Assembly: GCA_913041135.1 (NCBI GenBank)
Contig: CAJWIF010000001.1
Coordinates: 1 to 64,000 of the forward strand
DNA from: an uncultured Flavobacteriales bacterium
Lineage (GTDB): Bacteria > Bacteroidota > Bacteroidia > Flavobacteriales_D > Sanyastnellaceae
DNA length: 64,000 nucleotides
Reading direction: 5' to 3'
A program made the position numbers and the translations under genes. Below the pieces are notes generated by a model, which searched no databases, had not been told where the DNA came from, and saw nothing but the letters and a program-made list of their open reading frames with translations. This document shows, piece after piece, positions 1 to 64,000 of the stretch (positions within the stretch are counted from its first letter, which is position 1; each line of letters opens with the position of its first letter).

Positions 1-1
1 C

Positions 2-814
2 GAACCGGAATCTTCGGCGGCACTTGGGTTTGGCTTTCGCTGTGGCTTTTTGGGCATGCTGCACATGGAGATTATCCAAGAGCGGCTGGAGCGTGAATTC
101 GACATGACCGTCATTACGACCGTCCCCAACGTGAGCTATCACGCCTATATCAAGGACGGTGAAATGCTCGTTGTGAACAATCCATCTGATTTGCCCGAGC
201 CCAATCATTTGGAGCGCGTAGAGGAACCCTTCATCAAGGCACAGGTCATCACGAAATCCGAATACATCGGACAAGTCATGAACCTTTGCATCGAAAAGCG
301 AGGAATCCTCTCGAACCAAGTTTACTTGACTGCAGATCGTGTAGAGCTGTCTTTCAGCATGCCTTTGGGAGAAATTGTCTTCGATTTTTATGACAAACTC
401 AAATCCGTCTCTCGGGGATACGCATCATTTGATTATTTCCCTGACGAATACAAAGAATCCAAGCTGGTCAAGTTGGACATCATGCTCAACGGTGATCCCG
501 TGGATGCTTTGAGCGCTTTGATACACAAAGACAATGCGTTCGATTTGGGAAAACGCATCTGCTTGAAGTTAAAGGAGCTCATCCCTAGGCAACAGTTTAT
601 GATTGCACTTCAGGCAGGAATCGGAGCGAAAATCATTGCGCGCGAAACCATCAAACCCGTCCGAAAGGATGTTACAGCCAAGTGCTATGGCGGCGACATT
701 TCACGAAAGCGAAAGTTGCTCGAAAAGCAGAAAAAAGGCAAGAAGCGCATGCGCCAAGTCGGCAATGTTGAAGTACCACAGTCCGCATTCTTAGCGGTTC
801 TCAAGCTGGATTGA
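2..814 (+). CDS. lepA: Elongation factor 4 (LepA), C-terminal part
   Basis: This is the 3' part of the ribosome back-translocation GTPase EF4/LepA; the reading frame enters the window at base 2, and the GTPase domain lies upstream of the window. The first visible residues carry the conserved LepA segment [16 protein letters not shown], followed by a domain V-like region and the LepA-specific C-terminal domain. It ends with the family's signature tail [16 protein letters not shown] and a short -LKLD end. EF4 binds ribosomes in the cytosol and acts on stalled or mistranslocated complexes. The TGA stop lies directly against the stop of the convergent rlmN, the two forming the palindrome TGATCA with no intergenic base. 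Confidence 0.97.
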
Positions 815-1879
815 TCAACCCGCCTTGAACGCGTTTGCTGGCGTGTTTTTATTTGCCAATTGCCCGCAAGCAGCATCAATGTCCTTACCGCGTGAACGAC
901 GAAGGTTCACGATGATGTTACAGTCCTCCAGGAGTTTGACAAACTCATCCACCCGGTCAACTTTTGCCATTTGGAATTCCCCATCGTCAATCGGGTTGTA
1001 CTCGATGATGTTGACTTTGCATGGGACGTGTTTGCAAAATTGCACCAATTCACGTGCATCACTCAATTGGTCATTGAACCCATCAAAAATGATGTATTCA
1101 AACGTTACACGCGTTCCTGTTTTCTCATGAAAATAGCGCAACGAATCAGCGAGAGCTTCCAAGTTATTGGATTCGTTGATGGCCATGATGTGATTCCGTT
1201 TGGCATCATTGGCCGCATGCAATGACAGGGCCAGGTTGAAGCGAACCTCATCATCTCCCAATCGCTTAATTGCTTTGGCAATCCCCGCCGTACTGATGGT
1301 CACACGCTTCGGAGACATTCCAAGCCCGGGGTCTCCACAGATGCGTTCAATCGATGTTAAAACAGAGCTATAGTTCAACAGCGGCTCTCCCATTCCCATA
1401 TACACAATATTGGAAAGCGGTTTGTTGTAATGCTCATCAGCCAAACCTCGAATGACCTCCACTTGATCATAGATTTCTCCAGGAGTCAGGTTTTTAAGCA
1501 GCTTCAGTTTGCCTGTTGCGCAAAACTTACAGGCCAAACTACATCCCACTTGTGACGAGATGCATGCCGTCATACGCTTAGTCGTAGGGATCAAAACCCC
1601 TTCAACCACCTTGTTTACACCAACATCAAACGCACATTTGATTGTCCCATCACGACTGACCTGCTGTTCAGCCAAGCGAATCCGTGACAATTCAAAACGC
1701 TCGCCGAGCAAACCGCGAAACGACTTGGATAAATTGGTCATTTCATCAAACGAACCGGCACCGTGCGTCCAAATCCAATCTTCAAGCTGTCGCGAGCGAA
1801 ATGGTTTTTCTCCCAATTCAGCAACTGCGTTTTTGAGTTCTTCAGAACTCAATAGCCGTATGTCAGTTCGATCTGTCAT
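815..1879 (-). CDS. rlmN: 23S rRNA (adenine2503-C2)-methyltransferase / tRNA A37 methyltransferase RlmN
   Basis: This is a radical SAM enzyme that methylates C2 of A2503 in 23S rRNA and, in many bacteria, A37 of some tRNAs. The cluster-binding motif CSLACKFC sits at about residues 113-120 counted from the ATG at 1879. A GEP motif (MGMGEPLLN) lies in the middle, and a C-terminal Cys in AACGQL matches the second catalytic cysteine. The 354-residue length is normal. I chose the ATG at 1879 over an in-frame TTG nine bases upstream because a TATCTTTG promoter box ends six bases before this ATG. It follows the LytTR regulator gene by 33 bases but appears to have its own promoter. Confidence 0.96.
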   Translation of the reverse strand: MTDRTDIRLLSSEELKNAVAELGEKPFRSRQLEDWIWTHGAGSFDEMTNLSKSFRGLLGERFELSRIRLAEQQVSRDGTIKCAFDVGVNKVVEGVLIPTTKRMTACISSQVGCSLACKFCATGKLKLLKNLTPGEIYDQVEVIRGLADEHYNKPLSNIVYMGMGEPLLNYSSVLTSIERICGDPGLGMSPKRVTISTAGIAKAIKRLGDDEVRFNLALSLHAANDAKRNHIMAINESNNLEALADSLRYFHEKTGTRVTFEYIIFDGFNDQLSDARELVQFCKHVPCKVNIIEYNPIDDGEFQMAKVDRVDEFVKLLEDCNIIVNLRRSRGKDIDAACGQLANKNTPANAFKAG

Positions 1880-1885
1880 GAACGG

Positions 1886-1893
1886 CAAAGATA
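1886..1893 (-). promoter_or_regulatory. Bacteroidota -7 box (TATCTTTG) of rlmN, leaderless layout
   Basis: TATCTTTG matches the Bacteroidota sigma-factor -7 consensus TAnnTTTG. It ends six bases before the rlmN ATG, so transcription would start at or next to the start codon. I do not see a convincing TTG -33 element at the expected spacing. Confidence 0.6.
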
Positions 1894-1912
1894 CGGGGAG
1901 AACCGAGGGTAG

Positions 1913-2743
1913 CTATTGCGACGTCAACAATTGCTGTTGCTGTTCTGCTGCAAGGGGCAATTCAGCCTCATCCTGGGCACCTGTCATCAACCCAACCAAT
2001 CGCTTCCTAACCTGCTCCCGCTTCCGCACCGCCATAGGGATCTCCTTCCCATTTGGAAGCAACAACGTACCGTTGCGGTGGCTAAATGATTGCACAGCAT
2101 CGAGTCGAACCAAGAAGGAGTTGTGCACCCTACAAAACAGCGTGTCTTCAAGCATTTCTTCAATGCGCTTTAAGTTTTTCGACACAGTAATGCGTTTGCC
2201 TGTGGTCAGATAAAGCGTCGAATAACTGCCCGACGCCTCGACATACACAATGTCTGCGTGTCGCACAAAATGGCGTTGACCCGAGGTGATTAGCTCCACT
2301 CGACGCCCTCCTGGCGGAGTCTGTGTCTGCTGTGATTCTGGCTGAACCCGTAGCGCATACGTAATGCGCTTGGCACATGCAATCAAGTCCATGGCATCCA
2401 CTGGTTTTAGCAAATAATCGAACGCTTTTTTGCGCAAGGCTTCAACGGCATATTCGTGGTAGGTGGTGCAAAAAACAACATGGAAGGTGCGTTCTTCAAA
2501 GCGGTCCAAAAGCTCGAGTCCTGTTTCATGGGGCATGCGGACATCCAAGAATACCACTTCGGGAGCAAGCTCTTTGATCAGTTGAAACGCTTCCGCGGCA
2601 GAACTCGCCGTTTGCACAACTTGAAAGTGCGGACAATGCCTTTCAATTTGACGGCACAACGCCTGACGCGCTGGCATTTCATCGTCTACAACAAGACACC
2701 GGATGGGTTGATTTAGAGCAATCATTGATTTATTTCTTGTCAT
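1913..2743 (-). CDS. LytTR-family response regulator
   Basis: This is a two-domain DNA-binding response regulator. The receiver domain spans about residues 10-130, with the acidic pair in LVVDDEMPAR, the phospho-acceptor Asp in VFLDVRMP and the Lys in YLLKPVD. A proline/glutamine-rich linker leads to a C-terminal LytTR DNA-binding domain at about 150-255, with the typical IVYVEASGSYSTLYL start and the VHNSFLVRLDAV region. It is an orphan regulator: no histidine kinase is adjacent, although LytTR regulators usually pair with 5TM or 7TM LytS/YehU-like kinases. Starts at 2743 (ATG) or 2725 (ATG) are both possible. The last ~20 residues are rich in Gln and look disordered. Confidence 0.93.
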   Translation of the reverse strand: MTRNKSMIALNQPIRCLVVDDEMPARQALCRQIERHCPHFQVVQTASSAAEAFQLIKELAPEVVFLDVRMPHETGLELLDRFEERTFHVVFCTTYHEYAVEALRKKAFDYLLKPVDAMDLIACAKRITYALRVQPESQQTQTPPGGRRVELITSGQRHFVRHADIVYVEASGSYSTLYLTTGKRITVSKNLKRIEEMLEDTLFCRVHNSFLVRLDAVQSFSHRNGTLLLPNGKEIPMAVRKREQVRKRLVGLMTGAQDEAELPLAAEQQQQLLTSQ

Positions 2744-2830
2744 CAAAACAATGGATTAAACATCCGCGTTGATGACTTGAATTTGTAACTGGCCTCAATG
2801 AATTCATGGCTGACGAATCAGGTAGCGCCT

Positions 2831-3988
2831 CTATCCATTGATACTACGTAGTCCCATGTCCAAGACTCGGTAGATGTCAGCCGGTAATTCACCCTGCTTC
2901 AATTCTTGTTTGCTGTAACCCGTCCGCACAACGACGACGTTCAACTCGGGAACGGAAATAATCATTTGACCTCGCAGGCCCTCCATGCAGCTAAACGCCT
3001 CACCATTGGATGTCTCGCCCAACCAAATTTGGTACCCGTAATGTTCCGCGGCACACGCGTCGGTCGTCTGCGAAATCGGTGTCGTGACCGCTTCCGTAAA
3101 TGCTTCGCTCAACAATTGACGATCGCCCCATTTACCGTCGGAATTGAGCAGTTTTCCAAATCGCGCATAGTCACGAGTCGTTGCATAAAACTGTGCGAAA
3201 CAACGTTCGACACCGCCCTCCTCAAGGGGTGCATCCAACCCCCAAAACGCATCGTTTTCTGCTCCCATTGGCTGCCACAAATCTCTCTCAACCCAATCAC
3301 TCAATGAACCTTTTCCCAATGAAGCAATAACTTCTTCCAAGAGCATGGTATTGCCCCCTTCATACTTCCAACGACTACCCGGTTCGTCGGTCACCGTGTA
3401 CGGCTCTACCAAAGACCGAATGTCCGCGCGATAATAGGCCTTCGCCATGAAACCCAACGGGCTCGAATAGCTCTCTCCAAAGGGAATGTGAGAGCGCATT
3501 TGTAGGAGCTCCTTGATCGTCAAGCCACGGCCTGCTTCGCCAATAAATCGGGGCAAGTATTTCGCCACGGAATCATTGACATCCAGCAACCCACGGTCCG
3601 ATGCTAGGCCAATTGCGAGTGCAACGATGGATTTACAGGCCGAGAATGAATTTGTCACCGTCTGCTCATCGTGTCCTTGCCAATACGTCTCATGCCGAAT
3701 GGTGTCATTTTGAATCACCAAAAAGCTGGCTGAGAGATACTCCTCATTCCAGGCCTCATCCTCTTCCGTGAAAGGATTGACTTCATTGAGTTTTTCTGCC
3801 CAAGGCTGCGCCACATCTGCAGATTGAATAACACGAATGTCCCTAAACTCGAGATCGTCAATGTTTGAATTCTTCCACCCTCGAAAATACGTTTCCTGAA
3901 TTCCCCCCCAGACATATCCATGTCCCGTAATGAAGGAAAGAATGACGATGCCGACGATGACAGCAAGGAGGGATTTAAAAAGGCGCAT
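2831..3988 (-). CDS. Serine hydrolase, beta-lactamase/6-aminohexanoate hydrolase-like
   Basis: This is a beta-lactamase-fold (class C-like) serine hydrolase of 385 residues, probably membrane-anchored through an N-terminal hydrophobic helix at about residues 4-22. The nucleophile motif SxxK is visible as SACK, followed by a helical stretch, and a conserved GLRGQ-type motif lies near the C terminus. The second motif reads YEG, not the YxN of class C beta-lactamases. YxG is also found in the NylB-like 6-aminohexanoate-dimer hydrolase group, so a true antibiotic beta-lactamase is unlikely. The substrate cannot be told; esterase, amidase or D-amino-acid peptidase are all possible. It lies 38 bases downstream of lipB in the same leftward run. 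Confidence 0.85.
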   Translation of the reverse strand: MRLFKSLLAVIVGIVILSFITGHGYVWGGIQETYFRGWKNSNIDDLEFRDIRVIQSADVAQPWAEKLNEVNPFTEEDEAWNEEYLSASFLVIQNDTIRHETYWQGHDEQTVTNSFSACKSIVALAIGLASDRGLLDVNDSVAKYLPRFIGEAGRGLTIKELLQMRSHIPFGESYSSPLGFMAKAYYRADIRSLVEPYTVTDEPGSRWKYEGGNTMLLEEVIASLGKGSLSDWVERDLWQPMGAENDAFWGLDAPLEEGGVERCFAQFYATTRDYARFGKLLNSDGKWGDRQLLSEAFTEAVTTPISQTTDACAAEHYGYQIWLGETSNGEAFSCMEGLRGQMIISVPELNVVVVRTGYSKQELKQGELPADIYRVLDMGLRSING

Positions 3989-4026
3989 GGTAGTTTTTTT
4001 GCGAATTTCAACTAAAGCACGTCAAA

Positions 4027-4764
4027 TCAGGCTTTATCGGATACATTCCATTCAAACAATTCCGTCAAATGCTTCAACACTCGAGCTGACACTTCATTAT
4101 AATCCATGGTCCGGCCACATTCTTTTGACAACGATGTCACGCCGCGATCTCCGATTCCACAAGGCACAATAAGCTCAAAAAATTGCAGGTCCGTATTGAT
4201 ATTGAACGCAAACCCGTGCATGGTGACCCAGCGGGAACACTTGACGCCAAGCGCCGCAATTTTACGCGCTCCCAAGCCGGCCTCGGGATTGACCCAAACG
4301 CCGGTAAGCCCTTTGATTCGGCCTGTTTCCAGGCCATAGTCAGCGCACGTCAGTATGATGGCTTCTTCCAACATCCGCATGTACTTGCCGATGTCGGTAT
4401 AGAATTGTTCCAAATCCAGAATGGGATATCCGACGAGCTGGCCCGGTCCGTGGTAGGTAATGTCACCGCCTCGATTGGTCGGGAAATACTCGACTCCTAA
4501 GTCCTTGAGGCGCTCCTCCGAGGCGACCACGTGCGTGGCGCTGCCTGTTTTACCAAGCGTCAATACATGCGCGTGTTCCACAAAAATCAAATGGCTATCG
4601 GGGAGACTCAATTCAGAATCTTCCGAAATTTCTTGCCCCCCCAACCCCGCATTCCGACGGTTTTTTTTTCGTTCAATCACTCCCTTCATCAGCCGTTCTT
4701 GCAACTCCAGGGCCGGAGTGTAGGCCGAATGACCCAACGCATGGAAACGGACCTTGGGCTTCAT
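4027..4764 (-). CDS. lipB: Octanoyl-[acyl-carrier-protein]:protein N-octanoyltransferase LipB
   Basis: This enzyme transfers octanoate from acyl carrier protein to the lipoyl domains of 2-oxoacid dehydrogenases and the glycine cleavage H protein, the first step of lipoate synthesis. The substrate-pocket motif RGGDITYHGPGQLVGYP, the catalytic Lys region KIAALGVKCSRWVTMHGFA and the catalytic Cys in IVPCGI are all present. The protein is 245 residues, with a slightly long basic loop (ERKKNRRN) near residue 35. Its ATG is 10 bases after the stop of the PGI/PMI gene, so the two are probably co-transcribed. Lipoyl synthase (lipA) is not in the window. Confidence 0.96.
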   Translation of the reverse strand: MKPKVRFHALGHSAYTPALELQERLMKGVIERKKNRRNAGLGGQEISEDSELSLPDSHLIFVEHAHVLTLGKTGSATHVVASEERLKDLGVEYFPTNRGGDITYHGPGQLVGYPILDLEQFYTDIGKYMRMLEEAIILTCADYGLETGRIKGLTGVWVNPEAGLGARKIAALGVKCSRWVTMHGFAFNINTDLQFFELIVPCGIGDRGVTSLSKECGRTMDYNEVSARVLKHLTELFEWNVSDKA

Positions 4765-4774
4765 GCTGTTGCGG

Positions 4775-5773
4775 TCAATATGGGATTTGGGACAACGCGT
4801 CCTTCAATTGATCAATGTTCTCGATCGCAACGGGATCCACTCCTGAACTTTCGGCCAATAACAAGCTGGTCCAATCACCGACATGAACGAGGTCGAAAAA
4901 GCGCAAAATTGCATCGTCTCCATCGCCCTCAATCACGACCACGTCAGCGCCTTGCTCCTGGAAAATTTCCATGCAAACATCCATTCGAGTCCGTGTTCTT
5001 GGATGATCCTCCGGAGTTTGAAAGACCAATGCCATGATCTGTTCGTCTCCACTCTCCCATCCAACCAGCTCATTGTGATTCATCTCCGGGAAGACATGGT
5101 GTGAGCAAAGCAGCTTGCTATTTTCATTCAATTGTTGTCTCCATCGGATGATCAGCCCCTCTTGCGAGGTATCGCCGTACAGCAAGACTTTTCGGCCATC
5201 CAGTAATTCAGACAACGACTCGCCACGACTAATGGCATTCTCTTGGCCTGCAGCCAAGTGGTCCCCGACGCGACCAAAGGCCGCACGCTGCTTGTCCGAG
5301 GCTAAGCCCGCAGCATGCAGCACGTGGAAGACGCTCGTACACGCATATCCGAATTGAGACCGAGGAGGTTGCCCCCCTGGGAAACGCACCGATGGCCATC
5401 CGTGTTGATCCGCCAATTCCCCTAACTGGCCTCCAGAAGTGATCGCAACAATTCTAGCGCCTCGCTCCTGAGCCAACTTCAAGGCAATCAATGTCTCTTC
5501 TGTGTTGCCGGAATAACTGCAGGCGATCACCAATGTGTCAGCACCCACCCAACCCGGAATCGAATAGTCTGAATTGGCCTGGATTGGAACTGGGCTCGTT
5601 GCCGCAAGCATACGTGAAGCAATGACCCCGCTAATCCCGCTGCCTCCCATTCCTAAAATCAAAGCTCCTTTGGGGATGAATCCTTCCAAGTCTATGGGTG
5701 AGTTCTCTACCACCTTCCAAGCGTCCCGCATCTGATTGGGGAACTCCGTGATCAACTGCCTCATTAATTCCAT
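4775..5773 (-). CDS. Bifunctional phosphoglucose/phosphomannose isomerase (SIS-domain)
   Basis: This is a sugar-phosphate isomerase of the archaeal/bacterial bifunctional PGI/PMI family, interconverting glucose-6-P or mannose-6-P with fructose-6-P in the cytosol. The N-terminal SIS domain shows the glycine-rich GMGGSGISG and the phosphate-binding SYSGNTEETL. The C-terminal isomerase domain contains PEMNHNELVGWE, the conserved segment with the catalytic Glu and His. At 332 residues it matches this short family and not the ~550-residue classical PGI. The start follows the TonB receptor stop by five bases, indicating one transcript; ATG codons at 5773 and 5764 are both in frame. Confidence 0.92.
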   Translation of the reverse strand: MELMRQLITEFPNQMRDAWKVVENSPIDLEGFIPKGALILGMGGSGISGVIASRMLAATSPVPIQANSDYSIPGWVGADTLVIACSYSGNTEETLIALKLAQERGARIVAITSGGQLGELADQHGWPSVRFPGGQPPRSQFGYACTSVFHVLHAAGLASDKQRAAFGRVGDHLAAGQENAISRGESLSELLDGRKVLLYGDTSQEGLIIRWRQQLNENSKLLCSHHVFPEMNHNELVGWESGDEQIMALVFQTPEDHPRTRTRMDVCMEIFQEQGADVVVIEGDGDDAILRFFDLVHVGDWTSLLLAESSGVDPVAIENIDQLKDALSQIPY

Positions 5774-5778
5774 GGCCT

Positions 5779-7839
5779 CTAATCTTCTGATTTCAAATCA
5801 AAAATAAGGCTGAATCGATAATGTCTGCCCGGTTGCACCACTTGACCGACGTCCAAGTACTGTTCGTCCAACGCATTGTTCATTCGGATGGCTGTACGAA
5901 TTTGGTTTTGCTCGCCCCATGCGCGTTCAAGCGACAGGCCCAAAAGATGAAACGCTGTGTTGCCTGCTGCAATGTCAAACACCGGCTGATTTCGCTTCTG
6001 CATGCTGTAACGAATGCCCGCATTCACTCCCAGCGGAAGTGACCAGTCTGTAACCAGATCCAGTTTTGTTTTAAGGAAATCCAACACATAGTTCGATGTA
6101 AAATCTTGCGCAATTCGATCGGCTTCCACCCAAGCATAAGAAATGCGCGCGCGCCGCAAGATTGAAGCGTCCCATCGATAGGTCGCGGCAACATCCCCCC
6201 CTTTAAAATCTACGGAAGACAAGTTCGCCGCTTGGTACACATCCACTGCAGGCACCGCTTGGTCGTACTTGATCCAATCAATGAGGTTTCTTCCTCTGCG
6301 AATGAATCCTGTGGCCTCAAGAACAAAACGCCCTTGTTGAGGAGTCCAACGCCCTCCAACCTCGGCTTGATCAGCCCACTCCGAAAGTAAATCTTCACTT
6401 CCTTGTGCCCCCCCAACATTGTAGTACAAGTCCGTAAACGAAGGGTGACGCACCGACCGGCCGGCCGAAGCAAAAACCACCACCTCTCGATCCAGCCCCA
6501 ATCGATACCGTATATCGGCCGAAGGCAGATAGTTCATTCCGAACCGGCTATTTAGATTGACTCCTGAGGTCATTGATGCCACCAATCGACCCGATTCTGA
6601 ATGACCACGCCACGACACCAATGCATCGACATTGGTTCGTTGATCCGCGAGTGGATACATCTCCGGAGCACCCTCTACGGCCGCTCCCAATCGGTTACTC
6701 TGGATGATTTCCTCACGCACATCCGCTGAGACAGTCCACGCCGATTGATCGAGAAACCACTGAAACTTTCCATTGACCGCTGCCGTCAATGACCGGTGCT
6801 GGTTGGCTCCTGTATACCATGATGCTCCTGGCGCATAGAGCCCGGCCGTATCCGGCTCAGCGAAAGAACCCAGAGGGTTTCGAACATAAAACCCATCTTC
6901 CGTTGATTGATACCACCCCGTCCCCTCACGGTACAATTCAAAGCGATCACGGTGATAGCGTCCATGCGCTGCGGCTGAAGCTCGCCAATTCGTGCCTGTC
7001 TTCTCCCAATTCAATTGGGCAATCGCCGCCTGGGTCGTTTCGTATTGATCAGGATAGGTTGAGGTATAAAAATTCTGAGCCCCAAATGCCTTGTCTTCCA
7101 ATGCCAGCATGAACTTCCACTGCTCGGCTCCCTTGTTCCAGTCAGACACCCACATGGCCCGCGTGATCTGAGCATCAGAGTTGTCCACATGGCCATCCGT
7201 CTCTGCTCGAGACAAACTAAATCGCTGGATGGAATTGCCCGCTTTCATATCGGCATGAAGGCGTAAGCGCTTCCAACCAAAGCTCCCCACTTCAACTGCG
7301 GCAGTTCCTCCATTGGAGACTTCATCCGTTGGGGTCTGCAAGTGAACCGAACCGGCAAAAGCACCCGATCCTGCCATCGCGCCCGATCCACTGCGTACGA
7401 TTTCGACATGACCCAAATCTTCAGGATCTATCGGAACATTCATCATGTGATGCCCTGTGTGTGGAGCGCTCCAACGGACACCATTGACCAACAATGCCGT
7501 TTGCTCAAAGGAACCCCCGCGAATGCTGATATCACTTTGGATGCCCCAAGGGCCTCGGCTACGGATGTCCACACCTGGAGCAAACTCCAAAGCCTCAGTC
7601 AGTGCAACAGCTGTTTTTAATTCGCTCAAGTCCAATACAGTGGTTGCTTTCGGTGCATCGGTTTTTAAAATAGATCCAAATGAGGTTCCAACAGAAACCG
7701 GGGCCTCTGCAAGAAGCACCAACGGAATCAGTTGGCCTTTGACATTCAATGAATCTTGAATTGAAGCACTCAACTCACCGAAAGTCGACGCCCCAATCAA
7801 TGCGGCACACAGAATAAAATTTAGCTTGAAGGGGCCCAT
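5779..7839 (-). CDS. TonB-dependent outer membrane receptor (BtuB-like)
   Basis: This is an outer membrane gated channel of 686 residues. From the ATG at 7839 the N terminus has a signal peptide ending near the Ala/Ser-rich segment of residues 20-28. A plug domain follows (about 60-165) with IRGGSFEQTALLVNGV and VEIVRSGSGAMAGSGAFAG, then a 22-strand-type barrel with many aromatic/Gly-rich strands. The C terminus, YRFSLIFDLKSED, ends shortly after the last aromatic-rich strand. No N-terminal carboxypeptidase-like domain precedes the plug, unlike SusC proteins, so a siderophore, cobalamin or metal-chelate ligand is more likely than a polysaccharide. The ligand cannot be named. It is divergent from lysS and heads the run with PGI/PMI and lipB. 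Confidence 0.9.
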   Translation of the reverse strand: MGPFKLNFILCAALIGASTFGELSASIQDSLNVKGQLIPLVLLAEAPVSVGTSFGSILKTDAPKATTVLDLSELKTAVALTEALEFAPGVDIRSRGPWGIQSDISIRGGSFEQTALLVNGVRWSAPHTGHHMMNVPIDPEDLGHVEIVRSGSGAMAGSGAFAGSVHLQTPTDEVSNGGTAAVEVGSFGWKRLRLHADMKAGNSIQRFSLSRAETDGHVDNSDAQITRAMWVSDWNKGAEQWKFMLALEDKAFGAQNFYTSTYPDQYETTQAAIAQLNWEKTGTNWRASAAAHGRYHRDRFELYREGTGWYQSTEDGFYVRNPLGSFAEPDTAGLYAPGASWYTGANQHRSLTAAVNGKFQWFLDQSAWTVSADVREEIIQSNRLGAAVEGAPEMYPLADQRTNVDALVSWRGHSESGRLVASMTSGVNLNSRFGMNYLPSADIRYRLGLDREVVVFASAGRSVRHPSFTDLYYNVGGAQGSEDLLSEWADQAEVGGRWTPQQGRFVLEATGFIRRGRNLIDWIKYDQAVPAVDVYQAANLSSVDFKGGDVAATYRWDASILRRARISYAWVEADRIAQDFTSNYVLDFLKTKLDLVTDWSLPLGVNAGIRYSMQKRNQPVFDIAAGNTAFHLLGLSLERAWGEQNQIRTAIRMNNALDEQYLDVGQVVQPGRHYRFSLIFDLKSED

Positions 7840-7866
7840 GGATTTCTTGCGTTGTGGTTGCAACTG

Positions 7867-7874
7867 CAAACCTA
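7867..7874 (-). promoter_or_regulatory. -7 box (TAGGTTTG) upstream of the TonB receptor gene
   Basis: TAGGTTTG on the minus strand fits the TAnnTTTG consensus. A TTGGTTG lies about 20 bases upstream as a possible -33 element. The box is 27 bases before the ATG at 7839. Confidence 0.5.
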
Positions 7875-7918
7875 CAAAGGTCAGCGCAACCAACCACCGC
7901 TCAGTGCGTCCGCCGATG

Positions 7919-7926
7919 TACCTTTG
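7919..7926 (+). promoter_or_regulatory. -7 box (TACCTTTG) of lysS, leaderless layout
   Basis: TACCTTTG fits TAnnTTTG and ends four bases before the lysS ATG, predicting a transcript that starts at or immediately next to the start codon. This supports the ATG at 7931 over the longer in-frame reading that begins at 7826. Confidence 0.6.
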
Positions 7927-7930
7927 CGGC

Positions 7931-9643
7931 ATGCAATTGTCGGAACAAGAACGCATTCGCAGGGATTCCCTCGTCGAATTACGTAAACTAGGAATTGAAC
8001 CGTATCCCGCGGCCGCATTTGATGCGACCCACCGGTCCACAGAACTTGCGACTTCCTTTCAGGACGGAATGGAAGTCACTTTGGCCGGGCGCTTGATGAG
8101 CCGAAGGATCATGGGGAAGGCGTCTTTTGCTGAAATGCAAGACAGCGAAGGCACGTTCCAACTGTATCTCAACCGAGATGAGCTATGCCCTGGAGAGGAC
8201 AAAACGACGTACAACGTGGTCTTCAAGAAGCTCCTTGATCGCGGAGATTTCATCGGTGTATCCGGAGAAACTTTTACCACCCAAACGGGTGAACAGAGTC
8301 TCCTCGTGAAGGAGCTTACCGTCCTTTCAAAGTCGTTGAAGCCACTCCCTGCAGTGAAGGTGGATGATGCCGGCAACACTCACGATGCCTTCTCTGATCC
8401 CGAATTGAGGTATCGCATGCGCTATGTAGACCTCGTGGTCAATCCCCATGTTCGCGAAACGTTTGAATCCCGATCACGCATCATCCGTACCATTCGGGAA
8501 TCGTTTGATCAACAAGGATGGTTGGAGGTGGACACACCAGTGTTGCAAGCCATACCCGGTGGTGCGGCGGCGCGACCATTCGAAACGCATCACAATGCGT
8601 TGGATATTCCGCTGTATTTGCGAATTGCCAACGAATTGTACCTCAAACGACTCATCGTGGGTGGATTCGAAGGCGTGTATGAATTCTCTCGAAACTTCCG
8701 GAACGAGGGTATGGACCGCACCCACAATCCTGAATTTACGGTGCTGGAACTTTACGTGGCATACAAGGACTATCACTGGATGATGGAGACCATTGAAAAT
8801 CTCATTGGGGATGTCTGCCAATCCGTGCATGGAAAAATGCAGGCCAACTTGGGCGGGCATGAAATCAATTTCAAACCCCCTTACAAGCGCGTCACCATGC
8901 GCGATGCGATAGTGGAACACACCGGGGTTGATATCGACGGAAAGGACGAAGCCGAGCTTCGCAGCGCCTGCCAATCGGTCGGTGTCGACACGGATGACAG
9001 TATGGGAAAAGGCAAGTTGATTGACGAGTTGTTCGGCGAAAAATGCGAACACCACTATATCCAACCGACTTTCATCACCGATTATCCAGTGGAAATGTCA
9101 CCGCTTACTAAAGTGCACCGCGACAAGCCCGACTACACGGAACGGTTTGAATTGATGATCAATGGCACAGAGGTGGCCAACGCGTATAGCGAGCTCAACG
9201 ACCCGATCGTTCAACGGGAGCGGTTTGAAGAACAACTGAAGTTGGGAGAGCGCGGTGACGATGAAGCGATGTTCATTGACCAGGACTTCTTGCGCGCATT
9301 GGAATACGGCATGCCGCCAACGAGTGGCGTGGGAATTGGTATTGACCGCTTAGTCATGATGCTGACCAACCAAACATCCATTCAAGAGGTCTTATTGTTC
9401 CCTCAAATGCGTCCAGAAGTATTCAATGCTGGCCCGGATTTGACAGCATTAGAGGCATTGGGCATTCCACCCGAGTGGGTTGAACATGTGGCTGCTGCTG
9501 GTTTTGATTCCGCCGCTGCTCTGAGTGAGCTATCTCCTGCAGGTCTCCGTGAAAAAATGAACGGATACCGAAAAAAGAACAAATTGTCCATCTCTGCACT
9601 TTCATTGGAAGCTGTGGAATCGTGGTATTCCTCCATTCATTAA
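7931..9643 (+). CDS. lysS: Lysyl-tRNA synthetase, class II
   Basis: This enzyme charges tRNA-Lys. The N-terminal OB-fold anticodon-binding domain (about residues 20-145) is followed by the class II catalytic core. Motif 1 surrounds RSRIIRTIRESFDQQGWLEV, motif 2 is FRNEGMDRTHNPEFT, and motif 3 is GVGIGIDRLVM. The product is 570 residues from the ATG at 7931. After the usual end of bacterial LysRS (LFPQMRPE) there is an extra ~70-residue helical, lysine-containing tail that looks like a helix-hairpin-helix-type element. I believe a similar extension occurs in other Bacteroidota LysRS but could not check. The SufT-like gene follows after 12 bases. Confidence 0.97.
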   Translation: MQLSEQERIRRDSLVELRKLGIEPYPAAAFDATHRSTELATSFQDGMEVTLAGRLMSRRIMGKASFAEMQDSEGTFQLYLNRDELCPGEDKTTYNVVFKKLLDRGDFIGVSGETFTTQTGEQSLLVKELTVLSKSLKPLPAVKVDDAGNTHDAFSDPELRYRMRYVDLVVNPHVRETFESRSRIIRTIRESFDQQGWLEVDTPVLQAIPGGAAARPFETHHNALDIPLYLRIANELYLKRLIVGGFEGVYEFSRNFRNEGMDRTHNPEFTVLELYVAYKDYHWMMETIENLIGDVCQSVHGKMQANLGGHEINFKPPYKRVTMRDAIVEHTGVDIDGKDEAELRSACQSVGVDTDDSMGKGKLIDELFGEKCEHHYIQPTFITDYPVEMSPLTKVHRDKPDYTERFELMINGTEVANAYSELNDPIVQRERFEEQLKLGERGDDEAMFIDQDFLRALEYGMPPTSGVGIGIDRLVMMLTNQTSIQEVLLFPQMRPEVFNAGPDLTALEALGIPPEWVEHVAAAGFDSAAALSELSPAGLREKMNGYRKKNKLSISALSLEAVESWYSSIH

Positions 9644-9655
9644 GGCCCCATATCG

Positions 9656-9967
9656 ATGCCCGCACCTTTCAAGCAATCCATTGTCATTGCCGTTTTGAAA
9701 ACCATTCATGACCCGGAAATTCCTGTGGACATCTATGAATTGGGATTGATTTATGAAGTGAAAATCACGGAGGATGGATTCGTCCACATCGAGATGACAC
9801 TCACTTCGCCCAATTGCCCTGTCGCTGAAAGTCTTCCCGCTGAAGTGGAGGAGAAGGTTTCGGGGATCGAAGGAGCCACAGGTGCTAAGGTCAACATCGT
9901 ATTCGATCCCCCATGGACGCAAGACCTCATGAGTGAAGAAGCCAAACTAGAACTCGGATTCCTTTGA
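9656..9967 (+). CDS. MIP18/DUF59-family iron-sulfur assembly protein (SufT-like)
   Basis: This is a 103-residue DUF59 protein of the SufT/PaaD/YitW type, a cytosolic factor that helps mature Fe-S proteins. The family signature is clear: DPEIPVDIYELGLIYEV near residue 20, and the conserved Cys in TLTSPNCPVAESLP. The FDPPWT motif near the C terminus is also typical. The suf genes that often accompany it are absent here. Its TGA overlaps the TTG start of dxr (TTGA), so the two are translationally coupled. That fits, since the later MEP-pathway enzymes IspG and IspH are Fe-S proteins, but the functional link is inference. Confidence 0.9.
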   Translation: MPAPFKQSIVIAVLKTIHDPEIPVDIYELGLIYEVKITEDGFVHIEMTLTSPNCPVAESLPAEVEEKVSGIEGATGAKVNIVFDPPWTQDLMSEEAKLELGFL

Positions 9968-11145
9968 GTACAGACCAACCGACCACCCGTGGCATTGCCA
10001 TTCTTGGGAGCACCGGATCCATCGGAACCCAAGCCTTAGAGGTCATCCGGCAACAGCCCGAAGCCTTGCACGTTGAAGTTCTCAGCGCATATCGCAATGC
10101 TGACTTGCTGATTGAGCAAGCCTTGGAATTTCATCCGAATACCGTGGTCATTGGAGAACTTTCGTTGCTCTCGAAAGTCAAAGACGCGTTGTTTGATGAG
10201 GGCATTAAAGTCTACGCAGGAGAAGATGCACTCGAGCAAATTGTGGAGATGGCGGGGATCGATATGGTGCTCACGGCTTTGATGGGCGCCGCCGGATTGC
10301 GACCAACCTTGAAGGCCATACGCGCCGGAAAAGACATCGCGCTTGCCAACAAAGAAACGTTGGTGGTAGCTGGAGAGTTGATCATGTCAGAAGCACGCGC
10401 TGCAGGCGTGAACATCCACCCTGTTGATTCGGAGCACAGTGCCATTTACCAATGTCTCGCTGGAGAAGTGTTGAATCCCATTGAGAAGATCATTCTTACG
10501 GCTTCTGGAGGCCCTTTTCGCGGGCGTACGCGTGAAGCGTTGGAGGGAGTGACCAAAGCGCAAGCGCTGAAACACCCCAATTGGAGCATGGGCGCCAAGA
10601 TCACCATCGACAGCGCTTCGATGATGAACAAGGGCCTAGAGGTCATTGAAGCGAAGTGGTTATTCGATTTGCGCATGGATCAGGTAGATGTTGTCGTGCA
10701 TCCACAGAGCATTATCCATAGCTGTGTCCAATTCGAAGACGGCTCGATCAAAGCCCAAATGGGATTGCCTGATATGAAATTGCCCATCCAATACGCCTTG
10801 GGATATCCAAGACGTTTGGCCAATAATTTCGAGCGGTTCGATTTCATGAACTATCCCCAGCTCACGTTTGAAAAACCAGACTTGGAGGCCTTCCGGAATC
10901 TAGCGCTGGCGTTTGAAGCGGGAAACAAGGGAGGGAACGCTCCGTGCATTTTAAACGCCGCAAACGAAGTGGCTGTTGCGCGTTTCCTTGCGGACGAAAT
11001 TACTTTTTTAGAACTGACATCCGTAGTCGAACATGCCTTATCTCGTGTGGAATGGCTTGAATGTCCAGGTCTTGATGGGCTCCTCGATAGCGATGCAGAA
11101 GCACGCGTCAAGGCAGGCGAATATGCGCAGCAATTGGTCCGATAA
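9964..11145 (+). CDS. dxr: 1-deoxy-D-xylulose 5-phosphate reductoisomerase
   Basis: This is the second enzyme of the MEP isoprenoid pathway, converting DXP to MEP with NADPH. The N-terminal Rossmann motif ILGSTGSIGTQALEVI, the ANKETLVVAGE loop, the catalytic metal-site region PVDSEHSAIYQCL and the segment TIDSASMMNKGLEVIEA are all intact. Length is 393 residues, as expected. No ATG precedes the Rossmann motif in frame. The start used is TTG at 9964, overlapping the upstream stop. A hairpin that overlaps the TAA stop probably ends transcription. Confidence 0.97.
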   Translation: MSTDQPTTRGIAILGSTGSIGTQALEVIRQQPEALHVEVLSAYRNADLLIEQALEFHPNTVVIGELSLLSKVKDALFDEGIKVYAGEDALEQIVEMAGIDMVLTALMGAAGLRPTLKAIRAGKDIALANKETLVVAGELIMSEARAAGVNIHPVDSEHSAIYQCLAGEVLNPIEKIILTASGGPFRGRTREALEGVTKAQALKHPNWSMGAKITIDSASMMNKGLEVIEAKWLFDLRMDQVDVVVHPQSIIHSCVQFEDGSIKAQMGLPDMKLPIQYALGYPRRLANNFERFDFMNYPQLTFEKPDLEAFRNLALAFEAGNKGGNAPCILNAANEVAVARFLADEITFLELTSVVEHALSRVEWLECPGLDGLLDSDAEARVKAGEYAQQLVR

Positions 11146-11165
11146 AGCGTTCCTACAGGACGCTT
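11145..11165. terminator. Bidirectional hairpin between dxr and frr
   Basis: AAGCGT-T-CCT-AC-AGG-ACGCTT forms a nine-pair stem with one bulged T and a tight loop. It lies exactly between the convergent stops of dxr (TAA 11143-11145) and frr (TAA read from 11166-11164), overlapping both. It lacks a strong T-run on either side, so its efficiency is uncertain. Confidence 0.55.
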
Positions 11166-11727
11166 AGACCGTCATTATATCCGATTCTTTCGCGGCCAAA
11201 ATCTCATCAATTTTCTTGATGTAGCCATCGGTCAAAGTCTGAACTTCGGCCTCTCCGTCTTTTGCCATGTCCTCGCTCAGCCCATCATTCTTAGCGGCCT
11301 TGATGAAATCATTCGCTTCCTTTCTAGCATTGCGAATACCCACTCGAGCTCCTTCCCCTTCCCCACGTGCGCGCTTCGTTAAATCACGGCGGCGATCCTC
11401 GGTTAAAGATGGAATGTTAATCAAGATAGACTCTCCGTTGTTCATTGGATTCAACCCCAAATTGGCATTGATGATGGCTGTGGCGATGTTGTCAAGCATG
11501 GACTTTTCCCACGCTTGCACCGTCAAGGTTCGTGCGTCTGTTGAATTCACGTTGGCCACTTGGCTCAATGGTGTCATCGCACCATAATAATCCACCTTCA
11601 CACTGTCTAACATCGCAGGGTGTGCTTTTCCAGCGCGCACTTTGGTCAACTCAGACTCCATGTGCTTGATGGCTTTATCCATGGCTTCTCGCGCCACATC
11701 CAATGCCATTTCAATTTCCTCGCTCAT
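11164..11727 (-). CDS. frr: Ribosome recycling factor
   Basis: RRF, with EF-G, splits post-termination ribosomes. The 187-residue protein is all-helical at the ends, with the conserved RAGKAHPAMLDSVKVDYYG, the domain II segment and ILINIPSLTEDRRRDLTKRA. It is the last gene of a leftward rpsB-tsf-pyrH-frr order that is conserved in bacteria. It starts 11 bases after the pyrH stop. Confidence 0.97.
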   Translation of the reverse strand: MSEEIEMALDVAREAMDKAIKHMESELTKVRAGKAHPAMLDSVKVDYYGAMTPLSQVANVNSTDARTLTVQAWEKSMLDNIATAIINANLGLNPMNNGESILINIPSLTEDRRRDLTKRARGEGEGARVGIRNARKEANDFIKAAKNDGLSEDMAKDGEAEVQTLTDGYIKKIDEILAAKESDIMTV

Positions 11728-11738
11728 CGGTTCCGTAT

Positions 11739-12476
<738 letters not shown>

Positions 12477-12496
12477 TCATTCGGCACAGAAAACAA

Positions 12497-12524
12497 CAAG
12501 GGCCACCAAAAAAGGCAGCCCTTG
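12497..12524 (-). terminator. Hairpin with T-rich flank after tsf
   Basis: On the minus strand CAAGGGC and GCCCTTG pair perfectly around a T-rich loop and are followed by TTGTTTTC. It lies about 27 bases past the tsf stop, between tsf and pyrH. It could be a full terminator or an attenuating one that lowers pyrH-frr expression relative to rpsB-tsf. Confidence 0.6.
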
Positions 12525-12550
12525 CTTTTAAACTCCTAAATGGGATTGTA

Positions 12551-13378
12551 TCAATCCAGTGCTTCGCGGCAATATGCTGTCAAAACAGCATCATTGTTGG
12601 CGGCCTTCACATAGGCGGCAACATTGATTTTATTGTCCTTGATGAACATCTGGTTTACCAACGTGGCTTCCTTAAACCACTTCTTCAAGCGGCCTTCGGC
12701 AATCTTTTCAGCCATCTCTTCTGGCTTGCCCTCTTGGATGGCAAGTTCCTTTCCAATGGCGCGTTCTTTTTCGATCAAATCAGCAGGAATGGTGGTCTCG
12801 TCCAACGCTACAGGTGCCATTGCGGCAGCTTGCATCGCAACATTACGCCCCACCTCACTATCCACTGAGGCCGAAAAACCAACAAGCGTAGCCAACCGGT
12901 TTCCAGGGTGGATGTACGCTGCTACCTGAGAAGCGCTCATTGTGTGATACACCGCAACTTCAATTTTTTCGCCAATCTTTCCGATTTGCTCGGTAATCTT
13001 CTCAGCAACAGAAACACCAGAGCCTGGATATTCCTGTTCCATCAAAGCTTCCTTTGATTGGAGTTTATTGCTCAACGCGAGGTCTACCAGCGTCTGGGCG
13101 ACTCCTACAAATTCTTCGTTTTTCGCAACAAAGTCCGTTTCGCAATTCAACGACAACAAGACTCCGAAATCACCTTCGCCATTCGAAGATGCCAAAATGA
13201 CACCCTCGCCTGTTTCGCGATCTCCGCGCTTCGCCGCAACCTTTTGTCCTTTCAGACGCAAAATTTCAATGGCTTTTTCTGTATTTCCTTCGGCTTCTTG
13301 GAGAGCTTTTTTGCAATCCATCATACCGGCTCCGGTTTGCTTCCGGAGATTGTTCACTTCAGCAGCTGTGATGCTCAT
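12551..13378 (-). CDS. tsf: Elongation factor Ts
   Basis: EF-Ts is the nucleotide-exchange factor for EF-Tu. The N-terminal UBA-like domain includes LRKQTGAGMMDCKKALQEA and GNTEKAIEILRLKG, and the core has NCETDFVAKNEEF, the TDFV motif that contacts EF-Tu. Length is 275 residues. It follows rpsB in the usual order with a 67-base gap. Confidence 0.97.
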   Translation of the reverse strand: MSITAAEVNNLRKQTGAGMMDCKKALQEAEGNTEKAIEILRLKGQKVAAKRGDRETGEGVILASSNGEGDFGVLLSLNCETDFVAKNEEFVGVAQTLVDLALSNKLQSKEALMEQEYPGSGVSVAEKITEQIGKIGEKIEVAVYHTMSASQVAAYIHPGNRLATLVGFSASVDSEVGRNVAMQAAAMAPVALDETTIPADLIEKERAIGKELAIQEGKPEEMAEKIAEGRLKKWFKEATLVNQMFIKDNKINVAAYVKAANNDAVLTAYCREALD

Positions 13379-13445
13379 GATTTGGTTTTTTTGAGGGGCG
13401 TGGGATCATCCCACCGCACGTTCAATGCCTAAATAAATTAAGGAA

Positions 13446-14327
13446 TCAATCTTCCTTCTTGTCCTCTGAAGGAGCTTCAGCAGCAGGAGCTTCAGCAACA
13501 GGAGCTTCAGCAACAGCGGCTTCAGCAGCAGGGGCTTCAGCAACAGCGGCTTCAGCAGCAGGGGCTTCAGCAGCAGCTTCAGTTGCTTCTTTCTTCGCTT
13601 TTGACTTTGCAATTGCAGCGTCCGCAGCGTCCTTATCTGACTTGCGTTCCTGAAGGCCTTCAGCTACAGCTTGTGACAAAGCGTCCAAAACCAAAGCAAT
13701 CGAACGGCTAGCGTCGTCATTGGAAGGAATTGGGAAATCGACTGGTCGTGGATCTGAATTGGTATCTACCATCGCGAAAACAGGGATGCCCAATTTCTTC
13801 GCTTCGGCAAGAGCAATGTGCTCTTTACTCACATCAACAATAAAGATTGCTGCTGGGATTCGAGTCAAGTCAGTAATGGAACCGAGGTTTTTCTCCAGCT
13901 TGGCACGCTGACGGCTCACCTGCAAGCGCTCACGCTTGGACATGGTCTTCAAAGTTCCGTCTTCACCCATCTTGTCGATCTGCGACATCTTTCGAACCCC
14001 CTTTCGGATGGTAGCGAAATTCGTCAACATACCTCCTGACCAACGCTCCGTGACGTATGGCATGCCAATCGCCTTCACTCGCTCTGCAACAACATCTTTC
14101 GCTTGCTTCTTCGTAGCAACAAACAAAATCTTTTTACCGCTCTTGGCAATTTGTTTCATTGCAGCTGCGGCTTCGTCTAGCTTGACGCCGGTTTTGTGCA
14201 AATCAATGATGTGGATTCCTTTCTTCTCGGTGAAGATGTAAGGAGCCATATGTGGGTTCCACTTGCGCTTGAGGTGGCCGAAGTGCACTCCGGCTTGGAG
14301 CATTTGCTCGAATGATGTTCTTTCCAT
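13446..14327 (-). CDS. rpsB: Ribosomal protein uS2 with Ala/Glu-rich C-terminal tail
   Basis: This is small-subunit protein S2, 293 residues from the ATG at 14327. The ribosomal core (about 1-225) carries the typical start EQMLQAGVHFGHLKRKWNP, IIDLHKT and the RWSGGMLTNFATI region. A ~65-residue low-complexity tail follows, built from repeats of AEAPAAEA and AEAPVAEA and ending in DKKED; the DNA repeat is at about 13480-13590. Such tails occur on S2 in other Bacteroidota, and the repeat number probably varies between strains. A reading extending upstream to a GTG at 14372 runs through the structured leader and is unlikely. Confidence 0.95.
   Translation of the reverse strand: MERTSFEQMLQAGVHFGHLKRKWNPHMAPYIFTEKKGIHIIDLHKTGVKLDEAAAAMKQIAKSGKKILFVATKKQAKDVVAERVKAIGMPYVTERWSGGMLTNFATIRKGVRKMSQIDKMGEDGTLKTMSKRERLQVSRQRAKLEKNLGSITDLTRIPAAIFIVDVSKEHIALAEAKKLGIPVFAMVDTNSDPRPVDFPIPSNDDASRSIALVLDALSQAVAEGLQERKSDKDAADAAIAKSKAKKEATEAAAEAPAAEAAVAEAPAAEAAVAEAPVAEAPAAEAPSEDKKED
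13480..13590. repeat. Short tandem repeat encoding the acidic/alanine tail of S2
   Basis: Imperfect 15-base units of the type GCTTCAGCARCAGGG/C are repeated about seven times. In the rpsB frame they encode alternating Ala/Glu/Pro. The block also opens artefactual Leu/Lys-rich and Ala/Ser-rich frames on both strands. Confidence 0.85.
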
Positions 14328-14348
14328 GTTTACGTTCCTGGATTGTTC

Positions 14349-14396
14349 AACTTCTGGGTAGCCATCTGGCACTTTGCCTAATGAGTCCGAGAAGTT
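14349..14396 (-). ncRNA. Possible structured leader of rpsB mRNA
   Basis: In the rpsB 5' region, AACTTCT and AGAAGTT are perfect complements 34 bases apart, starting about 22 bases before the ATG. Between them lie smaller hairpins: GGCA-AAG-TGCC, and TGG-CTAC-CCA, the last sharing one base with the closing stem. Ribosomal protein operons are often autoregulated by binding of the product to such leaders, and S2 regulates rpsB-tsf in E. coli. That this element does so here is inference. Confidence 0.4.
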
Positions 14397-14475
14397 TGGA
14401 TGCTAAACAGCTATGTTGTTAAATAAATTCAAAGAGAAAATCGAAGAAACGATTCTATCCAATTCAAACAAGCGA

Positions 14476-14862
14476 TTAACGCTTTGAGAACTGAGACTTC
14501 TTACGTGCTTTCTTCTGACCAAACTTCTTGCGCTCCACCATACGGGGATCACGAGTGGTCAAACCGTGTTGCTTCAAAATAGGCTTCCATTCAGGATTGA
14601 TTTCAATCAATGCCTTGGAAATGGCCAAGCGAACTGCTTCTGCCTGTCCTGTGATACCTCCACCATCAACGTTGACATTCATGTCATACTGACCTGCGGT
14701 CTCCGTCAACATGAACGGTTGGTTGATTTTATACTGAAGAACGGCCGTGGTGAAATACGTATTCGCTTCCAACTTGTTCACAGTCAAAGCTCCCTTTCCT
14801 GGCTTCAGGTAGAGACGTGCGACTGCTGTTTTTCGGCGGCCAGATGTGTTGATGACTTCCAT
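14476..14862 (-). CDS. rpsI: Ribosomal protein uS9
   Basis: This is small-subunit protein S9, 128 residues. It begins NTSGRRKTAVARLYLKPGKG, contains VNVDGGGITGQAEAVRLAISKAL, and ends with the basic tail KFGQKKARKKSQFSKR that reaches the P-site tRNA. It is 23 bases downstream of rplM, the standard rplM-rpsI pair. Confidence 0.98.
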   Translation of the reverse strand: MEVINTSGRRKTAVARLYLKPGKGALTVNKLEANTYFTTAVLQYKINQPFMLTETAGQYDMNVNVDGGGITGQAEAVRLAISKALIEINPEWKPILKQHGLTTRDPRMVERKKFGQKKARKKSQFSKR

Positions 14863-14885
14863 GCGGATGATTGATCAGGCTAAGG

Positions 14886-15335
14886 TCAGGCGTTGAGTGT
14901 GAAAAGCTCCGGTTGTTGAGCTTCGTGCTTGTGATCGGGACCGACCACAACGTGAAGGTTACGGAACAAGGCGCGTCCCAAAGTATTCTTTGGCAACATT
15001 CCGCGAACGGCATCTTCCACCATCGCAAATGGCTTCCGTGACATTTGCTCGCGGGCAGTTCGTTTGCGCTGGCCTCCAGGATATCCCGTATACCGGATGT
15101 ATTCCTTTTGGTCCCACTTGTTTCCAGTCAAAACAATTTTCTCCGCATTGATTACGATGACATAATCCCCGCAATCAGCGTGAGGCGTGAAATTGGTCTT
15201 GTGCTTGCCACGAAGGCGCTTGGCGACCTCTGACGCTAGACGGCCTAAAGTCTGGCCTTCAGCATCGACAAGTAACCACTTTTTATCAGCATTCTCCTTA
15301 TTAGCGGAGAGCGTCTTGTAGCTCAAAGTATCCAC
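14886..15335 (-). CDS. rplM: Ribosomal protein uL13
   Basis: This is large-subunit protein L13, with the conserved LGRLASEVAKRLRGK, HADCGDYVIVINAEK, YRYTGYPGGQR-like and VRGMLPKNTLGRALFR regions. I favour the GTG at 15335, giving DTLSYKTLSANKE at the N terminus and 149 residues, because Bacteroidota L13 proteins start with this sequence. Another in-frame GTG at 15362 would add nine residues. No ATG is available. Confidence 0.93.
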   Translation of the reverse strand: MDTLSYKTLSANKENADKKWLLVDAEGQTLGRLASEVAKRLRGKHKTNFTPHADCGDYVIVINAEKIVLTGNKWDQKEYIRYTGYPGGQRKRTAREQMSRKPFAMVEDAVRGMLPKNTLGRALFRNLHVVVGPDHKHEAQQPELFTLNA

Positions 15336-15455
15336 GGTGAGTGTTTTGAATGTACTGTTCACCCCAAAATTGGGGCTGCGAAGATAGCAAACGGATGTTT
15401 ACAACCCAAGCTCAGGTGTGGACAAAAATCACATCGCATCAAATTCCTTCTCTAA

Positions 15456-16580
15456 TCAGTCCTTTTCAGGCCATCCCGCATGCATGCTTCTACCCAATAA
15501 ATCAATGGATTGAGCTGCCTTTCCTTGTTGTGGTCCGACCTGAATTTCCTGTATTTGACCCTGAGGATGAATCCAAAACAGGCGCTCACCGTCCGCTGAA
15601 ATCCCAAAATCAAAGCTCCCTTGGCCTTTTTCATACCCCTTCCACTTTCCTTGAGGAGGCAGAACAATTGCGTCAAACTCCAAACCCGATTTCTCCAATG
15701 AATCCGTCAGACGCCACCCCTTTAACGTACACCAACTCTCACTCCGGTTCGTGATCACAATCCAATCAGCTGGTTGACCTTTTGCATGTACTTCTGAAAC
15801 GTATGCCGCTCCTGAGGTGCACACAGGAGGCACAACAGGCGCGACTTGATTGCCCTGTTCACCCACCATCACAAGCGCACTAGGAATCTTGGTTTTCGAT
15901 TTCTTGCGTTTCTTAAGGCGGTCCAATGTCCAACTCAAGTTGGTTTTTAGGATGTGCTGCGTTTGCGGATCGACCGCATTCCATTGCTGTGACCAGATAT
16001 AGCCAATGCTTGCGGACAACGCCTTGCTTACCTGTCGCGTAAACAACCATCGAAAGCGCGTCTTTTGGTCAGCAAACGTTTCGAAATCGGGGAAGAGTTC
16101 AATATCTGTTTTCCATCGCCAGAGACCAGTCCAATCATGCTGATAGCCAAAGCGAAACCTGACAGACTCATCAACTTCCATCCAAGGGGTGTCATTTGCC
16201 CCAATACTCGGGCCCAAGGATTGAGAACCCATGAGTCGGGCGTTCCATTTCCCAATTCCCCATTGACCTTCGCTGCTCAGGCGCAAAGCCAAACGCTGTC
16301 GGGGAGTATAGCCGCCCGTCCGGGTTCGTTCTTCTGAATATCGGTATTGGACGTTCGCAGTAATCCGAGAGAATAGTTTTTTCTCAATCGAGGCGTCCAA
16401 AATGCCGCGTTGATGTCGAGATAGGTCTGCGTCCCAGCGGTTTTCCCATTGCAACGACCAGGCCCAATCATTGCGCAACCTCTGGTCCACTTCCACGCCA
16501 AGCCAACCGCCAGTCTCAGACCATTGGCCCCACATGGATTGCGTGAATAAACTCAAAATTAGGAACAACGCTATTCGCAT
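15456..16580 (-). CDS. DUF2490 barrel-like protein fused to a lamin-tail-like domain
   Basis: The protein is 374 residues from the ATG at 16580. A signal peptide (hydrophobic to about residue 16, cut before GQWSETGGW) is followed by a DUF2490-type outer membrane beta-barrel-like region to about residue 225, with alternating aromatic strands such as QWENRWDADLSRHQRG. A basic linker (RLKKRKKSKTK) leads to a C-terminal ~130-residue domain. Its pattern AYVSEVHAKG, DWIVITNRSESWCTLKGWRL and GERLFWIH resembles a lamin tail domain. That combination in one polypeptide looks unusual to me. The start is two bases beyond the stop of the upstream lipoprotein gene, so the pair is coupled. Function is unknown; surface exposure is inferred. 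Confidence 0.75.
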   Translation of the reverse strand: MRIALFLILSLFTQSMWGQWSETGGWLGVEVDQRLRNDWAWSLQWENRWDADLSRHQRGILDASIEKKLFSRITANVQYRYSEERTRTGGYTPRQRLALRLSSEGQWGIGKWNARLMGSQSLGPSIGANDTPWMEVDESVRFRFGYQHDWTGLWRWKTDIELFPDFETFADQKTRFRWLFTRQVSKALSASIGYIWSQQWNAVDPQTQHILKTNLSWTLDRLKKRKKSKTKIPSALVMVGEQGNQVAPVVPPVCTSGAAYVSEVHAKGQPADWIVITNRSESWCTLKGWRLTDSLEKSGLEFDAIVLPPQGKWKGYEKGQGSFDFGISADGERLFWIHPQGQIQEIQVGPQQGKAAQSIDLLGRSMHAGWPEKD

Positions 16581-16581
16581 C

Positions 16582-17019
16582 TCAGATGTCTTCAAAAATC
16601 CGCAAGACCCCTAAATCCAGCGCTTCATCCCGATCAACAACGGTCACCTCTTGGATGATGGCGATTTTAGGTGCGTTGTTAAAAGCCGGCAGGGTGTCTT
16701 CGCTGTAAACGTAAACAGTGTAATCCCCAGTTCTCATACCATAAAAAGCAAATTCCCCGTCGAAATTGGTCTGAACACGGTCATCCGGACCCACCCGGTC
16801 GCCATAAATGATGAACACATCTTCGTCAGCAGCGGGTGCTCGGACCGCGCCGCTTGGGTTTGTTATGACCAGCCGTTGTTCCACTTCAATCTTACCGTGT
16901 ATCACGGCTTGACCACCTTCACCAGGGGTTCGCGTGCAACCAATCGCTATGATTGTACACGCCAAACCGGCTATCCAAACTAAATTTGGGTGCCATTCGA
17001 AAATTTGATTCCTATTCAT
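16582..17019 (-). CDS. Lipoprotein with a carboxypeptidase-regulatory-like Ig domain
   Basis: This is a 145-residue protein starting at the ATG at 17019. A hydrophobic segment ends in the lipobox-like IIAIGC near residue 28, so it is probably lipidated. The rest is a single beta-sandwich: the stretch TNFDGEFAFYGMRTGDYTVYV is typical of CarboxypepD_reg/SdrD B-like domains, which act as extracellular scaffolds. It overlaps nothing upstream and is coupled to the DUF2490-lamin-tail gene downstream, suggesting the two form one envelope unit. A cysteine-poor, acidic composition is consistent with secretion. The specific role is unknown. Confidence 0.75.
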   Translation of the reverse strand: MNRNQIFEWHPNLVWIAGLACTIIAIGCTRTPGEGGQAVIHGKIEVEQRLVITNPSGAVRAPAADEDVFIIYGDRVGPDDRVQTNFDGEFAFYGMRTGDYTVYVYSEDTLPAFNNAPKIAIIQEVTVVDRDEALDLGVLRIFEDI

Positions 17020-17062
17020 GAGAGTGCAAAGTAGCAACTGAAGTAATTTCGAACACAAGAAC

Positions 17063-17695
17063 ATGGTACCACACGACGAACATTCTCCACTTCAGCACAC
17101 CGGAATCGGCGAAGGACGCATCGAAGTCGTCTGCGGCCCGATGTTTTCAGGGAAAACTGAAGAGTTATTGCGACGGGTCCGGCGCGCTCAAATCGCCCGA
17201 CAGCCTACGCTTATTTTCAAACCAGCAACAGACACTCGCTACAATAAAGATGCCGTTACATCCCACGATTCTAACGCATTGCCCTCTGTTACGGTCAAGG
17301 ATAGTCCATCAATACTTGCACATTTACAAGCACTTGAACGACCAGTAACCGTAGTAGCCATTGACGAAGTTCAGTTTTTTGACCACGATTTACCTGCCTT
17401 GTGCACGTTTTTAGCCAATCAAGGTATTCGTGTCATTGTCGCAGGGCTCGATTTGGATTTTACAGGGGAGCCCTTCGGGTGCATGTCCGAGTTGCTTGCG
17501 CGTGCTGAGGAGGTCACAAAATTGCATGCCGTTTGCATGGAAACGGGCAGGCCTGCACATTTTTCACATAGGATAGCAGGGGGCGATACGACCGTAGAGA
17601 TTGGTGAAAAAGACTTGTATATCCCATTGACGAGACAAGCTTTTGTAGAGGCCCGCAAACAAGGCGGTAGAGACTCCGAAGCGGAGCGCTCATGA
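17063..17695 (+). CDS. tdk: Thymidine kinase, type II
   Basis: This enzyme phosphorylates thymidine for salvage. The P-loop GPMFSGKTEELLRR is at residues 25-38, with DEVQFF in the Walker B region and GLDLDFTGEPFG as the nucleoside loop. Length is 210 residues. The structural zinc site of type II kinases normally uses CxxC pairs. Here the first pair reads CMET and the distal pair is absent (IPLTRQAF), so zinc is probably lost. A -7-like TAATTTCG is at 17044-17051. The stop overlaps the murF-alr start (ATGA). Confidence 0.94.
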   Translation: MVPHDEHSPLQHTGIGEGRIEVVCGPMFSGKTEELLRRVRRAQIARQPTLIFKPATDTRYNKDAVTSHDSNALPSVTVKDSPSILAHLQALERPVTVVAIDEVQFFDHDLPALCTFLANQGIRVIVAGLDLDFTGEPFGCMSELLARAEEVTKLHAVCMETGRPAHFSHRIAGGDTTVEIGEKDLYIPLTRQAFVEARKQGGRDSEAERS

Positions 17696-20181
17696 ATGTT
17701 GAAGCATGGCGCCAGTGGATCTCTGGCAAACAAGTGCTTTCAACGAATGCCTCGGCAGAATCGAAGGAGCCTTTACAGGTCGCTTTTGATAGCCGTTTAT
17801 TGGCAAGTCCCCTTTCCAACCCCACCCTCTTTGTTGCCATCCAAGGCATCTGGCACGATGGGCATGACTTTATCAAAGACGCGCATTCTGCAGGGGTGCG
17901 GTTCTTTCTGGTGAAGGAGGGGGCCACACTCCCTGAACTTCCTGATTCCGACGTTATCGCTGTTGCCGATGTCATCCAAGCCTGGCAATCGATGGCGTTT
18001 GAATGGCGATCACGTTGGGGCAAGCCGGTCATCGCTATTGCAGGAAGCAACGGAAAAACCACTGTCAAAGAGTGGTTGGCGTCCTTGCTCGCACCGGTCG
18101 TGCATGTTCACAGCAGTCCACGCAGCTACAACAGCCAAATTGGCGTTCCTGTATCGCTGTGGGATTTGAACGACGATCATGCGGTGGCACTTATTGAAGC
18201 GGGCATCTCTATCCCCGGTGAAATGGAACGGCATGCGCAAACCATTGGACCTGATTTTGGAGTACTCACCCACGTAGGGACCTCGCATTTGGAGTCGTTT
18301 GAAAATGCAGCTCATCTCTTAGAGGAAAAACTGACGTTGTTTCGGTCCTGCCAATGGGTCGCGATGCCCGAATCTTTAAGTGAGGCCAAACGTCATTTAA
18401 CCGAACGTGGTTGCGTTGTCATCACATGGGGCTCGTCAGAACAGAGTCATCTCAATATCAACAGCCTGCCGACCGATTCCGGTCGGGTCATTCGAGCAAC
18501 GTGGAAGGGGGTCGCTTACGATTGGACGCTGCCGTTTTCAAGTGAAATTGGATTCCGCAATGCCATGACCGCTGCTTTAGTCGCTCTGCAATGGGGGGTG
18601 GATGGGAACCAAATAGGGGCGTCGCTGGCCCACCTGCAAGACTTGGATATGCGGATGCAACGGTTGCGTTCACGCAGCGGTGCATGGGTGCTCTCTGATG
18701 CATACACCAATGATTGGGACGCGCTCACATTGGCTATAAACGACCTCGATCGACTTCCCGGTCCTTTTCCAAAATCTGCCATCATTGGACCGATTCCCGG
18801 AATGGACCAATCCGATCCGTTGAGACTCGTTCAGCTCATCGAAAGCTCCTCTATCCAACATCTGTGGCTCATCGGATCGACTTGGGAGTCAAAATTGGGC
18901 GGCGCTTTCCCCGGTATTATTGATGTCGCCTACTTCTCGTCTACAGAAATAGCCTTGGCCCATCTGCAAGAACACCCCAACGAGTTTTTCAAACAGCACG
19001 TGCTCATCAAAGGCCCACGGGTAGAACGATTCGAACAGTTTCACCCGTTGCTTTTGCAACGCGGGCACATGACGCAACTGAATTTAGATCTCGACGCTGT
19101 CGCGTACAATTTACGCACATTCAAAGCGCACATTCGACAACATGCTGGGGCTGACACTTCGATTCTAGCGGTCATTAAGGCTTCGGGATACGGCACAAGT
19201 GGTCCGGCGATGGCCAGGCTTCTTCAGTTCCACGGGGTCGACCTCATGGCCGTTGCGTGCACCGAAGAAGGAGTGGAACTTCGTCAACATGGTTTGTCCA
19301 TGCGGATTTTAGTCCTCAATCCAGAGCCCGATACATTTAGCACCTTACTGCAATACCGTCTTGAACCGGGCTTACACAACTTCGACCAGTTGGAATTGTT
19401 TTCCAAGGCGGTTGAATCAGCTGGACAGATCGTTCCGTGGCCCGTTCACGTTAAAATTGATACCGGAATGCATCGGCTAGGTTTCGACCAAGCCTCGTGG
19501 CCTTTGTTACGTTCCACTTTGGATCACAATCAAACTCTCCAGGTCAAATCCGTCTTCAGCCATTTGGCCAGCGCAGATGACGCCAAACAAGATGCGCGGA
19601 CTTTCGAGCAATTCTCGTCATTCAATCATGCGGTAAAGGCGCTTGGAGACGAACATAAGCCCTTCAAAACACATATTTTAAACACCGCCGGACTTATCCG
19701 TTTTCCGTCTTTTTCGGGAGATTATGTTCGCATAGGAATCGGTTTGTTTGGCGTTCGAGTCGCGGACGTACCCAGCACGTGGGAGCTGCGACCAGCCATT
19801 CAATTCACTACTGTAATTTCCACCATCCACAGCATCGCTCCTGGTGAAGGGGTAGGATACGGGATGACTGATACGAGCGACACGCTGCGTCTAGTCGCCA
19901 CGCTTCCGGTTGGTTATGCCGATGGGTTTCCAAGGCACTTAAGTCACGGGAAAGGACACGTCGCTATCCATGGAAAGCTCGCCCCCGTTGTGGGGAAAGT
20001 CTGCATGGATATGGTCATGGTGGATGTTACCGAAATCCCACATACACAACCCGGAGATCCTGTTGAGCTCTTTGGGTCCACCATTTCTGTAGAGTCCTTT
20101 GCCGAGGCGGCCGGTACGATTCCCTACGAGATTTTAACACGCATCCCCGCGAGGGTGCACCGCACGCAAAGCGGAAATTAA
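17692..20181 (+). CDS. MurF-alanine racemase fusion
   Basis: This 829-residue bifunctional enzyme serves peptidoglycan precursor synthesis. Residues 1-455 are a Mur ligase (UDP-MurNAc-tripeptide:D-Ala-D-Ala ligase), with the ATP loop GSNGKTTVKEW at about 118-128, HSSPRSYNSQIGVPVS and a C-terminal Mur domain. Residues 460-829 are a fold-type III PLP alanine racemase with the PLP Lys in AVIKASGYG at about 495, the KIDTGMHRLGF segment, and GYADGFPR and GKVCMDMVMVDV near the end. Fusing D-Ala production to D-Ala-D-Ala ligation is characteristic of Bacteroidota. An ATGA overlap couples it to tdk. It ends four bases before the convergent RND gene. Confidence 0.95.
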   Translation: MNVEAWRQWISGKQVLSTNASAESKEPLQVAFDSRLLASPLSNPTLFVAIQGIWHDGHDFIKDAHSAGVRFFLVKEGATLPELPDSDVIAVADVIQAWQSMAFEWRSRWGKPVIAIAGSNGKTTVKEWLASLLAPVVHVHSSPRSYNSQIGVPVSLWDLNDDHAVALIEAGISIPGEMERHAQTIGPDFGVLTHVGTSHLESFENAAHLLEEKLTLFRSCQWVAMPESLSEAKRHLTERGCVVITWGSSEQSHLNINSLPTDSGRVIRATWKGVAYDWTLPFSSEIGFRNAMTAALVALQWGVDGNQIGASLAHLQDLDMRMQRLRSRSGAWVLSDAYTNDWDALTLAINDLDRLPGPFPKSAIIGPIPGMDQSDPLRLVQLIESSSIQHLWLIGSTWESKLGGAFPGIIDVAYFSSTEIALAHLQEHPNEFFKQHVLIKGPRVERFEQFHPLLLQRGHMTQLNLDLDAVAYNLRTFKAHIRQHAGADTSILAVIKASGYGTSGPAMARLLQFHGVDLMAVACTEEGVELRQHGLSMRILVLNPEPDTFSTLLQYRLEPGLHNFDQLELFSKAVESAGQIVPWPVHVKIDTGMHRLGFDQASWPLLRSTLDHNQTLQVKSVFSHLASADDAKQDARTFEQFSSFNHAVKALGDEHKPFKTHILNTAGLIRFPSFSGDYVRIGIGLFGVRVADVPSTWELRPAIQFTTVISTIHSIAPGEGVGYGMTDTSDTLRLVATLPVGYADGFPRHLSHGKGHVAIHGKLAPVVGKVCMDMVMVDVTEIPHTQPGDPVELFGSTISVESFAEAAGTIPYEILTRIPARVHRTQSGN

Positions 20182-20185
20182 GGGC

Positions 20186-23100
20186 TTAGACCGCCTCCTT
20201 CTTTCCGTACTTGTAGATCATGCGATTAATCCACCAGTACATGACCGGAACGATGATCAGCGTGAGGAACGTCGCAAACGTGAGGCCGTAAATGATCGCC
20301 CAACTCATCGGCTTCCAGAAGACATTGTTGTCACCACCAATGTAGATCCGCGGATCATATTCCGTAATCAACGTGATAAAATCGATATTCAACCCGATGG
20401 CCAAAGGCAACAAACCTAAGATGGTTGTAATCGCGGTCAATAGCACGGGACGCAGTCTTGTTCGGCCACCCGAAACAATGGACTCCACCACTTCATTGAA
20501 TGGCAAGTACTCCCCAACACCCAACTCGCTCCGTTTTCGTTCCCTCAACAAATCCGTGTAGTCGATCAGAACAATGGCATTGTTGACCACCACACCGGCT
20601 AAGGAAATGATCCCAATCATCGTCATGATAATGACAAAATCCATCTGGAAAATCACCAATCCGAGCAACACCCCGATCAAACTAAAGAACACGCTGAACC
20701 CAATGATGAATGGCGTTGTGATCGAATTGAACTGGGCTACGATGATCAGAATAATCAAGAAAAGCGCTAGCAACAACGCTCGAGACAAGAAGGCCATTTC
20801 CTTCGCTTGCTCTTCCTGTTGTCCCGTAAAGGCCCACTGAACGCCCTCTGGAGTGTCAAACCCAGCCAATTCGGCCTTCATTCCTTCCACAATTTCATTG
20901 GCATTGGCACCCTCCAATACGTTGGAGCTCAATGTGATGATTCGATCCATATCCTTTCGCTTGACGCTGCTAAACGTGGTGCTTCGTTTGGCGGTAGCAA
21001 CGGCGCTGATCGGAACTTCCTTGATTTGACCGTCCGAAGCGCTCCGAAAAATCACCTTCTGGTTCATCAAAGCGTCCACATTATTGCGGGCAGATTCTTC
21101 AAAACGCACATTGATCGGGTAATCGTCTTCACCGTCTTTGTAGGTGCTCACCTCACGGCCAAACAAAGCCGTTCGAATGGTCATGCCAATGTTTTGCGTC
21201 GACAATCCATAATTCCGTGCCTTGGTCCGGTCAATGGTAATGGGCAATTCAGGCTTTCGCTTGTCCACATCAATCTTGAGCTCTTCCACCCCGTCGTATT
21301 CCATTTCTCTCAGAAATTGACGCATCGCGGTGGAGGTAGCTAAGACCTCATCGTAGTCCTCACCTCGAATTTCGATGTTGATCGGCGGGCCTTGGGGCGG
21401 TCCATCAGAATTTTTCGTCACGATGACTTCCGCGTCAGGGTAGCCCCGCAATTTCTCACGGACTGCAGACAGCATGTTCCGAGTAGATTGTCCTTTTCGG
21501 TCCTGGAACTTCACGAAGTTGACCACGATTCGAGCCTTGTGTGGCGTATTGCCCAAGGAAGGCCCTTCCTGTGGATCGCTCGTTCCGTTGCCCACTTGGC
21601 CAATGACCGAGTTGGCCATGTAAGCCGTGAGTTCTCCTGTCTCTGGGTCAACTTGCTTGAATCGGTCTTCCGACAGCACATCCATAATCAAATTCTCGAT
21701 CTCCTTGGTCACCCGATTGGTCTCTTCGATATCTGTGCCAATCGGCTTCGTGATGAAGATGTTGAGATACTGCGGCTCATTGGATGGGAAAAACTCCACT
21801 TTCGGTGGGAACGTGCCCAGCAACGCAAATGCCAATACCATCAAACTCGCTGTTCCAAAGAAGAAAACCCACGGTTTCTTCCCGGCCAAAGCGTACCGTA
21901 AAAAAGCTTCGTAGCCTCTTTCCAAACGCGGTAAAAATCGGTTCTGGAAGAGCTTGGTCGCAGGAAACAAAACATAGGCATTGAGGATGGTCATCAAGCC
22001 CGCAATGATCAAGATATTACCGAAGGCCGTAACGCCCAGCACAAGGAAAACACCACCAAATGTTACCAAAGACCCCGTTAACCAATGTATCCGCTTCTTA
22101 TTGATTTCCTGATCGCCTACGCGCATCAACACGGCGGTCAATACGGGATTGATGACCAATGCCACAAAGAGAGACGAACTCAATACAATCATCAATGTGA
22201 TTGGCAGGTATTTCATGAATTGCCCAATCAATCCGGGCCAAATCGCCAAGGGTAAAAACGCAGCCAATGTGGTCGCTGTTGAAGCAATGATCGGCCAAGC
22301 CACTTCGCCCACACCAAACTTTGCTGCACGCAACGGACTCTCCCCTTCCTCCATTAGTCGATAGATGTTCTCCACGACCACAATGCCATTGTCCACCAAC
22401 ATGCCCAATGCGAGAACCAATGAAAATAACACCATCACGTTGAACGTAATACCCAACGCGCTGAGGATGATGAACGACATGAACATCGATAAAGGAATCG
22501 CCACACCCACAAACATGGCATTGCGCAATCCTAAGAAAAACAGCAACACACCCACGACCAACAACACGCCGAAAATGATGGAATTCTGCAGCTCCTCCAC
22601 CTGCGTTCGCGTCTGGTCTGATTGGTCGTTGGTAATGGAGACACTCAAGTCCGCCGGCAGGTAGTCCACCTTCGCTTGGTCAATGATTCCGTTGATTCCG
22701 TTGGACGCCGCGATGAGGTTTTCCCCGGCACGTTTGATGATGTCCAAAGAGACCACTGGTTGTCCATATTCCCGAGCATAACTCGTCTTCTCCTGCTCCA
22801 CAAAATGCACGGAAGCAACATCCTTGAGGTACACTGGCGCGTCATTTTCGCTCTTGACAATGACATTTTCAATGTCAGCCATGGAGTGGAAATCGCCTTC
22901 CACTTGCACGGTTCTTCGGAAATGGTCTACAAGCAAATCGCCACCGGAAATGGTCACGTTTTCTTGCGCAATCGCTCCTGAAATGTCATTGAAGCTGACC
23001 TTCATAGCCTCAGCCCGCAGGTGATCCACCACCACCTCAACCTCCTTGTCCATCACGCCACGGATGTCCACTTTACTGATTTCCGGCAACTCCTCAATGG

Positions 23101-23632
23101 CTTCTTCCAACGCTTCCGCATATCGCTTCAATTCATCCAGCGAATAGTTGCCGGATAAATTCACGTTCATTACGGGAAGCAACTCGGAAAAATTCAACTC
23201 AAAAACGTTGGGGTCTGCAGGCAAGTCATCAGGGAAATCAGGGTCCGCTTTGGCCTTATCGACTGCATCCTTGACCTTTCGCAAGGCTTCGTCTGGTGTC
23301 ACATCGAAATCAAACTTGATGTCAATCGCGCTGTAGCCTTGGATTGAGGTGGAGGATATTTCATCCACTCCAGTAATCGTGTTGATTTCCTTTTCCAGCG
23401 GTCGCGTGATCAGCTTTTCGATATTGACCGGGCTGTTACCCGGGTAAGGCGTTCCGATGAAAATCTCTGGAATCACCACTTCCGGAAAGCTCTCTTTGGG
23501 AACCGAGATGTAGCTATATATCCCGCTGACCGTAATGATGGCCATCAAGACAAACACCGTGGTTCTGTTGGAAACACTCCAACTACTGAGGCCAAATTCC
23601 CTTTGGTTGGGGTTGGGGGTCACGTTTTCCAT
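20186..23632 (-). CDS. RND-family efflux pump inner membrane permease
   Basis: This is a proton-driven efflux transporter of 1148 residues with twelve predicted membrane helices. TM1 follows the start (TTVFVLMAIITVSGIYSY), two large periplasmic loops follow, and helix clusters lie at about 345-560 and 930-1130. The TM4 proton-relay segment reads GMLVDNGIVVVEN, with one Asp where AcrB has two adjacent Asp residues. The C-terminal half has GVVVNNAIVLIDY. The extra residues compared with ~1040 for AcrB lie partly in a hydrophobic stretch at about 520-560. Substrate is unknown; the adaptor and TolC gene next to it support an envelope-spanning tripartite pump. Confidence 0.94.
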   Translation of the reverse strand: MENVTPNPNQREFGLSSWSVSNRTTVFVLMAIITVSGIYSYISVPKESFPEVVIPEIFIGTPYPGNSPVNIEKLITRPLEKEINTITGVDEISSTSIQGYSAIDIKFDFDVTPDEALRKVKDAVDKAKADPDFPDDLPADPNVFELNFSELLPVMNVNLSGNYSLDELKRYAEALEEAIEELPEISKVDIRGVMDKEVEVVVDHLRAEAMKVSFNDISGAIAQENVTISGGDLLVDHFRRTVQVEGDFHSMADIENVIVKSENDAPVYLKDVASVHFVEQEKTSYAREYGQPVVSLDIIKRAGENLIAASNGINGIIDQAKVDYLPADLSVSITNDQSDQTRTQVEELQNSIIFGVLLVVGVLLFFLGLRNAMFVGVAIPLSMFMSFIILSALGITFNVMVLFSLVLALGMLVDNGIVVVENIYRLMEEGESPLRAAKFGVGEVAWPIIASTATTLAAFLPLAIWPGLIGQFMKYLPITLMIVLSSSLFVALVINPVLTAVLMRVGDQEINKKRIHWLTGSLVTFGGVFLVLGVTAFGNILIIAGLMTILNAYVLFPATKLFQNRFLPRLERGYEAFLRYALAGKKPWVFFFGTASLMVLAFALLGTFPPKVEFFPSNEPQYLNIFITKPIGTDIEETNRVTKEIENLIMDVLSEDRFKQVDPETGELTAYMANSVIGQVGNGTSDPQEGPSLGNTPHKARIVVNFVKFQDRKGQSTRNMLSAVREKLRGYPDAEVIVTKNSDGPPQGPPINIEIRGEDYDEVLATSTAMRQFLREMEYDGVEELKIDVDKRKPELPITIDRTKARNYGLSTQNIGMTIRTALFGREVSTYKDGEDDYPINVRFEESARNNVDALMNQKVIFRSASDGQIKEVPISAVATAKRSTTFSSVKRKDMDRIITLSSNVLEGANANEIVEGMKAELAGFDTPEGVQWAFTGQQEEQAKEMAFLSRALLLALFLIILIIVAQFNSITTPFIIGFSVFFSLIGVLLGLVIFQMDFVIIMTMIGIISLAGVVVNNAIVLIDYTDLLRERKRSELGVGEYLPFNEVVESIVSGGRTRLRPVLLTAITTILGLLPLAIGLNIDFITLITEYDPRIYIGGDNNVFWKPMSWAIIYGLTFATFLTLIIVPVMYWWINRMIYKYGKKEAV

Positions 23633-23637
23633 GCTTC

Positions 23638-24747
23638 TTATTCTTCCCCGATAATGCGGATATTCTGTCCACCTACAATCCGTGTAGCTCCCTTGGAAAC
23701 AACCCGATCACCAAAGACCAAACCGCCTTTGATGAGCATACTGTCTCCTGAGCCCATTCCCACGGTGAGGTTGCGCTTCTCTGCCACAATCGATCCGTCT
23801 TGTTGGGATACCGCCACAAATACATAGTCCTGGCCTTCGATGTCTTGTTGAATCAGCGCGCTTGGCAACACCACTGCGCTATCCAAAGCCAAATCCTGCA
23901 GCCACACGCTTGCGTACATGTTTGGTAGCAGCGCCGAACCTTTTGGGAGAGGTAGGGTCAATTCCAATGTTCGGTTGGCCGGGTTGATAAACTGCCCTAC
24001 ACGTCCAATTTCAGTCGCCAAGGTGTCCACGCCACTCACTATGACTTCAGCAGTCATTCCTTTGGAAACTCGTCCCGCGTACTGGTCGCTCACGCTTGCA
24101 CGGACGTACATATTGCGCAAATCAATGACACGTGCCAGCGGTGAACCGGGCATCGCCATCTCTCCTGTTTTGGCGAGGCAACGATCCAAAATGCCGTCGA
24201 ATGGAGCGCGAATCATCGCCATGTCCATTTGTTCGAGCAGCGTTTTCATGCTGTTCTCCAACGTTATTTTTTGATTCTGTGCTTGCATGAAGTCCAATTC
24301 TGAGCCGATGTTCTGCTTCCACAACCGCTCTTGACGATTGAAGAGTTCCGAAGCAAGCTCCAGTTGGCTTTGCAATTCTGCCATGGAACGATTTAAGACG
24401 TCGGTGTTGATCCGAACGATCACGTCGCCTTCACGCACCTGAGCTCCTTCAGAAACTAGCACCTCTTCAATGAGGCCGGCAAATTCAGCAGTCAGGATGG
24501 AATTCATATCCGTTTCCACATTGCCCTGAATGCTAAATCGGTGCGAAAATGACTCAGGCTGCACATCCAATACCGCGACAGCGATGCCTGTAAACTTCAC
24601 TGGAGCAACTGTTTCATCAACTGTGAGTTCTGCCGTTTCAGAGGAGCCACAGCTCATGAAAACAGCACTACTTAAGACTAGGAGTAATCCAGTCAATCGA
24701 AGGGAAAAGAATAAAGGCATCGAAAAGAGATTGCGTAATGTGTTCAT
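23638..24747 (-). CDS. RND efflux periplasmic adaptor lipoprotein (MFP family)
   Basis: This is a membrane fusion protein of 369 residues from the ATG at 24747. An N-terminal hydrophobic segment ends in a lipobox-like VFMSCGSS. It is followed by a lipoyl/biotinyl-type hairpin half (FAGLIEEVLVSEGAQVREGD), a helical coiled-coil hairpin at about 125-170 and the second half (MIRAPFDGILD), then beta-barrel domains. It bridges the RND permease and the TolC channel in the periplasm. It sits between them and ends five bases before the permease start. Confidence 0.94.
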   Translation of the reverse strand: MNTLRNLFSMPLFFSLRLTGLLLVLSSAVFMSCGSSETAELTVDETVAPVKFTGIAVAVLDVQPESFSHRFSIQGNVETDMNSILTAEFAGLIEEVLVSEGAQVREGDVIVRINTDVLNRSMAELQSQLELASELFNRQERLWKQNIGSELDFMQAQNQKITLENSMKTLLEQMDMAMIRAPFDGILDRCLAKTGEMAMPGSPLARVIDLRNMYVRASVSDQYAGRVSKGMTAEVIVSGVDTLATEIGRVGQFINPANRTLELTLPLPKGSALLPNMYASVWLQDLALDSAVVLPSALIQQDIEGQDYVFVAVSQQDGSIVAEKRNLTVGMGSGDSMLIKGGLVFGDRVVSKGATRIVGGQNIRIIGEE

Positions 24748-24751
24748 GGGG

Positions 24752-26170
24752 TCATTCAAATTCTGAAAGCGCACGTTTCAGTTGAGTTTGGGCATTGAGC
24801 CAGTCCAAAACAGCCGACAGGCTATTGCCTTGGGCTTCGAGTAGTTGATTGCGAGCTTGGGTCCACTCAAATGACGAGACCAAACCTTCTTGATACGCCG
24901 CATACGTCTGATCAAAAATTCGCTGTGCAATGGTCTCCGCGTTGGTGCGATTTTGGTATGCCATCATCGCCAATTCCAATGTCAGACGCGCATTGTCAAA
25001 TTCCATTTGAGTGGACTGGCGCAATTGCTCCAATCCAATGATGGCTCGATCTTCCTGAATGCGTTTCTTCTCGACCTGTTGCTTGCCGCCAAAACTCGAC
25101 CACAAGGGCATGCTGAAATTCACTCCCCACAACTGGATCGGGTACCAATTGCCATCGCTTTGGAAGAAGTTAAACGCGTCGCGCTGTGCGTTGCCTTGAT
25201 TGGTGTAGAATGCGGAGACTTGGGGAAGGCCTTTGGCTTGTTGGTTTCGCACATCCAGTCGCGCCAATTCCACAAACGACTCCTGCAGTTGAATTCCCGG
25301 AAGCGCACGAGCATTGAAGGGTTGAGACAAGAGGCTCAAGCCCTTTTCACGGCTTAACAGGTCCTCCAAAGAGTCCTTTAATTTCAAATCTGTGTCGGGG
25401 TCCACCCCCATCTGAAAACGCAAGAGAGCCTGCGTTAAAGGCACTTGTAGCTTAGCGGATGACCACTCAAGCTCCAATTCCTGCACCGCCAATTCCAATT
25501 GATCCACGGCGATTTGATTGACAAATCCTTCTGCATGCACTTGATGCGTCTCCGTTAAACTGGTTTGTACAAGCTCCAGCGCTTGTTCTAAAATAAGGGC
25601 GCTTTGAGCCGCCCCAAGCGCCACATGATACGCCTGCGCAACCTGCTCTCGCACCTCATCCGCCGTTCGCTCAATGGATTGGTCCTTGGATTTCGCGTAA
25701 AGTTGAGCCGCGCGAAGGCCCACAAAATAGGATCCACTAAAAACCAATTGCGTGGCTTGAACTCCAACATTCGCTGTGTGGTTTTGACCAAATTGCAATT
25801 CAGACAGCGCATTCGGATCGGATGGAGGTGCATTCAACGCAACGCCTGTTTCCTCTGCAACACCCGACAAAAAATCATTGAAATACGATGGCAGTCCAAA
25901 CGCATCAGCCGGAACTACCTGCGTTGGGATGTCAATGTACTGGCTGTAGTCTGCTACCAAGTTAATTTGCGGCAAGCCCGAAGCGAGCAACTCCTTGACG
26001 TCTCGCTCAGCCTGGGCCTTATCAAGTCGAGCATACTGCATGGAGAAAGCCTGTTTCAGCGCGATGTCTTGGGCTTCGGCCAAAGTCACTTGAAGGGACT
26101 TCGGGTTTTGGGCCGACGCGGTGCCAATACAGGGTCCTATGAACAGGACAAAAATGAAGGGAAATCTCAT
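24752..26170 (-). CDS. TolC-family outer membrane efflux protein
   Basis: This is an outer membrane channel component of 472 residues with a signal peptide cut near TASAQNPK. Two repeated helical-hairpin halves are evident. The first starts LTLAEAQ-like at about residue 30 and the second follows residue 270. The heptad-rich segments ESFVELARLDVRNQQAKGLP and TQMEFDNARLTLELAMMAYQ are typical. The gene overlaps the TetR gene upstream by ATGA. Confidence 0.93.
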   Translation of the reverse strand: MRFPFIFVLFIGPCIGTASAQNPKSLQVTLAEAQDIALKQAFSMQYARLDKAQAERDVKELLASGLPQINLVADYSQYIDIPTQVVPADAFGLPSYFNDFLSGVAEETGVALNAPPSDPNALSELQFGQNHTANVGVQATQLVFSGSYFVGLRAAQLYAKSKDQSIERTADEVREQVAQAYHVALGAAQSALILEQALELVQTSLTETHQVHAEGFVNQIAVDQLELAVQELELEWSSAKLQVPLTQALLRFQMGVDPDTDLKLKDSLEDLLSREKGLSLLSQPFNARALPGIQLQESFVELARLDVRNQQAKGLPQVSAFYTNQGNAQRDAFNFFQSDGNWYPIQLWGVNFSMPLWSSFGGKQQVEKKRIQEDRAIIGLEQLRQSTQMEFDNARLTLELAMMAYQNRTNAETIAQRIFDQTYAAYQEGLVSSFEWTQARNQLLEAQGNSLSAVLDWLNAQTQLKRALSEFE

Positions 26171-26817
26171 GATATGGGGTGAAGGTCTGCTGCCAGCTTG
26201 TTCTGCAAGTAGTCCAAACCCATGGGGCTTGAAATGGCATGGATGTGATACAAAGCCGATTGCAAATACAATTGAGCCATGGGCTTGTGATTCGATGTGT
26301 CTTGAGCCATTTCTCGAACAGTCGAGCTAATGGAAACGAGGAATTGTGCAGCTACCCCTGGATCTACTTCCTGGCTGTAAACACCCTCGTCCTGGCCTCT
26401 TTTTATGTTGCTCTCGACAGCGCCAAGTAAAATCGCATCCCTGCTATTAATCAGGTTTGAAAATGCAATGGGGTGGTACTTCTGGAGATCGTACAGAATG
26501 CTCGGATGCATCTGTGATACGACCTGGTGCACATGCTTCATGATGCGCAATTCGCTATCAATGGCATTGCCTTCCGCGCTCGACGCCTCAGCAATAATGC
26601 TCTCCAACTCCAAGCAATGATGCTCCATCCCCAACTGAATGAGCTCCTTTTTGTCTTGAAAGTGTTTGTACAGAGTCTTCTTAGAGACTCCCAATTCTCG
26701 TGCCAAGTCCTCCATGTTGACGGACTTGATGCCGCAGCGCAAGAATACAGCCATGGCTTTCTTAACCAAGTTTTTTGCGGCTTCTTGCAGCAGGTTGAAT
26801 GAGGGACCCGGGTTCAT
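26167..26817 (-). CDS. TetR/AcrR-family transcriptional regulator
   Basis: This is a 216-residue repressor. The N-terminal helix-turn-helix (about 15-60) includes MEDLARELGVSKKTLYKHF, and the C-terminal helical ligand-binding domain is divergent, as is usual. As the first gene of the TetR-TolC-adaptor-permease operon it probably autoregulates the pump. The promoter box TACTTTTG lies only eight bases before the ATG, so a repressor bound there would shut off the whole operon. The inducing ligand cannot be inferred. Confidence 0.93.
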   Translation of the reverse strand: MNPGPSFNLLQEAAKNLVKKAMAVFLRCGIKSVNMEDLARELGVSKKTLYKHFQDKKELIQLGMEHHCLELESIIAEASSAEGNAIDSELRIMKHVHQVVSQMHPSILYDLQKYHPIAFSNLINSRDAILLGAVESNIKRGQDEGVYSQEVDPGVAAQFLVSISSTVREMAQDTSNHKPMAQLYLQSALYHIHAISSPMGLDYLQNKLAADLHPIS

Positions 26818-26825
26818 TGCGGCGG

Positions 26826-26833
26826 CAAAAGTA
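26826..26833 (-). promoter_or_regulatory. -7 box (TACTTTTG) of the TetR-efflux operon
   Basis: TACTTTTG fits TAnnTTTG and ends eight bases before the TetR ATG, giving a very short or absent leader. The 69-base gap to hutU is the only intergenic space for an operator. Confidence 0.55.
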
Positions 26834-26886
26834 CTACCGCATTTTTCCAGTGGAAACGAAAAGTGTGTTAAAACGTTTCCGGCAAG

Positions 26887-28917
26887 TCAATCAAAGGCTT
26901 GATCAATGAGCGCGTCTGAAGCATGCTGAGCCACGGTGACTTTCAATAGCGGCTCACGTTCCATGGCCCGCTGTATCGCCCATTCGGCTCCTTTATTGCG
27001 CGCCCAACTGCGACGCGCTATGCCATTGTTGACGTCCCAATGCAGCATCGCCGTCAGTCGCCGTTCAGCTTCAGAACTCCCGTCGATGACCATACCAAAC
27101 CCGCCATTCACCACTTCGCCCCAACCTACGCCTCCTCCATTGTGCAGCGAAATCCACGTCGCTCCGCGAAACGCATCGCCCGCAAAGTTCTGTACTGCCA
27201 TATCCGCTGTAAACGCTGATCCATCATAGATGTTGGACGTCTCCCGATACGGAGAATCTGTGCCACTGACATCGTGGTGGTCCCGGCCCAAAACAACCGG
27301 TCCTTTCAGTCGACCGTCCGCGATGGCATCATTGAACGCTTTCGCGATCTGCATTCGGCCTTCCGCGTCAGCGTACAGAATGCGGGCTTGAGAGCCTACA
27401 ACCAGACGATTTGCTTTTGCTCCTTGGATCCAGCGGATGTTGTCTTCCATCTGCTGGCGAATTTCAACGGGGGCCTCTTTCATAAGTGCTTCCAATACGT
27501 CGCAAGCAATGCTATCGGTCACTTCCAAATCCGCAGGATCTCCACTTCCACACACCCAACGAAACGGTCCAAACCCAAAATCAAAACACATCGGGCCCAT
27601 GATATCCTGAACATAGCTTGGATATCGAAATTCAAGCCCGCTTGGAGCCATCACGTCTGCTCCTGCGCGCGATGCCTCCAATAAAAAAGCATTGCCATAA
27701 TCAAAGAAGTACGTACCGCGTGCCGTGTGCTTGTTGACCGCTGTAGCATGACGAACCAAGGAGGCTTTCACGCAGGCTTCAAATTTTTCAGGGTCATTCG
27801 CCATCATCTCGTTGGCTTCTTCAAACTCCAATCCCATGGGGTAATATCCCCCTGCCCAAGGATTGTGTAGTGATGTCTGGTCTGAACCCAGGTCCACAAA
27901 AACCTGGGCCTCATCAAATGCTTCCCACACATCCACAACATTACCGATGTAGGCATACGATTCTGCGCGTTTTGCCAAAACAGAGGCTTTCACTTGCGTG
28001 ACCAAGTCGTTCACATCTTCAATCAAATGATCCACCCACCCTTGTTCGTGACGCTTGCGAGCTGCGGCCGGATTGACCTCAGCTGTGACACTGACAACAC
28101 CAGCAATATTCCCTGCTTTGGGTTGAGCGCCGCTCATCCCACCCAATCCGGCGGTGACGAATAGTTTACCTGCTGTTCCTGTACCTGTTTTATCGTTCAT
28201 ACGAACGGCATTGAGCACCGTGATGGTCGTACCGTGAACGATGCCTTGGGGGCCGATGTACATGTAGGATCCCGCCGTCATTTGACCGTACTGAGAAACA
28301 CCCATCGCGTTCATACGCTCCCAATCATCCGGCTTCGAGTAGTTTGGAATAACCATACCATTGGTAGCGACAACACGCGGAGCTTCCTTATTGGAAGGAA
28401 ATAATCCCATAGGGTGTCCACTGTAAATCGCCAACGTCTGCTCTTCCGTCATTTCACTGAGGTACCGCATGGTCAAGCGGTATTGTGCCCAATTCTGGAA
28501 AACACCACCGTTCCCGCCATAAGTAATCAACTCATCCGGATGTTGAGCCACTGCGGGGTCCAGATTGTTTTGGATCATCAGCATGATTCCTGCAGCTTGG
28601 GTACAACGAGACGGATAGCTCTCGATGGGCCGCGCGTGCATGGAGTAGGTCGGCTTCAAGCGGTACATGTATATCCGTCCAAAGTCCTTGAGTTCTTGAG
28701 CAAATTCTGGGGCCAACACTTCGTGCTGATCCGATGGGAAATAACGCAACGCATTGCGCAACGCCAGTTTTTTCTCTACGGCCGTCAGGATGTCCTTTCG
28801 AACAGGCGCGTGGCTCCATTCATCTGACCGCGCTTTAAAAGCGGGCAATTCCGAAGGAATTCCCTCTGCAATAGCCGCATGAAACGCTTGATTGGTTGTA
28901 CTCGATTCGTGCTTCAT
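26887..28917 (-). CDS. hutU: Urocanate hydratase
   Basis: This is the NAD-dependent enzyme of histidine degradation that converts urocanate to imidazolonepropionate. Its 676 residues match the long form seen in Bacteroidota, while the Pseudomonas enzyme is about 560. Conserved segments include YGGNGGVFQNWAQYRLTM, the NAD-region FVTAGLGGMSGAQPKAG, FDYGNAFLLEA and GPVVLGRDHHDVSGTDSPYR. The ATG overlaps the stop of a 53-codon DUF5522 gene (ATGA), so translation is coupled. The other hut genes (hutH, hutI, hutG) are not in the window. Confidence 0.96.
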   Translation of the reverse strand: MKHESSTTNQAFHAAIAEGIPSELPAFKARSDEWSHAPVRKDILTAVEKKLALRNALRYFPSDQHEVLAPEFAQELKDFGRIYMYRLKPTYSMHARPIESYPSRCTQAAGIMLMIQNNLDPAVAQHPDELITYGGNGGVFQNWAQYRLTMRYLSEMTEEQTLAIYSGHPMGLFPSNKEAPRVVATNGMVIPNYSKPDDWERMNAMGVSQYGQMTAGSYMYIGPQGIVHGTTITVLNAVRMNDKTGTGTAGKLFVTAGLGGMSGAQPKAGNIAGVVSVTAEVNPAAARKRHEQGWVDHLIEDVNDLVTQVKASVLAKRAESYAYIGNVVDVWEAFDEAQVFVDLGSDQTSLHNPWAGGYYPMGLEFEEANEMMANDPEKFEACVKASLVRHATAVNKHTARGTYFFDYGNAFLLEASRAGADVMAPSGLEFRYPSYVQDIMGPMCFDFGFGPFRWVCGSGDPADLEVTDSIACDVLEALMKEAPVEIRQQMEDNIRWIQGAKANRLVVGSQARILYADAEGRMQIAKAFNDAIADGRLKGPVVLGRDHHDVSGTDSPYRETSNIYDGSAFTADMAVQNFAGDAFRGATWISLHNGGGVGWGEVVNGGFGMVIDGSSEAERRLTAMLHWDVNNGIARRSWARNKGAEWAIQRAMEREPLLKVTVAQHASDALIDQAFD

Positions 28918-29075
28918 CCTTTGTTGGTTTTTCCCGTGCGTTTATCATAGCCGAATGGACAATGCTTGCATCCACTCAAACAACAATGACCCCGCTTGAG
29001 GTGGTATTGTTCCGTGAACACCACAAATCCTTCCGGACTGTGATAAAAATCTCCTGGTTCCAAATCGTCCCGCAT
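28914..29075 (-). CDS. Small DUF5522-type cysteine-rich protein
   Basis: This is a 53-residue open reading frame below usual length cut-offs. The sequence has the DUF5522 hallmark: GDFYHSPEGFVVFTEQYHL, then KRGHCCLSGCKHCPFGYDKR, a CC-x3-C-x2-C cysteine cluster that probably binds zinc or a cluster. The start is the ATG at 29075, four bases after a TAAATTTG promoter box. The TGA overlaps the hutU ATG. The function of the family is unknown to me. The placement suggests a role linked to hutU or simply shared transcription. I regard the gene as real because motif, promoter and coupling agree. Confidence 0.85.
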   Translation of the reverse strand: MRDDLEPGDFYHSPEGFVVFTEQYHLKRGHCCLSGCKHCPFGYDKRTGKTNKG

Positions 29076-29079
29076 GTTG

Positions 29080-29087
29080 CAAATTTA
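29080..29087 (-). promoter_or_regulatory. -7 box (TAAATTTG) of the DUF5522-hutU operon, leaderless layout
   Basis: TAAATTTG on the minus strand fits TAnnTTTG and ends four bases before the DUF5522 ATG. It lies in the 18-base gap between this gene and the divergent PLP-enzyme gene. Confidence 0.6.
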
Positions 29088-29093
29088 CCATCT

Positions 29094-30062
29094 ATGAAGT
29101 CGACTGACATCCCCTTCTGGCCCCAACCTAAAACTGAACGTGTTCACTGGTCCGTTTCTGAGCAGGCCGGCGTGGATTTGTGGGTGCGCCGTTTGGATGC
29201 CATTCCTGGGCCTTCCCCAGGAAACAAAGCCTGGAAACTTCACTGGCATCTAGAAAAAGCACAGCAAACTGTTTCCAAGTCCCTCCTCACCTTTGGAGGC
29301 CCCTGGTCCAATCACCTCCATGCCGTTGCAGCCGCTGGTCGCGTTCGAGGCATCCGAACCATTGGCATTGTCCGAGGCGAACGGCCCTCCAATGAAGAAG
29401 ATCTTACAGCAACTTTGCAGGATTGCGAAGCATGGGGGATGACCTTGTTCTTCGTGAGCCGCGCTGAATATGCTGAAAAGCACACTGATTTTTTCAAAGC
29501 GTGGCTGCGTGATCAGTTTGACAACCCCTGGATTGTCCCTGAAGGGGGAGCCGACGCCTGGGGGGTCATGGGAAGTCAAAAGCTGATCGAGCCCGATGAC
29601 ATCAACAGTCCTTGGGATGCTATTTTAGTGGCAGCAGGAACCGGCACTACAGCCGCCGGAATGGCCATTGGCCTCAAAGGAGTTAGCCCATTAATTGTTT
29701 GCAGCGCGCTGAAAGGATGGAAGCCTTTGGAGGCCATGCAAACGTTGATTGAATCCACAGTCAATGATGGTCTTTGGGCCGGCGATATGGTGGAAAACAT
29801 CGTGTCATGGGAAGATGCGCATGAGGGTGGGTTTGCAAAACGCTCTCCTGAATTGATGGAATGCATGGACGCCTGGGAAAGGGAAACGAACATCGAGTTG
29901 GATGCGGTGTATACCGGAAAACTTGTGCTCGCACTGAAGCGTAGATTGGAAACGGATCCTGTCAACCGTCCCGCATTTTTATCTCGAGGCGCTCGAATCT
30001 TGATGCTCCACAGTGGCGGAGTGCAAGGAAATCGATCTTGGAAAACGAAATACAAGCGTTGA
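29094..30062 (+). CDS. PLP-dependent ACC deaminase/D-cysteine desulfhydrase family protein
   Basis: This is a fold-type II PLP enzyme of 322 residues from the ATG at 29094. The PLP-lysine motif is GNKAWKLHWHLEKA, and TFGGPWSNHLHAVAAAG is the substrate/phosphate loop typical of the ACC deaminase and D-cysteine desulfhydrase family. AAGTGTTAAGMAIGL binds the PLP phosphate. The family members act on D-cysteine, 1-aminocyclopropane-1-carboxylate or related amino acids; the exact substrate cannot be told. Reading upstream to 28896 would run through the divergent DUF5522 gene and is rejected. Confidence 0.9.
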   Translation: MKSTDIPFWPQPKTERVHWSVSEQAGVDLWVRRLDAIPGPSPGNKAWKLHWHLEKAQQTVSKSLLTFGGPWSNHLHAVAAAGRVRGIRTIGIVRGERPSNEEDLTATLQDCEAWGMTLFFVSRAEYAEKHTDFFKAWLRDQFDNPWIVPEGGADAWGVMGSQKLIEPDDINSPWDAILVAAGTGTTAAGMAIGLKGVSPLIVCSALKGWKPLEAMQTLIESTVNDGLWAGDMVENIVSWEDAHEGGFAKRSPELMECMDAWERETNIELDAVYTGKLVLALKRRLETDPVNRPAFLSRGARILMLHSGGVQGNRSWKTKYKR

Positions 30063-30086
30063 GGCGCACCGTGCTGTTCCGCGCAC

Positions 30087-30094
30087 TAAATTTG
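30087..30094 (+). promoter_or_regulatory. -7 box (TAAATTTG) upstream of purF
   Basis: TAAATTTG fits TAnnTTTG and is 37 bases before the purF ATG, so this transcript would carry a leader of about 30 bases. No clear -33 TTG at ideal spacing is seen. Confidence 0.45.
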
Positions 30095-30131
30095 GCACTC
30101 ATCGTCAAAACGGACCTCTTTTTCGCATTCC

Positions 30132-32027
30132 ATGAGTGATTTCCTTCAGCACGAATGTGGCGTTGCCATGATGCGGCTCAAAAAGCCATTGCAGCATTAC
30201 ATCGATAAGTACGGTACAGCCTTTTATGGCCTCAACAAAATGTACCTGCTTATGGAAAAGCAGCACAACCGAGGTCAAGATGGAGCGGGATTGGCCAACA
30301 TCAAATTGGATGTCCCCGCTGGAAGCCGTTACATCTCGCGGGTCCGTTCCGTAGACTCCCGCCCCATTCATGATGTGTTTTCGCGCATTATGCCTCGATT
30401 TGAGGGTTTGACCGCCGAACAACTCCAAGACGCTGACTTCCTACAACGCGAGTTTGCCTTTACGGGAGAATTGTTTTTAGCGCATCTGCGATACGGCACC
30501 TATGGAAAAAACGAAGTGGAGAACTGCCACCCTTTTCTCCGTCAAAACAATTGGAGAACGCGAAACTTGGTGGTGGCCGGCAACTTCAACATGACCAATA
30601 CGGACGAGCTTTTTCAGAAGCTTGTCGCGTTGGGACAGCACCCGAAGGAGGAGGCCGATACCGTCACCATCTTGGAGCGCATTGGTCACTTCCTCGATGA
30701 GGAAAATCAACAGCTTTTTGACAAGTTAAAGAATGACGGTATTGACGATCACCGTGAAATCAGCGCACGCATTGGCGAGTCGCTTGATGTTCAGAAAATA
30801 CTTACACATGCGGCCAATTCATTGGATGGCGGGTATGTCATGTGCGGTCTCATTGGACATGGCGATGCCTTTGTTATGCGAGACCCCAATGGAATTCGAC
30901 CTGCGTTTTGGTTTGAAGATGATGAGATTGTCGTTGTTGCCAGTGAGCGACCGGTCATCCAAACAGCTTTCAACTTGTCCGCAGATCAGATAAAAGAGGT
31001 CGCCCCTGGACATGCGTTGATTATCAAGCGTGACGGTTCTGTTTCCATGCCTCAGGTGAAACAACCGGGCGAGCAGAAATCGTGCAGTTTTGAGCGGATT
31101 TATTTCAGCCGAGGAAACGACGCATCCATTTACAACGAGCGCAAGGCTTTGGGACGGTATTTGGTCCCGAAGATTTTGGAGGCTGTGGAACACGATCTAG
31201 AACATACCGTCACCAGTTTCATTCCAAACACCGCTGAAGTTTCATTCTATGGCCTCATCAAGGGAATGGAGGACTACCTCAACCAAGCCAAGATTGCGCG
31301 CATCATTGGGTTGGGTTCAAATCCGAATCCTGGAGAAATCCAAGACATCCTGAGTGAACGCATGCGCATCGAAAAGGTCGCCATCAAGGATGCGAAGTTG
31401 CGCACGTTCATTACAGAGGATGCTAACCGAGATGACTTGGTGGCCCACGTTTATGACATCGCTTATGGCACTGTTGAAGCGGGAGTTGATAATTTGGTTG
31501 TGATCGATGACAGCATCGTTCGTGGAACCACGCTTAAAAAATCCATTCTGCGGATCTTAGACCGCTTGGGTCCAAAACGCATCGTCGTAGCATCCAGTGC
31601 TCCGCAAATTCGATACCCCGATTGCTATGGCATTGATATGGCCCGGATGGGCGACTTCATTGCTTTCCAAGCAGCCGTCAGCCTGATTAAGAAGCGCGGA
31701 TTGGAGCACATTCTAACCGAAACCCTTGCCGCTTGCAAAGCACAGGTTGAATTACCGAAAGAAGACAACGTCAACCAGGTCAAAGCAGTTTACGACCCCT
31801 TCACTCCTGAAGAAATCAGTGAGGAAATTTCATTGCTGCTGACACCTGTAGGAATGAATGCGGAAGTCAAAATCGTCTATCAGAGTATTGAAGGACTCCA
31901 TGCGTCTTGCCCTGATCACACCGGTGATTGGTACTTCACCGGTGATTTTCCGACACCCGGCGGTCACAAAGTCGTAAACCGGGCGTTTGTGTATTACATG
32001 GAAGGCCGGAGCGAACGGGCCTACTAA
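30132..32027 (+). CDS. purF: Amidophosphoribosyltransferase, long Bacteroidota form
   Basis: This is the first enzyme of purine synthesis, making phosphoribosylamine from PRPP and glutamine. The N-terminal class II glutamine amidotransferase domain has its catalytic Cys at residue 9 (HECGVAMM), so an eight-residue propeptide must be removed. Next come EKQHNRGQDGAG and LGHVRYGT-like AHLRYGTYGKN. The C-terminal phosphoribosyltransferase domain has the PRPP loop NLVVIDDSIVRGTT. At 631 residues it is about 120 longer than E. coli PurF, as in other Flavobacteriia. The stop is one base from the convergent T9SS gene. Confidence 0.93.
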   Translation: MSDFLQHECGVAMMRLKKPLQHYIDKYGTAFYGLNKMYLLMEKQHNRGQDGAGLANIKLDVPAGSRYISRVRSVDSRPIHDVFSRIMPRFEGLTAEQLQDADFLQREFAFTGELFLAHLRYGTYGKNEVENCHPFLRQNNWRTRNLVVAGNFNMTNTDELFQKLVALGQHPKEEADTVTILERIGHFLDEENQQLFDKLKNDGIDDHREISARIGESLDVQKILTHAANSLDGGYVMCGLIGHGDAFVMRDPNGIRPAFWFEDDEIVVVASERPVIQTAFNLSADQIKEVAPGHALIIKRDGSVSMPQVKQPGEQKSCSFERIYFSRGNDASIYNERKALGRYLVPKILEAVEHDLEHTVTSFIPNTAEVSFYGLIKGMEDYLNQAKIARIIGLGSNPNPGEIQDILSERMRIEKVAIKDAKLRTFITEDANRDDLVAHVYDIAYGTVEAGVDNLVVIDDSIVRGTTLKKSILRILDRLGPKRIVVASSAPQIRYPDCYGIDMARMGDFIAFQAAVSLIKKRGLEHILTETLAACKAQVELPKEDNVNQVKAVYDPFTPEEISEEISLLLTPVGMNAEVKIVYQSIEGLHASCPDHTGDWYFTGDFPTPGGHKVVNRAFVYYMEGRSERAY

Positions 32028-32028
32028 C

Positions 32029-33015
32029 TCAATGCGCGATCACCAAGCGTTGCGATTGATCTGTGCGGCTTGAGCGCACGAGATACACACCTTCTGCGAG
32101 TCCGCTCACGTCTACATTCAAGGATGATTGGCCAAACGTGAATTGACTTTGCATCACGACTTTACCATCCATCGACACCAATTCAATGGTTTCTGAAGCC
32201 ATTCCGGTACTTCGAAAAAAGGTCACGGCATCCGAAGCGGGGTTGGGCATCATGCCCCATGTCGGCAATGAAGTGATGTCTTCTATTCCGAGCACATAGC
32301 TATCCATCCATATGCTGTAGTCATAAGAATTCGAGACCGGAGTGCCACCAACCGGAACATCGTAGGTAGAGACTTGCACCGCCCCCATGAGTGCAAAGCC
32401 ATAATCGCTCGACACCAAGCCATCCAGCTCAATTGTGAATTCCAACGTTCCCGCGAAAGTCGAGTCCAAAAACACTTCTGTTGAATGAATGTGATACACA
32501 TCCTCATACACCTCTCCGCCTGGTAATGTCAATGAACCGGATGACAAGCATTCAGTCGCAATTGATCCTGTGCGATAGATCATAATACCTGCAGCGCCAT
32601 ATTCTGCCGCATACGTGTCTTCCCAAGTTTCTCCAATAGCAAAAGGATACGGCAGAGCTATAGCAGGGTCGGAATAGACCACAACCAATGTACCATCAGT
32701 ACCCCCGTGGTACGTCGCATTTTCATCAAAAGAATAGAATGTCTGTTCCTCTCCATCGTCCACTACAAATGTGGCGTTGGGAAAGGACTTGCCCAATGAA
32801 GAACTCGGCGCATCGCCAAAGCTAAGCCCAAGCGACTGCTCAGGCACCAGCGCACTGAAGTCCCAATTCTGATTGGAGGTTCCCGTGTCCTCAATGACCG
32901 CATAAGCTCCAAGCATCCGTATTGTCGATTCCCCCGCTTCAATGGGGGGCGACATCAATTGAGCACTCAAAGCCAAGGGTAGAAAGAGAAGAATAGGGGC
33001 TACGTGACGAAACAT
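32029..33015 (-). CDS. Secreted T9SS type A sorting-domain protein
   Basis: The protein is 328 residues. A signal peptide (FRHVAPILLFLPLALSAQL) is followed by a beta-rich body of about 220 residues with no family I recognise. A type A T9SS C-terminal domain ends it: MMPNPASDAVTFF, then VSMDGKVVMQS and AEGVYLVRSSRT with the basic terminal QRLVIAH. It should be exported by Sec, moved over the outer membrane by the type IX system and its tail cleaved. The body is rich in Gly, Ser, Thr and Asp, like many surface proteins. Function is unknown. Confidence 0.88.
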   Translation of the reverse strand: MFRHVAPILLFLPLALSAQLMSPPIEAGESTIRMLGAYAVIEDTGTSNQNWDFSALVPEQSLGLSFGDAPSSSLGKSFPNATFVVDDGEEQTFYSFDENATYHGGTDGTLVVVYSDPAIALPYPFAIGETWEDTYAAEYGAAGIMIYRTGSIATECLSSGSLTLPGGEVYEDVYHIHSTEVFLDSTFAGTLEFTIELDGLVSSDYGFALMGAVQVSTYDVPVGGTPVSNSYDYSIWMDSYVLGIEDITSLPTWGMMPNPASDAVTFFRSTGMASETIELVSMDGKVVMQSQFTFGQSSLNVDVSGLAEGVYLVRSSRTDQSQRLVIAH

Positions 33016-33040
33016 GGGATGTATTTTTAATCGTTCGTTC

Positions 33041-33048
33041 CAAATATA
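33041..33048 (-). promoter_or_regulatory. -7 box (TATATTTG) of the T9SS type A gene
   Basis: TATATTTG on the minus strand fits TAnnTTTG and is 25 bases before the ATG at 33015. Confidence 0.5.
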
Positions 33049-33103
33049 CCGACTTGAAACCCCTATTTTATTGATTCAAAGGCCAAAAAGCACTTCAAAA
33101 GAA

Positions 33104-33128
33104 AAGCGCCTCCACAAGGGAAGCGCTT
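33104..33128 (-). terminator. Intrinsic terminator after tRNA-Leu
   Basis: On the minus strand AAGCGCTTCC and GGAGGCGCTT form a ten-pair stem (one G-U) with a five-base loop, directly followed by TTCTTTT. It begins about a dozen bases after the tRNA 3' end. Confidence 0.8.
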
Positions 33129-33139
33129 TACGTTGTTTG

Positions 33140-33221
33140 TACCCGGAGTGGGAATCGAACCCACACTCCTTTCGGAACACGAGTTTGAGTCGTGCGCGTC
33201 TACCAGTTCCGCCATCCGGGC
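33140..33221 (-). tRNA. tRNA-Leu (anticodon CAA)
   Basis: The minus strand reads GCCCGGATGGCGGAACTGG at the 5' end, with a D-arm containing GGTAGACGC. The anticodon arm is CACGA-CTCAAAC-TCGTG, giving anticodon CAA. A long class II variable arm follows, then the T-arm GTGGGTTCGATTCCCAC and the 3' acceptor strand TCCGGGT with discriminator A. CCA is not encoded. The first acceptor pair is G-U. The gene has its own promoter and terminator. Confidence 0.95.
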
Positions 33222-33230
33222 AAGGGTCGA

Positions 33231-33238
33231 CAAAAATA
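33231..33238 (-). promoter_or_regulatory. -7 box (TATTTTTG) of tRNA-Leu
   Basis: TATTTTTG fits TAnnTTTG and is nine bases before the mature tRNA 5' end. A TTG lies 15 bases upstream as a possible -33 element. Confidence 0.6.
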
Positions 33239-33315
33239 GTAAAGGATTCGTAGCAATCTGCAATTATCTGCACGTTCTTCGCGCGGCGAAACGTTTACCC
33301 CTTCGCAAGACACTC

Positions 33316-35079
33316 ATGAAAGGCATCCGAAACATTGCGATCATCGCACACGTTGACCACGGAAAAACTACGCTTGTAGACAACATCATTCATCAGTGTC
33401 AAGCAGTTGATACTCGGAAAGAAACCGGTCAACTCATTCTTGATAACAACGATCTCGAACGTGAACGCGGCATTACGATTCTCTCAAAAAATGTTTCCGC
33501 AAATTGGAAAGGAGTCAAAATTAACATCCTTGACACCCCTGGTCACGCCGATTTTGGTGGTGAAGTAGAGCGTGTTTTGAAAATGGCCGATGCCGTTTTG
33601 TTGGTTGTTGATGCTTTCGAAGGGCCCATGCCACAAACTCGATTTGTGCTTGGAAAAGCCATTGAGTTAGGGCTGAAGCCGATTGTAGTGGTAAACAAAG
33701 TCGACAAGGAGAATTGTACGCCCGACATTGCACAAGAGCAAGTTTTTGACTTGATGTTCACCTTGGATGCCACCGAAGAGCAGTTAGACTTCCCTACAGT
33801 CTATGGTTCGGCCAAAATGGGATGGATGGGTCCGGATTGGGAAAAACCTACCACCGATATCACGCATTTGCTGGATGTCATCCTCGAGCACGTGCCTGAG
33901 GCGCCGTACCGCGAAGGAACCCCGTTGCTTCAAATCACGTCCCTTGATTACTCAAAGTACACCGGTCGTATTGCGATTGGGCGATTGTTCCGAGGCGACC
34001 TTCATGCGAACCAGGATTATGCATTGTGCACTAAAGACGGGAATCGCAAGGCAAGGGCCAAGGAATTGTTTGTTTTTGAGGGTTTGGGTAAAGAAAAGGT
34101 GGACCACGTGCGAAGCGGAGATCTCTGTGCAATCACAGGAATGGATGGCTTCGAAATCGGCGACACCATCAGCGACCTCGAAAACCCTGAGGTCATGGAG
34201 CGCATCGCAGTTGATGAGCCCACCATGTCGTTGCTCTTCACGATCAATACATCCCCTTTCCTTGGGCGTGACGGAAATTTGTTGACCAGCCGGCATATCC
34301 GCGAACGACTGGACGCAGAATTGCAGAAGAACTTAGCACTTCGCGTCGAGCCGACGGACAGCGAAGACAAGTGGACCGTTTACGGACGCGGTATTCTGCA
34401 TTTGTCCGTGCTGATCGAGACCATGCGTCGTGAAGGATACGAAATGCAAATTGGAAAGCCTCAAGTGCTGTTCAAAGAGATTGACGGTATCAAACACGAG
34501 CCGTTTGAGCATCTCGTCATCGATGTACCCGACGCAGTAGCAAGCAAGGCAACGGAGCTGGTAATGAAACGCAAGGGAATGCTCCAAGTCATGGAGGCCA
34601 AAGGCGCGTTGCAGCACATGGAATATCGCATTCCCTCCCGTGGCCTCATCGGTTTGCGGAACCAAGTTTTGACCGCTACATCTGGAGAAGCTGTTATGAC
34701 CCACCGCTTTGATGGCTATGAGCCGTATGCTGGAGAACTTGCTTCACGCTCCCTCGGCTCCTTGGTCAGTAAAGAAGGGGGTCAATCACGTGCCTTCGAA
34801 ATTGACCGTCTACAGGACCGCGGAACGTTCTTCATCGATTCAGGACAGGACATCTACGCAGGCCAAGTCATCGGCGAAAGTTCACGCGACAACGACATGG
34901 AATTGAACCTCGTCCGTGGAAAGCAGCTCAACAACATGCGATCGTCAGGTACCGACAAAAGCCTCAACATTGCCCCACCGCGAAAACTTTCCTTGGAAGA
35001 ATACATGGAGTGGATTGGCGATGATGAGTACCTTGAAGTCACTCCTAAGGCGCTGAGGGTAAGAAAGGTGCGGGGGTGA
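33316..35079 (+). CDS. typA: Translational GTPase TypA/BipA
   Basis: This is a ribosome-associated GTPase of the EF-G/LepA superfamily, involved in 50S assembly and stress adaptation. G1 is [11 protein letters not shown]2 lies in RERGITI, G3 is DTPGHADF and G4 is NKVDK. The C-terminal half has [20 protein letters not shown] and the BipA-specific tail [22 protein letters not shown]. The product is 587 residues from the ATG at 33316. Longer upstream reading would pass through the opposite-strand tRNA and is rejected. Confidence 0.97.
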
Positions 35080-35094
35080 AGTTATTGCCGTTAG

Positions 35095-35649
35095 ATGCCT
35101 CTAGAAGAAAAATCATACAAAAGAACCCGCGTTCTAGACGCTCGAGAAGAACGTACCGTTCGTTTTTTACGTTCTCATCTTGTTGAAGGGTCAAAGATTC
35201 TAGACCTTGGTATGCTGAATCCTTTATCGAAGGCGATGTCAAAGGCGGGGTATGATGTATCCAATACCTCTTCTCCGGACTTAGATGTTGACATAACATG
35301 CGCCAAACAAGATGGTTTTGACGCCTTTACCTCCTTCGAGGTTTTCGAGCACATGGTGAACCCCATGCCATTGCTTGCCTCGATCAAAGCTCCTGTCCTA
35401 TTTGCTTCTGTCCCGCTTTCCTTGTGGTTTGCAAAGGCGTATCGGGGAAATACGAAGGAGGATCAATTTGATGAGCATTATCACGAATTTGAGCCTTGGC
35501 AATTTGAATTACTGCTCAATAAATCTGGCTGGCGGATCACCCATGAAGAGCAGTGGGCCTCATACGAGCGATTTCCGAAAGGAATAAGACCCTTGCTCCG
35601 AAGGTTTTATCCGAGATACTATTTGGTTCGGGCCGTTCGAAAGCCGTGA
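35095..35649 (+). CDS. Class I SAM-dependent methyltransferase-like protein
   Basis: This is a short (184-residue) methyltransferase-like protein. Motif I is degenerate (GSKILDLGMLNPLS), followed by DVDITC and a post-motif FEVFEHMVNPMPLL segment, which resembles the methyltransferase type 11/12 pattern with EHxxxP. The C-terminal part DQFDEHYHEFEPWQFELLL also fits. The target is unknown; the following glycosyltransferase suggests a glycan or lipid substrate. It starts 15 bases after typA. Codon usage is more AT-rich than its neighbours, together with the next two genes. Confidence 0.7.
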   Translation: MPLEEKSYKRTRVLDAREERTVRFLRSHLVEGSKILDLGMLNPLSKAMSKAGYDVSNTSSPDLDVDITCAKQDGFDAFTSFEVFEHMVNPMPLLASIKAPVLFASVPLSLWFAKAYRGNTKEDQFDEHYHEFEPWQFELLLNKSGWRITHEEQWASYERFPKGIRPLLRRFYPRYYLVRAVRKP

Positions 35650-35673
35650 TCTCGAAAAAATTCAATTGATCGA

Positions 35674-36891
35674 ATGAAAATAGGAATGCTTCTTGACGAC
35701 CCATTTCCACCTGACGCGCGGGTAGAAAATGAGGTTGCCCTCCTCATTGAAGCTGGGCACGATGTCTTCTTACTGGCCATCGGGTCATCCTCCCCCTCAT
35801 TATCTAAGGGAGCTGTTCACAAGGAGCTGTCCGTAACATACAGGCCGCATAGAACCCGCCTGCATCGCCAACTATCAGCACTCGCTTATTCATTGCCGTT
35901 CTATCATCTCACTCAATTGAATGCCATCAAGGCATTCATTCGGTCGAATGCTATTGAGGCCCTACATGTCCATGATTTGAAAATCGCTCGTGCCGCGTTT
36001 TGGGCAAATAAGACCTTCCAACTGCCTTTAGTTTTAGACCTGCATGAGAACCGCCCTGAAATCATGCGGTTTTACCAGCACGTTCAAACATTTCCTGGAC
36101 GCTTCATGATATTTCCTTCCATTTGGAGAAGGTTCGAATCCAGGTATATCCTGAAGTCAACACAAACAATTGTTGTCACGAAAGACGCCCGAGATTTTTA
36201 CGAAAAAAGAGTGAATGGGTTGTCTGAAAACACAATAACGGTTGTCCCTAATTCAGTGAATGCGGCATTTCTTAGTAAAGCAAAGCAGGTCACGTTTCCA
36301 GATATAAATCAAAAAATCAATATCCTTTACATTGGAGATACGGGGGCTCGGCGTGGAATAAAAACCATTCTTGACTCCATTTTTTATCTGCCTGATTCCA
36401 TTCGGGATCGCATCCAATTTCAAATTGTTGGGACGAGTTCAGCGCAACCTGAATGGGAGGCTTACGTTCTACGCCATCAACTTGAGTCTCAAATCAAATT
36501 AGTCGGCTGGAAGACCATCTCAGAGCTTCATCATTTTCTTGGAACGTCACACATTGGCATTTGCCCTTTGCACCGAAACACCCATCACGACACAACGTAC
36601 GCCAATAAAATATTTCAGTATATGGCGTATGGTTTACCGCTCGTTGTGAGCGACTGCGACGCTCAAGCCAATTTGGCTCAAAAGAACAACACTGGACTTG
36701 TTCATCAAGCTCAATCCGCTGAAGATTTTGCAAAAAAAATCACGTCCATCGCAACCAATCCAACTCTATTCTTGGAATTGAGTAACAATGGCATGCGCGC
36801 GATGAAAAATGAGCTCAATTGGAATGCAATATCCCATGATCTGCGCTCTATGTACGATGCGTTGGCAAGGCAGCATTCCAAAAGTCCTTAA
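35674..36891 (+). CDS. Glycosyltransferase, GT4-like (GT-B fold)
   Basis: This is a 405-residue glycosyltransferase. The N-terminal acceptor half begins KIGMLLDDPFPPDARVENEV, as in GT4 enzymes, with HVHDLKIARAA. The C-terminal donor half has NILYIGDTGARRGIKTILD, IKLVGW and the donor-sugar motif YANKIFQYMAYGLPLVVSD, which carries the conserved E-x7-E region in a degenerate form. It probably adds a sugar to a surface polysaccharide or glycolipid. Its last 44 bases overlap the end of the convergent sulfotransferase-like gene. Confidence 0.88.
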   Translation: MKIGMLLDDPFPPDARVENEVALLIEAGHDVFLLAIGSSSPSLSKGAVHKELSVTYRPHRTRLHRQLSALAYSLPFYHLTQLNAIKAFIRSNAIEALHVHDLKIARAAFWANKTFQLPLVLDLHENRPEIMRFYQHVQTFPGRFMIFPSIWRRFESRYILKSTQTIVVTKDARDFYEKRVNGLSENTITVVPNSVNAAFLSKAKQVTFPDINQKINILYIGDTGARRGIKTILDSIFYLPDSIRDRIQFQIVGTSSAQPEWEAYVLRHQLESQIKLVGWKTISELHHFLGTSHIGICPLHRNTHHDTTYANKIFQYMAYGLPLVVSDCDAQANLAQKNNTGLVHQAQSAEDFAKKITSIATNPTLFLELSNNGMRAMKNELNWNAISHDLRSMYDALARQHSKSP

Positions 36892-37555
36892 TTTCAAGCG
36901 TTAGAGTTTGATCTGTTTTTTCCAAATCTGTCCAATCTAATTTTTGAGGGAAGTAGGCGTGTTGGATTCTACGATACAGAACTTGCGGAGAGGTCTTGAG
37001 AATAGTCTTAGGATTCAAGACCCTTTGCTTCGCTGAGTTAATAGGGGCGTTTTCTTTCTTGAATGAATCCTCCCAAGCTTCGGTCTCTAGCTTCCATCCC
37101 AGCTCTTCTAAAAAAGGCAAAACCCCCGTCTTTATGTTCGATAGCGTCCAATGAAAGTCTGCTTTATGAAAAGCAACTTGATTCCATGAGAGCCAGTGTT
37201 CCATGGATTTACTTAACATCGTTCGATGACTCCTTACGTCACCTATTCCACTTTCTGCAATGAAGTTCCATGACTTTTTATTGATTGTCGAGAGGCTCGG
37301 TATCGTCTTAAGCGGGTGGCGCATTTGATGTCCAATCACAAATTCGCTCTTATCCAAGTCTCTCCAACTTGGTCCGTAGGGCGTTTTTGCGTGATCTGCA
37401 GTGAGACACCATGAAACAATCCCGTCTCTCCTTAACTCTTCGTGGCCCAATTCATGGCCGTGGTTTCTCAGCGTTCTCGATAAAAACTCTGTACCCGATC
37501 GTCCTGTACCAATAACACACGCCAAACGCTTCGAATTGCCTTCATCATCTCTCAT
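36848..37555 (-). CDS. P-loop sulfotransferase-like protein
   Basis: This is a 235-residue protein starting at the ATG at 37555. The N-terminal loop CVIGTGRSGTEFLSRTLRNH matches the PAPS 5'-phosphosulfate-binding loop of sulfotransferases, and VIGHQMRHPLKTIPSL resembles the 3'-phosphate region. Segments such as SMEHWLSWNQ also occur in this superfamily. The acceptor is unknown; carbohydrate is the most usual. It follows the histidine kinase gene with a TGATG overlap and runs tail-to-tail into the glycosyltransferase gene with 44 shared bases. A kinase acting on nucleotides is a less likely alternative reading of the P-loop. Confidence 0.7.
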   Translation of the reverse strand: MRDDEGNSKRLACVIGTGRSGTEFLSRTLRNHGHELGHEELRRDGIVSWCLTADHAKTPYGPSWRDLDKSEFVIGHQMRHPLKTIPSLSTINKKSWNFIAESGIGDVRSHRTMLSKSMEHWLSWNQVAFHKADFHWTLSNIKTGVLPFLEELGWKLETEAWEDSFKKENAPINSAKQRVLNPKTILKTSPQVLYRRIQHAYFPQKLDWTDLEKTDQTLTLEIKDFWNAALPTHRT

Positions 37556-39042
37556 CAATCCAAGGATATTTTAAATACCGTACTCCACTCAATCTCACTT
37601 TTACGCTCTTCTACCACGCTAATCTTGCCACCGTGATACTCTTCAATGATCCGCTTGCACAGGGACAATCCGAGTCCCCAACCTCGTGACTTTGTAGTGT
37701 ATCCCGGTGCAAAAACTTCCTTCCTCAGGTTTTTCGGAATGCCTTTTCCACTGTCTGAAATCGTCACTTGAATGTTGTCAGGGGTTTGAACAACGCGCAA
37801 CTCAATCCGACCTTTTCCATCCATAGCATCCACGGCATTGCGTATCAGGTTTTCGAGCACCCAACTGAAAAGAGGCGGACTCAAGTAAGTTCTTGCCTCA
37901 GGATGTTCCGTTTCAAACGTCATCTCCACATGTTTGGAGACCCGGGGACGCATGTAGTTTACGGTGGACTGGATGGCTTCTGAAATGTTGTGTTCCTTCA
38001 AAATGGGTTTGGACCCGATCTTACTAAAGCGGTCGACTACAGTGTTGAGCCGTAAAATGTCCCGATTCATCTCCGAGAGATAGTCTTTCCGGACACCATC
38101 CTCCTCCAAAAGCCCTACCCACGCCATGAGAGAACTCAGTGGTGTCCCCAATTGATGCGCCGTCTCCTTGGCCATTCCCACCCAAACTTGGTCTTGTTCT
38201 GCGCGCCTAAAGCTGCTAAAAATCAAATAAGCCACGAGCAGGAAAACAGCAATCAAAACCAATTGAACCAGCGGGTAATAGCGCAATTGAGTCAACACAA
38301 CCGAATCAGCAAAGTAGATGTAGTGTCTTCCGGCCTCAGGGAGGTCCACTGCAATCGGTTCGTTGCCATCAGACATTTCACGAAGCAAACGTTGCAATCG
38401 GACAGGGTCTGCAACCTTAGCGCTGTCCACACGCTGGTAACGCAAGACCGCCGTTCTCGTACTATCCGTCATGACAACCGGAACAGACGCGCTGTTGATC
38501 ACCGTTTCCGAAATAAACGAATTGATGAGGTCCTGCATGACCTCTTTGAGCTCGCTAAAACGAACACTTTCATTCCAGTAAACGGTGTGACCAACGTCTT
38601 CAAACACGATCGGCTCATTGTGAGCAAGCATCGCAAACTTTAGAGAGTCGCGGTCCGTTGTTTGTGGCACATTTAAATCATACAGTAGCTGATCATTCTC
38701 GTCGTAGATCAAAACAGGGATGGTGCGATTGGACCACACATAATCTGTAACGAACGTCAAGTCCATGCCCCGTGGTGGATCGTTGATCAAACGATATGCA
38801 TCCGCAAGTCGATCTGCTTTTTGGCGTTCTTCTCCACTCAACTCTTTGAATAATTGCTGCGTATACCGCACCAGCTCCGACCGCTTCACGATGGCCTCAG
38901 ACCACACACGTACTTTGTTTTGTTCCTCCTCACGGATGCGGCGCGCCATATCATTGGAGTACCACAACGTGGCGACAACAATGACCGATGCTACAGCCAA
39001 TAAAAGCCGCTTCCAGCGTTGTTTATTGGAGTAAACGTTCAT
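37555..39042 (-). CDS. Membrane sensor histidine kinase
   Basis: This is a 495-residue histidine kinase from the ATG at 39042. TM1 (about 11-28) and TM2 (about 257-277) flank a ~230-residue extracytoplasmic sensor domain. The H-box is KETAHQLGTPLSSLMAW with His at about 296. The ATPase domain has NLIRNAVDAM (N box), SDSGKGIP (G1) and GWGLGLSLCKRIIEEYHGGK (G2). No HAMP domain is evident and no response regulator is adjacent. It overlaps the PorP/SprF gene by TAATG and the sulfotransferase-like gene by TGATG, inside a five-gene coupled run. Confidence 0.93.
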   Translation of the reverse strand: MNVYSNKQRWKRLLLAVASVIVVATLWYSNDMARRIREEEQNKVRVWSEAIVKRSELVRYTQQLFKELSGEERQKADRLADAYRLINDPPRGMDLTFVTDYVWSNRTIPVLIYDENDQLLYDLNVPQTTDRDSLKFAMLAHNEPIVFEDVGHTVYWNESVRFSELKEVMQDLINSFISETVINSASVPVVMTDSTRTAVLRYQRVDSAKVADPVRLQRLLREMSDGNEPIAVDLPEAGRHYIYFADSVVLTQLRYYPLVQLVLIAVFLLVAYLIFSSFRRAEQDQVWVGMAKETAHQLGTPLSSLMAWVGLLEEDGVRKDYLSEMNRDILRLNTVVDRFSKIGSKPILKEHNISEAIQSTVNYMRPRVSKHVEMTFETEHPEARTYLSPPLFSWVLENLIRNAVDAMDGKGRIELRVVQTPDNIQVTISDSGKGIPKNLRKEVFAPGYTTKSRGWGLGLSLCKRIIEEYHGGKISVVEERKSEIEWSTVFKISLD

Positions 39043-39989
39043 TAATTGTAGGCAGGACAGGGAATGGTTCTGCCGCTCGGCTTGCCCGAACAACCGTTGA
39101 TGCCAATGACGATTTCATGGGTCCGCGGGCCTGCACCACTCAAAGGAGAAACGTTCATCTCATACGCATATCCAATTGATAGGTATTCTAAGACTTTAAT
39201 TTGAGCAGCGACAATAAATGCACTTTGGGTGCGGTAACCGATGCCCACTCCTGCCACATCGTTGTAACGCGCCATGGCCATCAGCTCCGCGGAAATAGGA
39301 ACACCCTTTGCCATGCGCACTTGTCCAGAGGGAAGAAACATCCACTGTCCGTCGAGCTCAACCTCTGAACCTGCCATCATCACCACGTGCCGCCTCAGTT
39401 TTCCGTACTGGCTGATCTTCTCCATGGACGGTTGCGTCACATTTTGGATGGTCAAGCCTACATACTTCGTGCGATCGTAAAACCAAACACCGGCGTCCAG
39501 CATGGGAGCGATGAATTGGCTTGAACCCATGATTGCAGGGTCGTTGGTGCCTTGTACTTCGGGCATATCCAGTAAACTCAAGTCAAGTCGATGCTGGAAA
39601 AAGCCTGCACTGAAGCCCATTGCCAACCGTGCGCCTGTGGATAGCCTCAGGTTGTATGCATAAGCAAAATTGACTGAGGTATACCCCCAAGCTCCCGCTT
39701 CGTCCGATTCAACACGACCGCCAAACCCATGAAAGTCTTGTCCTTGAGCCGTCATTTGTCCATGTAAATTGGCAAACGATGTCTGCGGAGCGCCCTCAAT
39801 TCCAGACCATTGGTTTCGATAGCCCATGTGCAAATCCATACAGCCCAAAACGCCCGCCATGGCCGGGTGGTCTTGGAACGGATTCATCATGGCTGTAGTC
39901 CGAATCGGAAATTGCTGGGATTGGCCTGACGTGGCGAAGAACAAAAACACCAGCAGTCCCGTCAAAAAAGGTGTATAGAATTGTTTCAT
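39042..39989 (-). CDS. PorP/SprF-family type IX secretion outer membrane protein
   Basis: This is a 315-residue outer membrane protein with signal peptide (LTGLLVFLFFATSGQSQQ). The family start is present: NPFQDHPAMAGVLGCMDLHM, then GYRNQWSGIEGAPQTSFANL, followed by alternating beta strands. PorP/SprF proteins support secretion or surface attachment of specific T9SS type B cargo; SprF does this for SprB. It directly follows a type B cargo gene by ATGA overlap, the classic partner arrangement. Confidence 0.92.
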   Translation of the reverse strand: MKQFYTPFLTGLLVFLFFATSGQSQQFPIRTTAMMNPFQDHPAMAGVLGCMDLHMGYRNQWSGIEGAPQTSFANLHGQMTAQGQDFHGFGGRVESDEAGAWGYTSVNFAYAYNLRLSTGARLAMGFSAGFFQHRLDLSLLDMPEVQGTNDPAIMGSSQFIAPMLDAGVWFYDRTKYVGLTIQNVTQPSMEKISQYGKLRRHVVMMAGSEVELDGQWMFLPSGQVRMAKGVPISAELMAMARYNDVAGVGIGYRTQSAFIVAAQIKVLEYLSIGYAYEMNVSPLSGAGPRTHEIVIGINGCSGKPSGRTIPCPAYN

Positions 39990-40981
39990 CGGATAACACT
40001 GATAAAGCCGGTGATGGTTTGAAAATCAACAAGCAAAGGATCGTTTAAATCAATCGCATAGTAATACGTCCCCTCCGGAACATCCGTTCCGCCGCGTCTT
40101 CCATCCCACGCCTGGGTGTACCCAATACTGCGATGAACCAATTGACCCCACCGGTCAAAGATGCGCACGTCAGCTAAATCGTACAGAAGCAGGCCTTCAA
40201 TCGTCCAAACGTCATTGATATAGTCGCCGTTTGGCGTAAAACTCGTTGGGATACCTAAGGGGTTTCCGACAGTGATTGTCACCGCATCGGTGTACTGACA
40301 CCCTCCAAAAAAACCTGATACCGAGTACGTAGTCGTGATGCTAGGCGACGCAATCACTTCGGGTCCCGTTGCGGGCGAAATACCGTATTCAGGAAACCAC
40401 GTATATCCCAAGTCCTCGTTTCCCCCGACGACCGTCAAGGTCACGGCTTGTCCTGGAGCGATATTGGATGTGCAGCAGGCATTGATCGAAACAGCCGGCC
40501 CCGACAGAATCAAGGACACATTGCATGGTGTTGTCGACGGGTCGTGCGCAGTACCGATTAAAATCAAGTACGTGGTATTGGGCAACAAGCCATCGGTTTG
40601 CAAAGCGAACCCTCCTGCCGTTTCGGCACACGGAGAGACCATTTCATACGCGGAGACGTTGCACAAATCCTGCGGGTCTGGTTTGACCACAACGCACTCG
40701 ATCACATCATCGATCCCATCCGTTTGACACGTGACGCCTGTAATGTCCAAGGTGGCAGAACCGGTATTGACAAAATCTCCGTTGGACATGAATTCAACCA
40801 CCGTTACAAAGGGCGCGTTCAGACAATCGATCTCCAAACTTTGGCTAAAGTTCAACGTGATCGCTTCTGGAATTTCACCGCAGATCGGAACCGGATTGCT
40901 GCAGTCTTGCGCCTGCAGGGTGCCCGTCAAAGCAAGCAGGACGAAACCAAAATATTTCTTCATGGCAATTAAACGCTTCAT
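39986..40981 (-). CDS. Secreted protein with gliding-type (T9SS type B) C-terminal domain
   Basis: This is a 331-residue exported protein. The signal peptide ends at LTGTLQAQ near residue 25. The body (about 26-235) is a Cys-containing beta-sandwich region including a short Ig/PKD-like repeat with YTWFPEYGISPATGPEV and TTYSVSGFFGGCQYTDAVTI. The C-terminal domain is of the CHU_C/type B class: IPTSFTPNGDYINDVWTIEG, VRIFDRWGQLVHRS, WDGRRGGTDVPEGTYYY. It is small for a type B cargo. The start overlaps the biotin-carrier stop (ATGA); a second ATG at 40963 is possible. Confidence 0.88.
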   Translation of the reverse strand: MKRLIAMKKYFGFVLLALTGTLQAQDCSNPVPICGEIPEAITLNFSQSLEIDCLNAPFVTVVEFMSNGDFVNTGSATLDITGVTCQTDGIDDVIECVVVKPDPQDLCNVSAYEMVSPCAETAGGFALQTDGLLPNTTYLILIGTAHDPSTTPCNVSLILSGPAVSINACCTSNIAPGQAVTLTVVGGNEDLGYTWFPEYGISPATGPEVIASPSITTTYSVSGFFGGCQYTDAVTITVGNPLGIPTSFTPNGDYINDVWTIEGLLLYDLADVRIFDRWGQLVHRSIGYTQAWDGRRGGTDVPEGTYYYAIDLNDPLLVDFQTITGFISVIR

Positions 40982-41466
40982 GATTCCAATTCATATGTGA
41001 CCAACGCTGTTCCTTTTTCCACCGCAACACCAGACCCCACTTCGACGCTTGCAAGAACCCCCGCTCGTGGGGCACGAATGACATTTTCCATTTTCATGGC
41101 CTCCAAAACCAGCAAGGCATGTCCTTCCTCAACCATTTCGCCTTTCGTAACCCCAACAGAGAGCACCTTGCCCGGCATCGGAGCGAGCACTTCCATCTCG
41201 AGCCCTGTCTCAGCACTGCTCATGCCCATAGATTCCAGGAGAAGCATCTGACGATCCAAAACCTGCAATTGGCGTTCCACACCATTGACACGAACCAATA
41301 CATGACCCGCCTTATCCGGTCCATTGACCAGTTCCACTCGGACATTTCGATGGCCCATTCGCACATCAAAAACACCGTCACCTAACGGTTTCCAATCCCA
41401 AGAAGATGCTGCATCTCCTTGAACCTGTTCCGTTTGACCATCAGGCCATCGTACTTCCCATTCCAT
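40978..41466 (-). CDS. Biotin carboxyl carrier-like protein
   Basis: This is a 162-residue protein with a C-terminal biotinyl domain (about 92-162). The biotin Lys is in LVLEAMKMENVIRAP and the domain opens with EVLAPMPGKVLSVGV. The N-terminal ~85 residues form a small beta-rich part, as in the carrier subunits of acyl-CoA carboxylases. Carboxylase and carboxyltransferase subunits are not in the window, so it may serve a distant propionyl-, methylcrotonyl- or acetyl-CoA carboxylase. It heads the overlapping T9SS/kinase run and its 5' end faces hemW. Confidence 0.9.
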   Translation of the reverse strand: MEWEVRWPDGQTEQVQGDAASSWDWKPLGDGVFDVRMGHRNVRVELVNGPDKAGHVLVRVNGVERQLQVLDRQMLLLESMGMSSAETGLEMEVLAPMPGKVLSVGVTKGEMVEEGHALLVLEAMKMENVIRAPRAGVLASVEVGSGVAVEKGTALVTYELES

Positions 41467-41505
41467 GAAGGCAAGTTAGGAGGATTTTGGAGCGAACTTG
41501 GGGCC

Positions 41506-42645
41506 GTGTTCGGGATTTACATTCACATTCCATTCTGTAGAACTGCGTGTCATTATTGTGACTTCCATTTTTCAACCCAATTGGATAATTTGGAGGAAAT
41601 GGAGGAAGCGTTGATGCGTGAGTTGCTTTGGCGCGGCACAGGGATTTCAGAAGAAATTAGCACTGTCTACTTCGGGGGGGGGACTCCTTCCTTATTTCCT
41701 TTAGAAGGATTGGAGCGAATGATGCACGCTATTCAATCCATATCCAGCACAGAAAAGGAGGTCACATTGGAGGCCAATCCTGAGGACATTACTTCTGAAA
41801 AACTAGACGCATGGTTAAAAATGGGGGTCACCCGCTTGTCAATCGGAGTGCAAACGTTTGATGACAGCATCTTGAGTTGGATGAATCGTGCCCATACCGG
41901 AGACACCGCTGAAACCGCGATTCGCATGGCGGCGGAAGCCGGTTTTCAGCACATTACCGGTGATCTGATCTATGGGCTGCCGGATCGACCCGCTCCTGCA
42001 TGGGAACGTGACATCGACCGCATGTTGGACCTACCGATTGACCATTTGTCTGCTTACATTTTGACCATCGAGCCCAAGACAGCCTTGGGTCATCAGGTAA
42101 AACAAGGAAAGCAAAACACCGCATCTGACGAAGCTGTTGTGGCCGCCTATCAGACGCTCTGCTCCCGCACTCAAACAGCAGGCTTTGAACACTACGAGGT
42201 ATCCAATTTTGCACGTCCAGGTGGGCATGCGACACACAATCGCAATTACTGGAAGGGGATTCCATTTTGGGGCATCGGACCAGGAGCCCATGGTTTTGAT
42301 GGTACCAATCGGTATGCCCACGTTTCAAACAACAGGCGTTATGTCAAAGAAATCCAACAGGCCAAGTCATTGCTCGACGTTCCACTTGAAGTCGATGTGC
42401 TCCAAACGTCTGATCGGTTCAATGAACGGGTCATGACCGGTTTGCGAACGATGGAAGGAATCAACCCCGAGCAACTCCTCGCGGTGTATGGAAGAGATCC
42501 GAGAACCGCAGATGCACAAGCGTGGCAATCGGCTGTGCTCAAGCGTGAACTCATTCAGCTGCCCAACGGATCCTTCCGCATCTCCGAAGACAATTGGTTG
42601 TTTGCCGATGCTATTGCATCCGAATTGTTCTGGGTGAACGATTGA
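41506..42645 (+). CDS. hemW: Radical SAM heme chaperone HemW
   Basis: This is a HemN-related radical SAM protein that inserts or traffics heme. The FeS motif is CRTACHYCDF (CxxxCxxC) next to IYIHIPF. Further segments are VYFGGGTPSLF, LEANPEDIT, RLSIGVQTFDDSIL, HITGDLIYGLP and HYEVSNFARPG. The CxxxCxxCxF form without an extra HemN domain is typical of HemW. I chose GTG at 41506 (379 residues) because the family begins directly with this motif. An ATG at 41419 would add 29 residues and overlap the divergent biotin-carrier gene. One base separates its stop from that of the convergent DMT transporter. Confidence 0.9.
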   Translation: MFGIYIHIPFCRTACHYCDFHFSTQLDNLEEMEEALMRELLWRGTGISEEISTVYFGGGTPSLFPLEGLERMMHAIQSISSTEKEVTLEANPEDITSEKLDAWLKMGVTRLSIGVQTFDDSILSWMNRAHTGDTAETAIRMAAEAGFQHITGDLIYGLPDRPAPAWERDIDRMLDLPIDHLSAYILTIEPKTALGHQVKQGKQNTASDEAVVAAYQTLCSRTQTAGFEHYEVSNFARPGGHATHNRNYWKGIPFWGIGPGAHGFDGTNRYAHVSNNRRYVKEIQQAKSLLDVPLEVDVLQTSDRFNERVMTGLRTMEGINPEQLLAVYGRDPRTADAQAWQSAVLKRELIQLPNGSFRISEDNWLFADAIASELFWVND

Positions 42646-42646
42646 A

Positions 42647-43570
42647 TCAGCTTGTTTGTATGCCTTTTGCTGCACGGCGTTTGAGCGCGGCGTCGACGAA
42701 CACTGCACCAACGATGATCACTGTTCCAGCATAGAACCACGGTCCCATTTGTTCCTCCTCTCCAAAAATCCAAGACGCAAATAGGATTGCGTAAACAGGC
42801 TCCATGTTGATGGCGACTGCTGTCGTGAAGGGGGACAGTTTTCGCATGACCTCAATACTCATTAAGAATGCAAATGCGGTAGCAACGCTAGCCAGCAAGC
42901 CCAACCACAACCAATCGGATGTTGGAACAGTCCAGAAATCCAATGAGCGTCCCTTTGGCTGCAACAGAAAAACCACGGCTAGGACTGCTGCTGCGCTCAA
43001 TAACTCCAACCGTGTCAAGTTTGACGCGTCGTGATGTCTCACCAAAACCGAATTGAGCGTGCTAAAAACACCGGCTAAAAAGGCAGACACCAAAGCCAGC
43101 GAAACCCCCCAATAATAATCACTCACATCCAAAGCAAACCCTCCATTGGTCACCTTAGGCCCCATAAGTAGCACGAGAAGGCCCACTAAAATCACCAAAC
43201 CAAGTGCCATTTCACGCCAATCCAACTTCCTTCGGTGCACCAAAGGTTCAATGAAACTCACAAACAAAGGGGTGGTCGCGAGTGTCGCTAAAGCAATGGA
43301 CACATTGCTCACCTTGATGGCCGCAAAAAAAGCAATCCAATGCCCTGCAGCAACACACCCGACAAACGCGACTTGAACGGCTGTTTTCGGTTTAAATCGC
43401 ACTGTTTTTCTGCGGAAAATCAGCCACAGCATCACCAAGGAACCCCCCAAGAAAACCCTCCAAAAAACAAGGCGTTCAGCGTCTAGCGAAATCAATTTAC
43501 CGAGGATTCCAGTAAATCCGAAAATCAGCACAATCATGTGTAAAATCAAGGAGCTTTGCCTGCGATTCAT
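42647..43570 (-). CDS. EamA/DMT-family transporter
   Basis: This is a 307-residue inner membrane protein with ten hydrophobic helices arranged as two EamA repeats (about 8-140 and 155-290). Typical segments are VFWRVFLGGSLVMLWLIF, ATTPLFVSFIEPL and, in repeat two, FLMSIEVMRKLSPFTTAVAINMEPVYAILFA. DMT transporters export metabolites or amino acids; the substrate is not predictable. The ATG at 43570 is preferred because a TAGATTTG promoter box sits five bases upstream. Confidence 0.9.
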   Translation of the reverse strand: MNRRQSSLILHMIVLIFGFTGILGKLISLDAERLVFWRVFLGGSLVMLWLIFRRKTVRFKPKTAVQVAFVGCVAAGHWIAFFAAIKVSNVSIALATLATTPLFVSFIEPLVHRRKLDWREMALGLVILVGLLVLLMGPKVTNGGFALDVSDYYWGVSLALVSAFLAGVFSTLNSVLVRHHDASNLTRLELLSAAAVLAVVFLLQPKGRSLDFWTVPTSDWLWLGLLASVATAFAFLMSIEVMRKLSPFTTAVAINMEPVYAILFASWIFGEEEQMGPWFYAGTVIIVGAVFVDAALKRRAAKGIQTS

Positions 43571-43575
43571 AACGG

Positions 43576-43583
43576 CAAATCTA
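43576..43583 (-). promoter_or_regulatory. -7 box (TAGATTTG) of the EamA gene, leaderless layout
   Basis: TAGATTTG fits TAnnTTTG and ends five bases before the ATG at 43570. It is packed beside the box of the divergent nuclease gene, within a 30-base intergenic space. Confidence 0.6.
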
Positions 43584-43587
43584 CCCG

Positions 43588-43595
43588 TAACTTCG
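43588..43595 (+). promoter_or_regulatory. -7-like box (TAACTTCG) of the EEP gene, leaderless layout
   Basis: TAACTTCG differs from TAnnTTTG at one position and ends five bases before the ATG at 43601. Two promoters thus sit back to back in 30 bases. Confidence 0.45.
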
Positions 43596-43600
43596 TCCAC

Positions 43601-45388
43601 ATGATTGCATTTTATTCTTTTCCAGGTCTGCGGTTTTTTTTAGCAACTAGCTGCATCCTCATCGCGTCTTGGAGCTTTGCTCAAATTCAGTTGGACAATG
43701 AATTCGGTGACTGGAGCAATATCGAACACTTCGAAGCTGGAGATGGAGTCGGATCTTTTGTTTCGGTTGGAATTACGAGCAATGATAAGTGGTTGTTTGT
43801 TCATGTGATCCTCGCCGACGAGGTCGGTCTCGATGAAGAGGTTTTACCGAACGATCTCAAGGTATTGCTGGATCTTGACGATGATCTTGAGACCGGAGTG
43901 GATTATGCTAATTTAGGGTTGGGCGTTGACTTGTTGATTGATTTACCCAATCGCCAAGCCATTCGTTATTCAGGTGGTACAGGGGCTGAATCCCTCAATG
44001 ACATCGGTTTGCATGTTTCACCCACCTACAGTTCTACAGAATTTGAACTGGCCTTTCACCGGGAATCCACAGAGATCGATGGGCCGTCTATCCGGGTTAT
44101 GTGGTATGATGGTGCAACCGGAGAAGGGTTCCCGAATGGCGGTGCTTTTCACGCCGTGAGCGAAGCCTTAAGTCCGTGGCAGCCTCAAGGTTTGGAGCGC
44201 CCTGCGGAAACCTTGAATCGCGTCGCGTTCTGGAACATGAACAACCGCATGGATCAAAGCGGTGCCCAGGCCTCTATGGAGCGCATTTTGCAAGCCATTG
44301 ACCCGGATATCATTGGGTTTTCTGAGGTCAGTGATGAATCTCCCGGTTTTGTAGCGGGTTTGCTCAATCAGTGGCTTCCGTTGGAAAACGATGCCTCTTG
44401 GAATGTCATCAAGGACGACTATGACCTCATGGTCGCATCCAAAGGAGCCATTCTTGAAGGGTTTGATGAAGTATATCGGCAGTTTCCCGTATTGGTTGAA
44501 GGACATCCGGGTTGGGGGGTTCCTTTGCTGATAACAAGCAGCCACCTCAAATGCTGCGGTGGGTCTTCAAGTGAAGCACAACGTCAATCCGAAGCCGATG
44601 AATACATGGCATTTCTTCGCGATGCCATTTCAGGCAACGGCGACGGCCCCAACCTTGCGACCAACACACCCGTTATATACGGGGGAGACTTGAACATGGT
44701 CGGGCTCGATAATCCGATCTACACCCTGAAAACAGGAGATATCAGTGACGAAGACTCATACGGAGCGGACTTCAGCCCCGATTGGGATGGCAGCTCATTG
44801 ACCGAATGGCCTTTGTTGCAGTCTGAAGCACCGATGGATTACACCTGGACCAACTCGTCCAGCGAGTGGATGCCCGGTAAATTGGATTACCTCATCACGT
44901 CCGACGCTTCAGCGACACTGCTTCATGGCTTCACTTTACGTACGGACATCATGAGTTCAGCTCGATTGGACCAATACGGTCTTCAATCAGGAGATGCGCT
45001 CGCGGCATCCGACCATTACATCATTGTAGCTGACCTTGGGATGGGTTCACTTGTCGGGTCGTTTCCAGATTCGGACAATGACGGCACTGCCGATAATCTT
45101 GACAATTGCGTCGCCATTGCCAACAGCGACCAAAGCGATTTCAACAATGACGGTGTCGGAGACGCGTGCAGCGATACCGATGGAGATGGCATCAGCGACG
45201 CCCTTGAAATCTCCTTGTACAACACCAATCCTTTGGACGTTGACACCGATGGCGACGGAGTCGTTGACGGTTTGGAGTTGTGTGTTTGCAGCAATACCAA
45301 CCTGTGTCCAGGCGACCTCACCAATGACTTGGTGGTCAGCATTGGAGACCTGCTCCTGCTGTTAGGTTTGTTTGGTTCTAACTGCTAA
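43601..45388 (+). CDS. Secreted endonuclease/exonuclease/phosphatase with TSP3-like repeats
   Basis: This is a 595-residue exported protein from the ATG at 43601. A signal peptide is followed by an N-terminal beta-sandwich (about 25-195, DOMON/CBM9-like: LDNEFGDWSNIEHFEAGDG, VLLDLDDDLETG). An EEP catalytic domain (about 205-490) has AFWNMNNR, IIGFSEV, HLKCCGG, GGDLNMVG and ASDHYIIVADL, the expected Asn, Glu, His, GDxN and SDH motifs. The tail (about 495-595) has calcium-binding TSP3 repeats such as DSDNDGTADNLDNC and DTDGDGVVDGLELC. It ends in a dockerin-like CPGDLTNDLVVSIGDLLLLL and a terminal Cys. I see no standard T9SS CTD. It may act as an extracellular DNase or phosphatase. Confidence 0.85.
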   Translation: MIAFYSFPGLRFFLATSCILIASWSFAQIQLDNEFGDWSNIEHFEAGDGVGSFVSVGITSNDKWLFVHVILADEVGLDEEVLPNDLKVLLDLDDDLETGVDYANLGLGVDLLIDLPNRQAIRYSGGTGAESLNDIGLHVSPTYSSTEFELAFHRESTEIDGPSIRVMWYDGATGEGFPNGGAFHAVSEALSPWQPQGLERPAETLNRVAFWNMNNRMDQSGAQASMERILQAIDPDIIGFSEVSDESPGFVAGLLNQWLPLENDASWNVIKDDYDLMVASKGAILEGFDEVYRQFPVLVEGHPGWGVPLLITSSHLKCCGGSSSEAQRQSEADEYMAFLRDAISGNGDGPNLATNTPVIYGGDLNMVGLDNPIYTLKTGDISDEDSYGADFSPDWDGSSLTEWPLLQSEAPMDYTWTNSSSEWMPGKLDYLITSDASATLLHGFTLRTDIMSSARLDQYGLQSGDALAASDHYIIVADLGMGSLVGSFPDSDNDGTADNLDNCVAIANSDQSDFNNDGVGDACSDTDGDGISDALEISLYNTNPLDVDTDGDGVVDGLELCVCSNTNLCPGDLTNDLVVSIGDLLLLLGLFGSNC

Positions 45389-45412
45389 CTCCGCCTTGAA
45401 CGGGTCGAGGGT

Positions 45413-48400
45413 TTAGGACTTGATCAGCTTGTGCTGCGTCCAACCAAAGCGGGTTGCTACGGAGACCACATACATGCCCGCAGGCCAGTTTTTTGTGGAA
45501 AGCGCTGTGAGACGACCATTGATGGTTTGCTCATAAATCAGGTGGCCTTGTAGGGTGTGCACCTGAATGGATTGAACATCAACCGATGACTCCATGAACA
45601 CGCGATCCTCTGTTGGGTTTGGCCAAAATTGCATGCTCGCCTTGATTTCTTCCAAGCCAACAATGATGATTTCTACCGTCGCTGTCATCTCGTGCAAACA
45701 GTTTCCGTCAAGCCCATAAGCAATGAGCGTCACTTCGTATGTTCCGTCCTCTGAGTAACTGAATTCCGGTTCAAAGGCATCGCTTGATTCGTTGTTTCCA
45801 AAATCCCAATAGTAACTGCCCGCTCCTTGACTGTTGTTGGTGATCTCCAGTGGGCCATCATTCGGGTTCCATGGTGACTCAATTTCAAAATCCGCGTACA
45901 CCGGCTCTGTAATATCGGACTGGTACCGTGGTGAGATTCGATATCCCTCAAAATACGGCGACTCGAAATCTCGCTGGTCCGCGATGCCTGAAACCAAGAA
46001 CGTACCCATCGGAGCCTCCGATAAAAACAAGTCCGTATTGGCATCAATCCGCATCGTATAAACGGTGCTCCCTGTGGTGATGTCCACCTCAAAACTTGGG
46101 GCGCTATTGGTCCATTGAGCAGGGTCTACAAGCTCCACACATTTCAACGTCACCACGTGTGATTCGGTGCTTTCGTCAAGCGTTTGAATCAACGTTGGCT
46201 CTTCCGTAAGAAAGCCAGAGCCTTCGTAAATTACGGTGTCGGCCACAATTTGCGTCAGTCCTGCAAATTGATAGATGGTCCCTCGAATGCGCAAGCTATC
46301 ACCAGCAACTACTTGTTCGTAGCCAAAATCAGAGAGTGGACTGAACACGTTGATTCCGTGGGTCGAGTCAATTAAAGTAAACTGCAATCCCGATGGGTAG
46401 TCATTCCAACCATGGGCAATGCCTCTCAATTCGCACGATACACCGAGTGAATCCGTGGTTCCCAAGACGCTATTCACTGTTCGAACATCGGCTATGTTGT
46501 AAACGGGATAGGTCAAGTCAGAGGGTTGAATGTGAATGGTGATGGTGTCGATCAACAGCACGGCCTCACCACTAGAAATTGTAATCGCCAATTCCACCGT
46601 CTCCTCCCCTTCTGGGTCCTCATCGTTGATGGCAGCAAACGTGAATGATTGGTCATTCAACAATCCAATTGGGAACGTATACGTCGGAAGCGGAAACACC
46701 GCAGGGAAGTCCAAACCGGATTCAGCAGTACCACCAACAACATCAACGATCACGTCCACGTCTTGCAGTGGATACGCTACTTGCATGACAACCTCAGCGC
46801 CTGCGCCCTCAAAAATATAGAGGTCTGTCGCCGCGAAGCCGATTTCCATTTCAGGAGATCCCGTGCACGTTGCGTTGTGGAAGCCAATGAAATCAAACGT
46901 GTCTTGCGGGTAAACATCCCACTGGTACTGACCCAATTCCCAGTCCGTTGTTCCCTGAGAAACATTGGCTTTTCTCACCAAAGTATATTCCGCCATTTCA
47001 CCGTTTCCACCGTCCACTTCAAAAGCCGTTCCGGGATCCACTCCAAATTCACCCATCTGGTCAATGATTTCACCGTTGTGATACAACAAGATAACGTCGT
47101 TTCCATTGAACCAGGTCACCTGACTCACCAAGTCGCCCGCAGCAAACAACGCTGGCGTGGCTAAAGTATTGACAATAACAAACACCCCGTTTGGTTCGAT
47201 CGTTCCCTCTAGGACTTGTGTGTTTGTTGGAGCGCTCGCGCCATTGTTCCACGTTTCCATGCTGTATTCAGAAAGGTCAATCGCCACCGGAGATGGATTA
47301 TAAAGCTCGAATGCTTTGTTGTTGCTATTGCCCTCCACGTACTCCGAAATAAACAGCTCTTCGCAAAAACTAGCGCTCTCGCAATCGAGTATCTGCACAT
47401 CCAAATACGATGTGCTCAAGCTATCACACTCCATACCTAAAACGCCTGAAAGCGGCTGACCTGCCTCTAAAGTCGTGGCGTTAAATCCACCCAATGCGCT
47501 AGACCCCCACACCTGATAATTTCCCACACCCAGCTCGCTAAAATCGTATTGTGGAAAGGCAATGGTATCTAAAATCATTTGCTCATCATCCGTGATGACA
47601 AAAATGTACTCGGCTTCAACCGCTTCTGAAGTGTATCCAAATGTGATGAGCGCATTTTCCAAGCCATCACAACCGATCGCAGAGGGAGTTCCTCCCGCAT
47701 CGGTTACCACACCTCCATCGCAAGCAGGCGGACTACAGGTGACCCCTTGAATCTCAATCGTATTGATGCTAAAAGAGACGCAGTTCATGCCCGAAACTGC
47801 TGCTGCTGATTGGCCTGACTCAAGTGATGCTTCATCCAATGGTCCGTTGTGAGAAACACCCCAAATCTCTAAACTTTGGTCTCCCAATCCCGATAGATTC
47901 ACTGCAGACCCTTCAAAAACAGAGAGAATCGTTTCATCTAAAGCGTTTACAACCAGCAGTGTGAGATCCGCTTCTGGAACATCTGTCGTGTGAGAAAACT
48001 GAACCAAAACCAGCTCATTGTCTGTACAAACTGATTCGTTTGAAGCGTTCGTCAAGGCCAGCTGTCCCCCATCGCATTGGAGGATGTTTGAATAACCTGG
48101 AGTGAGTGATTGAAGTTGGAAAGATGCCGGGTCTTGCGGTGCTCCTCCATCGGGAACTCTTGAAAAACTTTGAAAATCAGCCAACCCTTCTGCACTTTCG
48201 TTGAGCTGAAAGCCTCCAGGGGTCAAGACATCCAAAAGCGAAATCAAAGGCGGTTGGTTGTTTCCATAAACAACCGCGTCTACCAAGTCAGAGTTCGTTA
48301 CTGGTGTTCCATCCGGAAAAAACGATGCATCAGCATCATAGATTGCAACCGCCTCTTGGCCCACTTGCAGCCAATTCGTTTCTTCCACAATGAATCCCGC

Positions 48401-48679
48401 CTCTGTCAAGGCTGGACCTCCGATTAAGAAGAATCCGTCCTCGTCCAAAACAAAACCATTCAGGTCAATCGTTAAGTTGGATTGCGCATTGGAACCGTTG
48501 TACACGACGACAATGAATCCGTTGAGGTCTTCATTGGGGTTGCCTTTCAACTCGATAAACTCCCGGTCATCAACCCCTTGCATGGAAGGGTCCAACTCAT
48601 TGATAACAACCTGGCTATTCACGTCACAAAGGGTGAATAGGAACAGAATTACCATACCAACCAATGGAGTCTTTTTCAT
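45413..48679 (-). CDS. Large secreted lamin-tail/OB/PKD protein with T9SS type A domain
   Basis: This is a 1088-residue surface protein from the ATG at 48679; an ATG at 48709 is also possible. The signal peptide ends at CDVNSQVV. A first lamin tail domain starts VVINELDPSMQG. Two similar ~110-residue repeats follow, each with a Cys-rich end and a VWG-type motif, then a second lamin tail (LFISEYVEGNSNNKAFELYN). Next are a Calx-beta-like region (FEGAGAEVV to EGEETVELAI), an OB-fold-like region (YNIADVRTVNSVLG, LRGIAHGW), and a PKD domain (SYYWDFGNNESSDAFEPEFS). It ends with a T9SS type A CTD (MQFWPNPTEDRVF to WPAGMYVVSV). It probably binds a surface substrate or works with the neighbouring nuclease; this is inference. 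Confidence 0.85.
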   Translation of the reverse strand: MKKTPLVGMVILFLFTLCDVNSQVVINELDPSMQGVDDREFIELKGNPNEDLNGFIVVVYNGSNAQSNLTIDLNGFVLDEDGFFLIGGPALTEAGFIVEETNWLQVGQEAVAIYDADASFFPDGTPVTNSDLVDAVVYGNNQPPLISLLDVLTPGGFQLNESAEGLADFQSFSRVPDGGAPQDPASFQLQSLTPGYSNILQCDGGQLALTNASNESVCTDNELVLVQFSHTTDVPEADLTLLVVNALDETILSVFEGSAVNLSGLGDQSLEIWGVSHNGPLDEASLESGQSAAAVSGMNCVSFSINTIEIQGVTCSPPACDGGVVTDAGGTPSAIGCDGLENALITFGYTSEAVEAEYIFVITDDEQMILDTIAFPQYDFSELGVGNYQVWGSSALGGFNATTLEAGQPLSGVLGMECDSLSTSYLDVQILDCESASFCEELFISEYVEGNSNNKAFELYNPSPVAIDLSEYSMETWNNGASAPTNTQVLEGTIEPNGVFVIVNTLATPALFAAGDLVSQVTWFNGNDVILLYHNGEIIDQMGEFGVDPGTAFEVDGGNGEMAEYTLVRKANVSQGTTDWELGQYQWDVYPQDTFDFIGFHNATCTGSPEMEIGFAATDLYIFEGAGAEVVMQVAYPLQDVDVIVDVVGGTAESGLDFPAVFPLPTYTFPIGLLNDQSFTFAAINDEDPEGEETVELAITISSGEAVLLIDTITIHIQPSDLTYPVYNIADVRTVNSVLGTTDSLGVSCELRGIAHGWNDYPSGLQFTLIDSTHGINVFSPLSDFGYEQVVAGDSLRIRGTIYQFAGLTQIVADTVIYEGSGFLTEEPTLIQTLDESTESHVVTLKCVELVDPAQWTNSAPSFEVDITTGSTVYTMRIDANTDLFLSEAPMGTFLVSGIADQRDFESPYFEGYRISPRYQSDITEPVYADFEIESPWNPNDGPLEITNNSQGAGSYYWDFGNNESSDAFEPEFSYSEDGTYEVTLIAYGLDGNCLHEMTATVEIIIVGLEEIKASMQFWPNPTEDRVFMESSVDVQSIQVHTLQGHLIYEQTINGRLTALSTKNWPAGMYVVSVATRFGWTQHKLIKS

Positions 48680-48737
48680 AAAGCGATTGCTGATTAATTG
48701 ACCTTGCATAGCGTTTGTGGATTCGTTGAAGGGGGAG

Positions 48738-48745
48738 CAAAAGTA
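48738..48745 (-). promoter_or_regulatory. -7 box (TACTTTTG) of the lamin-tail gene
   Basis: TACTTTTG on the minus strand fits TAnnTTTG. It is 28 bases before the alternative ATG at 48709 and 58 before the preferred one at 48679. Confidence 0.45.
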
Positions 48746-48796
48746 AGGGCATATCCCGTGTTGTTGAAAGTACTCGCTTTGGCTTGCTGCTTGCCG

Positions 48797-48804
48797 TAAC
48801 TTTA
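48797..48804 (+). promoter_or_regulatory. -7-like box (TAACTTTA) of the DUF4175-mnmG operon
   Basis: TAACTTTA differs from TAnnTTTG at the last base. A TTTG lies 15 bases upstream (48778-48781) as a possible -33 element. The box ends six bases before the ATG at 48811. Confidence 0.45.
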
Positions 48805-48810
48805 TCCACC

Positions 48811-51800
48811 ATGGGAAGCCCCTCACTGTTAATACAAAAACTGGATATTTTCATCCGGAAGTACTACCTGAATCGCTTGATTCGTGGGGTCTTATTTGGT
48901 GGTGGGGTCTTGCTCGGAAGTGGTTTGTTTTTGTTCTTATTGGAGTATTTCGGGAACTTTGGAATCGCGGGGCGAACCTTCTTTTTTTGGGGATTGGTTT
49001 TGGGTGGCGTGGGTGTTCTTTCCCGTTACATCATGTGGCCACTGCTTCAGTGGGCACGAATTAGCAAAGGGCTTACGTATGAACAAGCCAGTGGTTTGGT
49101 GGGGGAACATTTCCCTGAAATCAGTGACCGGTTGCTGAATACACTTCAACTGCAGCAGCAATTCGAGAGGTCGATTGCGCAAAACGTAGACACTTCTTTA
49201 CTCCAAGCCTCGATCGAGGAGCGTACGGAAGCGCTCCAACCTTTTTCGTTTCAACAAGCAGTTCACTGGCGCGACAGCATCTCTTATGTCTGGTATGCGC
49301 TACCCCCTATTCTAGTGATTGCGGTAATTTGGTCTTTACGTCCTGAAATGGTTCAAGAGCCCGCTCAAAGAATCTTAGCACACCGCCAAGACTTTGTGCC
49401 AGCAGCGCCATTTCACTTTCAACTGATCACAACCGCCCTTCAGGTTCCTGTTGCTTCTTCATTTACCGTAGAGTTCGAGGTTCTGGGCTCGTCCGTCCCT
49501 GAGATTGTTTTCCTTGAGAGCAATGGCAATCGTTTTCGGATGGAGCGGTTAAACGACCGACAATTTGCACACACCTTTCCTGTGGTGCGCTCTTCGCTCG
49601 ATTTTCGATGTACCGCTGCTGGGGTCAATTCGGATGTCTTCACGTTGGAAGCTCTCCCGGTCCCCACCCTTCTGAGTCTCAATGTGAAAACCACAGCTCC
49701 AAATTATACCGGTCGAGGAGTCGAGAATTGGGAAGACGTTGGCAACCTTCGGGTGCCTGAAGGAACGTTGATTCAATGGCAGGTTCGCTGCAAGGACACG
49801 GAATCGGTTCGAATGCGATTGGGAGACGAGGCTATTGAGATGGATCGCCAAGCAGCATCCACCTTTTCGTTCCAACACCGGTTCACGGATTCTTCGCCTT
49901 ATTGGTTGGTTCCTTCCAATAACTTCGTTGGATCTACAGATTCCCTTCGGTATCTCATTCAGGTTATTCCTGATCTTCACCCTTCCATTCGTGTCAATGA
50001 ATCCCTGGATAGCCTCGCTCGCTCAACGCGCCGTTTCTCTGGAGAAGTGCGTGATGATTATGGGTTTAGTCGACTGAGGTTGGCATACCAGTGGACAAAA
50101 ATTGCTCCGCGCAATGAAGAGGAGTTGGCCGACAAATCAAGCGCTTTATCAAGCGGAGAGGTTGTTTACATTCCGCTGGAAGAGCCAAACGGAACGGTTG
50201 ACCGGTTTTACTTTGAGTGGAGTGTCTTGGATCTGGGCATTACCGAGGGAGATGCTGTGGAGTATTGGTTTGAGGTTTGGGACAATGATGGTGTCAATGG
50301 AGCGAAAATGGCGCGGTCCTCGACCATGGTTTTCAGCCCTCCGTCCCAAGAAGAAGTCCGTGAAGAGCGCGATGCTTCAAGCGCGGATATCCAGAGTAAA
50401 ATGGAAAGCGCTCGGGAGGAAGCGGTACTATTGAGAGAAGAAATGGAGGCGTTGAGTCGTCAACTCCGTGAAGACGACGAGCTCGACTGGAAAGATGAGC
50501 GGGCGATCGAAGAGTTCATGAAGCGTCAAGAGGCATTGCAAAAACAGCTGGACGAACTCCAGCAAGCCAATGAACAAAAAGACGATCGTGCCAATGAGTT
50601 TACGCCTGAAGAAGAGCGTCTCCTCGAGAAACAAGAGCAGCTTCAAGAGCTAATGGAGCAGGTAATGAGCGATGAGCTCAAACAGCTTTACGAAGAGATG
50701 CAACGTTTAATGGAGGAAATGGATCCCGACGTGTTGGACGAAATCCAGGACCAGTTGGAATCCATGGAGGTCGACCAAGAATCCCTCGAAAAGGAGTTGG
50801 ATCGTGCTTTGGAGCAATTCAAACAACTGGAGTATGAGGTAAAAATGGAGGAGGCCCTTGATGATCTCAAAGAGCTCGCGGAAAAACAGGCTGAACTCGC
50901 TGAAGAAACCCGGAATGAATCCACACCAAGCGATTCGTTAAAGGCGCAACAAGATTCTCTCAACCAAGCTTTTGAAGAACTCAAGAAGGAATTGGATGAG
51001 CTAGATAAGGCCAATGAAGAATTAGAAAACCCCAATGCCACTATGGACCGTTCTGAAGAAAACGAGTCCATTGAGGAAAAGATGAGTGACAGTTCCGAAC
51101 AGCTTGACCAAGACAAAAAGAAAAAAGCCTCCGAAAACCAGCAAGAAGCTGCAGAGGAGATGCAGCAAATGGCCGAACAAATGGAGGCCATGATGCAACA
51201 GGAAAAGGAGGAAGCCTTAGAGGAGGACATGGATGCCTTGAGGGCGTTGCTCGAAAACATCATCTCCTTGTCCTTTGACGAAGAGGGAGTGATGGAACTT
51301 CTGCGCCGCACAAACACCGATGATCCGCTGTACATCACTTACGGCCAGACGCAACGACGGCTCAAAGATGATGCGAGAATGGTTGAGGACTCGTTGTTTG
51401 CGTTGAGTTTACGTATCACACAATTGGCCCCAACGGTCAACCGTGAAATTGGTTTAATCAACCACCATATGGACGACGCTTTGGCTATATTCGGAGAACG
51501 ACTCACCGCTGAGATCAATAGCAACCAGCAATATGTGATGACCAGCTTCAACAACCTTGCGTTGATGCTTGATGATGCCCTGCAACAGATGCAGCAATCG
51601 ATGTCAGAATCAAAGCCCGGCAGTGGCAACTGTGAAAAACCGGGAGGCAATGGCAAACCCAAGCCCTCTCCAAGCGCCGGCGACATGAAAAAGATGCAAA
51701 AAGCCTTGGGTGACCAGCTGGAAAAGATGAAGGAGTCAATGGGTAAGAAGGGGCAGTCTGGACAGGACGGGAAAGACGGGAAACAACAGCGACAATTAAG

Positions 51801-52245
51801 CAAACAATTGGCTCAAATGGCTGCGCAACAAGCTGCTCTGAGGCAAATGGCTGAGCGAAAATCTCAAGAGCTCAATGAGGACGGTTCTGGCGAAGGAGAA
51901 CAGTTGGGTAACATTGCGAAGGAGATGGAGGAGTTGGAGCGCGACTTGGTCAACCGAGATGTTACTCTTGAAACCATGGCTCGACAACAAGATTTAATGG
52001 TTCGCTTGCTCGAAGCAGAAACCGCTGAGCGTACGCGGGGCGAAGATGACAAGCGAAAATCACGTTCAGCCAATCAAAATTTAAGCGAAGAGCCTTCTCA
52101 ACTGATTGATTATCTGAAGCTTAAAAACAATGAACTTGAATTGTTACGAACAGTTCCCCTTGAATTGGATTCCTATTATCGTGACCGAGTCAATGAATAT
52201 TTCAATAATTTGGACGTCACGACCCCAGAATTGAATCCGCGGTAA
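48811..52245 (+). CDS. DUF4175 membrane protein with long coiled coil
   Basis: This is a 1144-residue protein. Two hydrophobic helices lie at about 23-45 and 52-75, and a third at about 160-180. Next comes a beta-rich periplasmic-like region (about 195-510). A long acidic coiled-coil stretch rich in Glu, Gln, Lys and Met (about 515-815) follows. A compact segment (about 820-930) and a Gly/Lys/Gln-rich low-complexity stretch (about 935-1010) precede a final helical part. The layout fits the Bacteroidota DUF4175 family, often found with ATPase or MoxR genes. Its biochemical function is not known to me. It heads a rightward run with an RsbW-like ATPase, ybeY and mnmG. Confidence 0.85.
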   Translation: MGSPSLLIQKLDIFIRKYYLNRLIRGVLFGGGVLLGSGLFLFLLEYFGNFGIAGRTFFFWGLVLGGVGVLSRYIMWPLLQWARISKGLTYEQASGLVGEHFPEISDRLLNTLQLQQQFERSIAQNVDTSLLQASIEERTEALQPFSFQQAVHWRDSISYVWYALPPILVIAVIWSLRPEMVQEPAQRILAHRQDFVPAAPFHFQLITTALQVPVASSFTVEFEVLGSSVPEIVFLESNGNRFRMERLNDRQFAHTFPVVRSSLDFRCTAAGVNSDVFTLEALPVPTLLSLNVKTTAPNYTGRGVENWEDVGNLRVPEGTLIQWQVRCKDTESVRMRLGDEAIEMDRQAASTFSFQHRFTDSSPYWLVPSNNFVGSTDSLRYLIQVIPDLHPSIRVNESLDSLARSTRRFSGEVRDDYGFSRLRLAYQWTKIAPRNEEELADKSSALSSGEVVYIPLEEPNGTVDRFYFEWSVLDLGITEGDAVEYWFEVWDNDGVNGAKMARSSTMVFSPPSQEEVREERDASSADIQSKMESAREEAVLLREEMEALSRQLREDDELDWKDERAIEEFMKRQEALQKQLDELQQANEQKDDRANEFTPEEERLLEKQEQLQELMEQVMSDELKQLYEEMQRLMEEMDPDVLDEIQDQLESMEVDQESLEKELDRALEQFKQLEYEVKMEEALDDLKELAEKQAELAEETRNESTPSDSLKAQQDSLNQAFEELKKELDELDKANEELENPNATMDRSEENESIEEKMSDSSEQLDQDKKKKASENQQEAAEEMQQMAEQMEAMMQQEKEEALEEDMDALRALLENIISLSFDEEGVMELLRRTNTDDPLYITYGQTQRRLKDDARMVEDSLFALSLRITQLAPTVNREIGLINHHMDDALAIFGERLTAEINSNQQYVMTSFNNLALMLDDALQQMQQSMSESKPGSGNCEKPGGNGKPKPSPSAGDMKKMQKALGDQLEKMKESMGKKGQSGQDGKDGKQQRQLSKQLAQMAAQQAALRQMAERKSQELNEDGSGEGEQLGNIAKEMEELERDLVNRDVTLETMARQQDLMVRLLEAETAERTRGEDDKRKSRSANQNLSEEPSQLIDYLKLKNNELELLRTVPLELDSYYRDRVNEYFNNLDVTTPELNPR

Positions 52246-52259
52246 CAATCTTTGGAACC

Positions 52260-52679
52260 ATGACCGAAACCATGCAACAACTGCAATTCCACTCTCAACC
52301 CGAAAACATTGCTGTAATCGAGCGATTGATTGATGAAATCCGAGACGGACAATCCTTTCAAGAGGAGTGTTACGGAGATGTTCTCATCGCGATGACAGAA
52401 GGCGTCAACAACGCCATTGTCCACGGAAACCGTTTGGATGCGACGAAACTCGTTTTTGTTGAGTACGAACTGCGCACATCCGATCTTTACTTCAAGATCA
52501 CCGACCAAGGACCCGGTTTTGATTTTGAAAACGTCCCTGACCCGACAGCGCCTGAAAACCTGGAGAAACCGAACGGCCGAGGAGTCTTCTTGATGCGCCA
52601 ATTGTCCGATGAATGCACGTTCTCTGATGATGGCCGTGTGGTTGAGCTGACGTTCCAAGGGGTGTTCTCTGCGCCCTGA
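52260..52679 (+). CDS. RsbW-like GHKL ATPase / anti-sigma factor kinase
   Basis: This is a 139-residue single-domain histidine-kinase-like ATPase. The N box is AMTEGVNNAIVHGN, G1 is ITDQGPGFDFENVPDP and G2 is NGRGVFLMRQLSDE. These are the motifs of the RsbW/SpoIIAB class. Such proteins are serine kinases that bind a sigma factor or phosphorylate an anti-sigma antagonist. Neither a sigma factor nor a STAS antagonist lies nearby, so partners are elsewhere. It starts 14 bases after the DUF4175 stop. Confidence 0.9.
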   Translation: MTETMQQLQFHSQPENIAVIERLIDEIRDGQSFQEECYGDVLIAMTEGVNNAIVHGNRLDATKLVFVEYELRTSDLYFKITDQGPGFDFENVPDPTAPENLEKPNGRGVFLMRQLSDECTFSDDGRVVELTFQGVFSAP

Positions 52680-52693
52680 ATTCGCATTCTGTA

Positions 52694-53122
52694 TTGCCCA
52701 TTTCTTTTCACAATGCGGACCACCCTTATCGCTGTCCGCAACGCCGTTTGATCAAAGCCTGGCTCACTGATGTGGTACAGTCCCATCGGAAAATCGTCGG
52801 AGACGTCTCGATTGTTTTTTGCACGGATGCGTATCTCTTGACGATCAATCGAGATCATCTTAAGCACGACTATTACACCGATATCATCACGTTTGATTAT
52901 TGTGAAGGACCCTCGGTTTCTGGTGAGCTTTACATCTCGATCGATCGCGTCAAAGACAACGCTAACACACACAAACAACTGTTTAAAAACGAGTTAAAGA
53001 GGGTTGTTGTGCATGGGGTACTGCATTTATTGGGATATATGGACAAGTCAAAAGCAGATCAAACACAGATGACGCACTTAGAAAACAAGTGGCTGACAAC
53101 CTTCAATACGCTCAACGCATGA
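52694..53122 (+). CDS. ybeY: Endoribonuclease YbeY, rRNA maturation
   Basis: This is a 142-residue zinc-dependent RNase used in 16S rRNA 3'-end maturation and ribosome quality control. TDIITFDY is the conserved middle motif, and the metal site is VVHGVLHLLGYMDK, followed by an Met/His-containing segment. The second position of the usual HGxLHLxGYDH is MD, as in other Bacteroidota members. The start used is TTG at 52694, since no ATG precedes the family's start. The stop overlaps the mnmG ATG (ATGA). Confidence 0.9.
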   Translation: MPISFHNADHPYRCPQRRLIKAWLTDVVQSHRKIVGDVSIVFCTDAYLLTINRDHLKHDYYTDIITFDYCEGPSVSGELYISIDRVKDNANTHKQLFKNELKRVVVHGVLHLLGYMDKSKADQTQMTHLENKWLTTFNTLNA

Positions 53123-54990
53123 TCCATCAAGGATATGATGTTATCGTCGTTGGGGCGGGTCACGCAGGAAACGAAGCGGCTGCGGCTTCAGCGAACCTTG
53201 GTGCCCGCACCCTTTTGATCACCATGAACATGGGCGTCATTGGCCAAATGTCATGCAACCCAGCCATGGGTGGGATTGCCAAAGGGCAAATCATCCGAGA
53301 AATTGACGCCATGGGCGGGTACTCTGGAGTTGTGAGTGATCACAGCGCAATCCAGTTCCGTATGCTCAATCGATCCAAGGGGCCAGCTATGTGGTCTCCA
53401 CGTACTCAGAACGACCGGATGCGCTTCGCTGAAAAGTGGCGTTTAATGCTTGAAGGCACTCCCCTACTCGACTTCTGGCAAGATGCCGTCACCGAACTGA
53501 TTATTGAAAATGGCGTTTGCTGCGGTGTAAGAACGCAATTGGGTTCGACCATTCGGTCCAAATCCGTTGTTGTCACGGCAGGTACATTTCTAAATGGTCT
53601 GATGCATATCGGAGAAAAACAATTTGGCGGTGGACGTGCAGGTGAACGTTCAGCTGTTGGGATCACAGAGCAGTTGGTCGAAAATGGCTTTACAGCCGAC
53701 CGCATGAAAACGGGCACACCCCCTCGCGTCGATGGAAGAAGTATTCATTACAGCGTCTTAGAAGAACAACTTGGAGACCCTGATCCTCGGCGTTTCTCTT
53801 ACACAGACACCCCTATATTACAAAATCAACGAAGCTGTCACATCGCTCACACCAACGTCCAGGTCCACGACATCCTGCGCGACGGGTTCGACCGATCACC
53901 TATGTTCAATGGCCGCATTCAAGGTCTTGGCCCGCGCTATTGCCCGAGTATTGAAGATAAAATTGAGCGATTCCACACCAAGGATTCACACCAGTTATTT
54001 GTCGAACCAGAAGGATGGGAAACAGTCGAAGTCTATGTCAATGGCTTCAGCACAAGCCTACCTGAAGACATCCAAGTGAAAGCGCTTCGTTGTGTTCCTG
54101 GTTTCGAAGGCGTGAAATTCTTTCGACCTGGATATGCTGTCGAATACGACTTCTTCCACCCCACCCAGCTCAAGCACAGCCTAGAAACCAAGCAGCTTCA
54201 AAACCTATTCTTCGCTGGTCAGATTAACGGTACAACTGGATATGAAGAAGCCGCCGCTCAAGGTTTAATGGCCGGAATCAATGCTGCACGTTCCACGTGG
54301 AACAAACCACCAGTCGTCCTCAAAAGAAATGAAGCATACATCGGTGTGCTCATCGACGATCTCGTTACCAAAGGCACCAAGGAGCCTTACCGCATGTTCA
54401 CGTCACGTGCGGAATACCGCATCCTTTTGCGCCAAGACAACGCCGACCAGCGCCTCACCCCTTTATCACACGCTATCGGGTTGGCATCGAGCGAGCGCAT
54501 GGAAACATTGGAGTCCAAGATCAAGACCATGCGGTCGTTCAAGACCCAACTCGAAAAAACAAGCGTCAGCCCAGACCAAGCTCAAACGCTTCTCGAATCG
54601 ATCCAAAGCGCACCTTTACAACAAAAGCAAAAAGCCATTTCCGTGTTAAATCGGCCCGGTGTTGGCGCACAATTAATGTTTGACCATATCCCGGAAATCG
54701 ACGCCATCGGCAAACACTTGCAAATGGACATTGAAACCCTGGAGGCTATTGAGGTTCAAATCAAGTATGCGGGATACATTGAAAAGGAACAGGCAATCGC
54801 TGACAAATTGCAGCGATTGCATCACGTTGCCATACCGAATGACTTCAATTATCACGCACTCGAATCCTTGAGTAGCGAAGCCCGCGAGAAACTCACAGAA
54901 ACGAAACCCGAAACGCTTGCCGGCGCTTCCCGTATTTCTGGAGTCAGCGCGTCTGATCTGGCTGTTTTGCTTGTGAATCTCGGCCGATAA
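53119..54990 (+). CDS. mnmG: tRNA uridine 5-carboxymethylaminomethyl modification enzyme MnmG
   Basis: This is an FAD enzyme that, with MnmE, forms cmnm5U34 in tRNAs. Length is 623 residues from the ATG at 53119. The FAD loop is YDVIVVGAGHAGNEAAAA, followed by MSCNPAMGGIAKGQIIREID, the Cys-containing GTPPRVDGRSI, FAGQINGTTGYEEAAAQG, and a C-terminal helical MnmE-binding part. Its + strand is markedly C-rich compared with genes to the right, and it contains a parS-like palindrome at 54289-54304. In E. coli mnmG lies beside oriC, which is relevant to the neighbouring parS. Confidence 0.97.
   Translation: MIHQGYDVIVVGAGHAGNEAAAASANLGARTLLITMNMGVIGQMSCNPAMGGIAKGQIIREIDAMGGYSGVVSDHSAIQFRMLNRSKGPAMWSPRTQNDRMRFAEKWRLMLEGTPLLDFWQDAVTELIIENGVCCGVRTQLGSTIRSKSVVVTAGTFLNGLMHIGEKQFGGGRAGERSAVGITEQLVENGFTADRMKTGTPPRVDGRSIHYSVLEEQLGDPDPRRFSYTDTPILQNQRSCHIAHTNVQVHDILRDGFDRSPMFNGRIQGLGPRYCPSIEDKIERFHTKDSHQLFVEPEGWETVEVYVNGFSTSLPEDIQVKALRCVPGFEGVKFFRPGYAVEYDFFHPTQLKHSLETKQLQNLFFAGQINGTTGYEEAAAQGLMAGINAARSTWNKPPVVLKRNEAYIGVLIDDLVTKGTKEPYRMFTSRAEYRILLRQDNADQRLTPLSHAIGLASSERMETLESKIKTMRSFKTQLEKTSVSPDQAQTLLESIQSAPLQQKQKAISVLNRPGVGAQLMFDHIPEIDAIGKHLQMDIETLEAIEVQIKYAGYIEKEQAIADKLQRLHHVAIPNDFNYHALESLSSEAREKLTETKPETLAGASRISGVSASDLAVLLVNLGR
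54289..54304. promoter_or_regulatory. Second, imperfect parS-like palindrome inside mnmG
   Basis: CGTTCCACGTGGAACA contains the perfect palindrome GTTCCACGTGGAAC. It matches the parS consensus TGTTnCACGTGAAACA at all but the first base and position 12. It lies in the mnmG coding region about 700 bases from the perfect site. Binding by ParB is uncertain. Confidence 0.4.
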
Positions 54991-54994
54991 GCAC

Positions 54995-55010
54995 TGTTCC
55001 ACGTGAAACA
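54995..55010. promoter_or_regulatory. parS centromere site (ParB-binding)
   Basis: TGTTCCACGTGAAACA is an exact match to the widely conserved chromosomal parS consensus TGTTnCACGTGAAACA. ParB loads here and spreads, and ParA segregates the origin region; parS sites usually cluster near oriC. The site lies five bases after the mnmG stop. parA and parB are not in the window. Confidence 0.88.
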
Positions 55011-55017
55011 GTATCAC

Positions 55018-55040
55018 CTGGGCCTTTTTAAGGGGCCCTG
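55018..55040 (+). terminator. Weak hairpin after mnmG and parS
   Basis: GGGCC and GGCCC can pair around a T-rich loop, with a C-G pair one mismatch further out. No T-run follows, so its role as a terminator for mnmG is doubtful. Confidence 0.3.
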
Positions 55041-55091
55041 TAGCGTTTAAAGACTTCACGTAACCTCTACGTTCTCTTTTCCCTATTTTTT

Positions 55092-55104
55092 ATTCTTTAC
55101 ACAA
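55092..55104 (+). repeat. 13-base element ATTCTTTACACAA, copy 1
   Basis: The same 13 bases recur at 60059-60071, the other large AT-rich gap in this part of the window. Both copies are non-coding. It could be a DNA-binding site or coincidence. Confidence 0.35.
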
Positions 55105-55177
55105 AGAACTGTAAATCAGATATTTAAACACATAGTTACTGCCAAGAAGAGCCCTCGGGTCTTGGTCGAGCACGAAC

Positions 55178-55185
55178 TATCTTTG
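55178..55185 (+). promoter_or_regulatory. -7 box (TATCTTTG) of the aldehyde dehydrogenase gene
   Basis: TATCTTTG fits TAnnTTTG, 25 bases before the ATG at 55211. It should drive the dehydrogenase and the coupled TlpA-like gene. Confidence 0.6.
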
Positions 55186-55210
55186 CACCTCCAATAAGAA
55201 CAGATACACA

Positions 55211-56743
55211 ATGGACATTCAAAACATTCTCTCCACACTCGGAATCCAAGATCACAACCACGGCGTTATGATTGGGAAGCGGGCCTTTGGAAGCGGAGCC
55301 ACTATTGATTCAATTTCACCGGTAGACGGAAAGCGGATTGCTTCAGTTTCAAGCGCAACGGCGGCAGACTATGCTGAAGTCATGGAGCACGCTCAAGCTG
55401 CATTCCTCGATTGGAGACATGTTCCTGCGCCAAAACGAGGCGAGGCCGTTCGGCAATTCGGTGATGCCCTTCGTGCAAAGAAGGATGCTTTAGGAGCGTT
55501 AGTGAGTTATGAGATGGGTAAATCACTCCAAGAAGGTTTGGGTGAGGTACAGGAGATGATTGATATCTGTGATTTCGCAGTCGGTCAAAGCCGTCAATTG
55601 TATGGAATGACAACACACTCTGAACGTCCTCTTCACCGCATGTATGAGCAGTACCACCCAATGGGAGTGGTGGGAATCATTTCTGCTTTTAATTTTCCAG
55701 TAGCCGTATGGGCTTGGAACACTGCGCTCGCTTGGGTTTGTGGTGATTCTTGCGTGTGGAAGCCTTCTGAAAAGAGCGCGCTTTGTTCCATTGCTTGCCA
55801 GCACATTTGGAATGAGGTTGCTGAAGCCAATGACGTTCCTGCAGCGCTTTCTTGCGTTGTGAATGGCATGGCTGATGTAGGAGAAATGTTGAGTAATGAT
55901 CCCATGGTGCCTCTTGTGAGCGCCACAGGTAGCACACGAATGGGTAAGGCTGTTGCTAAAGCTGTTGCCGGACGTTTGGGCCGATCGCTTTTAGAGTTGG
56001 GTGGAAACAACGCCATTATTATTGCTCCTGATGCTGATTTGAAAATGGTCGTTCCTGCCGCTGTGTTTGGCGCTGTCGGCACGTGCGGTCAACGGTGTAC
56101 TTCTACACGTCGTTTGATCATCCATCGTTCCATTTACGATCAAGTCAAAACTGTGCTGAAAAACGCCTACAGCCAACTCACCATTGGCAACCCATTGGAT
56201 GAGTCCAACCATGTTGGGCCGTTGACAGACCAAGCGGCTGTTGCAACCTATCTCGCTGCACTGCAATCCGTAAAGGATCAAGGAGGTACGTTTGTGGTCG
56301 AAGGAGGTTTGTTGGAGGGTCCTGGTTATGAGAGCGGTTGTTATGTCAGCCCTAGTATCGCTGAGGCTTCTAACGATCTAGCAATTGTTCAACATGAGAC
56401 GTTCGCACCTTTGCTTTATATGATGGCATACGACACCTTAGATGAAGCCATTGCATTGCAAAACGGCGTTGCTCAGGGATTGTCTTCTGCTATTATGACG
56501 AACAATGTCCAGGAGGCTGAGTGGTTTTTGTCTGTCAATGGTTCCGATTGTGGAATTGCAAACGTCAACATCGGCACATCAGGAGCGGAGATTGGAGGAG
56601 CGTTTGGAGGAGAAAAAGAAACAGGAGGGGGGCGCGAGTCTGGATCAGATGCTTGGAAAGCTTACATGCGCCGACAAACAAACACCATCAACTACGGATC
56701 AACCCTTCCATTGGCACAAGGGATTCAATTCGACTTGGGTTGA
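55211..56743 (+). CDS. Aldehyde dehydrogenase, ALDH7 (aminoadipate semialdehyde dehydrogenase-like)
   Basis: This is an NAD(P)-dependent dehydrogenase of 510 residues. The NAD-binding and catalytic segments are ISAFNFPVAVWAWN, WKPSEKSALC, LELGGNNAIII with the general-base Glu, and the nucleophile region GTCGQRCTSTRRL. The Cys within CTSTRRL context and the overall motif set point to the ALDH7/antiquitin group, which oxidises aminoadipate semialdehyde in lysine degradation and related aldehydes. The substrate is inferred only. The TlpA-like gene starts one base after the stop. Confidence 0.92.
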   Translation: MDIQNILSTLGIQDHNHGVMIGKRAFGSGATIDSISPVDGKRIASVSSATAADYAEVMEHAQAAFLDWRHVPAPKRGEAVRQFGDALRAKKDALGALVSYEMGKSLQEGLGEVQEMIDICDFAVGQSRQLYGMTTHSERPLHRMYEQYHPMGVVGIISAFNFPVAVWAWNTALAWVCGDSCVWKPSEKSALCSIACQHIWNEVAEANDVPAALSCVVNGMADVGEMLSNDPMVPLVSATGSTRMGKAVAKAVAGRLGRSLLELGGNNAIIIAPDADLKMVVPAAVFGAVGTCGQRCTSTRRLIIHRSIYDQVKTVLKNAYSQLTIGNPLDESNHVGPLTDQAAVATYLAALQSVKDQGGTFVVEGGLLEGPGYESGCYVSPSIAEASNDLAIVQHETFAPLLYMMAYDTLDEAIALQNGVAQGLSSAIMTNNVQEAEWFLSVNGSDCGIANVNIGTSGAEIGGAFGGEKETGGGRESGSDAWKAYMRRQTNTINYGSTLPLAQGIQFDLG

Positions 56744-56744
56744 T

Positions 56745-57902
56745 ATGAGGTGGATCGCCACGTGTGTTGTCTGTGTTTCACTCTTTGTCCGCTGCGCTGA
56801 AGTCAACAAAACACAAGACAACCTCGAGGTGGTGTTCCATCTCAATGATAGTACGCGCGTATCGTTTCCTTTGCAGCAACAAAACGACCTCTTTACCCTT
56901 CAAAACGGTGGAGAGGAAATGGAGTTGCTTCGAACCAACGACTCTACGTTTGTGGTGCCTGTTTTTGGCGGTTCGTGGGTGTTGGATTCAACGGAGAGGA
57001 GAGGGGTGTGGACGGATTCCTTGCGGTCACCCAACTACCGCGTAGATTTTGACATTCAACTCCGGTCTTCTGTCATCAACACAGGCGAGGCTCCAGAGGG
57101 TACTTGGGATGTTTGGTTTGGTGATAGCGATACCAGCGCGTTCGCTGATGCACAGTTGGATCTTCATCGTGTTGCGGGTAGCATGACCGGAACGATGCGA
57201 ACCCCTACCGGGGATTATCGCTTTTTCTCCGGGGTTTATCGCTCTGGCTTGCTTCATATGCAGACCTATGATGGGGCCCACCTCTATTGCTTCAAAGCGC
57301 GCTACAGTCAGGGAAGTTGGATCGACGGTAGTTTTTATAGCGGCAACCATTACCACACGCAGTGGTCCGGTCGCGGTGGTCGTGTTTGGCCAAACGGTGA
57401 TACCGTTGAAGAAATTCAAGTCTCAGACTCAGACCTTTTGATCACCAGCCTCGATCGGAATGGGTCGTCTGTAGAGGTGTCTTTGGTTCCTAAACCCGGT
57501 GAGGTCGTTGTTGTAGACATCCTAGGAACGTGGTGCCCAAACTGCATGGATGAAGTCCGTTTACTTCGAGAGGTTCAGGAAAACCACCCGGGCATTCGTG
57601 TCATTTCCATGGCATACGAGAGGGACACCACTGCCTTAGATGTATACCGTCGATTGGATTTTTACCGCTCACAATTGGGAATCAACTGGGAGGTGTATTG
57701 GGGAGGAGCCGCTAGCAAAACAATCGCTGCGCGCACTTTCCCTTTCTTGGATCAGGTTCTGAGCTTTCCTACTACGCTCTTTATCCACCCCAACGGACGC
57801 GTAGCGATCCATTCCGGCTTCAATGGGCCCGCAACAGGGGCAGCGTATGAAGCAGAGAAAAACAAGTTCAATCAACTCCTCTCTGCAACTCCTGGGTTTT
57901 AA
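56745..57902 (+). CDS. TlpA/thioredoxin-domain envelope protein
   Basis: This is a 385-residue protein from the ATG at 56745. A hydrophobic N-terminal segment (ATCVVCVSLFV) ends at Arg-Cys, so it is a signal peptide or poor lipobox. A beta-rich ~220-residue domain follows, as in the DUF4369-like fore-domains of Bacteroidota TlpA proteins, although I do not recognise the family. The C-terminal thioredoxin fold (about 240-385) carries the redox motif WCPNC in VVDILGTWCPNCMDEVRLL and a cis-Pro region (SFPTTLFIHPNGRV). It probably reduces or oxidises disulfides in the periplasm. The TAA abuts the convergent RpiB-M28 stop with no gap. Confidence 0.88.
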   Translation: MRWIATCVVCVSLFVRCAEVNKTQDNLEVVFHLNDSTRVSFPLQQQNDLFTLQNGGEEMELLRTNDSTFVVPVFGGSWVLDSTERRGVWTDSLRSPNYRVDFDIQLRSSVINTGEAPEGTWDVWFGDSDTSAFADAQLDLHRVAGSMTGTMRTPTGDYRFFSGVYRSGLLHMQTYDGAHLYCFKARYSQGSWIDGSFYSGNHYHTQWSGRGGRVWPNGDTVEEIQVSDSDLLITSLDRNGSSVEVSLVPKPGEVVVVDILGTWCPNCMDEVRLLREVQENHPGIRVISMAYERDTTALDVYRRLDFYRSQLGINWEVYWGGAASKTIAARTFPFLDQVLSFPTTLFIHPNGRVAIHSGFNGPATGAAYEAEKNKFNQLLSATPGF

Positions 57903-59852
57903 TTATTTCTCTGGGAAATCATTTTCCATATCAACCTCGATACGCTTGTCTTGGTTGGCGAGTTGCCACGCCGTATGAAACACCAGGCGTCCAATCTCAG
58001 CCGTCTTGTCGTAGTGGATTTTCTCCGGATCATCTCCCGGTTTATGATAATCTTCGTGCACACCGCTGAAGTAGAAAATCACAGGAATGTTGTGTTTCGC
58101 AAAATTGTAGTGATCAGACCGGTAGTAAAAACGATTCGGATCATCCGGTGCGTTGAATGTATAATCCAATGCCAATTGCGTGAACTCACTGTTCGCGTTT
58201 TCACTGATCTCATGAAGCTCAGAAGACAGCTTATCTGACCCAATGAGATACACATACCGATCGTCATCCGGGTGTGCCTCATCTGTCCTTCCGATCATAT
58301 CGATATTGAGGTTGGCGACGGTGTTTTCAAGTGGCCAAACAGGATGATCTGAATACCATTCACTTCCTAACAAACCTTTTTCCTCTCCAACAACCGTCAT
58401 CAACAACACACTCCGGCGAGGCCCTTCTCCGGCATCCACAGCCGCCATCATGGCTTGAGCCAGCTCCAAGACCGTAACCGTCCCTGAACCGTCGTCGTCC
58501 GCCCCGTTATGGATTTCACCGTCGATCACACCCACGTGATCATAGTGTGCTGTAATCACCACCAACTCCTCCCGTAACACAGAGTCTCTTCCTGGAATAT
58601 AACCGAGTACGTTTTGCGTGTTGAATTTCCCTGAACGATCGTCCAGGTTAAAAGACCAGCTCGCTGTTGGCATTGACTGAGCTGTTATGACTACACCCTT
58701 CGCTTTCTTCTTCTGGACCTTTTTCCAGTTTTTCAAGGTTGTTTGACCCCACCAACCCTTGGTTGAACTGCCTTCCATGAAAAAAGTAGGTAAACGCGTT
58801 CCTTCTGTTTCTTTTGGATCCGGTTGATCCAGTCGCATTGACTTTCTCAATAACCAAGGTTTTAAACGGCCTTTATACGCTCCCAACCCTTCACCTATGA
58901 CAACTAAAGCTCTGGCTCCGCTGGCCTCTGCGTTCATCCGCTTCTTTTCAAGACCATCGCGCCAATTCTCCTCCGCTGCACCCGCTGTTCCCGAAAAAAC
59001 AACCACCACTGAACCGGTACAATCCAACCCTCTAAAATCATCTGGTTCACCCCAGGAAGCAAACACCATTGGAAGGTTTTCCATTGACTTGTCCCGGATA
59101 CCCGGATAGAATACATACTCCTCTAAAAATTCAAAGGACGTCCCTGAAACCGTCAGGCTTCCCCCTAAAATTTGCGATCGAACCATCGATACCTCTTGGT
59201 AATAACCTGCTTCATGGTACGGTGCTATCCCAACAGACTCGAAATAACTCGATATGTAAGCGGCCGCTTTTTCTGCACCAGGTTCTCCTGTTTCACGCCC
59301 CTCAAAAGCATCACTCGCGAGCACCGTTAGATGGTTTTCCAAATCGCTTGCGTTGATTGTTTCAGCCCACTTTGTGGGTTGCGCTGATAGCACTGAAAAC
59401 AAGGCCATGAAACCAACCAAGCTCGCACACGCTATTTTACCCACACGCCGATCATGCCGACCTCCTTCAAATTCCTCTGATAAGAACGTTGTGACGATAT
59501 CCAAAGCTTCAGCTTCATCAACAAACCGCGCAGGGATGCAGATGATATTTGCGTTATTATGTTGTCTTGTTAGCGCTGCCGTTTCAGCACTCCATGCTAT
59601 CCCTGCCCGCACGGCTTGGTGTTTGTTGGCTGTCATCGCCACACCATTTGCAGAGCCACAAATAAGGATACCTCTGTCCACTTCTTCGTTTTGAACATCC
59701 AGCGCCACTTGGTGCGCATGGTCCGGATAATCTACACTTTCGTTGGAATCTGTTCCCCGATTGATTACTTCGTGGCCTTTGGATACTAACTGTTCCGTGA
59801 TTACCTTTTTAAGTGCTGGACCGGCGTGATCGCCTCCAATTGAAATGCGCAT
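57903..59852 (-). CDS. RpiB-M28 peptidase fusion protein
   Basis: This is one open frame of 649 residues from the ATG at 59852. Residues 1-142 are a complete ribose-5-phosphate isomerase B, with RISIGGDHAGPALK, the catalytic region ILICGSANGVAM and the canonical end EGGRHDRRVGKIAC. A hydrophobic signal-like segment (SLVGFMALFSVLSAQ) follows directly, then a complete M28 metallopeptidase of about 490 residues. A PA-like insert precedes VITAHYDHVG, NGADDDGSGT, VVGEEKGLLGS, DMIGRT and the zinc ligand SDHYNFAKH. A cytosolic enzyme joined to an exported peptidase is odd. An internal GTG at 59444 or ATG at 59408 could start the peptidase alone, making this two overlapping genes without a stop between them. 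Both parts look intact. Confidence 0.85.
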   Translation of the reverse strand: MRISIGGDHAGPALKKVITEQLVSKGHEVINRGTDSNESVDYPDHAHQVALDVQNEEVDRGILICGSANGVAMTANKHQAVRAGIAWSAETAALTRQHNNANIICIPARFVDEAEALDIVTTFLSEEFEGGRHDRRVGKIACASLVGFMALFSVLSAQPTKWAETINASDLENHLTVLASDAFEGRETGEPGAEKAAAYISSYFESVGIAPYHEAGYYQEVSMVRSQILGGSLTVSGTSFEFLEEYVFYPGIRDKSMENLPMVFASWGEPDDFRGLDCTGSVVVVFSGTAGAAEENWRDGLEKKRMNAEASGARALVVIGEGLGAYKGRLKPWLLRKSMRLDQPDPKETEGTRLPTFFMEGSSTKGWWGQTTLKNWKKVQKKKAKGVVITAQSMPTASWSFNLDDRSGKFNTQNVLGYIPGRDSVLREELVVITAHYDHVGVIDGEIHNGADDDGSGTVTVLELAQAMMAAVDAGEGPRRSVLLMTVVGEEKGLLGSEWYSDHPVWPLENTVANLNIDMIGRTDEAHPDDDRYVYLIGSDKLSSELHEISENANSEFTQLALDYTFNAPDDPNRFYYRSDHYNFAKHNIPVIFYFSGVHEDYHKPGDDPEKIHYDKTAEIGRLVFHTAWQLANQDKRIEVDMENDFPEK

Positions 59853-60234
59853 GGATTCAAATTTCAAGCAAGTTAATTAACAACCCACTCGTTGATAGCG
59901 TTAATCTTCCGTTTACAACTCCTAACAACTCATACTTGCTATTTCCAGCTCTCAAACGTAAGCCAACCTTGACGTGATTTATCCAACTAATTTGGTTGGA
60001 AGTTTTCGTTCATTTTATCACCCAACTTCACTCAATTACGGACAACTTGCATGTGTGAATTCTTTACACAACCAACAAAGACCCCAAGCTGTTAATGAAA
60101 CCATTAAACCATTGATTTACACTATCCTCTTATTAGATTCTATGTTTAAAACCACCCCAAATATTGTTCAGAATTCATAAAATCTACTTCCATTGCATCA
60201 TGTTACCAACCGTTTCAACAGACCTATAGTTACT
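59853..60234. other. AT-rich intergenic region between rpiB-M28 and the YwqK-like gene
   Basis: This is a 382-base gap between divergently transcribed genes. It is clearly AT-rich and contains the ATTCTTTACACAA element at 60059-60071 within a small TGTG/CACA inverted arrangement. A near-match to a DnaA box (TTATCCAAC) is at about 59980. A 68-codon frame at 59974-60180 lacks family features and is not called. TATAGTTA just before 60235 could be a poor -7 box. Confidence 0.5.
60059..60071 (+). repeat. 13-base element ATTCTTTACACAA, copy 2
   Basis: This is identical to 55092-55104. The flanks TGTG and CACA make a partial inverted repeat here. Function is unknown. Confidence 0.35.
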
Positions 60235-61797
60235 ATGATTTATTCTTTAAGAATATATACATATATACTATGTTGTTCATTCATAATCTCCGTTTCAGCT
60301 CAGCCAGAAATTGAAAATTGTGTCTGGACAACATTTACTTTTGAGGATGGAAAAAAAGCAAGTGAAGGGTGTTTGGTCGAAAATCAACCAGAGGGAGAAT
60401 GGACAACATTTTTCGAAAATGGGATTTTAAAAAGCAAGGGCTCACGGAGTGAATTTGAATTGGATGGTGTATGGGAATTTTACCACGAAAATGGAAATAT
60501 TCAAAGACGGGTAGAATTTGAATTCGGTCAGAAGAATGGAAAGGAGTGGAATTTTAAGGAGCAAGGAAACCTCGTTACAGAACGTGTTTTTAAAAAGGGT
60601 GTTCAGGTAGGAATTCAGTTGGATTATGATCCATCCGGATGGATTAAAAAGAGAACTCCTTTTAAAACTGGTAAAACCCATGGTTGGGGTAGAGAATGGA
60701 CGGAGGACGGCCGGGTTATCGCATTATTCGAATACGATGAAGGCCGTTTGAGATCAACGCAACGGATCAATGCGTTGGATGATCAAAATAGAAAAACGGG
60801 GATTTGGATGGAGTGGAATTCCATGGAACGGAAAACAGAAGAAGGTCCTTGGCTTGCAGGAAAGCGAAACGGAATTTTCAAGTTTTACAACAGTTTTGGC
60901 CAATTGGATTATCTAGAAAAATATGAATTTGGAGAGGTTGTAAAAGATGCAGAGGAAACAACACCTGTAGATGTACGAACAACACGCCATCCAAATGGGG
61001 TTATTGCAACAAAAGCTACGTATTCAGAGGATGCATTGATTGGTATTTTTAGAGCGTATGATACCACTGGAACACTGGAGTCAGGAGCGTTATACGAGGC
61101 TAATAAAAAAGTAGCAGAAGGCATTACAAATAAGGAAGGTAATCGCACGGGTTGGTGGGTGTGGTTTGACGAAATGGGAAATAAAAAAGCCAGTGGAAAC
61201 TATACAGCTGGAAAAGAGGAGGGGAAGTGGGAGTACTTCAATGCACTGGGTGAGATTATCCAAGAAGGTTTTTTTAAAAACGGACTGTACCATGGGGATT
61301 GGACCTGGTATTATCCCAATAAATCCCTTCATCGAAAAGAGCAATACCGAAAAGGGAAAGAGAACGGCGTATTTATTGAATGGAATATCACCGGAGAATT
61401 ACTCAATCAAGGTGTTTATCAGAACGGTTTGAAGCAAGGTGATTGGATAGAAGATGTCAATGACCACAGAGAGGAAGGAGCTTATATAGATGGAATGAAA
61501 GACGAAGAGTGGAAGCACTTTAATGCCGATTCAAAGCAAAGTTTTAAAGGAAGTTTTATTTTTGGACTACCTGATGGAAAACACACTTTTTATCAAGAGA
61601 AGGGGGGAGTTGATCATATAGAACGGTACCAAGGAGGAGTGAAACAAGGAAAATGGATTTTCTACAATTCAGATAATCTCATCGAGCAAACACGAGAATA
61701 TCGTCAAGGAGAATTGATAAAAGTGGATGGTCAAACCATTAAAACAAGAAGAAAAAAGCGTGCAGACCGTGATCTAAAAAGAACGAAAACACCATGA
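60235..61797 (+). CDS. Secreted MORN/YwqK-type repeat protein
   Basis: This is a 520-residue exported protein from the ATG at 60235. The signal peptide IYTYILCCSFIISVSAQ is followed by about twenty MORN-variant repeats of ~20-23 residues with the pattern GxW-x-x-(F/Y)-x-x-x-G. Examples are PEGEWTTFFENGILKSKG, LDGVWEFYHENGNIQ and EGKWEYFNALGEIIQEG. This is the family that databases label YwqK antitoxin, but in Bacteroidota these are mostly surface proteins and no toxin is seen. Two basic residues clusters end it. The gene is AT-richer than average. Its stop overlaps the PAS-protein ATG (ATGA). Confidence 0.85.
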   Translation: MIYSLRIYTYILCCSFIISVSAQPEIENCVWTTFTFEDGKKASEGCLVENQPEGEWTTFFENGILKSKGSRSEFELDGVWEFYHENGNIQRRVEFEFGQKNGKEWNFKEQGNLVTERVFKKGVQVGIQLDYDPSGWIKKRTPFKTGKTHGWGREWTEDGRVIALFEYDEGRLRSTQRINALDDQNRKTGIWMEWNSMERKTEEGPWLAGKRNGIFKFYNSFGQLDYLEKYEFGEVVKDAEETTPVDVRTTRHPNGVIATKATYSEDALIGIFRAYDTTGTLESGALYEANKKVAEGITNKEGNRTGWWVWFDEMGNKKASGNYTAGKEEGKWEYFNALGEIIQEGFFKNGLYHGDWTWYYPNKSLHRKEQYRKGKENGVFIEWNITGELLNQGVYQNGLKQGDWIEDVNDHREEGAYIDGMKDEEWKHFNADSKQSFKGSFIFGLPDGKHTFYQEKGGVDHIERYQGGVKQGKWIFYNSDNLIEQTREYRQGELIKVDGQTIKTRRKKRADRDLKRTKTP

Positions 61798-64000
61798 AGA
61801 ATCAAGACACTGTGTATTCTTGGTTGTTTGCATTAAAGGATGCTGCTGCCGTTTATCAAGACGGTGTGATCTGTGCATCGAATGATGCATTTAAGATTTA
61901 CTGGGATTCAGATCACTCCGCGGTTTTCGAATGGATTAAAAACAACGAAACAACCCCTTTTCAAGGGGTTTTGAAAGATCTGGATGGCAACCATCGTGCG
62001 ATTCATGGTTTTAAAAGCAGACTGAACGACAACACAACGCTTTGTACGCTGCAAGACGTTACAGAGTTGGAGGTTCTAAAAGAAGTTCAAACGATTAATC
62101 AGAATAAGTTTAAAGCGTTGAGTAACGGAACCATGGAGGGAATTGCGCTATTCAGTGGTGATGAGGTGGTTGATGTAAACGAACGCATGGTTCAAATCAC
62201 AGGGTTTGATGAAGCGAATGAACTCATTAAAAACGGTCTCAAAGGGTTCTTTAACACACGTGACTGGAAGCGGTTGTCTACCCGATTGAATGAAGTTTTT
62301 GATTTTGAAATCGAAAACTCGAAAGGGATTAAAATCAATATAGAAGCGCAACTCACGTCAACAAATAAGGAAACCGATCATCTACAAGCGCTGGTAATGC
62401 TTGATGTCACTGAAAAAAAAAGGATTGAACACGACCTACTTCAAACCAAAGAACGGTTTAGGTTATTGGTGGAATCCAGCCCGATTGGGTTGTTTCTCGT
62501 TGTTAAAAATAAAATTCGATACATCAACCAAGCCGCCGCGAGTTTATTGGGTTTTGAAGATGAGGAGCAAGTGTACAATCAAGACATCTCTTCGCTCTTT
62601 ATGGATTCAGACCACCAGCGGGTATTGGAGGACATAGAAGCGGTTTATAAAGGAGAGAAACCACCTTATATCGAATTGTCTATGCAGGGTTTGAATACGG
62701 AAGCGAAAGCTGTTGGGATTCAAATGGGTTTGACGTTTTACGATCAGAAACCCGCTGTTCAGATTACTGTGAGCGATTTGTCGACCCGAATGATGCTTGT
62801 GCGTGAGCAGATGAGAGCTTCTTCAGCTGAAGAAGCGAATGCTCTTTTGAAGGAAGAAATTAAGCGCCACAAGAAGACACAAATTCAACTAAAGGAGGCG
62901 GAAAGACTGAACGGATCTATTGTAGAGAGCTCCATTGATATGATTCTTGCGTTTGATATCAATGGGAACTTGATTCAATTTAATCACGCAGCGTCTGTGG
63001 AGTTTGGATGGACTTTTGACGATGCGAAACAACTAAGGCCTAAGCAGTTTTTAGCGGATGAAAGTGAATTCGCGGATGTGATGAGCGAATTAAAAGAGAA
63101 AAATTACTTCGTTGGGGAGCTGACGGGTCTCCGTTCTTCAGGTGAAACATTTCAACTCTTGATGTCCGTTGCTTCGTTGCGGGATGATGATGGGAATACA
63201 TTGGGAGCGGTTACAGTGGGGAGGGATATTACTGGCCTGCAGATAGCGGAACAAGAGCTTCGTAGAAGTGAAGAGCGGTATCGTGACATTTTAGACAACG
63301 CTAGCGATTTGGTTTTCTTGGTCGATGAACACGGAAAATTCACTTACGCGAATCCGTCATTTTTCAGAACACTTGGGTACGACGGCGCGTCTTTATTGGA
63401 AACAAACCTCCAAACCATTGCTTCTCTTGATAATGAAAACTGGGCCGAATCGATTTCAGGGACGAACAAAGAACTTGTTTTCACAAAACAAGACGGGACC
63501 CTATTGAACATGCTTGGTGGAGCGTCGAAGCAAACAGATCACAACGAAAAAGTAACCGGTGTGAGGGGGATTTTCTTGGATGTATCAGAAATGCGCGGGT
63601 ACCAGCGTGATGCGATGGTGCAATCTGCAAAACTGGAGTCCATATTCAACTCGACGAAATACCTTTTGATGTTCACCCTGGACCAGTCTTTACATGTGAG
63701 TTCATCAAACCTCAACATGGAGAGTACATTCCAAAACCGATTCAATGCTGATATTCAAAAAGGAACTGCAATTGTTGAGTTGTTGAGCGCCTTTACGTCG
63801 AAGAAACTGTACAATGGCCAATTGCGTTTGCTGAAACAAGCCCAAAGGGGCGTACAACAGCAATTTGAATTACCTCTTGTGAACCTCGCGGGAGAAGTTG
63901 TGTGGTATCAAGTATTTGTCAACCCGGTTCGATACGATGACCAGGAAGAAGAACTGAGTTGCATTGCATATGATATAACAGAGAGAAAAGAAATCGAGCA
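61794..64000 (+). CDS. Multi-PAS sensor protein, partial at the window edge
   Basis: This frame starts at the ATG at 61794 and is open to the window end (735 codons). It consists of about six PAS-like segments. A degenerate first one lies at about 1-85. Others start near residues 105 (MEGIALFSGDEVVDVNERM), 221 (LLVESSPIGLFLV), 375 (VESSIDMILAFDINGN), 494 (RYRDILDNASDLVFLVDEHG) and 614 (KLESIFNSTKYLLMFTLDQ). A short coiled coil is at about 335-375. PAC-like ends such as VMLDVTEKKR, AVTVGRDITGLQIAEQEL and IAYDITERKEIE separate them. No membrane helix is visible. The output domain is beyond the window; a histidine kinase is most likely. ATGA overlap couples it to the MORN gene. Confidence 0.85.
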   Translation, partial: MKNQDTVYSWLFALKDAAAVYQDGVICASNDAFKIYWDSDHSAVFEWIKNNETTPFQGVLKDLDGNHRAIHGFKSRLNDNTTLCTLQDVTELEVLKEVQTINQNKFKALSNGTMEGIALFSGDEVVDVNERMVQITGFDEANELIKNGLKGFFNTRDWKRLSTRLNEVFDFEIENSKGIKINIEAQLTSTNKETDHLQALVMLDVTEKKRIEHDLLQTKERFRLLVESSPIGLFLVVKNKIRYINQAAASLLGFEDEEQVYNQDISSLFMDSDHQRVLEDIEAVYKGEKPPYIELSMQGLNTEAKAVGIQMGLTFYDQKPAVQITVSDLSTRMMLVREQMRASSAEEANALLKEEIKRHKKTQIQLKEAERLNGSIVESSIDMILAFDINGNLIQFNHAASVEFGWTFDDAKQLRPKQFLADESEFADVMSELKEKNYFVGELTGLRSSGETFQLLMSVASLRDDDGNTLGAVTVGRDITGLQIAEQELRRSEERYRDILDNASDLVFLVDEHGKFTYANPSFFRTLGYDGASLLETNLQTIASLDNENWAESISGTNKELVFTKQDGTLLNMLGGASKQTDHNEKVTGVRGIFLDVSEMRGYQRDAMVQSAKLESIFNSTKYLLMFTLDQSLHVSSSNLNMESTFQNRFNADIQKGTAIVELLSAFTSKKLYNGQLRLLKQAQRGVQQQFELPLVNLAGEVVWYQVFVNPVRYDDQEEELSCIAYDITERKEIE

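Follow-up and report, generated by a model that had tools for sequence, protein, structure and literature searches.

A probable chromosomal parS pair at mnmG in an uncultured Flavobacteriales bacterium, with one copy inside the coding sequence

Background

The window analysed here, that is, the whole stretch of 64,000 nucleotides, contains a 16-bp near-palindrome directly behind mnmG, and the question raised by this locus is whether the palindrome is a chromosomal parS, the bacterial centromere, and whether it lies close to the replication origin. The chromosomal parS sites of ParABS systems belong to the TGTTTCACGTGAAACA class (Livny et al. 2007, as cited in PMC10197239). We conclude, with a probability of about 95%, that the site is a chromosomal parS of a ParABS system and that it is one of a pair, the second member of which is embedded in the mnmG coding sequence.

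The two parS sites and their gene neighborhood

The tRNA modification enzyme gene mnmG (gidA) occupies positions 53119-54990 of the plus strand (Pfam GIDA, 1.1e-156); its open reading frame opens at a GTG at 53089, and the likely start is the ATG at 53119, which overlaps the stop codon of ybeY. The latter gene, encoding an rRNA maturation endoribonuclease (52694-53122, plus strand; Pfam YbeY, 3.4e-25), is the conserved upstream neighbor of mnmG in Bacteroidia and is located immediately 5' of it in 38 of the 54 named loci. The same cluster includes a HATPase_c_2 gene for an anti-sigma-factor-like ATPase (52260-52679, plus strand; Pfam PF13581, 1.7e-22) that is found close to mnmG in many named loci. 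The downstream neighbor is an L-piperidine-6-carboxylate dehydrogenase gene (55211-56743, plus strand; NCBIfam NF050084, 811 bits vs a cut-off of 730), which is outside the parS system.

An exact 16-base parS match behind mnmG had been claimed in an earlier note on this DNA, and the claim is confirmed, position included: parS site 1, TGTTCCACGTGAAACA, is located at 54995-55010 on the plus strand, 4 bp past the mnmG stop codon (54988-54990) and about 200 bp ahead of the start of the aldehyde dehydrogenase gene (55211). It corresponds to TGTTNCACGTGAAACA with N = C and is the single exact copy of the perfect parS in the draft genome (2,295,495 bases). The search for more copies for which the same note had called yielded, across the whole draft, one further site within one mismatch of TGTTNCACGTGNAACA, which the note had missed. 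This parS site 2, CGTTCCACGTGGAACA (54289-54304, plus strand; one mismatch), lies within the mnmG gene, 5' of site 1 by about 0.7 kb, where it spans codons 401-405 of the frame opening at 53089 and is read as the peptide RSTWN. Judged by its sequence and location, site 1 is a genuine parS, a predicted ParB docking site for chromosome segregation, of an ordinary kind and in an ordinary place.

Several other features of the window were recorded along the way. The sole structured RNA found in it is a tRNA-Leu (CAA) at 33139-33221. A single open frame at 57903-59867 combines ribose-5-phosphate isomerase B with an M28-type peptidase that has its own apparent signal peptide, as a result of either gene fusion or loss of a stop codon. 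Between 60000 and 64000, the GC content falls to 39-43%, compared to about 49% before, and the GC skew turns positive; this region, which encodes a MORN/LIC20035-like repeat protein and an apparent PAS-type sensor protein, may have been acquired or may be under a different constraint.

Conservation of the DNA word

Within the genus, a strict parS is located 5-15 bp 3' of the final coding codon of mnmG in 15 of the 15 members listed. When the window is compared by blastn with the genus members G001, G010, G012 and G015, the similarity ends at or just after parS: the final base of the aligned block is window position 55010, the end of parS, and similarity returns only at the next gene. The position of site 2 is kept in 24 of 24 relatives, in 23 of which the word, CGTTCCACGTGGAAC, is identical.

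Across 24 relatives, the amino-acid-invariant codons of mnmG number 189 at fourfold or higher degeneracy, of which just two, 402 and 403, are also codon-invariant, and 116 at two- or threefold degeneracy, of which just one, 405, is so. No other degenerate codon of mnmG is free of variation. All three lie within the internal parS, and codon 401, the first of that site, ranks next in conservation among those of at least fourfold degeneracy. Other lineages have the parS core word elsewhere in mnmG and read it differently, namely, as VPRGT at residue 533 (own numbering) in Bacteroidales-like loci and at residue 502 in locus L238, and as MFHVEL near residue 535 (a number estimated from the offset) in the relative G032. 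Together with RSTWN here, the word is used in all three reading frames of mnmG, depending on the lineage, and it is therefore the DNA that is conserved. Such three-frame use is hard to account for other than by selection on the DNA word; on this comparative evidence, both parS sites are under selection and conserved as DNA.

The association of parS with mnmG

The strict parS motif is present in 69 of 100 relatives, and the reversed control motif in 3 of the 100. Across 77 named mnmG loci (1.37 Mb), 95 of the 98 parS sites with at most one mismatch lie in mnmG or within 1 kb of it; 20 composition-matched shuffled palindromes produced 3 matches in total in the same sequences. These reversed-pattern and shuffled-palindrome controls rule out a chance match. 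At the level of the order, 73 of 76 strict parS copies (75 among the matches listed, plus the window's own) are located within 850 bp of mnmG, and the remaining three reside on contigs without a detected mnmG (no mnmG was found in G038, and the mnmG of G047 and of G060 resides on another contig). The other parS copies, which the earlier note had allowed might turn up far from this locus, are thus located at mnmG. Across the phylum (80 genomes), 72 of the 75 strict copies listed are within 2 kb of mnmG.

No parS site of any kind was found at mnmG in 24 of the 77 named loci; these loci, mainly from Saprospirales and Spirosomataceae-like bacteria, with some from Chitinophagales, count against the interpretation adopted here. 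Among the individual loci in which parS is absent near mnmG are L193, L195, L196, L199, L209, L230, L232, L233 and L237, from Saprospiraceae, Spirosomataceae-like bacteria and some Chitinophagales. In Chlorobi-like and Ignavibacteria-like loci, parS is found at mnmG although the neighboring ybeY is absent, and because these loci retain parS, the tie is to mnmG itself. A search of the open literature, the founding Livny 2007 survey not included, returned nothing relevant on Bacteroidetes that connects parS to mnmG (gidA), so that, in the papers searched, the phylum-wide mnmG address of parS appears to be unreported, the kind of element itself being well known. The motif, its conservation at the DNA level and its fixed address at mnmG are established here.

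In most genomes parS lies at one edge of mnmG, 5' or 3', and other regulators bind CACGTG cores too; the palindrome might therefore be no centromere but an operator or an E-box-like site through which mnmG or the downstream dehydrogenase gene is regulated. We consider this quite improbable. Depending on the lineage, the site lies upstream of, downstream of or within mnmG, in three frames, which fits a position marker better than an operator; conservation encompasses the full 16-bp parS word, beyond CACGTG; and the Bacteroidia loci that lack ybeY beside mnmG, for example, most of those in Saprospiraceae, tend to lack parS as well. Because parS is missing from most Saprospiraceae loci without the ybeY-mnmG order, it seems that, within Bacteroidia, parS tracks location rather than mnmG function.

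The chances are slimmer still that the site is part of an RNA hairpin or a transcription terminator following mnmG. The palindrome is near-perfect and lies right behind the stop codon, and a second inverted repeat, which is G+C-rich (GGGCC-GGCCC), follows further behind, but the folding does not surpass that of shuffled sequence (z -0.61), and neither a forward terminator-like site nor an Rfam match was found at the site. Moreover, the second copy lies well within a coding sequence and other copies lie upstream of mnmG. The retention of the parS letters in relatives, where an RNA stem would permit paired co-variation, also speaks against this possibility.

parS and the replication origin

The proposal of the earlier note that this parS lies near oriC is supported by four single-contig relatives, in all of which the GC skew switches near mnmG-parS, not far from it. 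In G032 (4,097,636 bp), the skew minimum at 3,647,125 is about 8 kb from parS at 3,638,924, and in G062 (3,980,026 bp), the minimum at 316 is about 17 kb from parS at 17,389; the skew was sampled by stretches and is continuous only around the minimum in these two genomes. In G155 (2,841,677 bp), the sign of the skew flips between the samples at 1.44-1.46 and 1.49-1.51 Mb, which bracket parS at 1,477,125, and in G153 (3,465,871 bp), it flips 0.12-0.27 Mb away from parS. Thus, parS is near the skew-predicted origin in the relatives, closely in G032, G062 and G155, and roughly in G153. The accompanying claim that mnmG flanks oriC is borne out by these relatives and extends by extrapolation to the 174-contig draft under study, in which the nearness of parS to the origin is suggested by the local skew.

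In the two relatives mapped, G032 and G062, the skew-predicted origin lacks its usual markers, dnaA and parB. In G032, dnaA (1.98 Mb) and parB (1.97 Mb) reside about 1.66 Mb off parS, in the half of the chromosome that contains the terminus; in G062, dnaA (0.46 Mb) and parB (2.88 Mb) are both remote from mnmG-parS.

Within the window, the two local signals that had been adduced for a nearby origin hold in part. An AT-rich tract is indeed present beside parS (from 55021, 65% AT over 120 bp) but is one among many, the strongest AT-rich stretch being at 60.06-60.36 kb (68-73% AT). Strand composition does change, with the window's cumulative GC-skew minimum at 60,305, about 5.3 kb from parS, but this minimum is shallow. 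The candidate origin region is the AT-rich gap at 59868-60234 (no strand assigned) between the divergently transcribed rpiB, on the minus strand, and the MORN-like gene, on the plus strand, where a local skew minimum is found. The gap holds the AT maximum in 8 of 8 genus genomes, and in 7 of the 8 the local skew minimum falls in it or adjacent to it; a conserved stretch, GGCAAGTTAATTcACAA...GGTTGATAG, is present there in the eight genus members. Of the features of an oriC, it displays the AT-richness and the local skew minimum; no DnaA-box cluster was found at 59868-60234, with no more than scattered weak matches nearby, and for this reason we treat the gap as a candidate origin only. It could be oriC or, equally, a pair of divergent promoters. 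Most likely, the parS site is close to the probable start of chromosome copying; for this strain we infer the closeness to oriC, the origin itself not being proven.

ParB, ParA and Smc

A genome without ParB would have refuted the proposal of the earlier note; ParB was found in 89 of 100 relatives. In the draft itself (174 contigs), ParB was not found, probably because the contig that carries dnaA, C50, ends before parB is reached. In the sister species G014 (C12 = L177), parA (10551-11363) and parB (11365-12267) lie about 8 kb ahead of dnaA, on a different contig from mnmG-parS; C50 aligns with G014 end to end at 95.9% and halts at sister position 15,395, about 3.1 kb past the end of parB as placed in G014. 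The missing ParB is a point against the chromosomal parS interpretation, but most likely the strain's own parB lies in an assembly gap, although this is not proven; the end of C50 and the sister-species parA-parB pair make it unlikely that the genome lacks ParB.

The ParB of G014, encoded directly after ParA, carries the GERRFRA motif and retains the equivalents of R173 and G201. In the ParBs of relatives, the GERR nucleotide-binding motif and the R173 equivalent are present in 30 of 30, and the G201 equivalent in 29 of the 29 that cover this position. R173 and G201 are conserved in ParB, where they read parS, and are changed to Q and R in Noc, which reads the NBS site (PMC7383237). Two points are thus established: the sister species has a parA-parB pair with parS-type recognition residues, and, from the skew data above, the mnmG address of parS lies near the skew switch in complete relatives.

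The same residues bear on the possibility that the palindrome is a Noc-type (nucleoid occlusion) binding site. The sister-species ParB matches the Noc model too, below the cut-off, but in the relatives, proteins of the ParB family have ParB-type residues at these positions rather than Q/R, and Noc is limited to Firmicutes (PMC7383237). Furthermore, the sites are few and clustered, not scattered along the chromosome, and we deem a Noc site highly improbable. Least credible of all is derivation from an integrated plasmid or mobile element: parS sites are found on plasmids as well, but the region has no match among 72,556 plasmids, the surroundings are a housekeeping cluster conserved in the genus, and relatives have the site at the same location, with no integrase or att site.

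A search for canonical Smc (TIGR02168) returned nothing over the cut-off in six genomes, namely, our own (G000) and five relatives, three of the genomes being single-contig. Yet parS is present, and ParB was found in the relatives. Because canonical Smc was not found, the usual role of parS as the loading site of Smc-ScpAB is doubtful here. This negative result agrees with the report of two gut Bacteroidetes without known condensins (PMC10197239).

Proposed mechanism and evolution

Under the chromosomal parS interpretation, ParB dimers would load onto both parS sites, close with CTP and slide over the adjacent DNA, and ParA would then move the ParB cluster such that the newly copied origin regions separate; both the binding of ParB to these sites and the resulting movement are predictions from the known system. 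As for the history, mnmG, parAB and dnaA probably once shared an ancestral origin cluster (PMC2099444). Judging by the relatives checked, parAB and dnaA would have left the origin and parS would have remained with mnmG, because parS needs nearness to the origin to work. A broader scenario, which we put forward tentatively and consider rather doubtful, is that mnmG is the lasting centromere host of Bacteroidota and their relatives, where, after the departure of parAB and dnaA, parS was kept or re-created at the start and the end of the gene and, on several independent occasions, inside its frame, constraining MnmG. ParB loading may be functionally linked to mnmG, or ParABS may drive segregation without Smc.

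The combination of mnmG and parS provides a simple marker of the origin region for genomes and metagenome drafts of Bacteroidota, in which dnaA and parB are misleading guides. The parS sites within mnmG are a clean natural case of a DNA element that constrains a protein sequence, in all three frames, and, with canonical Smc undetected, the lineage is suited to testing the role of parS without Smc.

Comparison with known systems

The sites share with the chromosomal parS class the same 16-bp near-palindrome, the few clustered copies near a skew switch and the presence of a ParA-ParB pair in the genus; they differ from it in that parS here keeps to mnmG, at a distance from parAB and dnaA, with one copy in the mnmG coding sequence. 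In gut Bacteroidetes mapped by Hi-C, parS clusters mark ori and dnaA does not always do so (PMC10197239). The present case resembles that one in that, in the relatives, parS marks the skew-predicted ori and dnaA is unreliable, and in that canonical Smc was not found, just as the two Bacteroidetes described there yielded no known condensin. Neither mnmG nor gidA is mentioned in that paper, and the passages considered do not discuss sites inside genes. The ancestral cluster gidA(mnmG)-gidB-parA-parB-...-dnaA is listed among the origin genes (PMC2099444). Unlike in that cluster, parA-parB and dnaA are gone from the origin in the relatives checked (e.g., G032); as in it, mnmG and the origin remain together.
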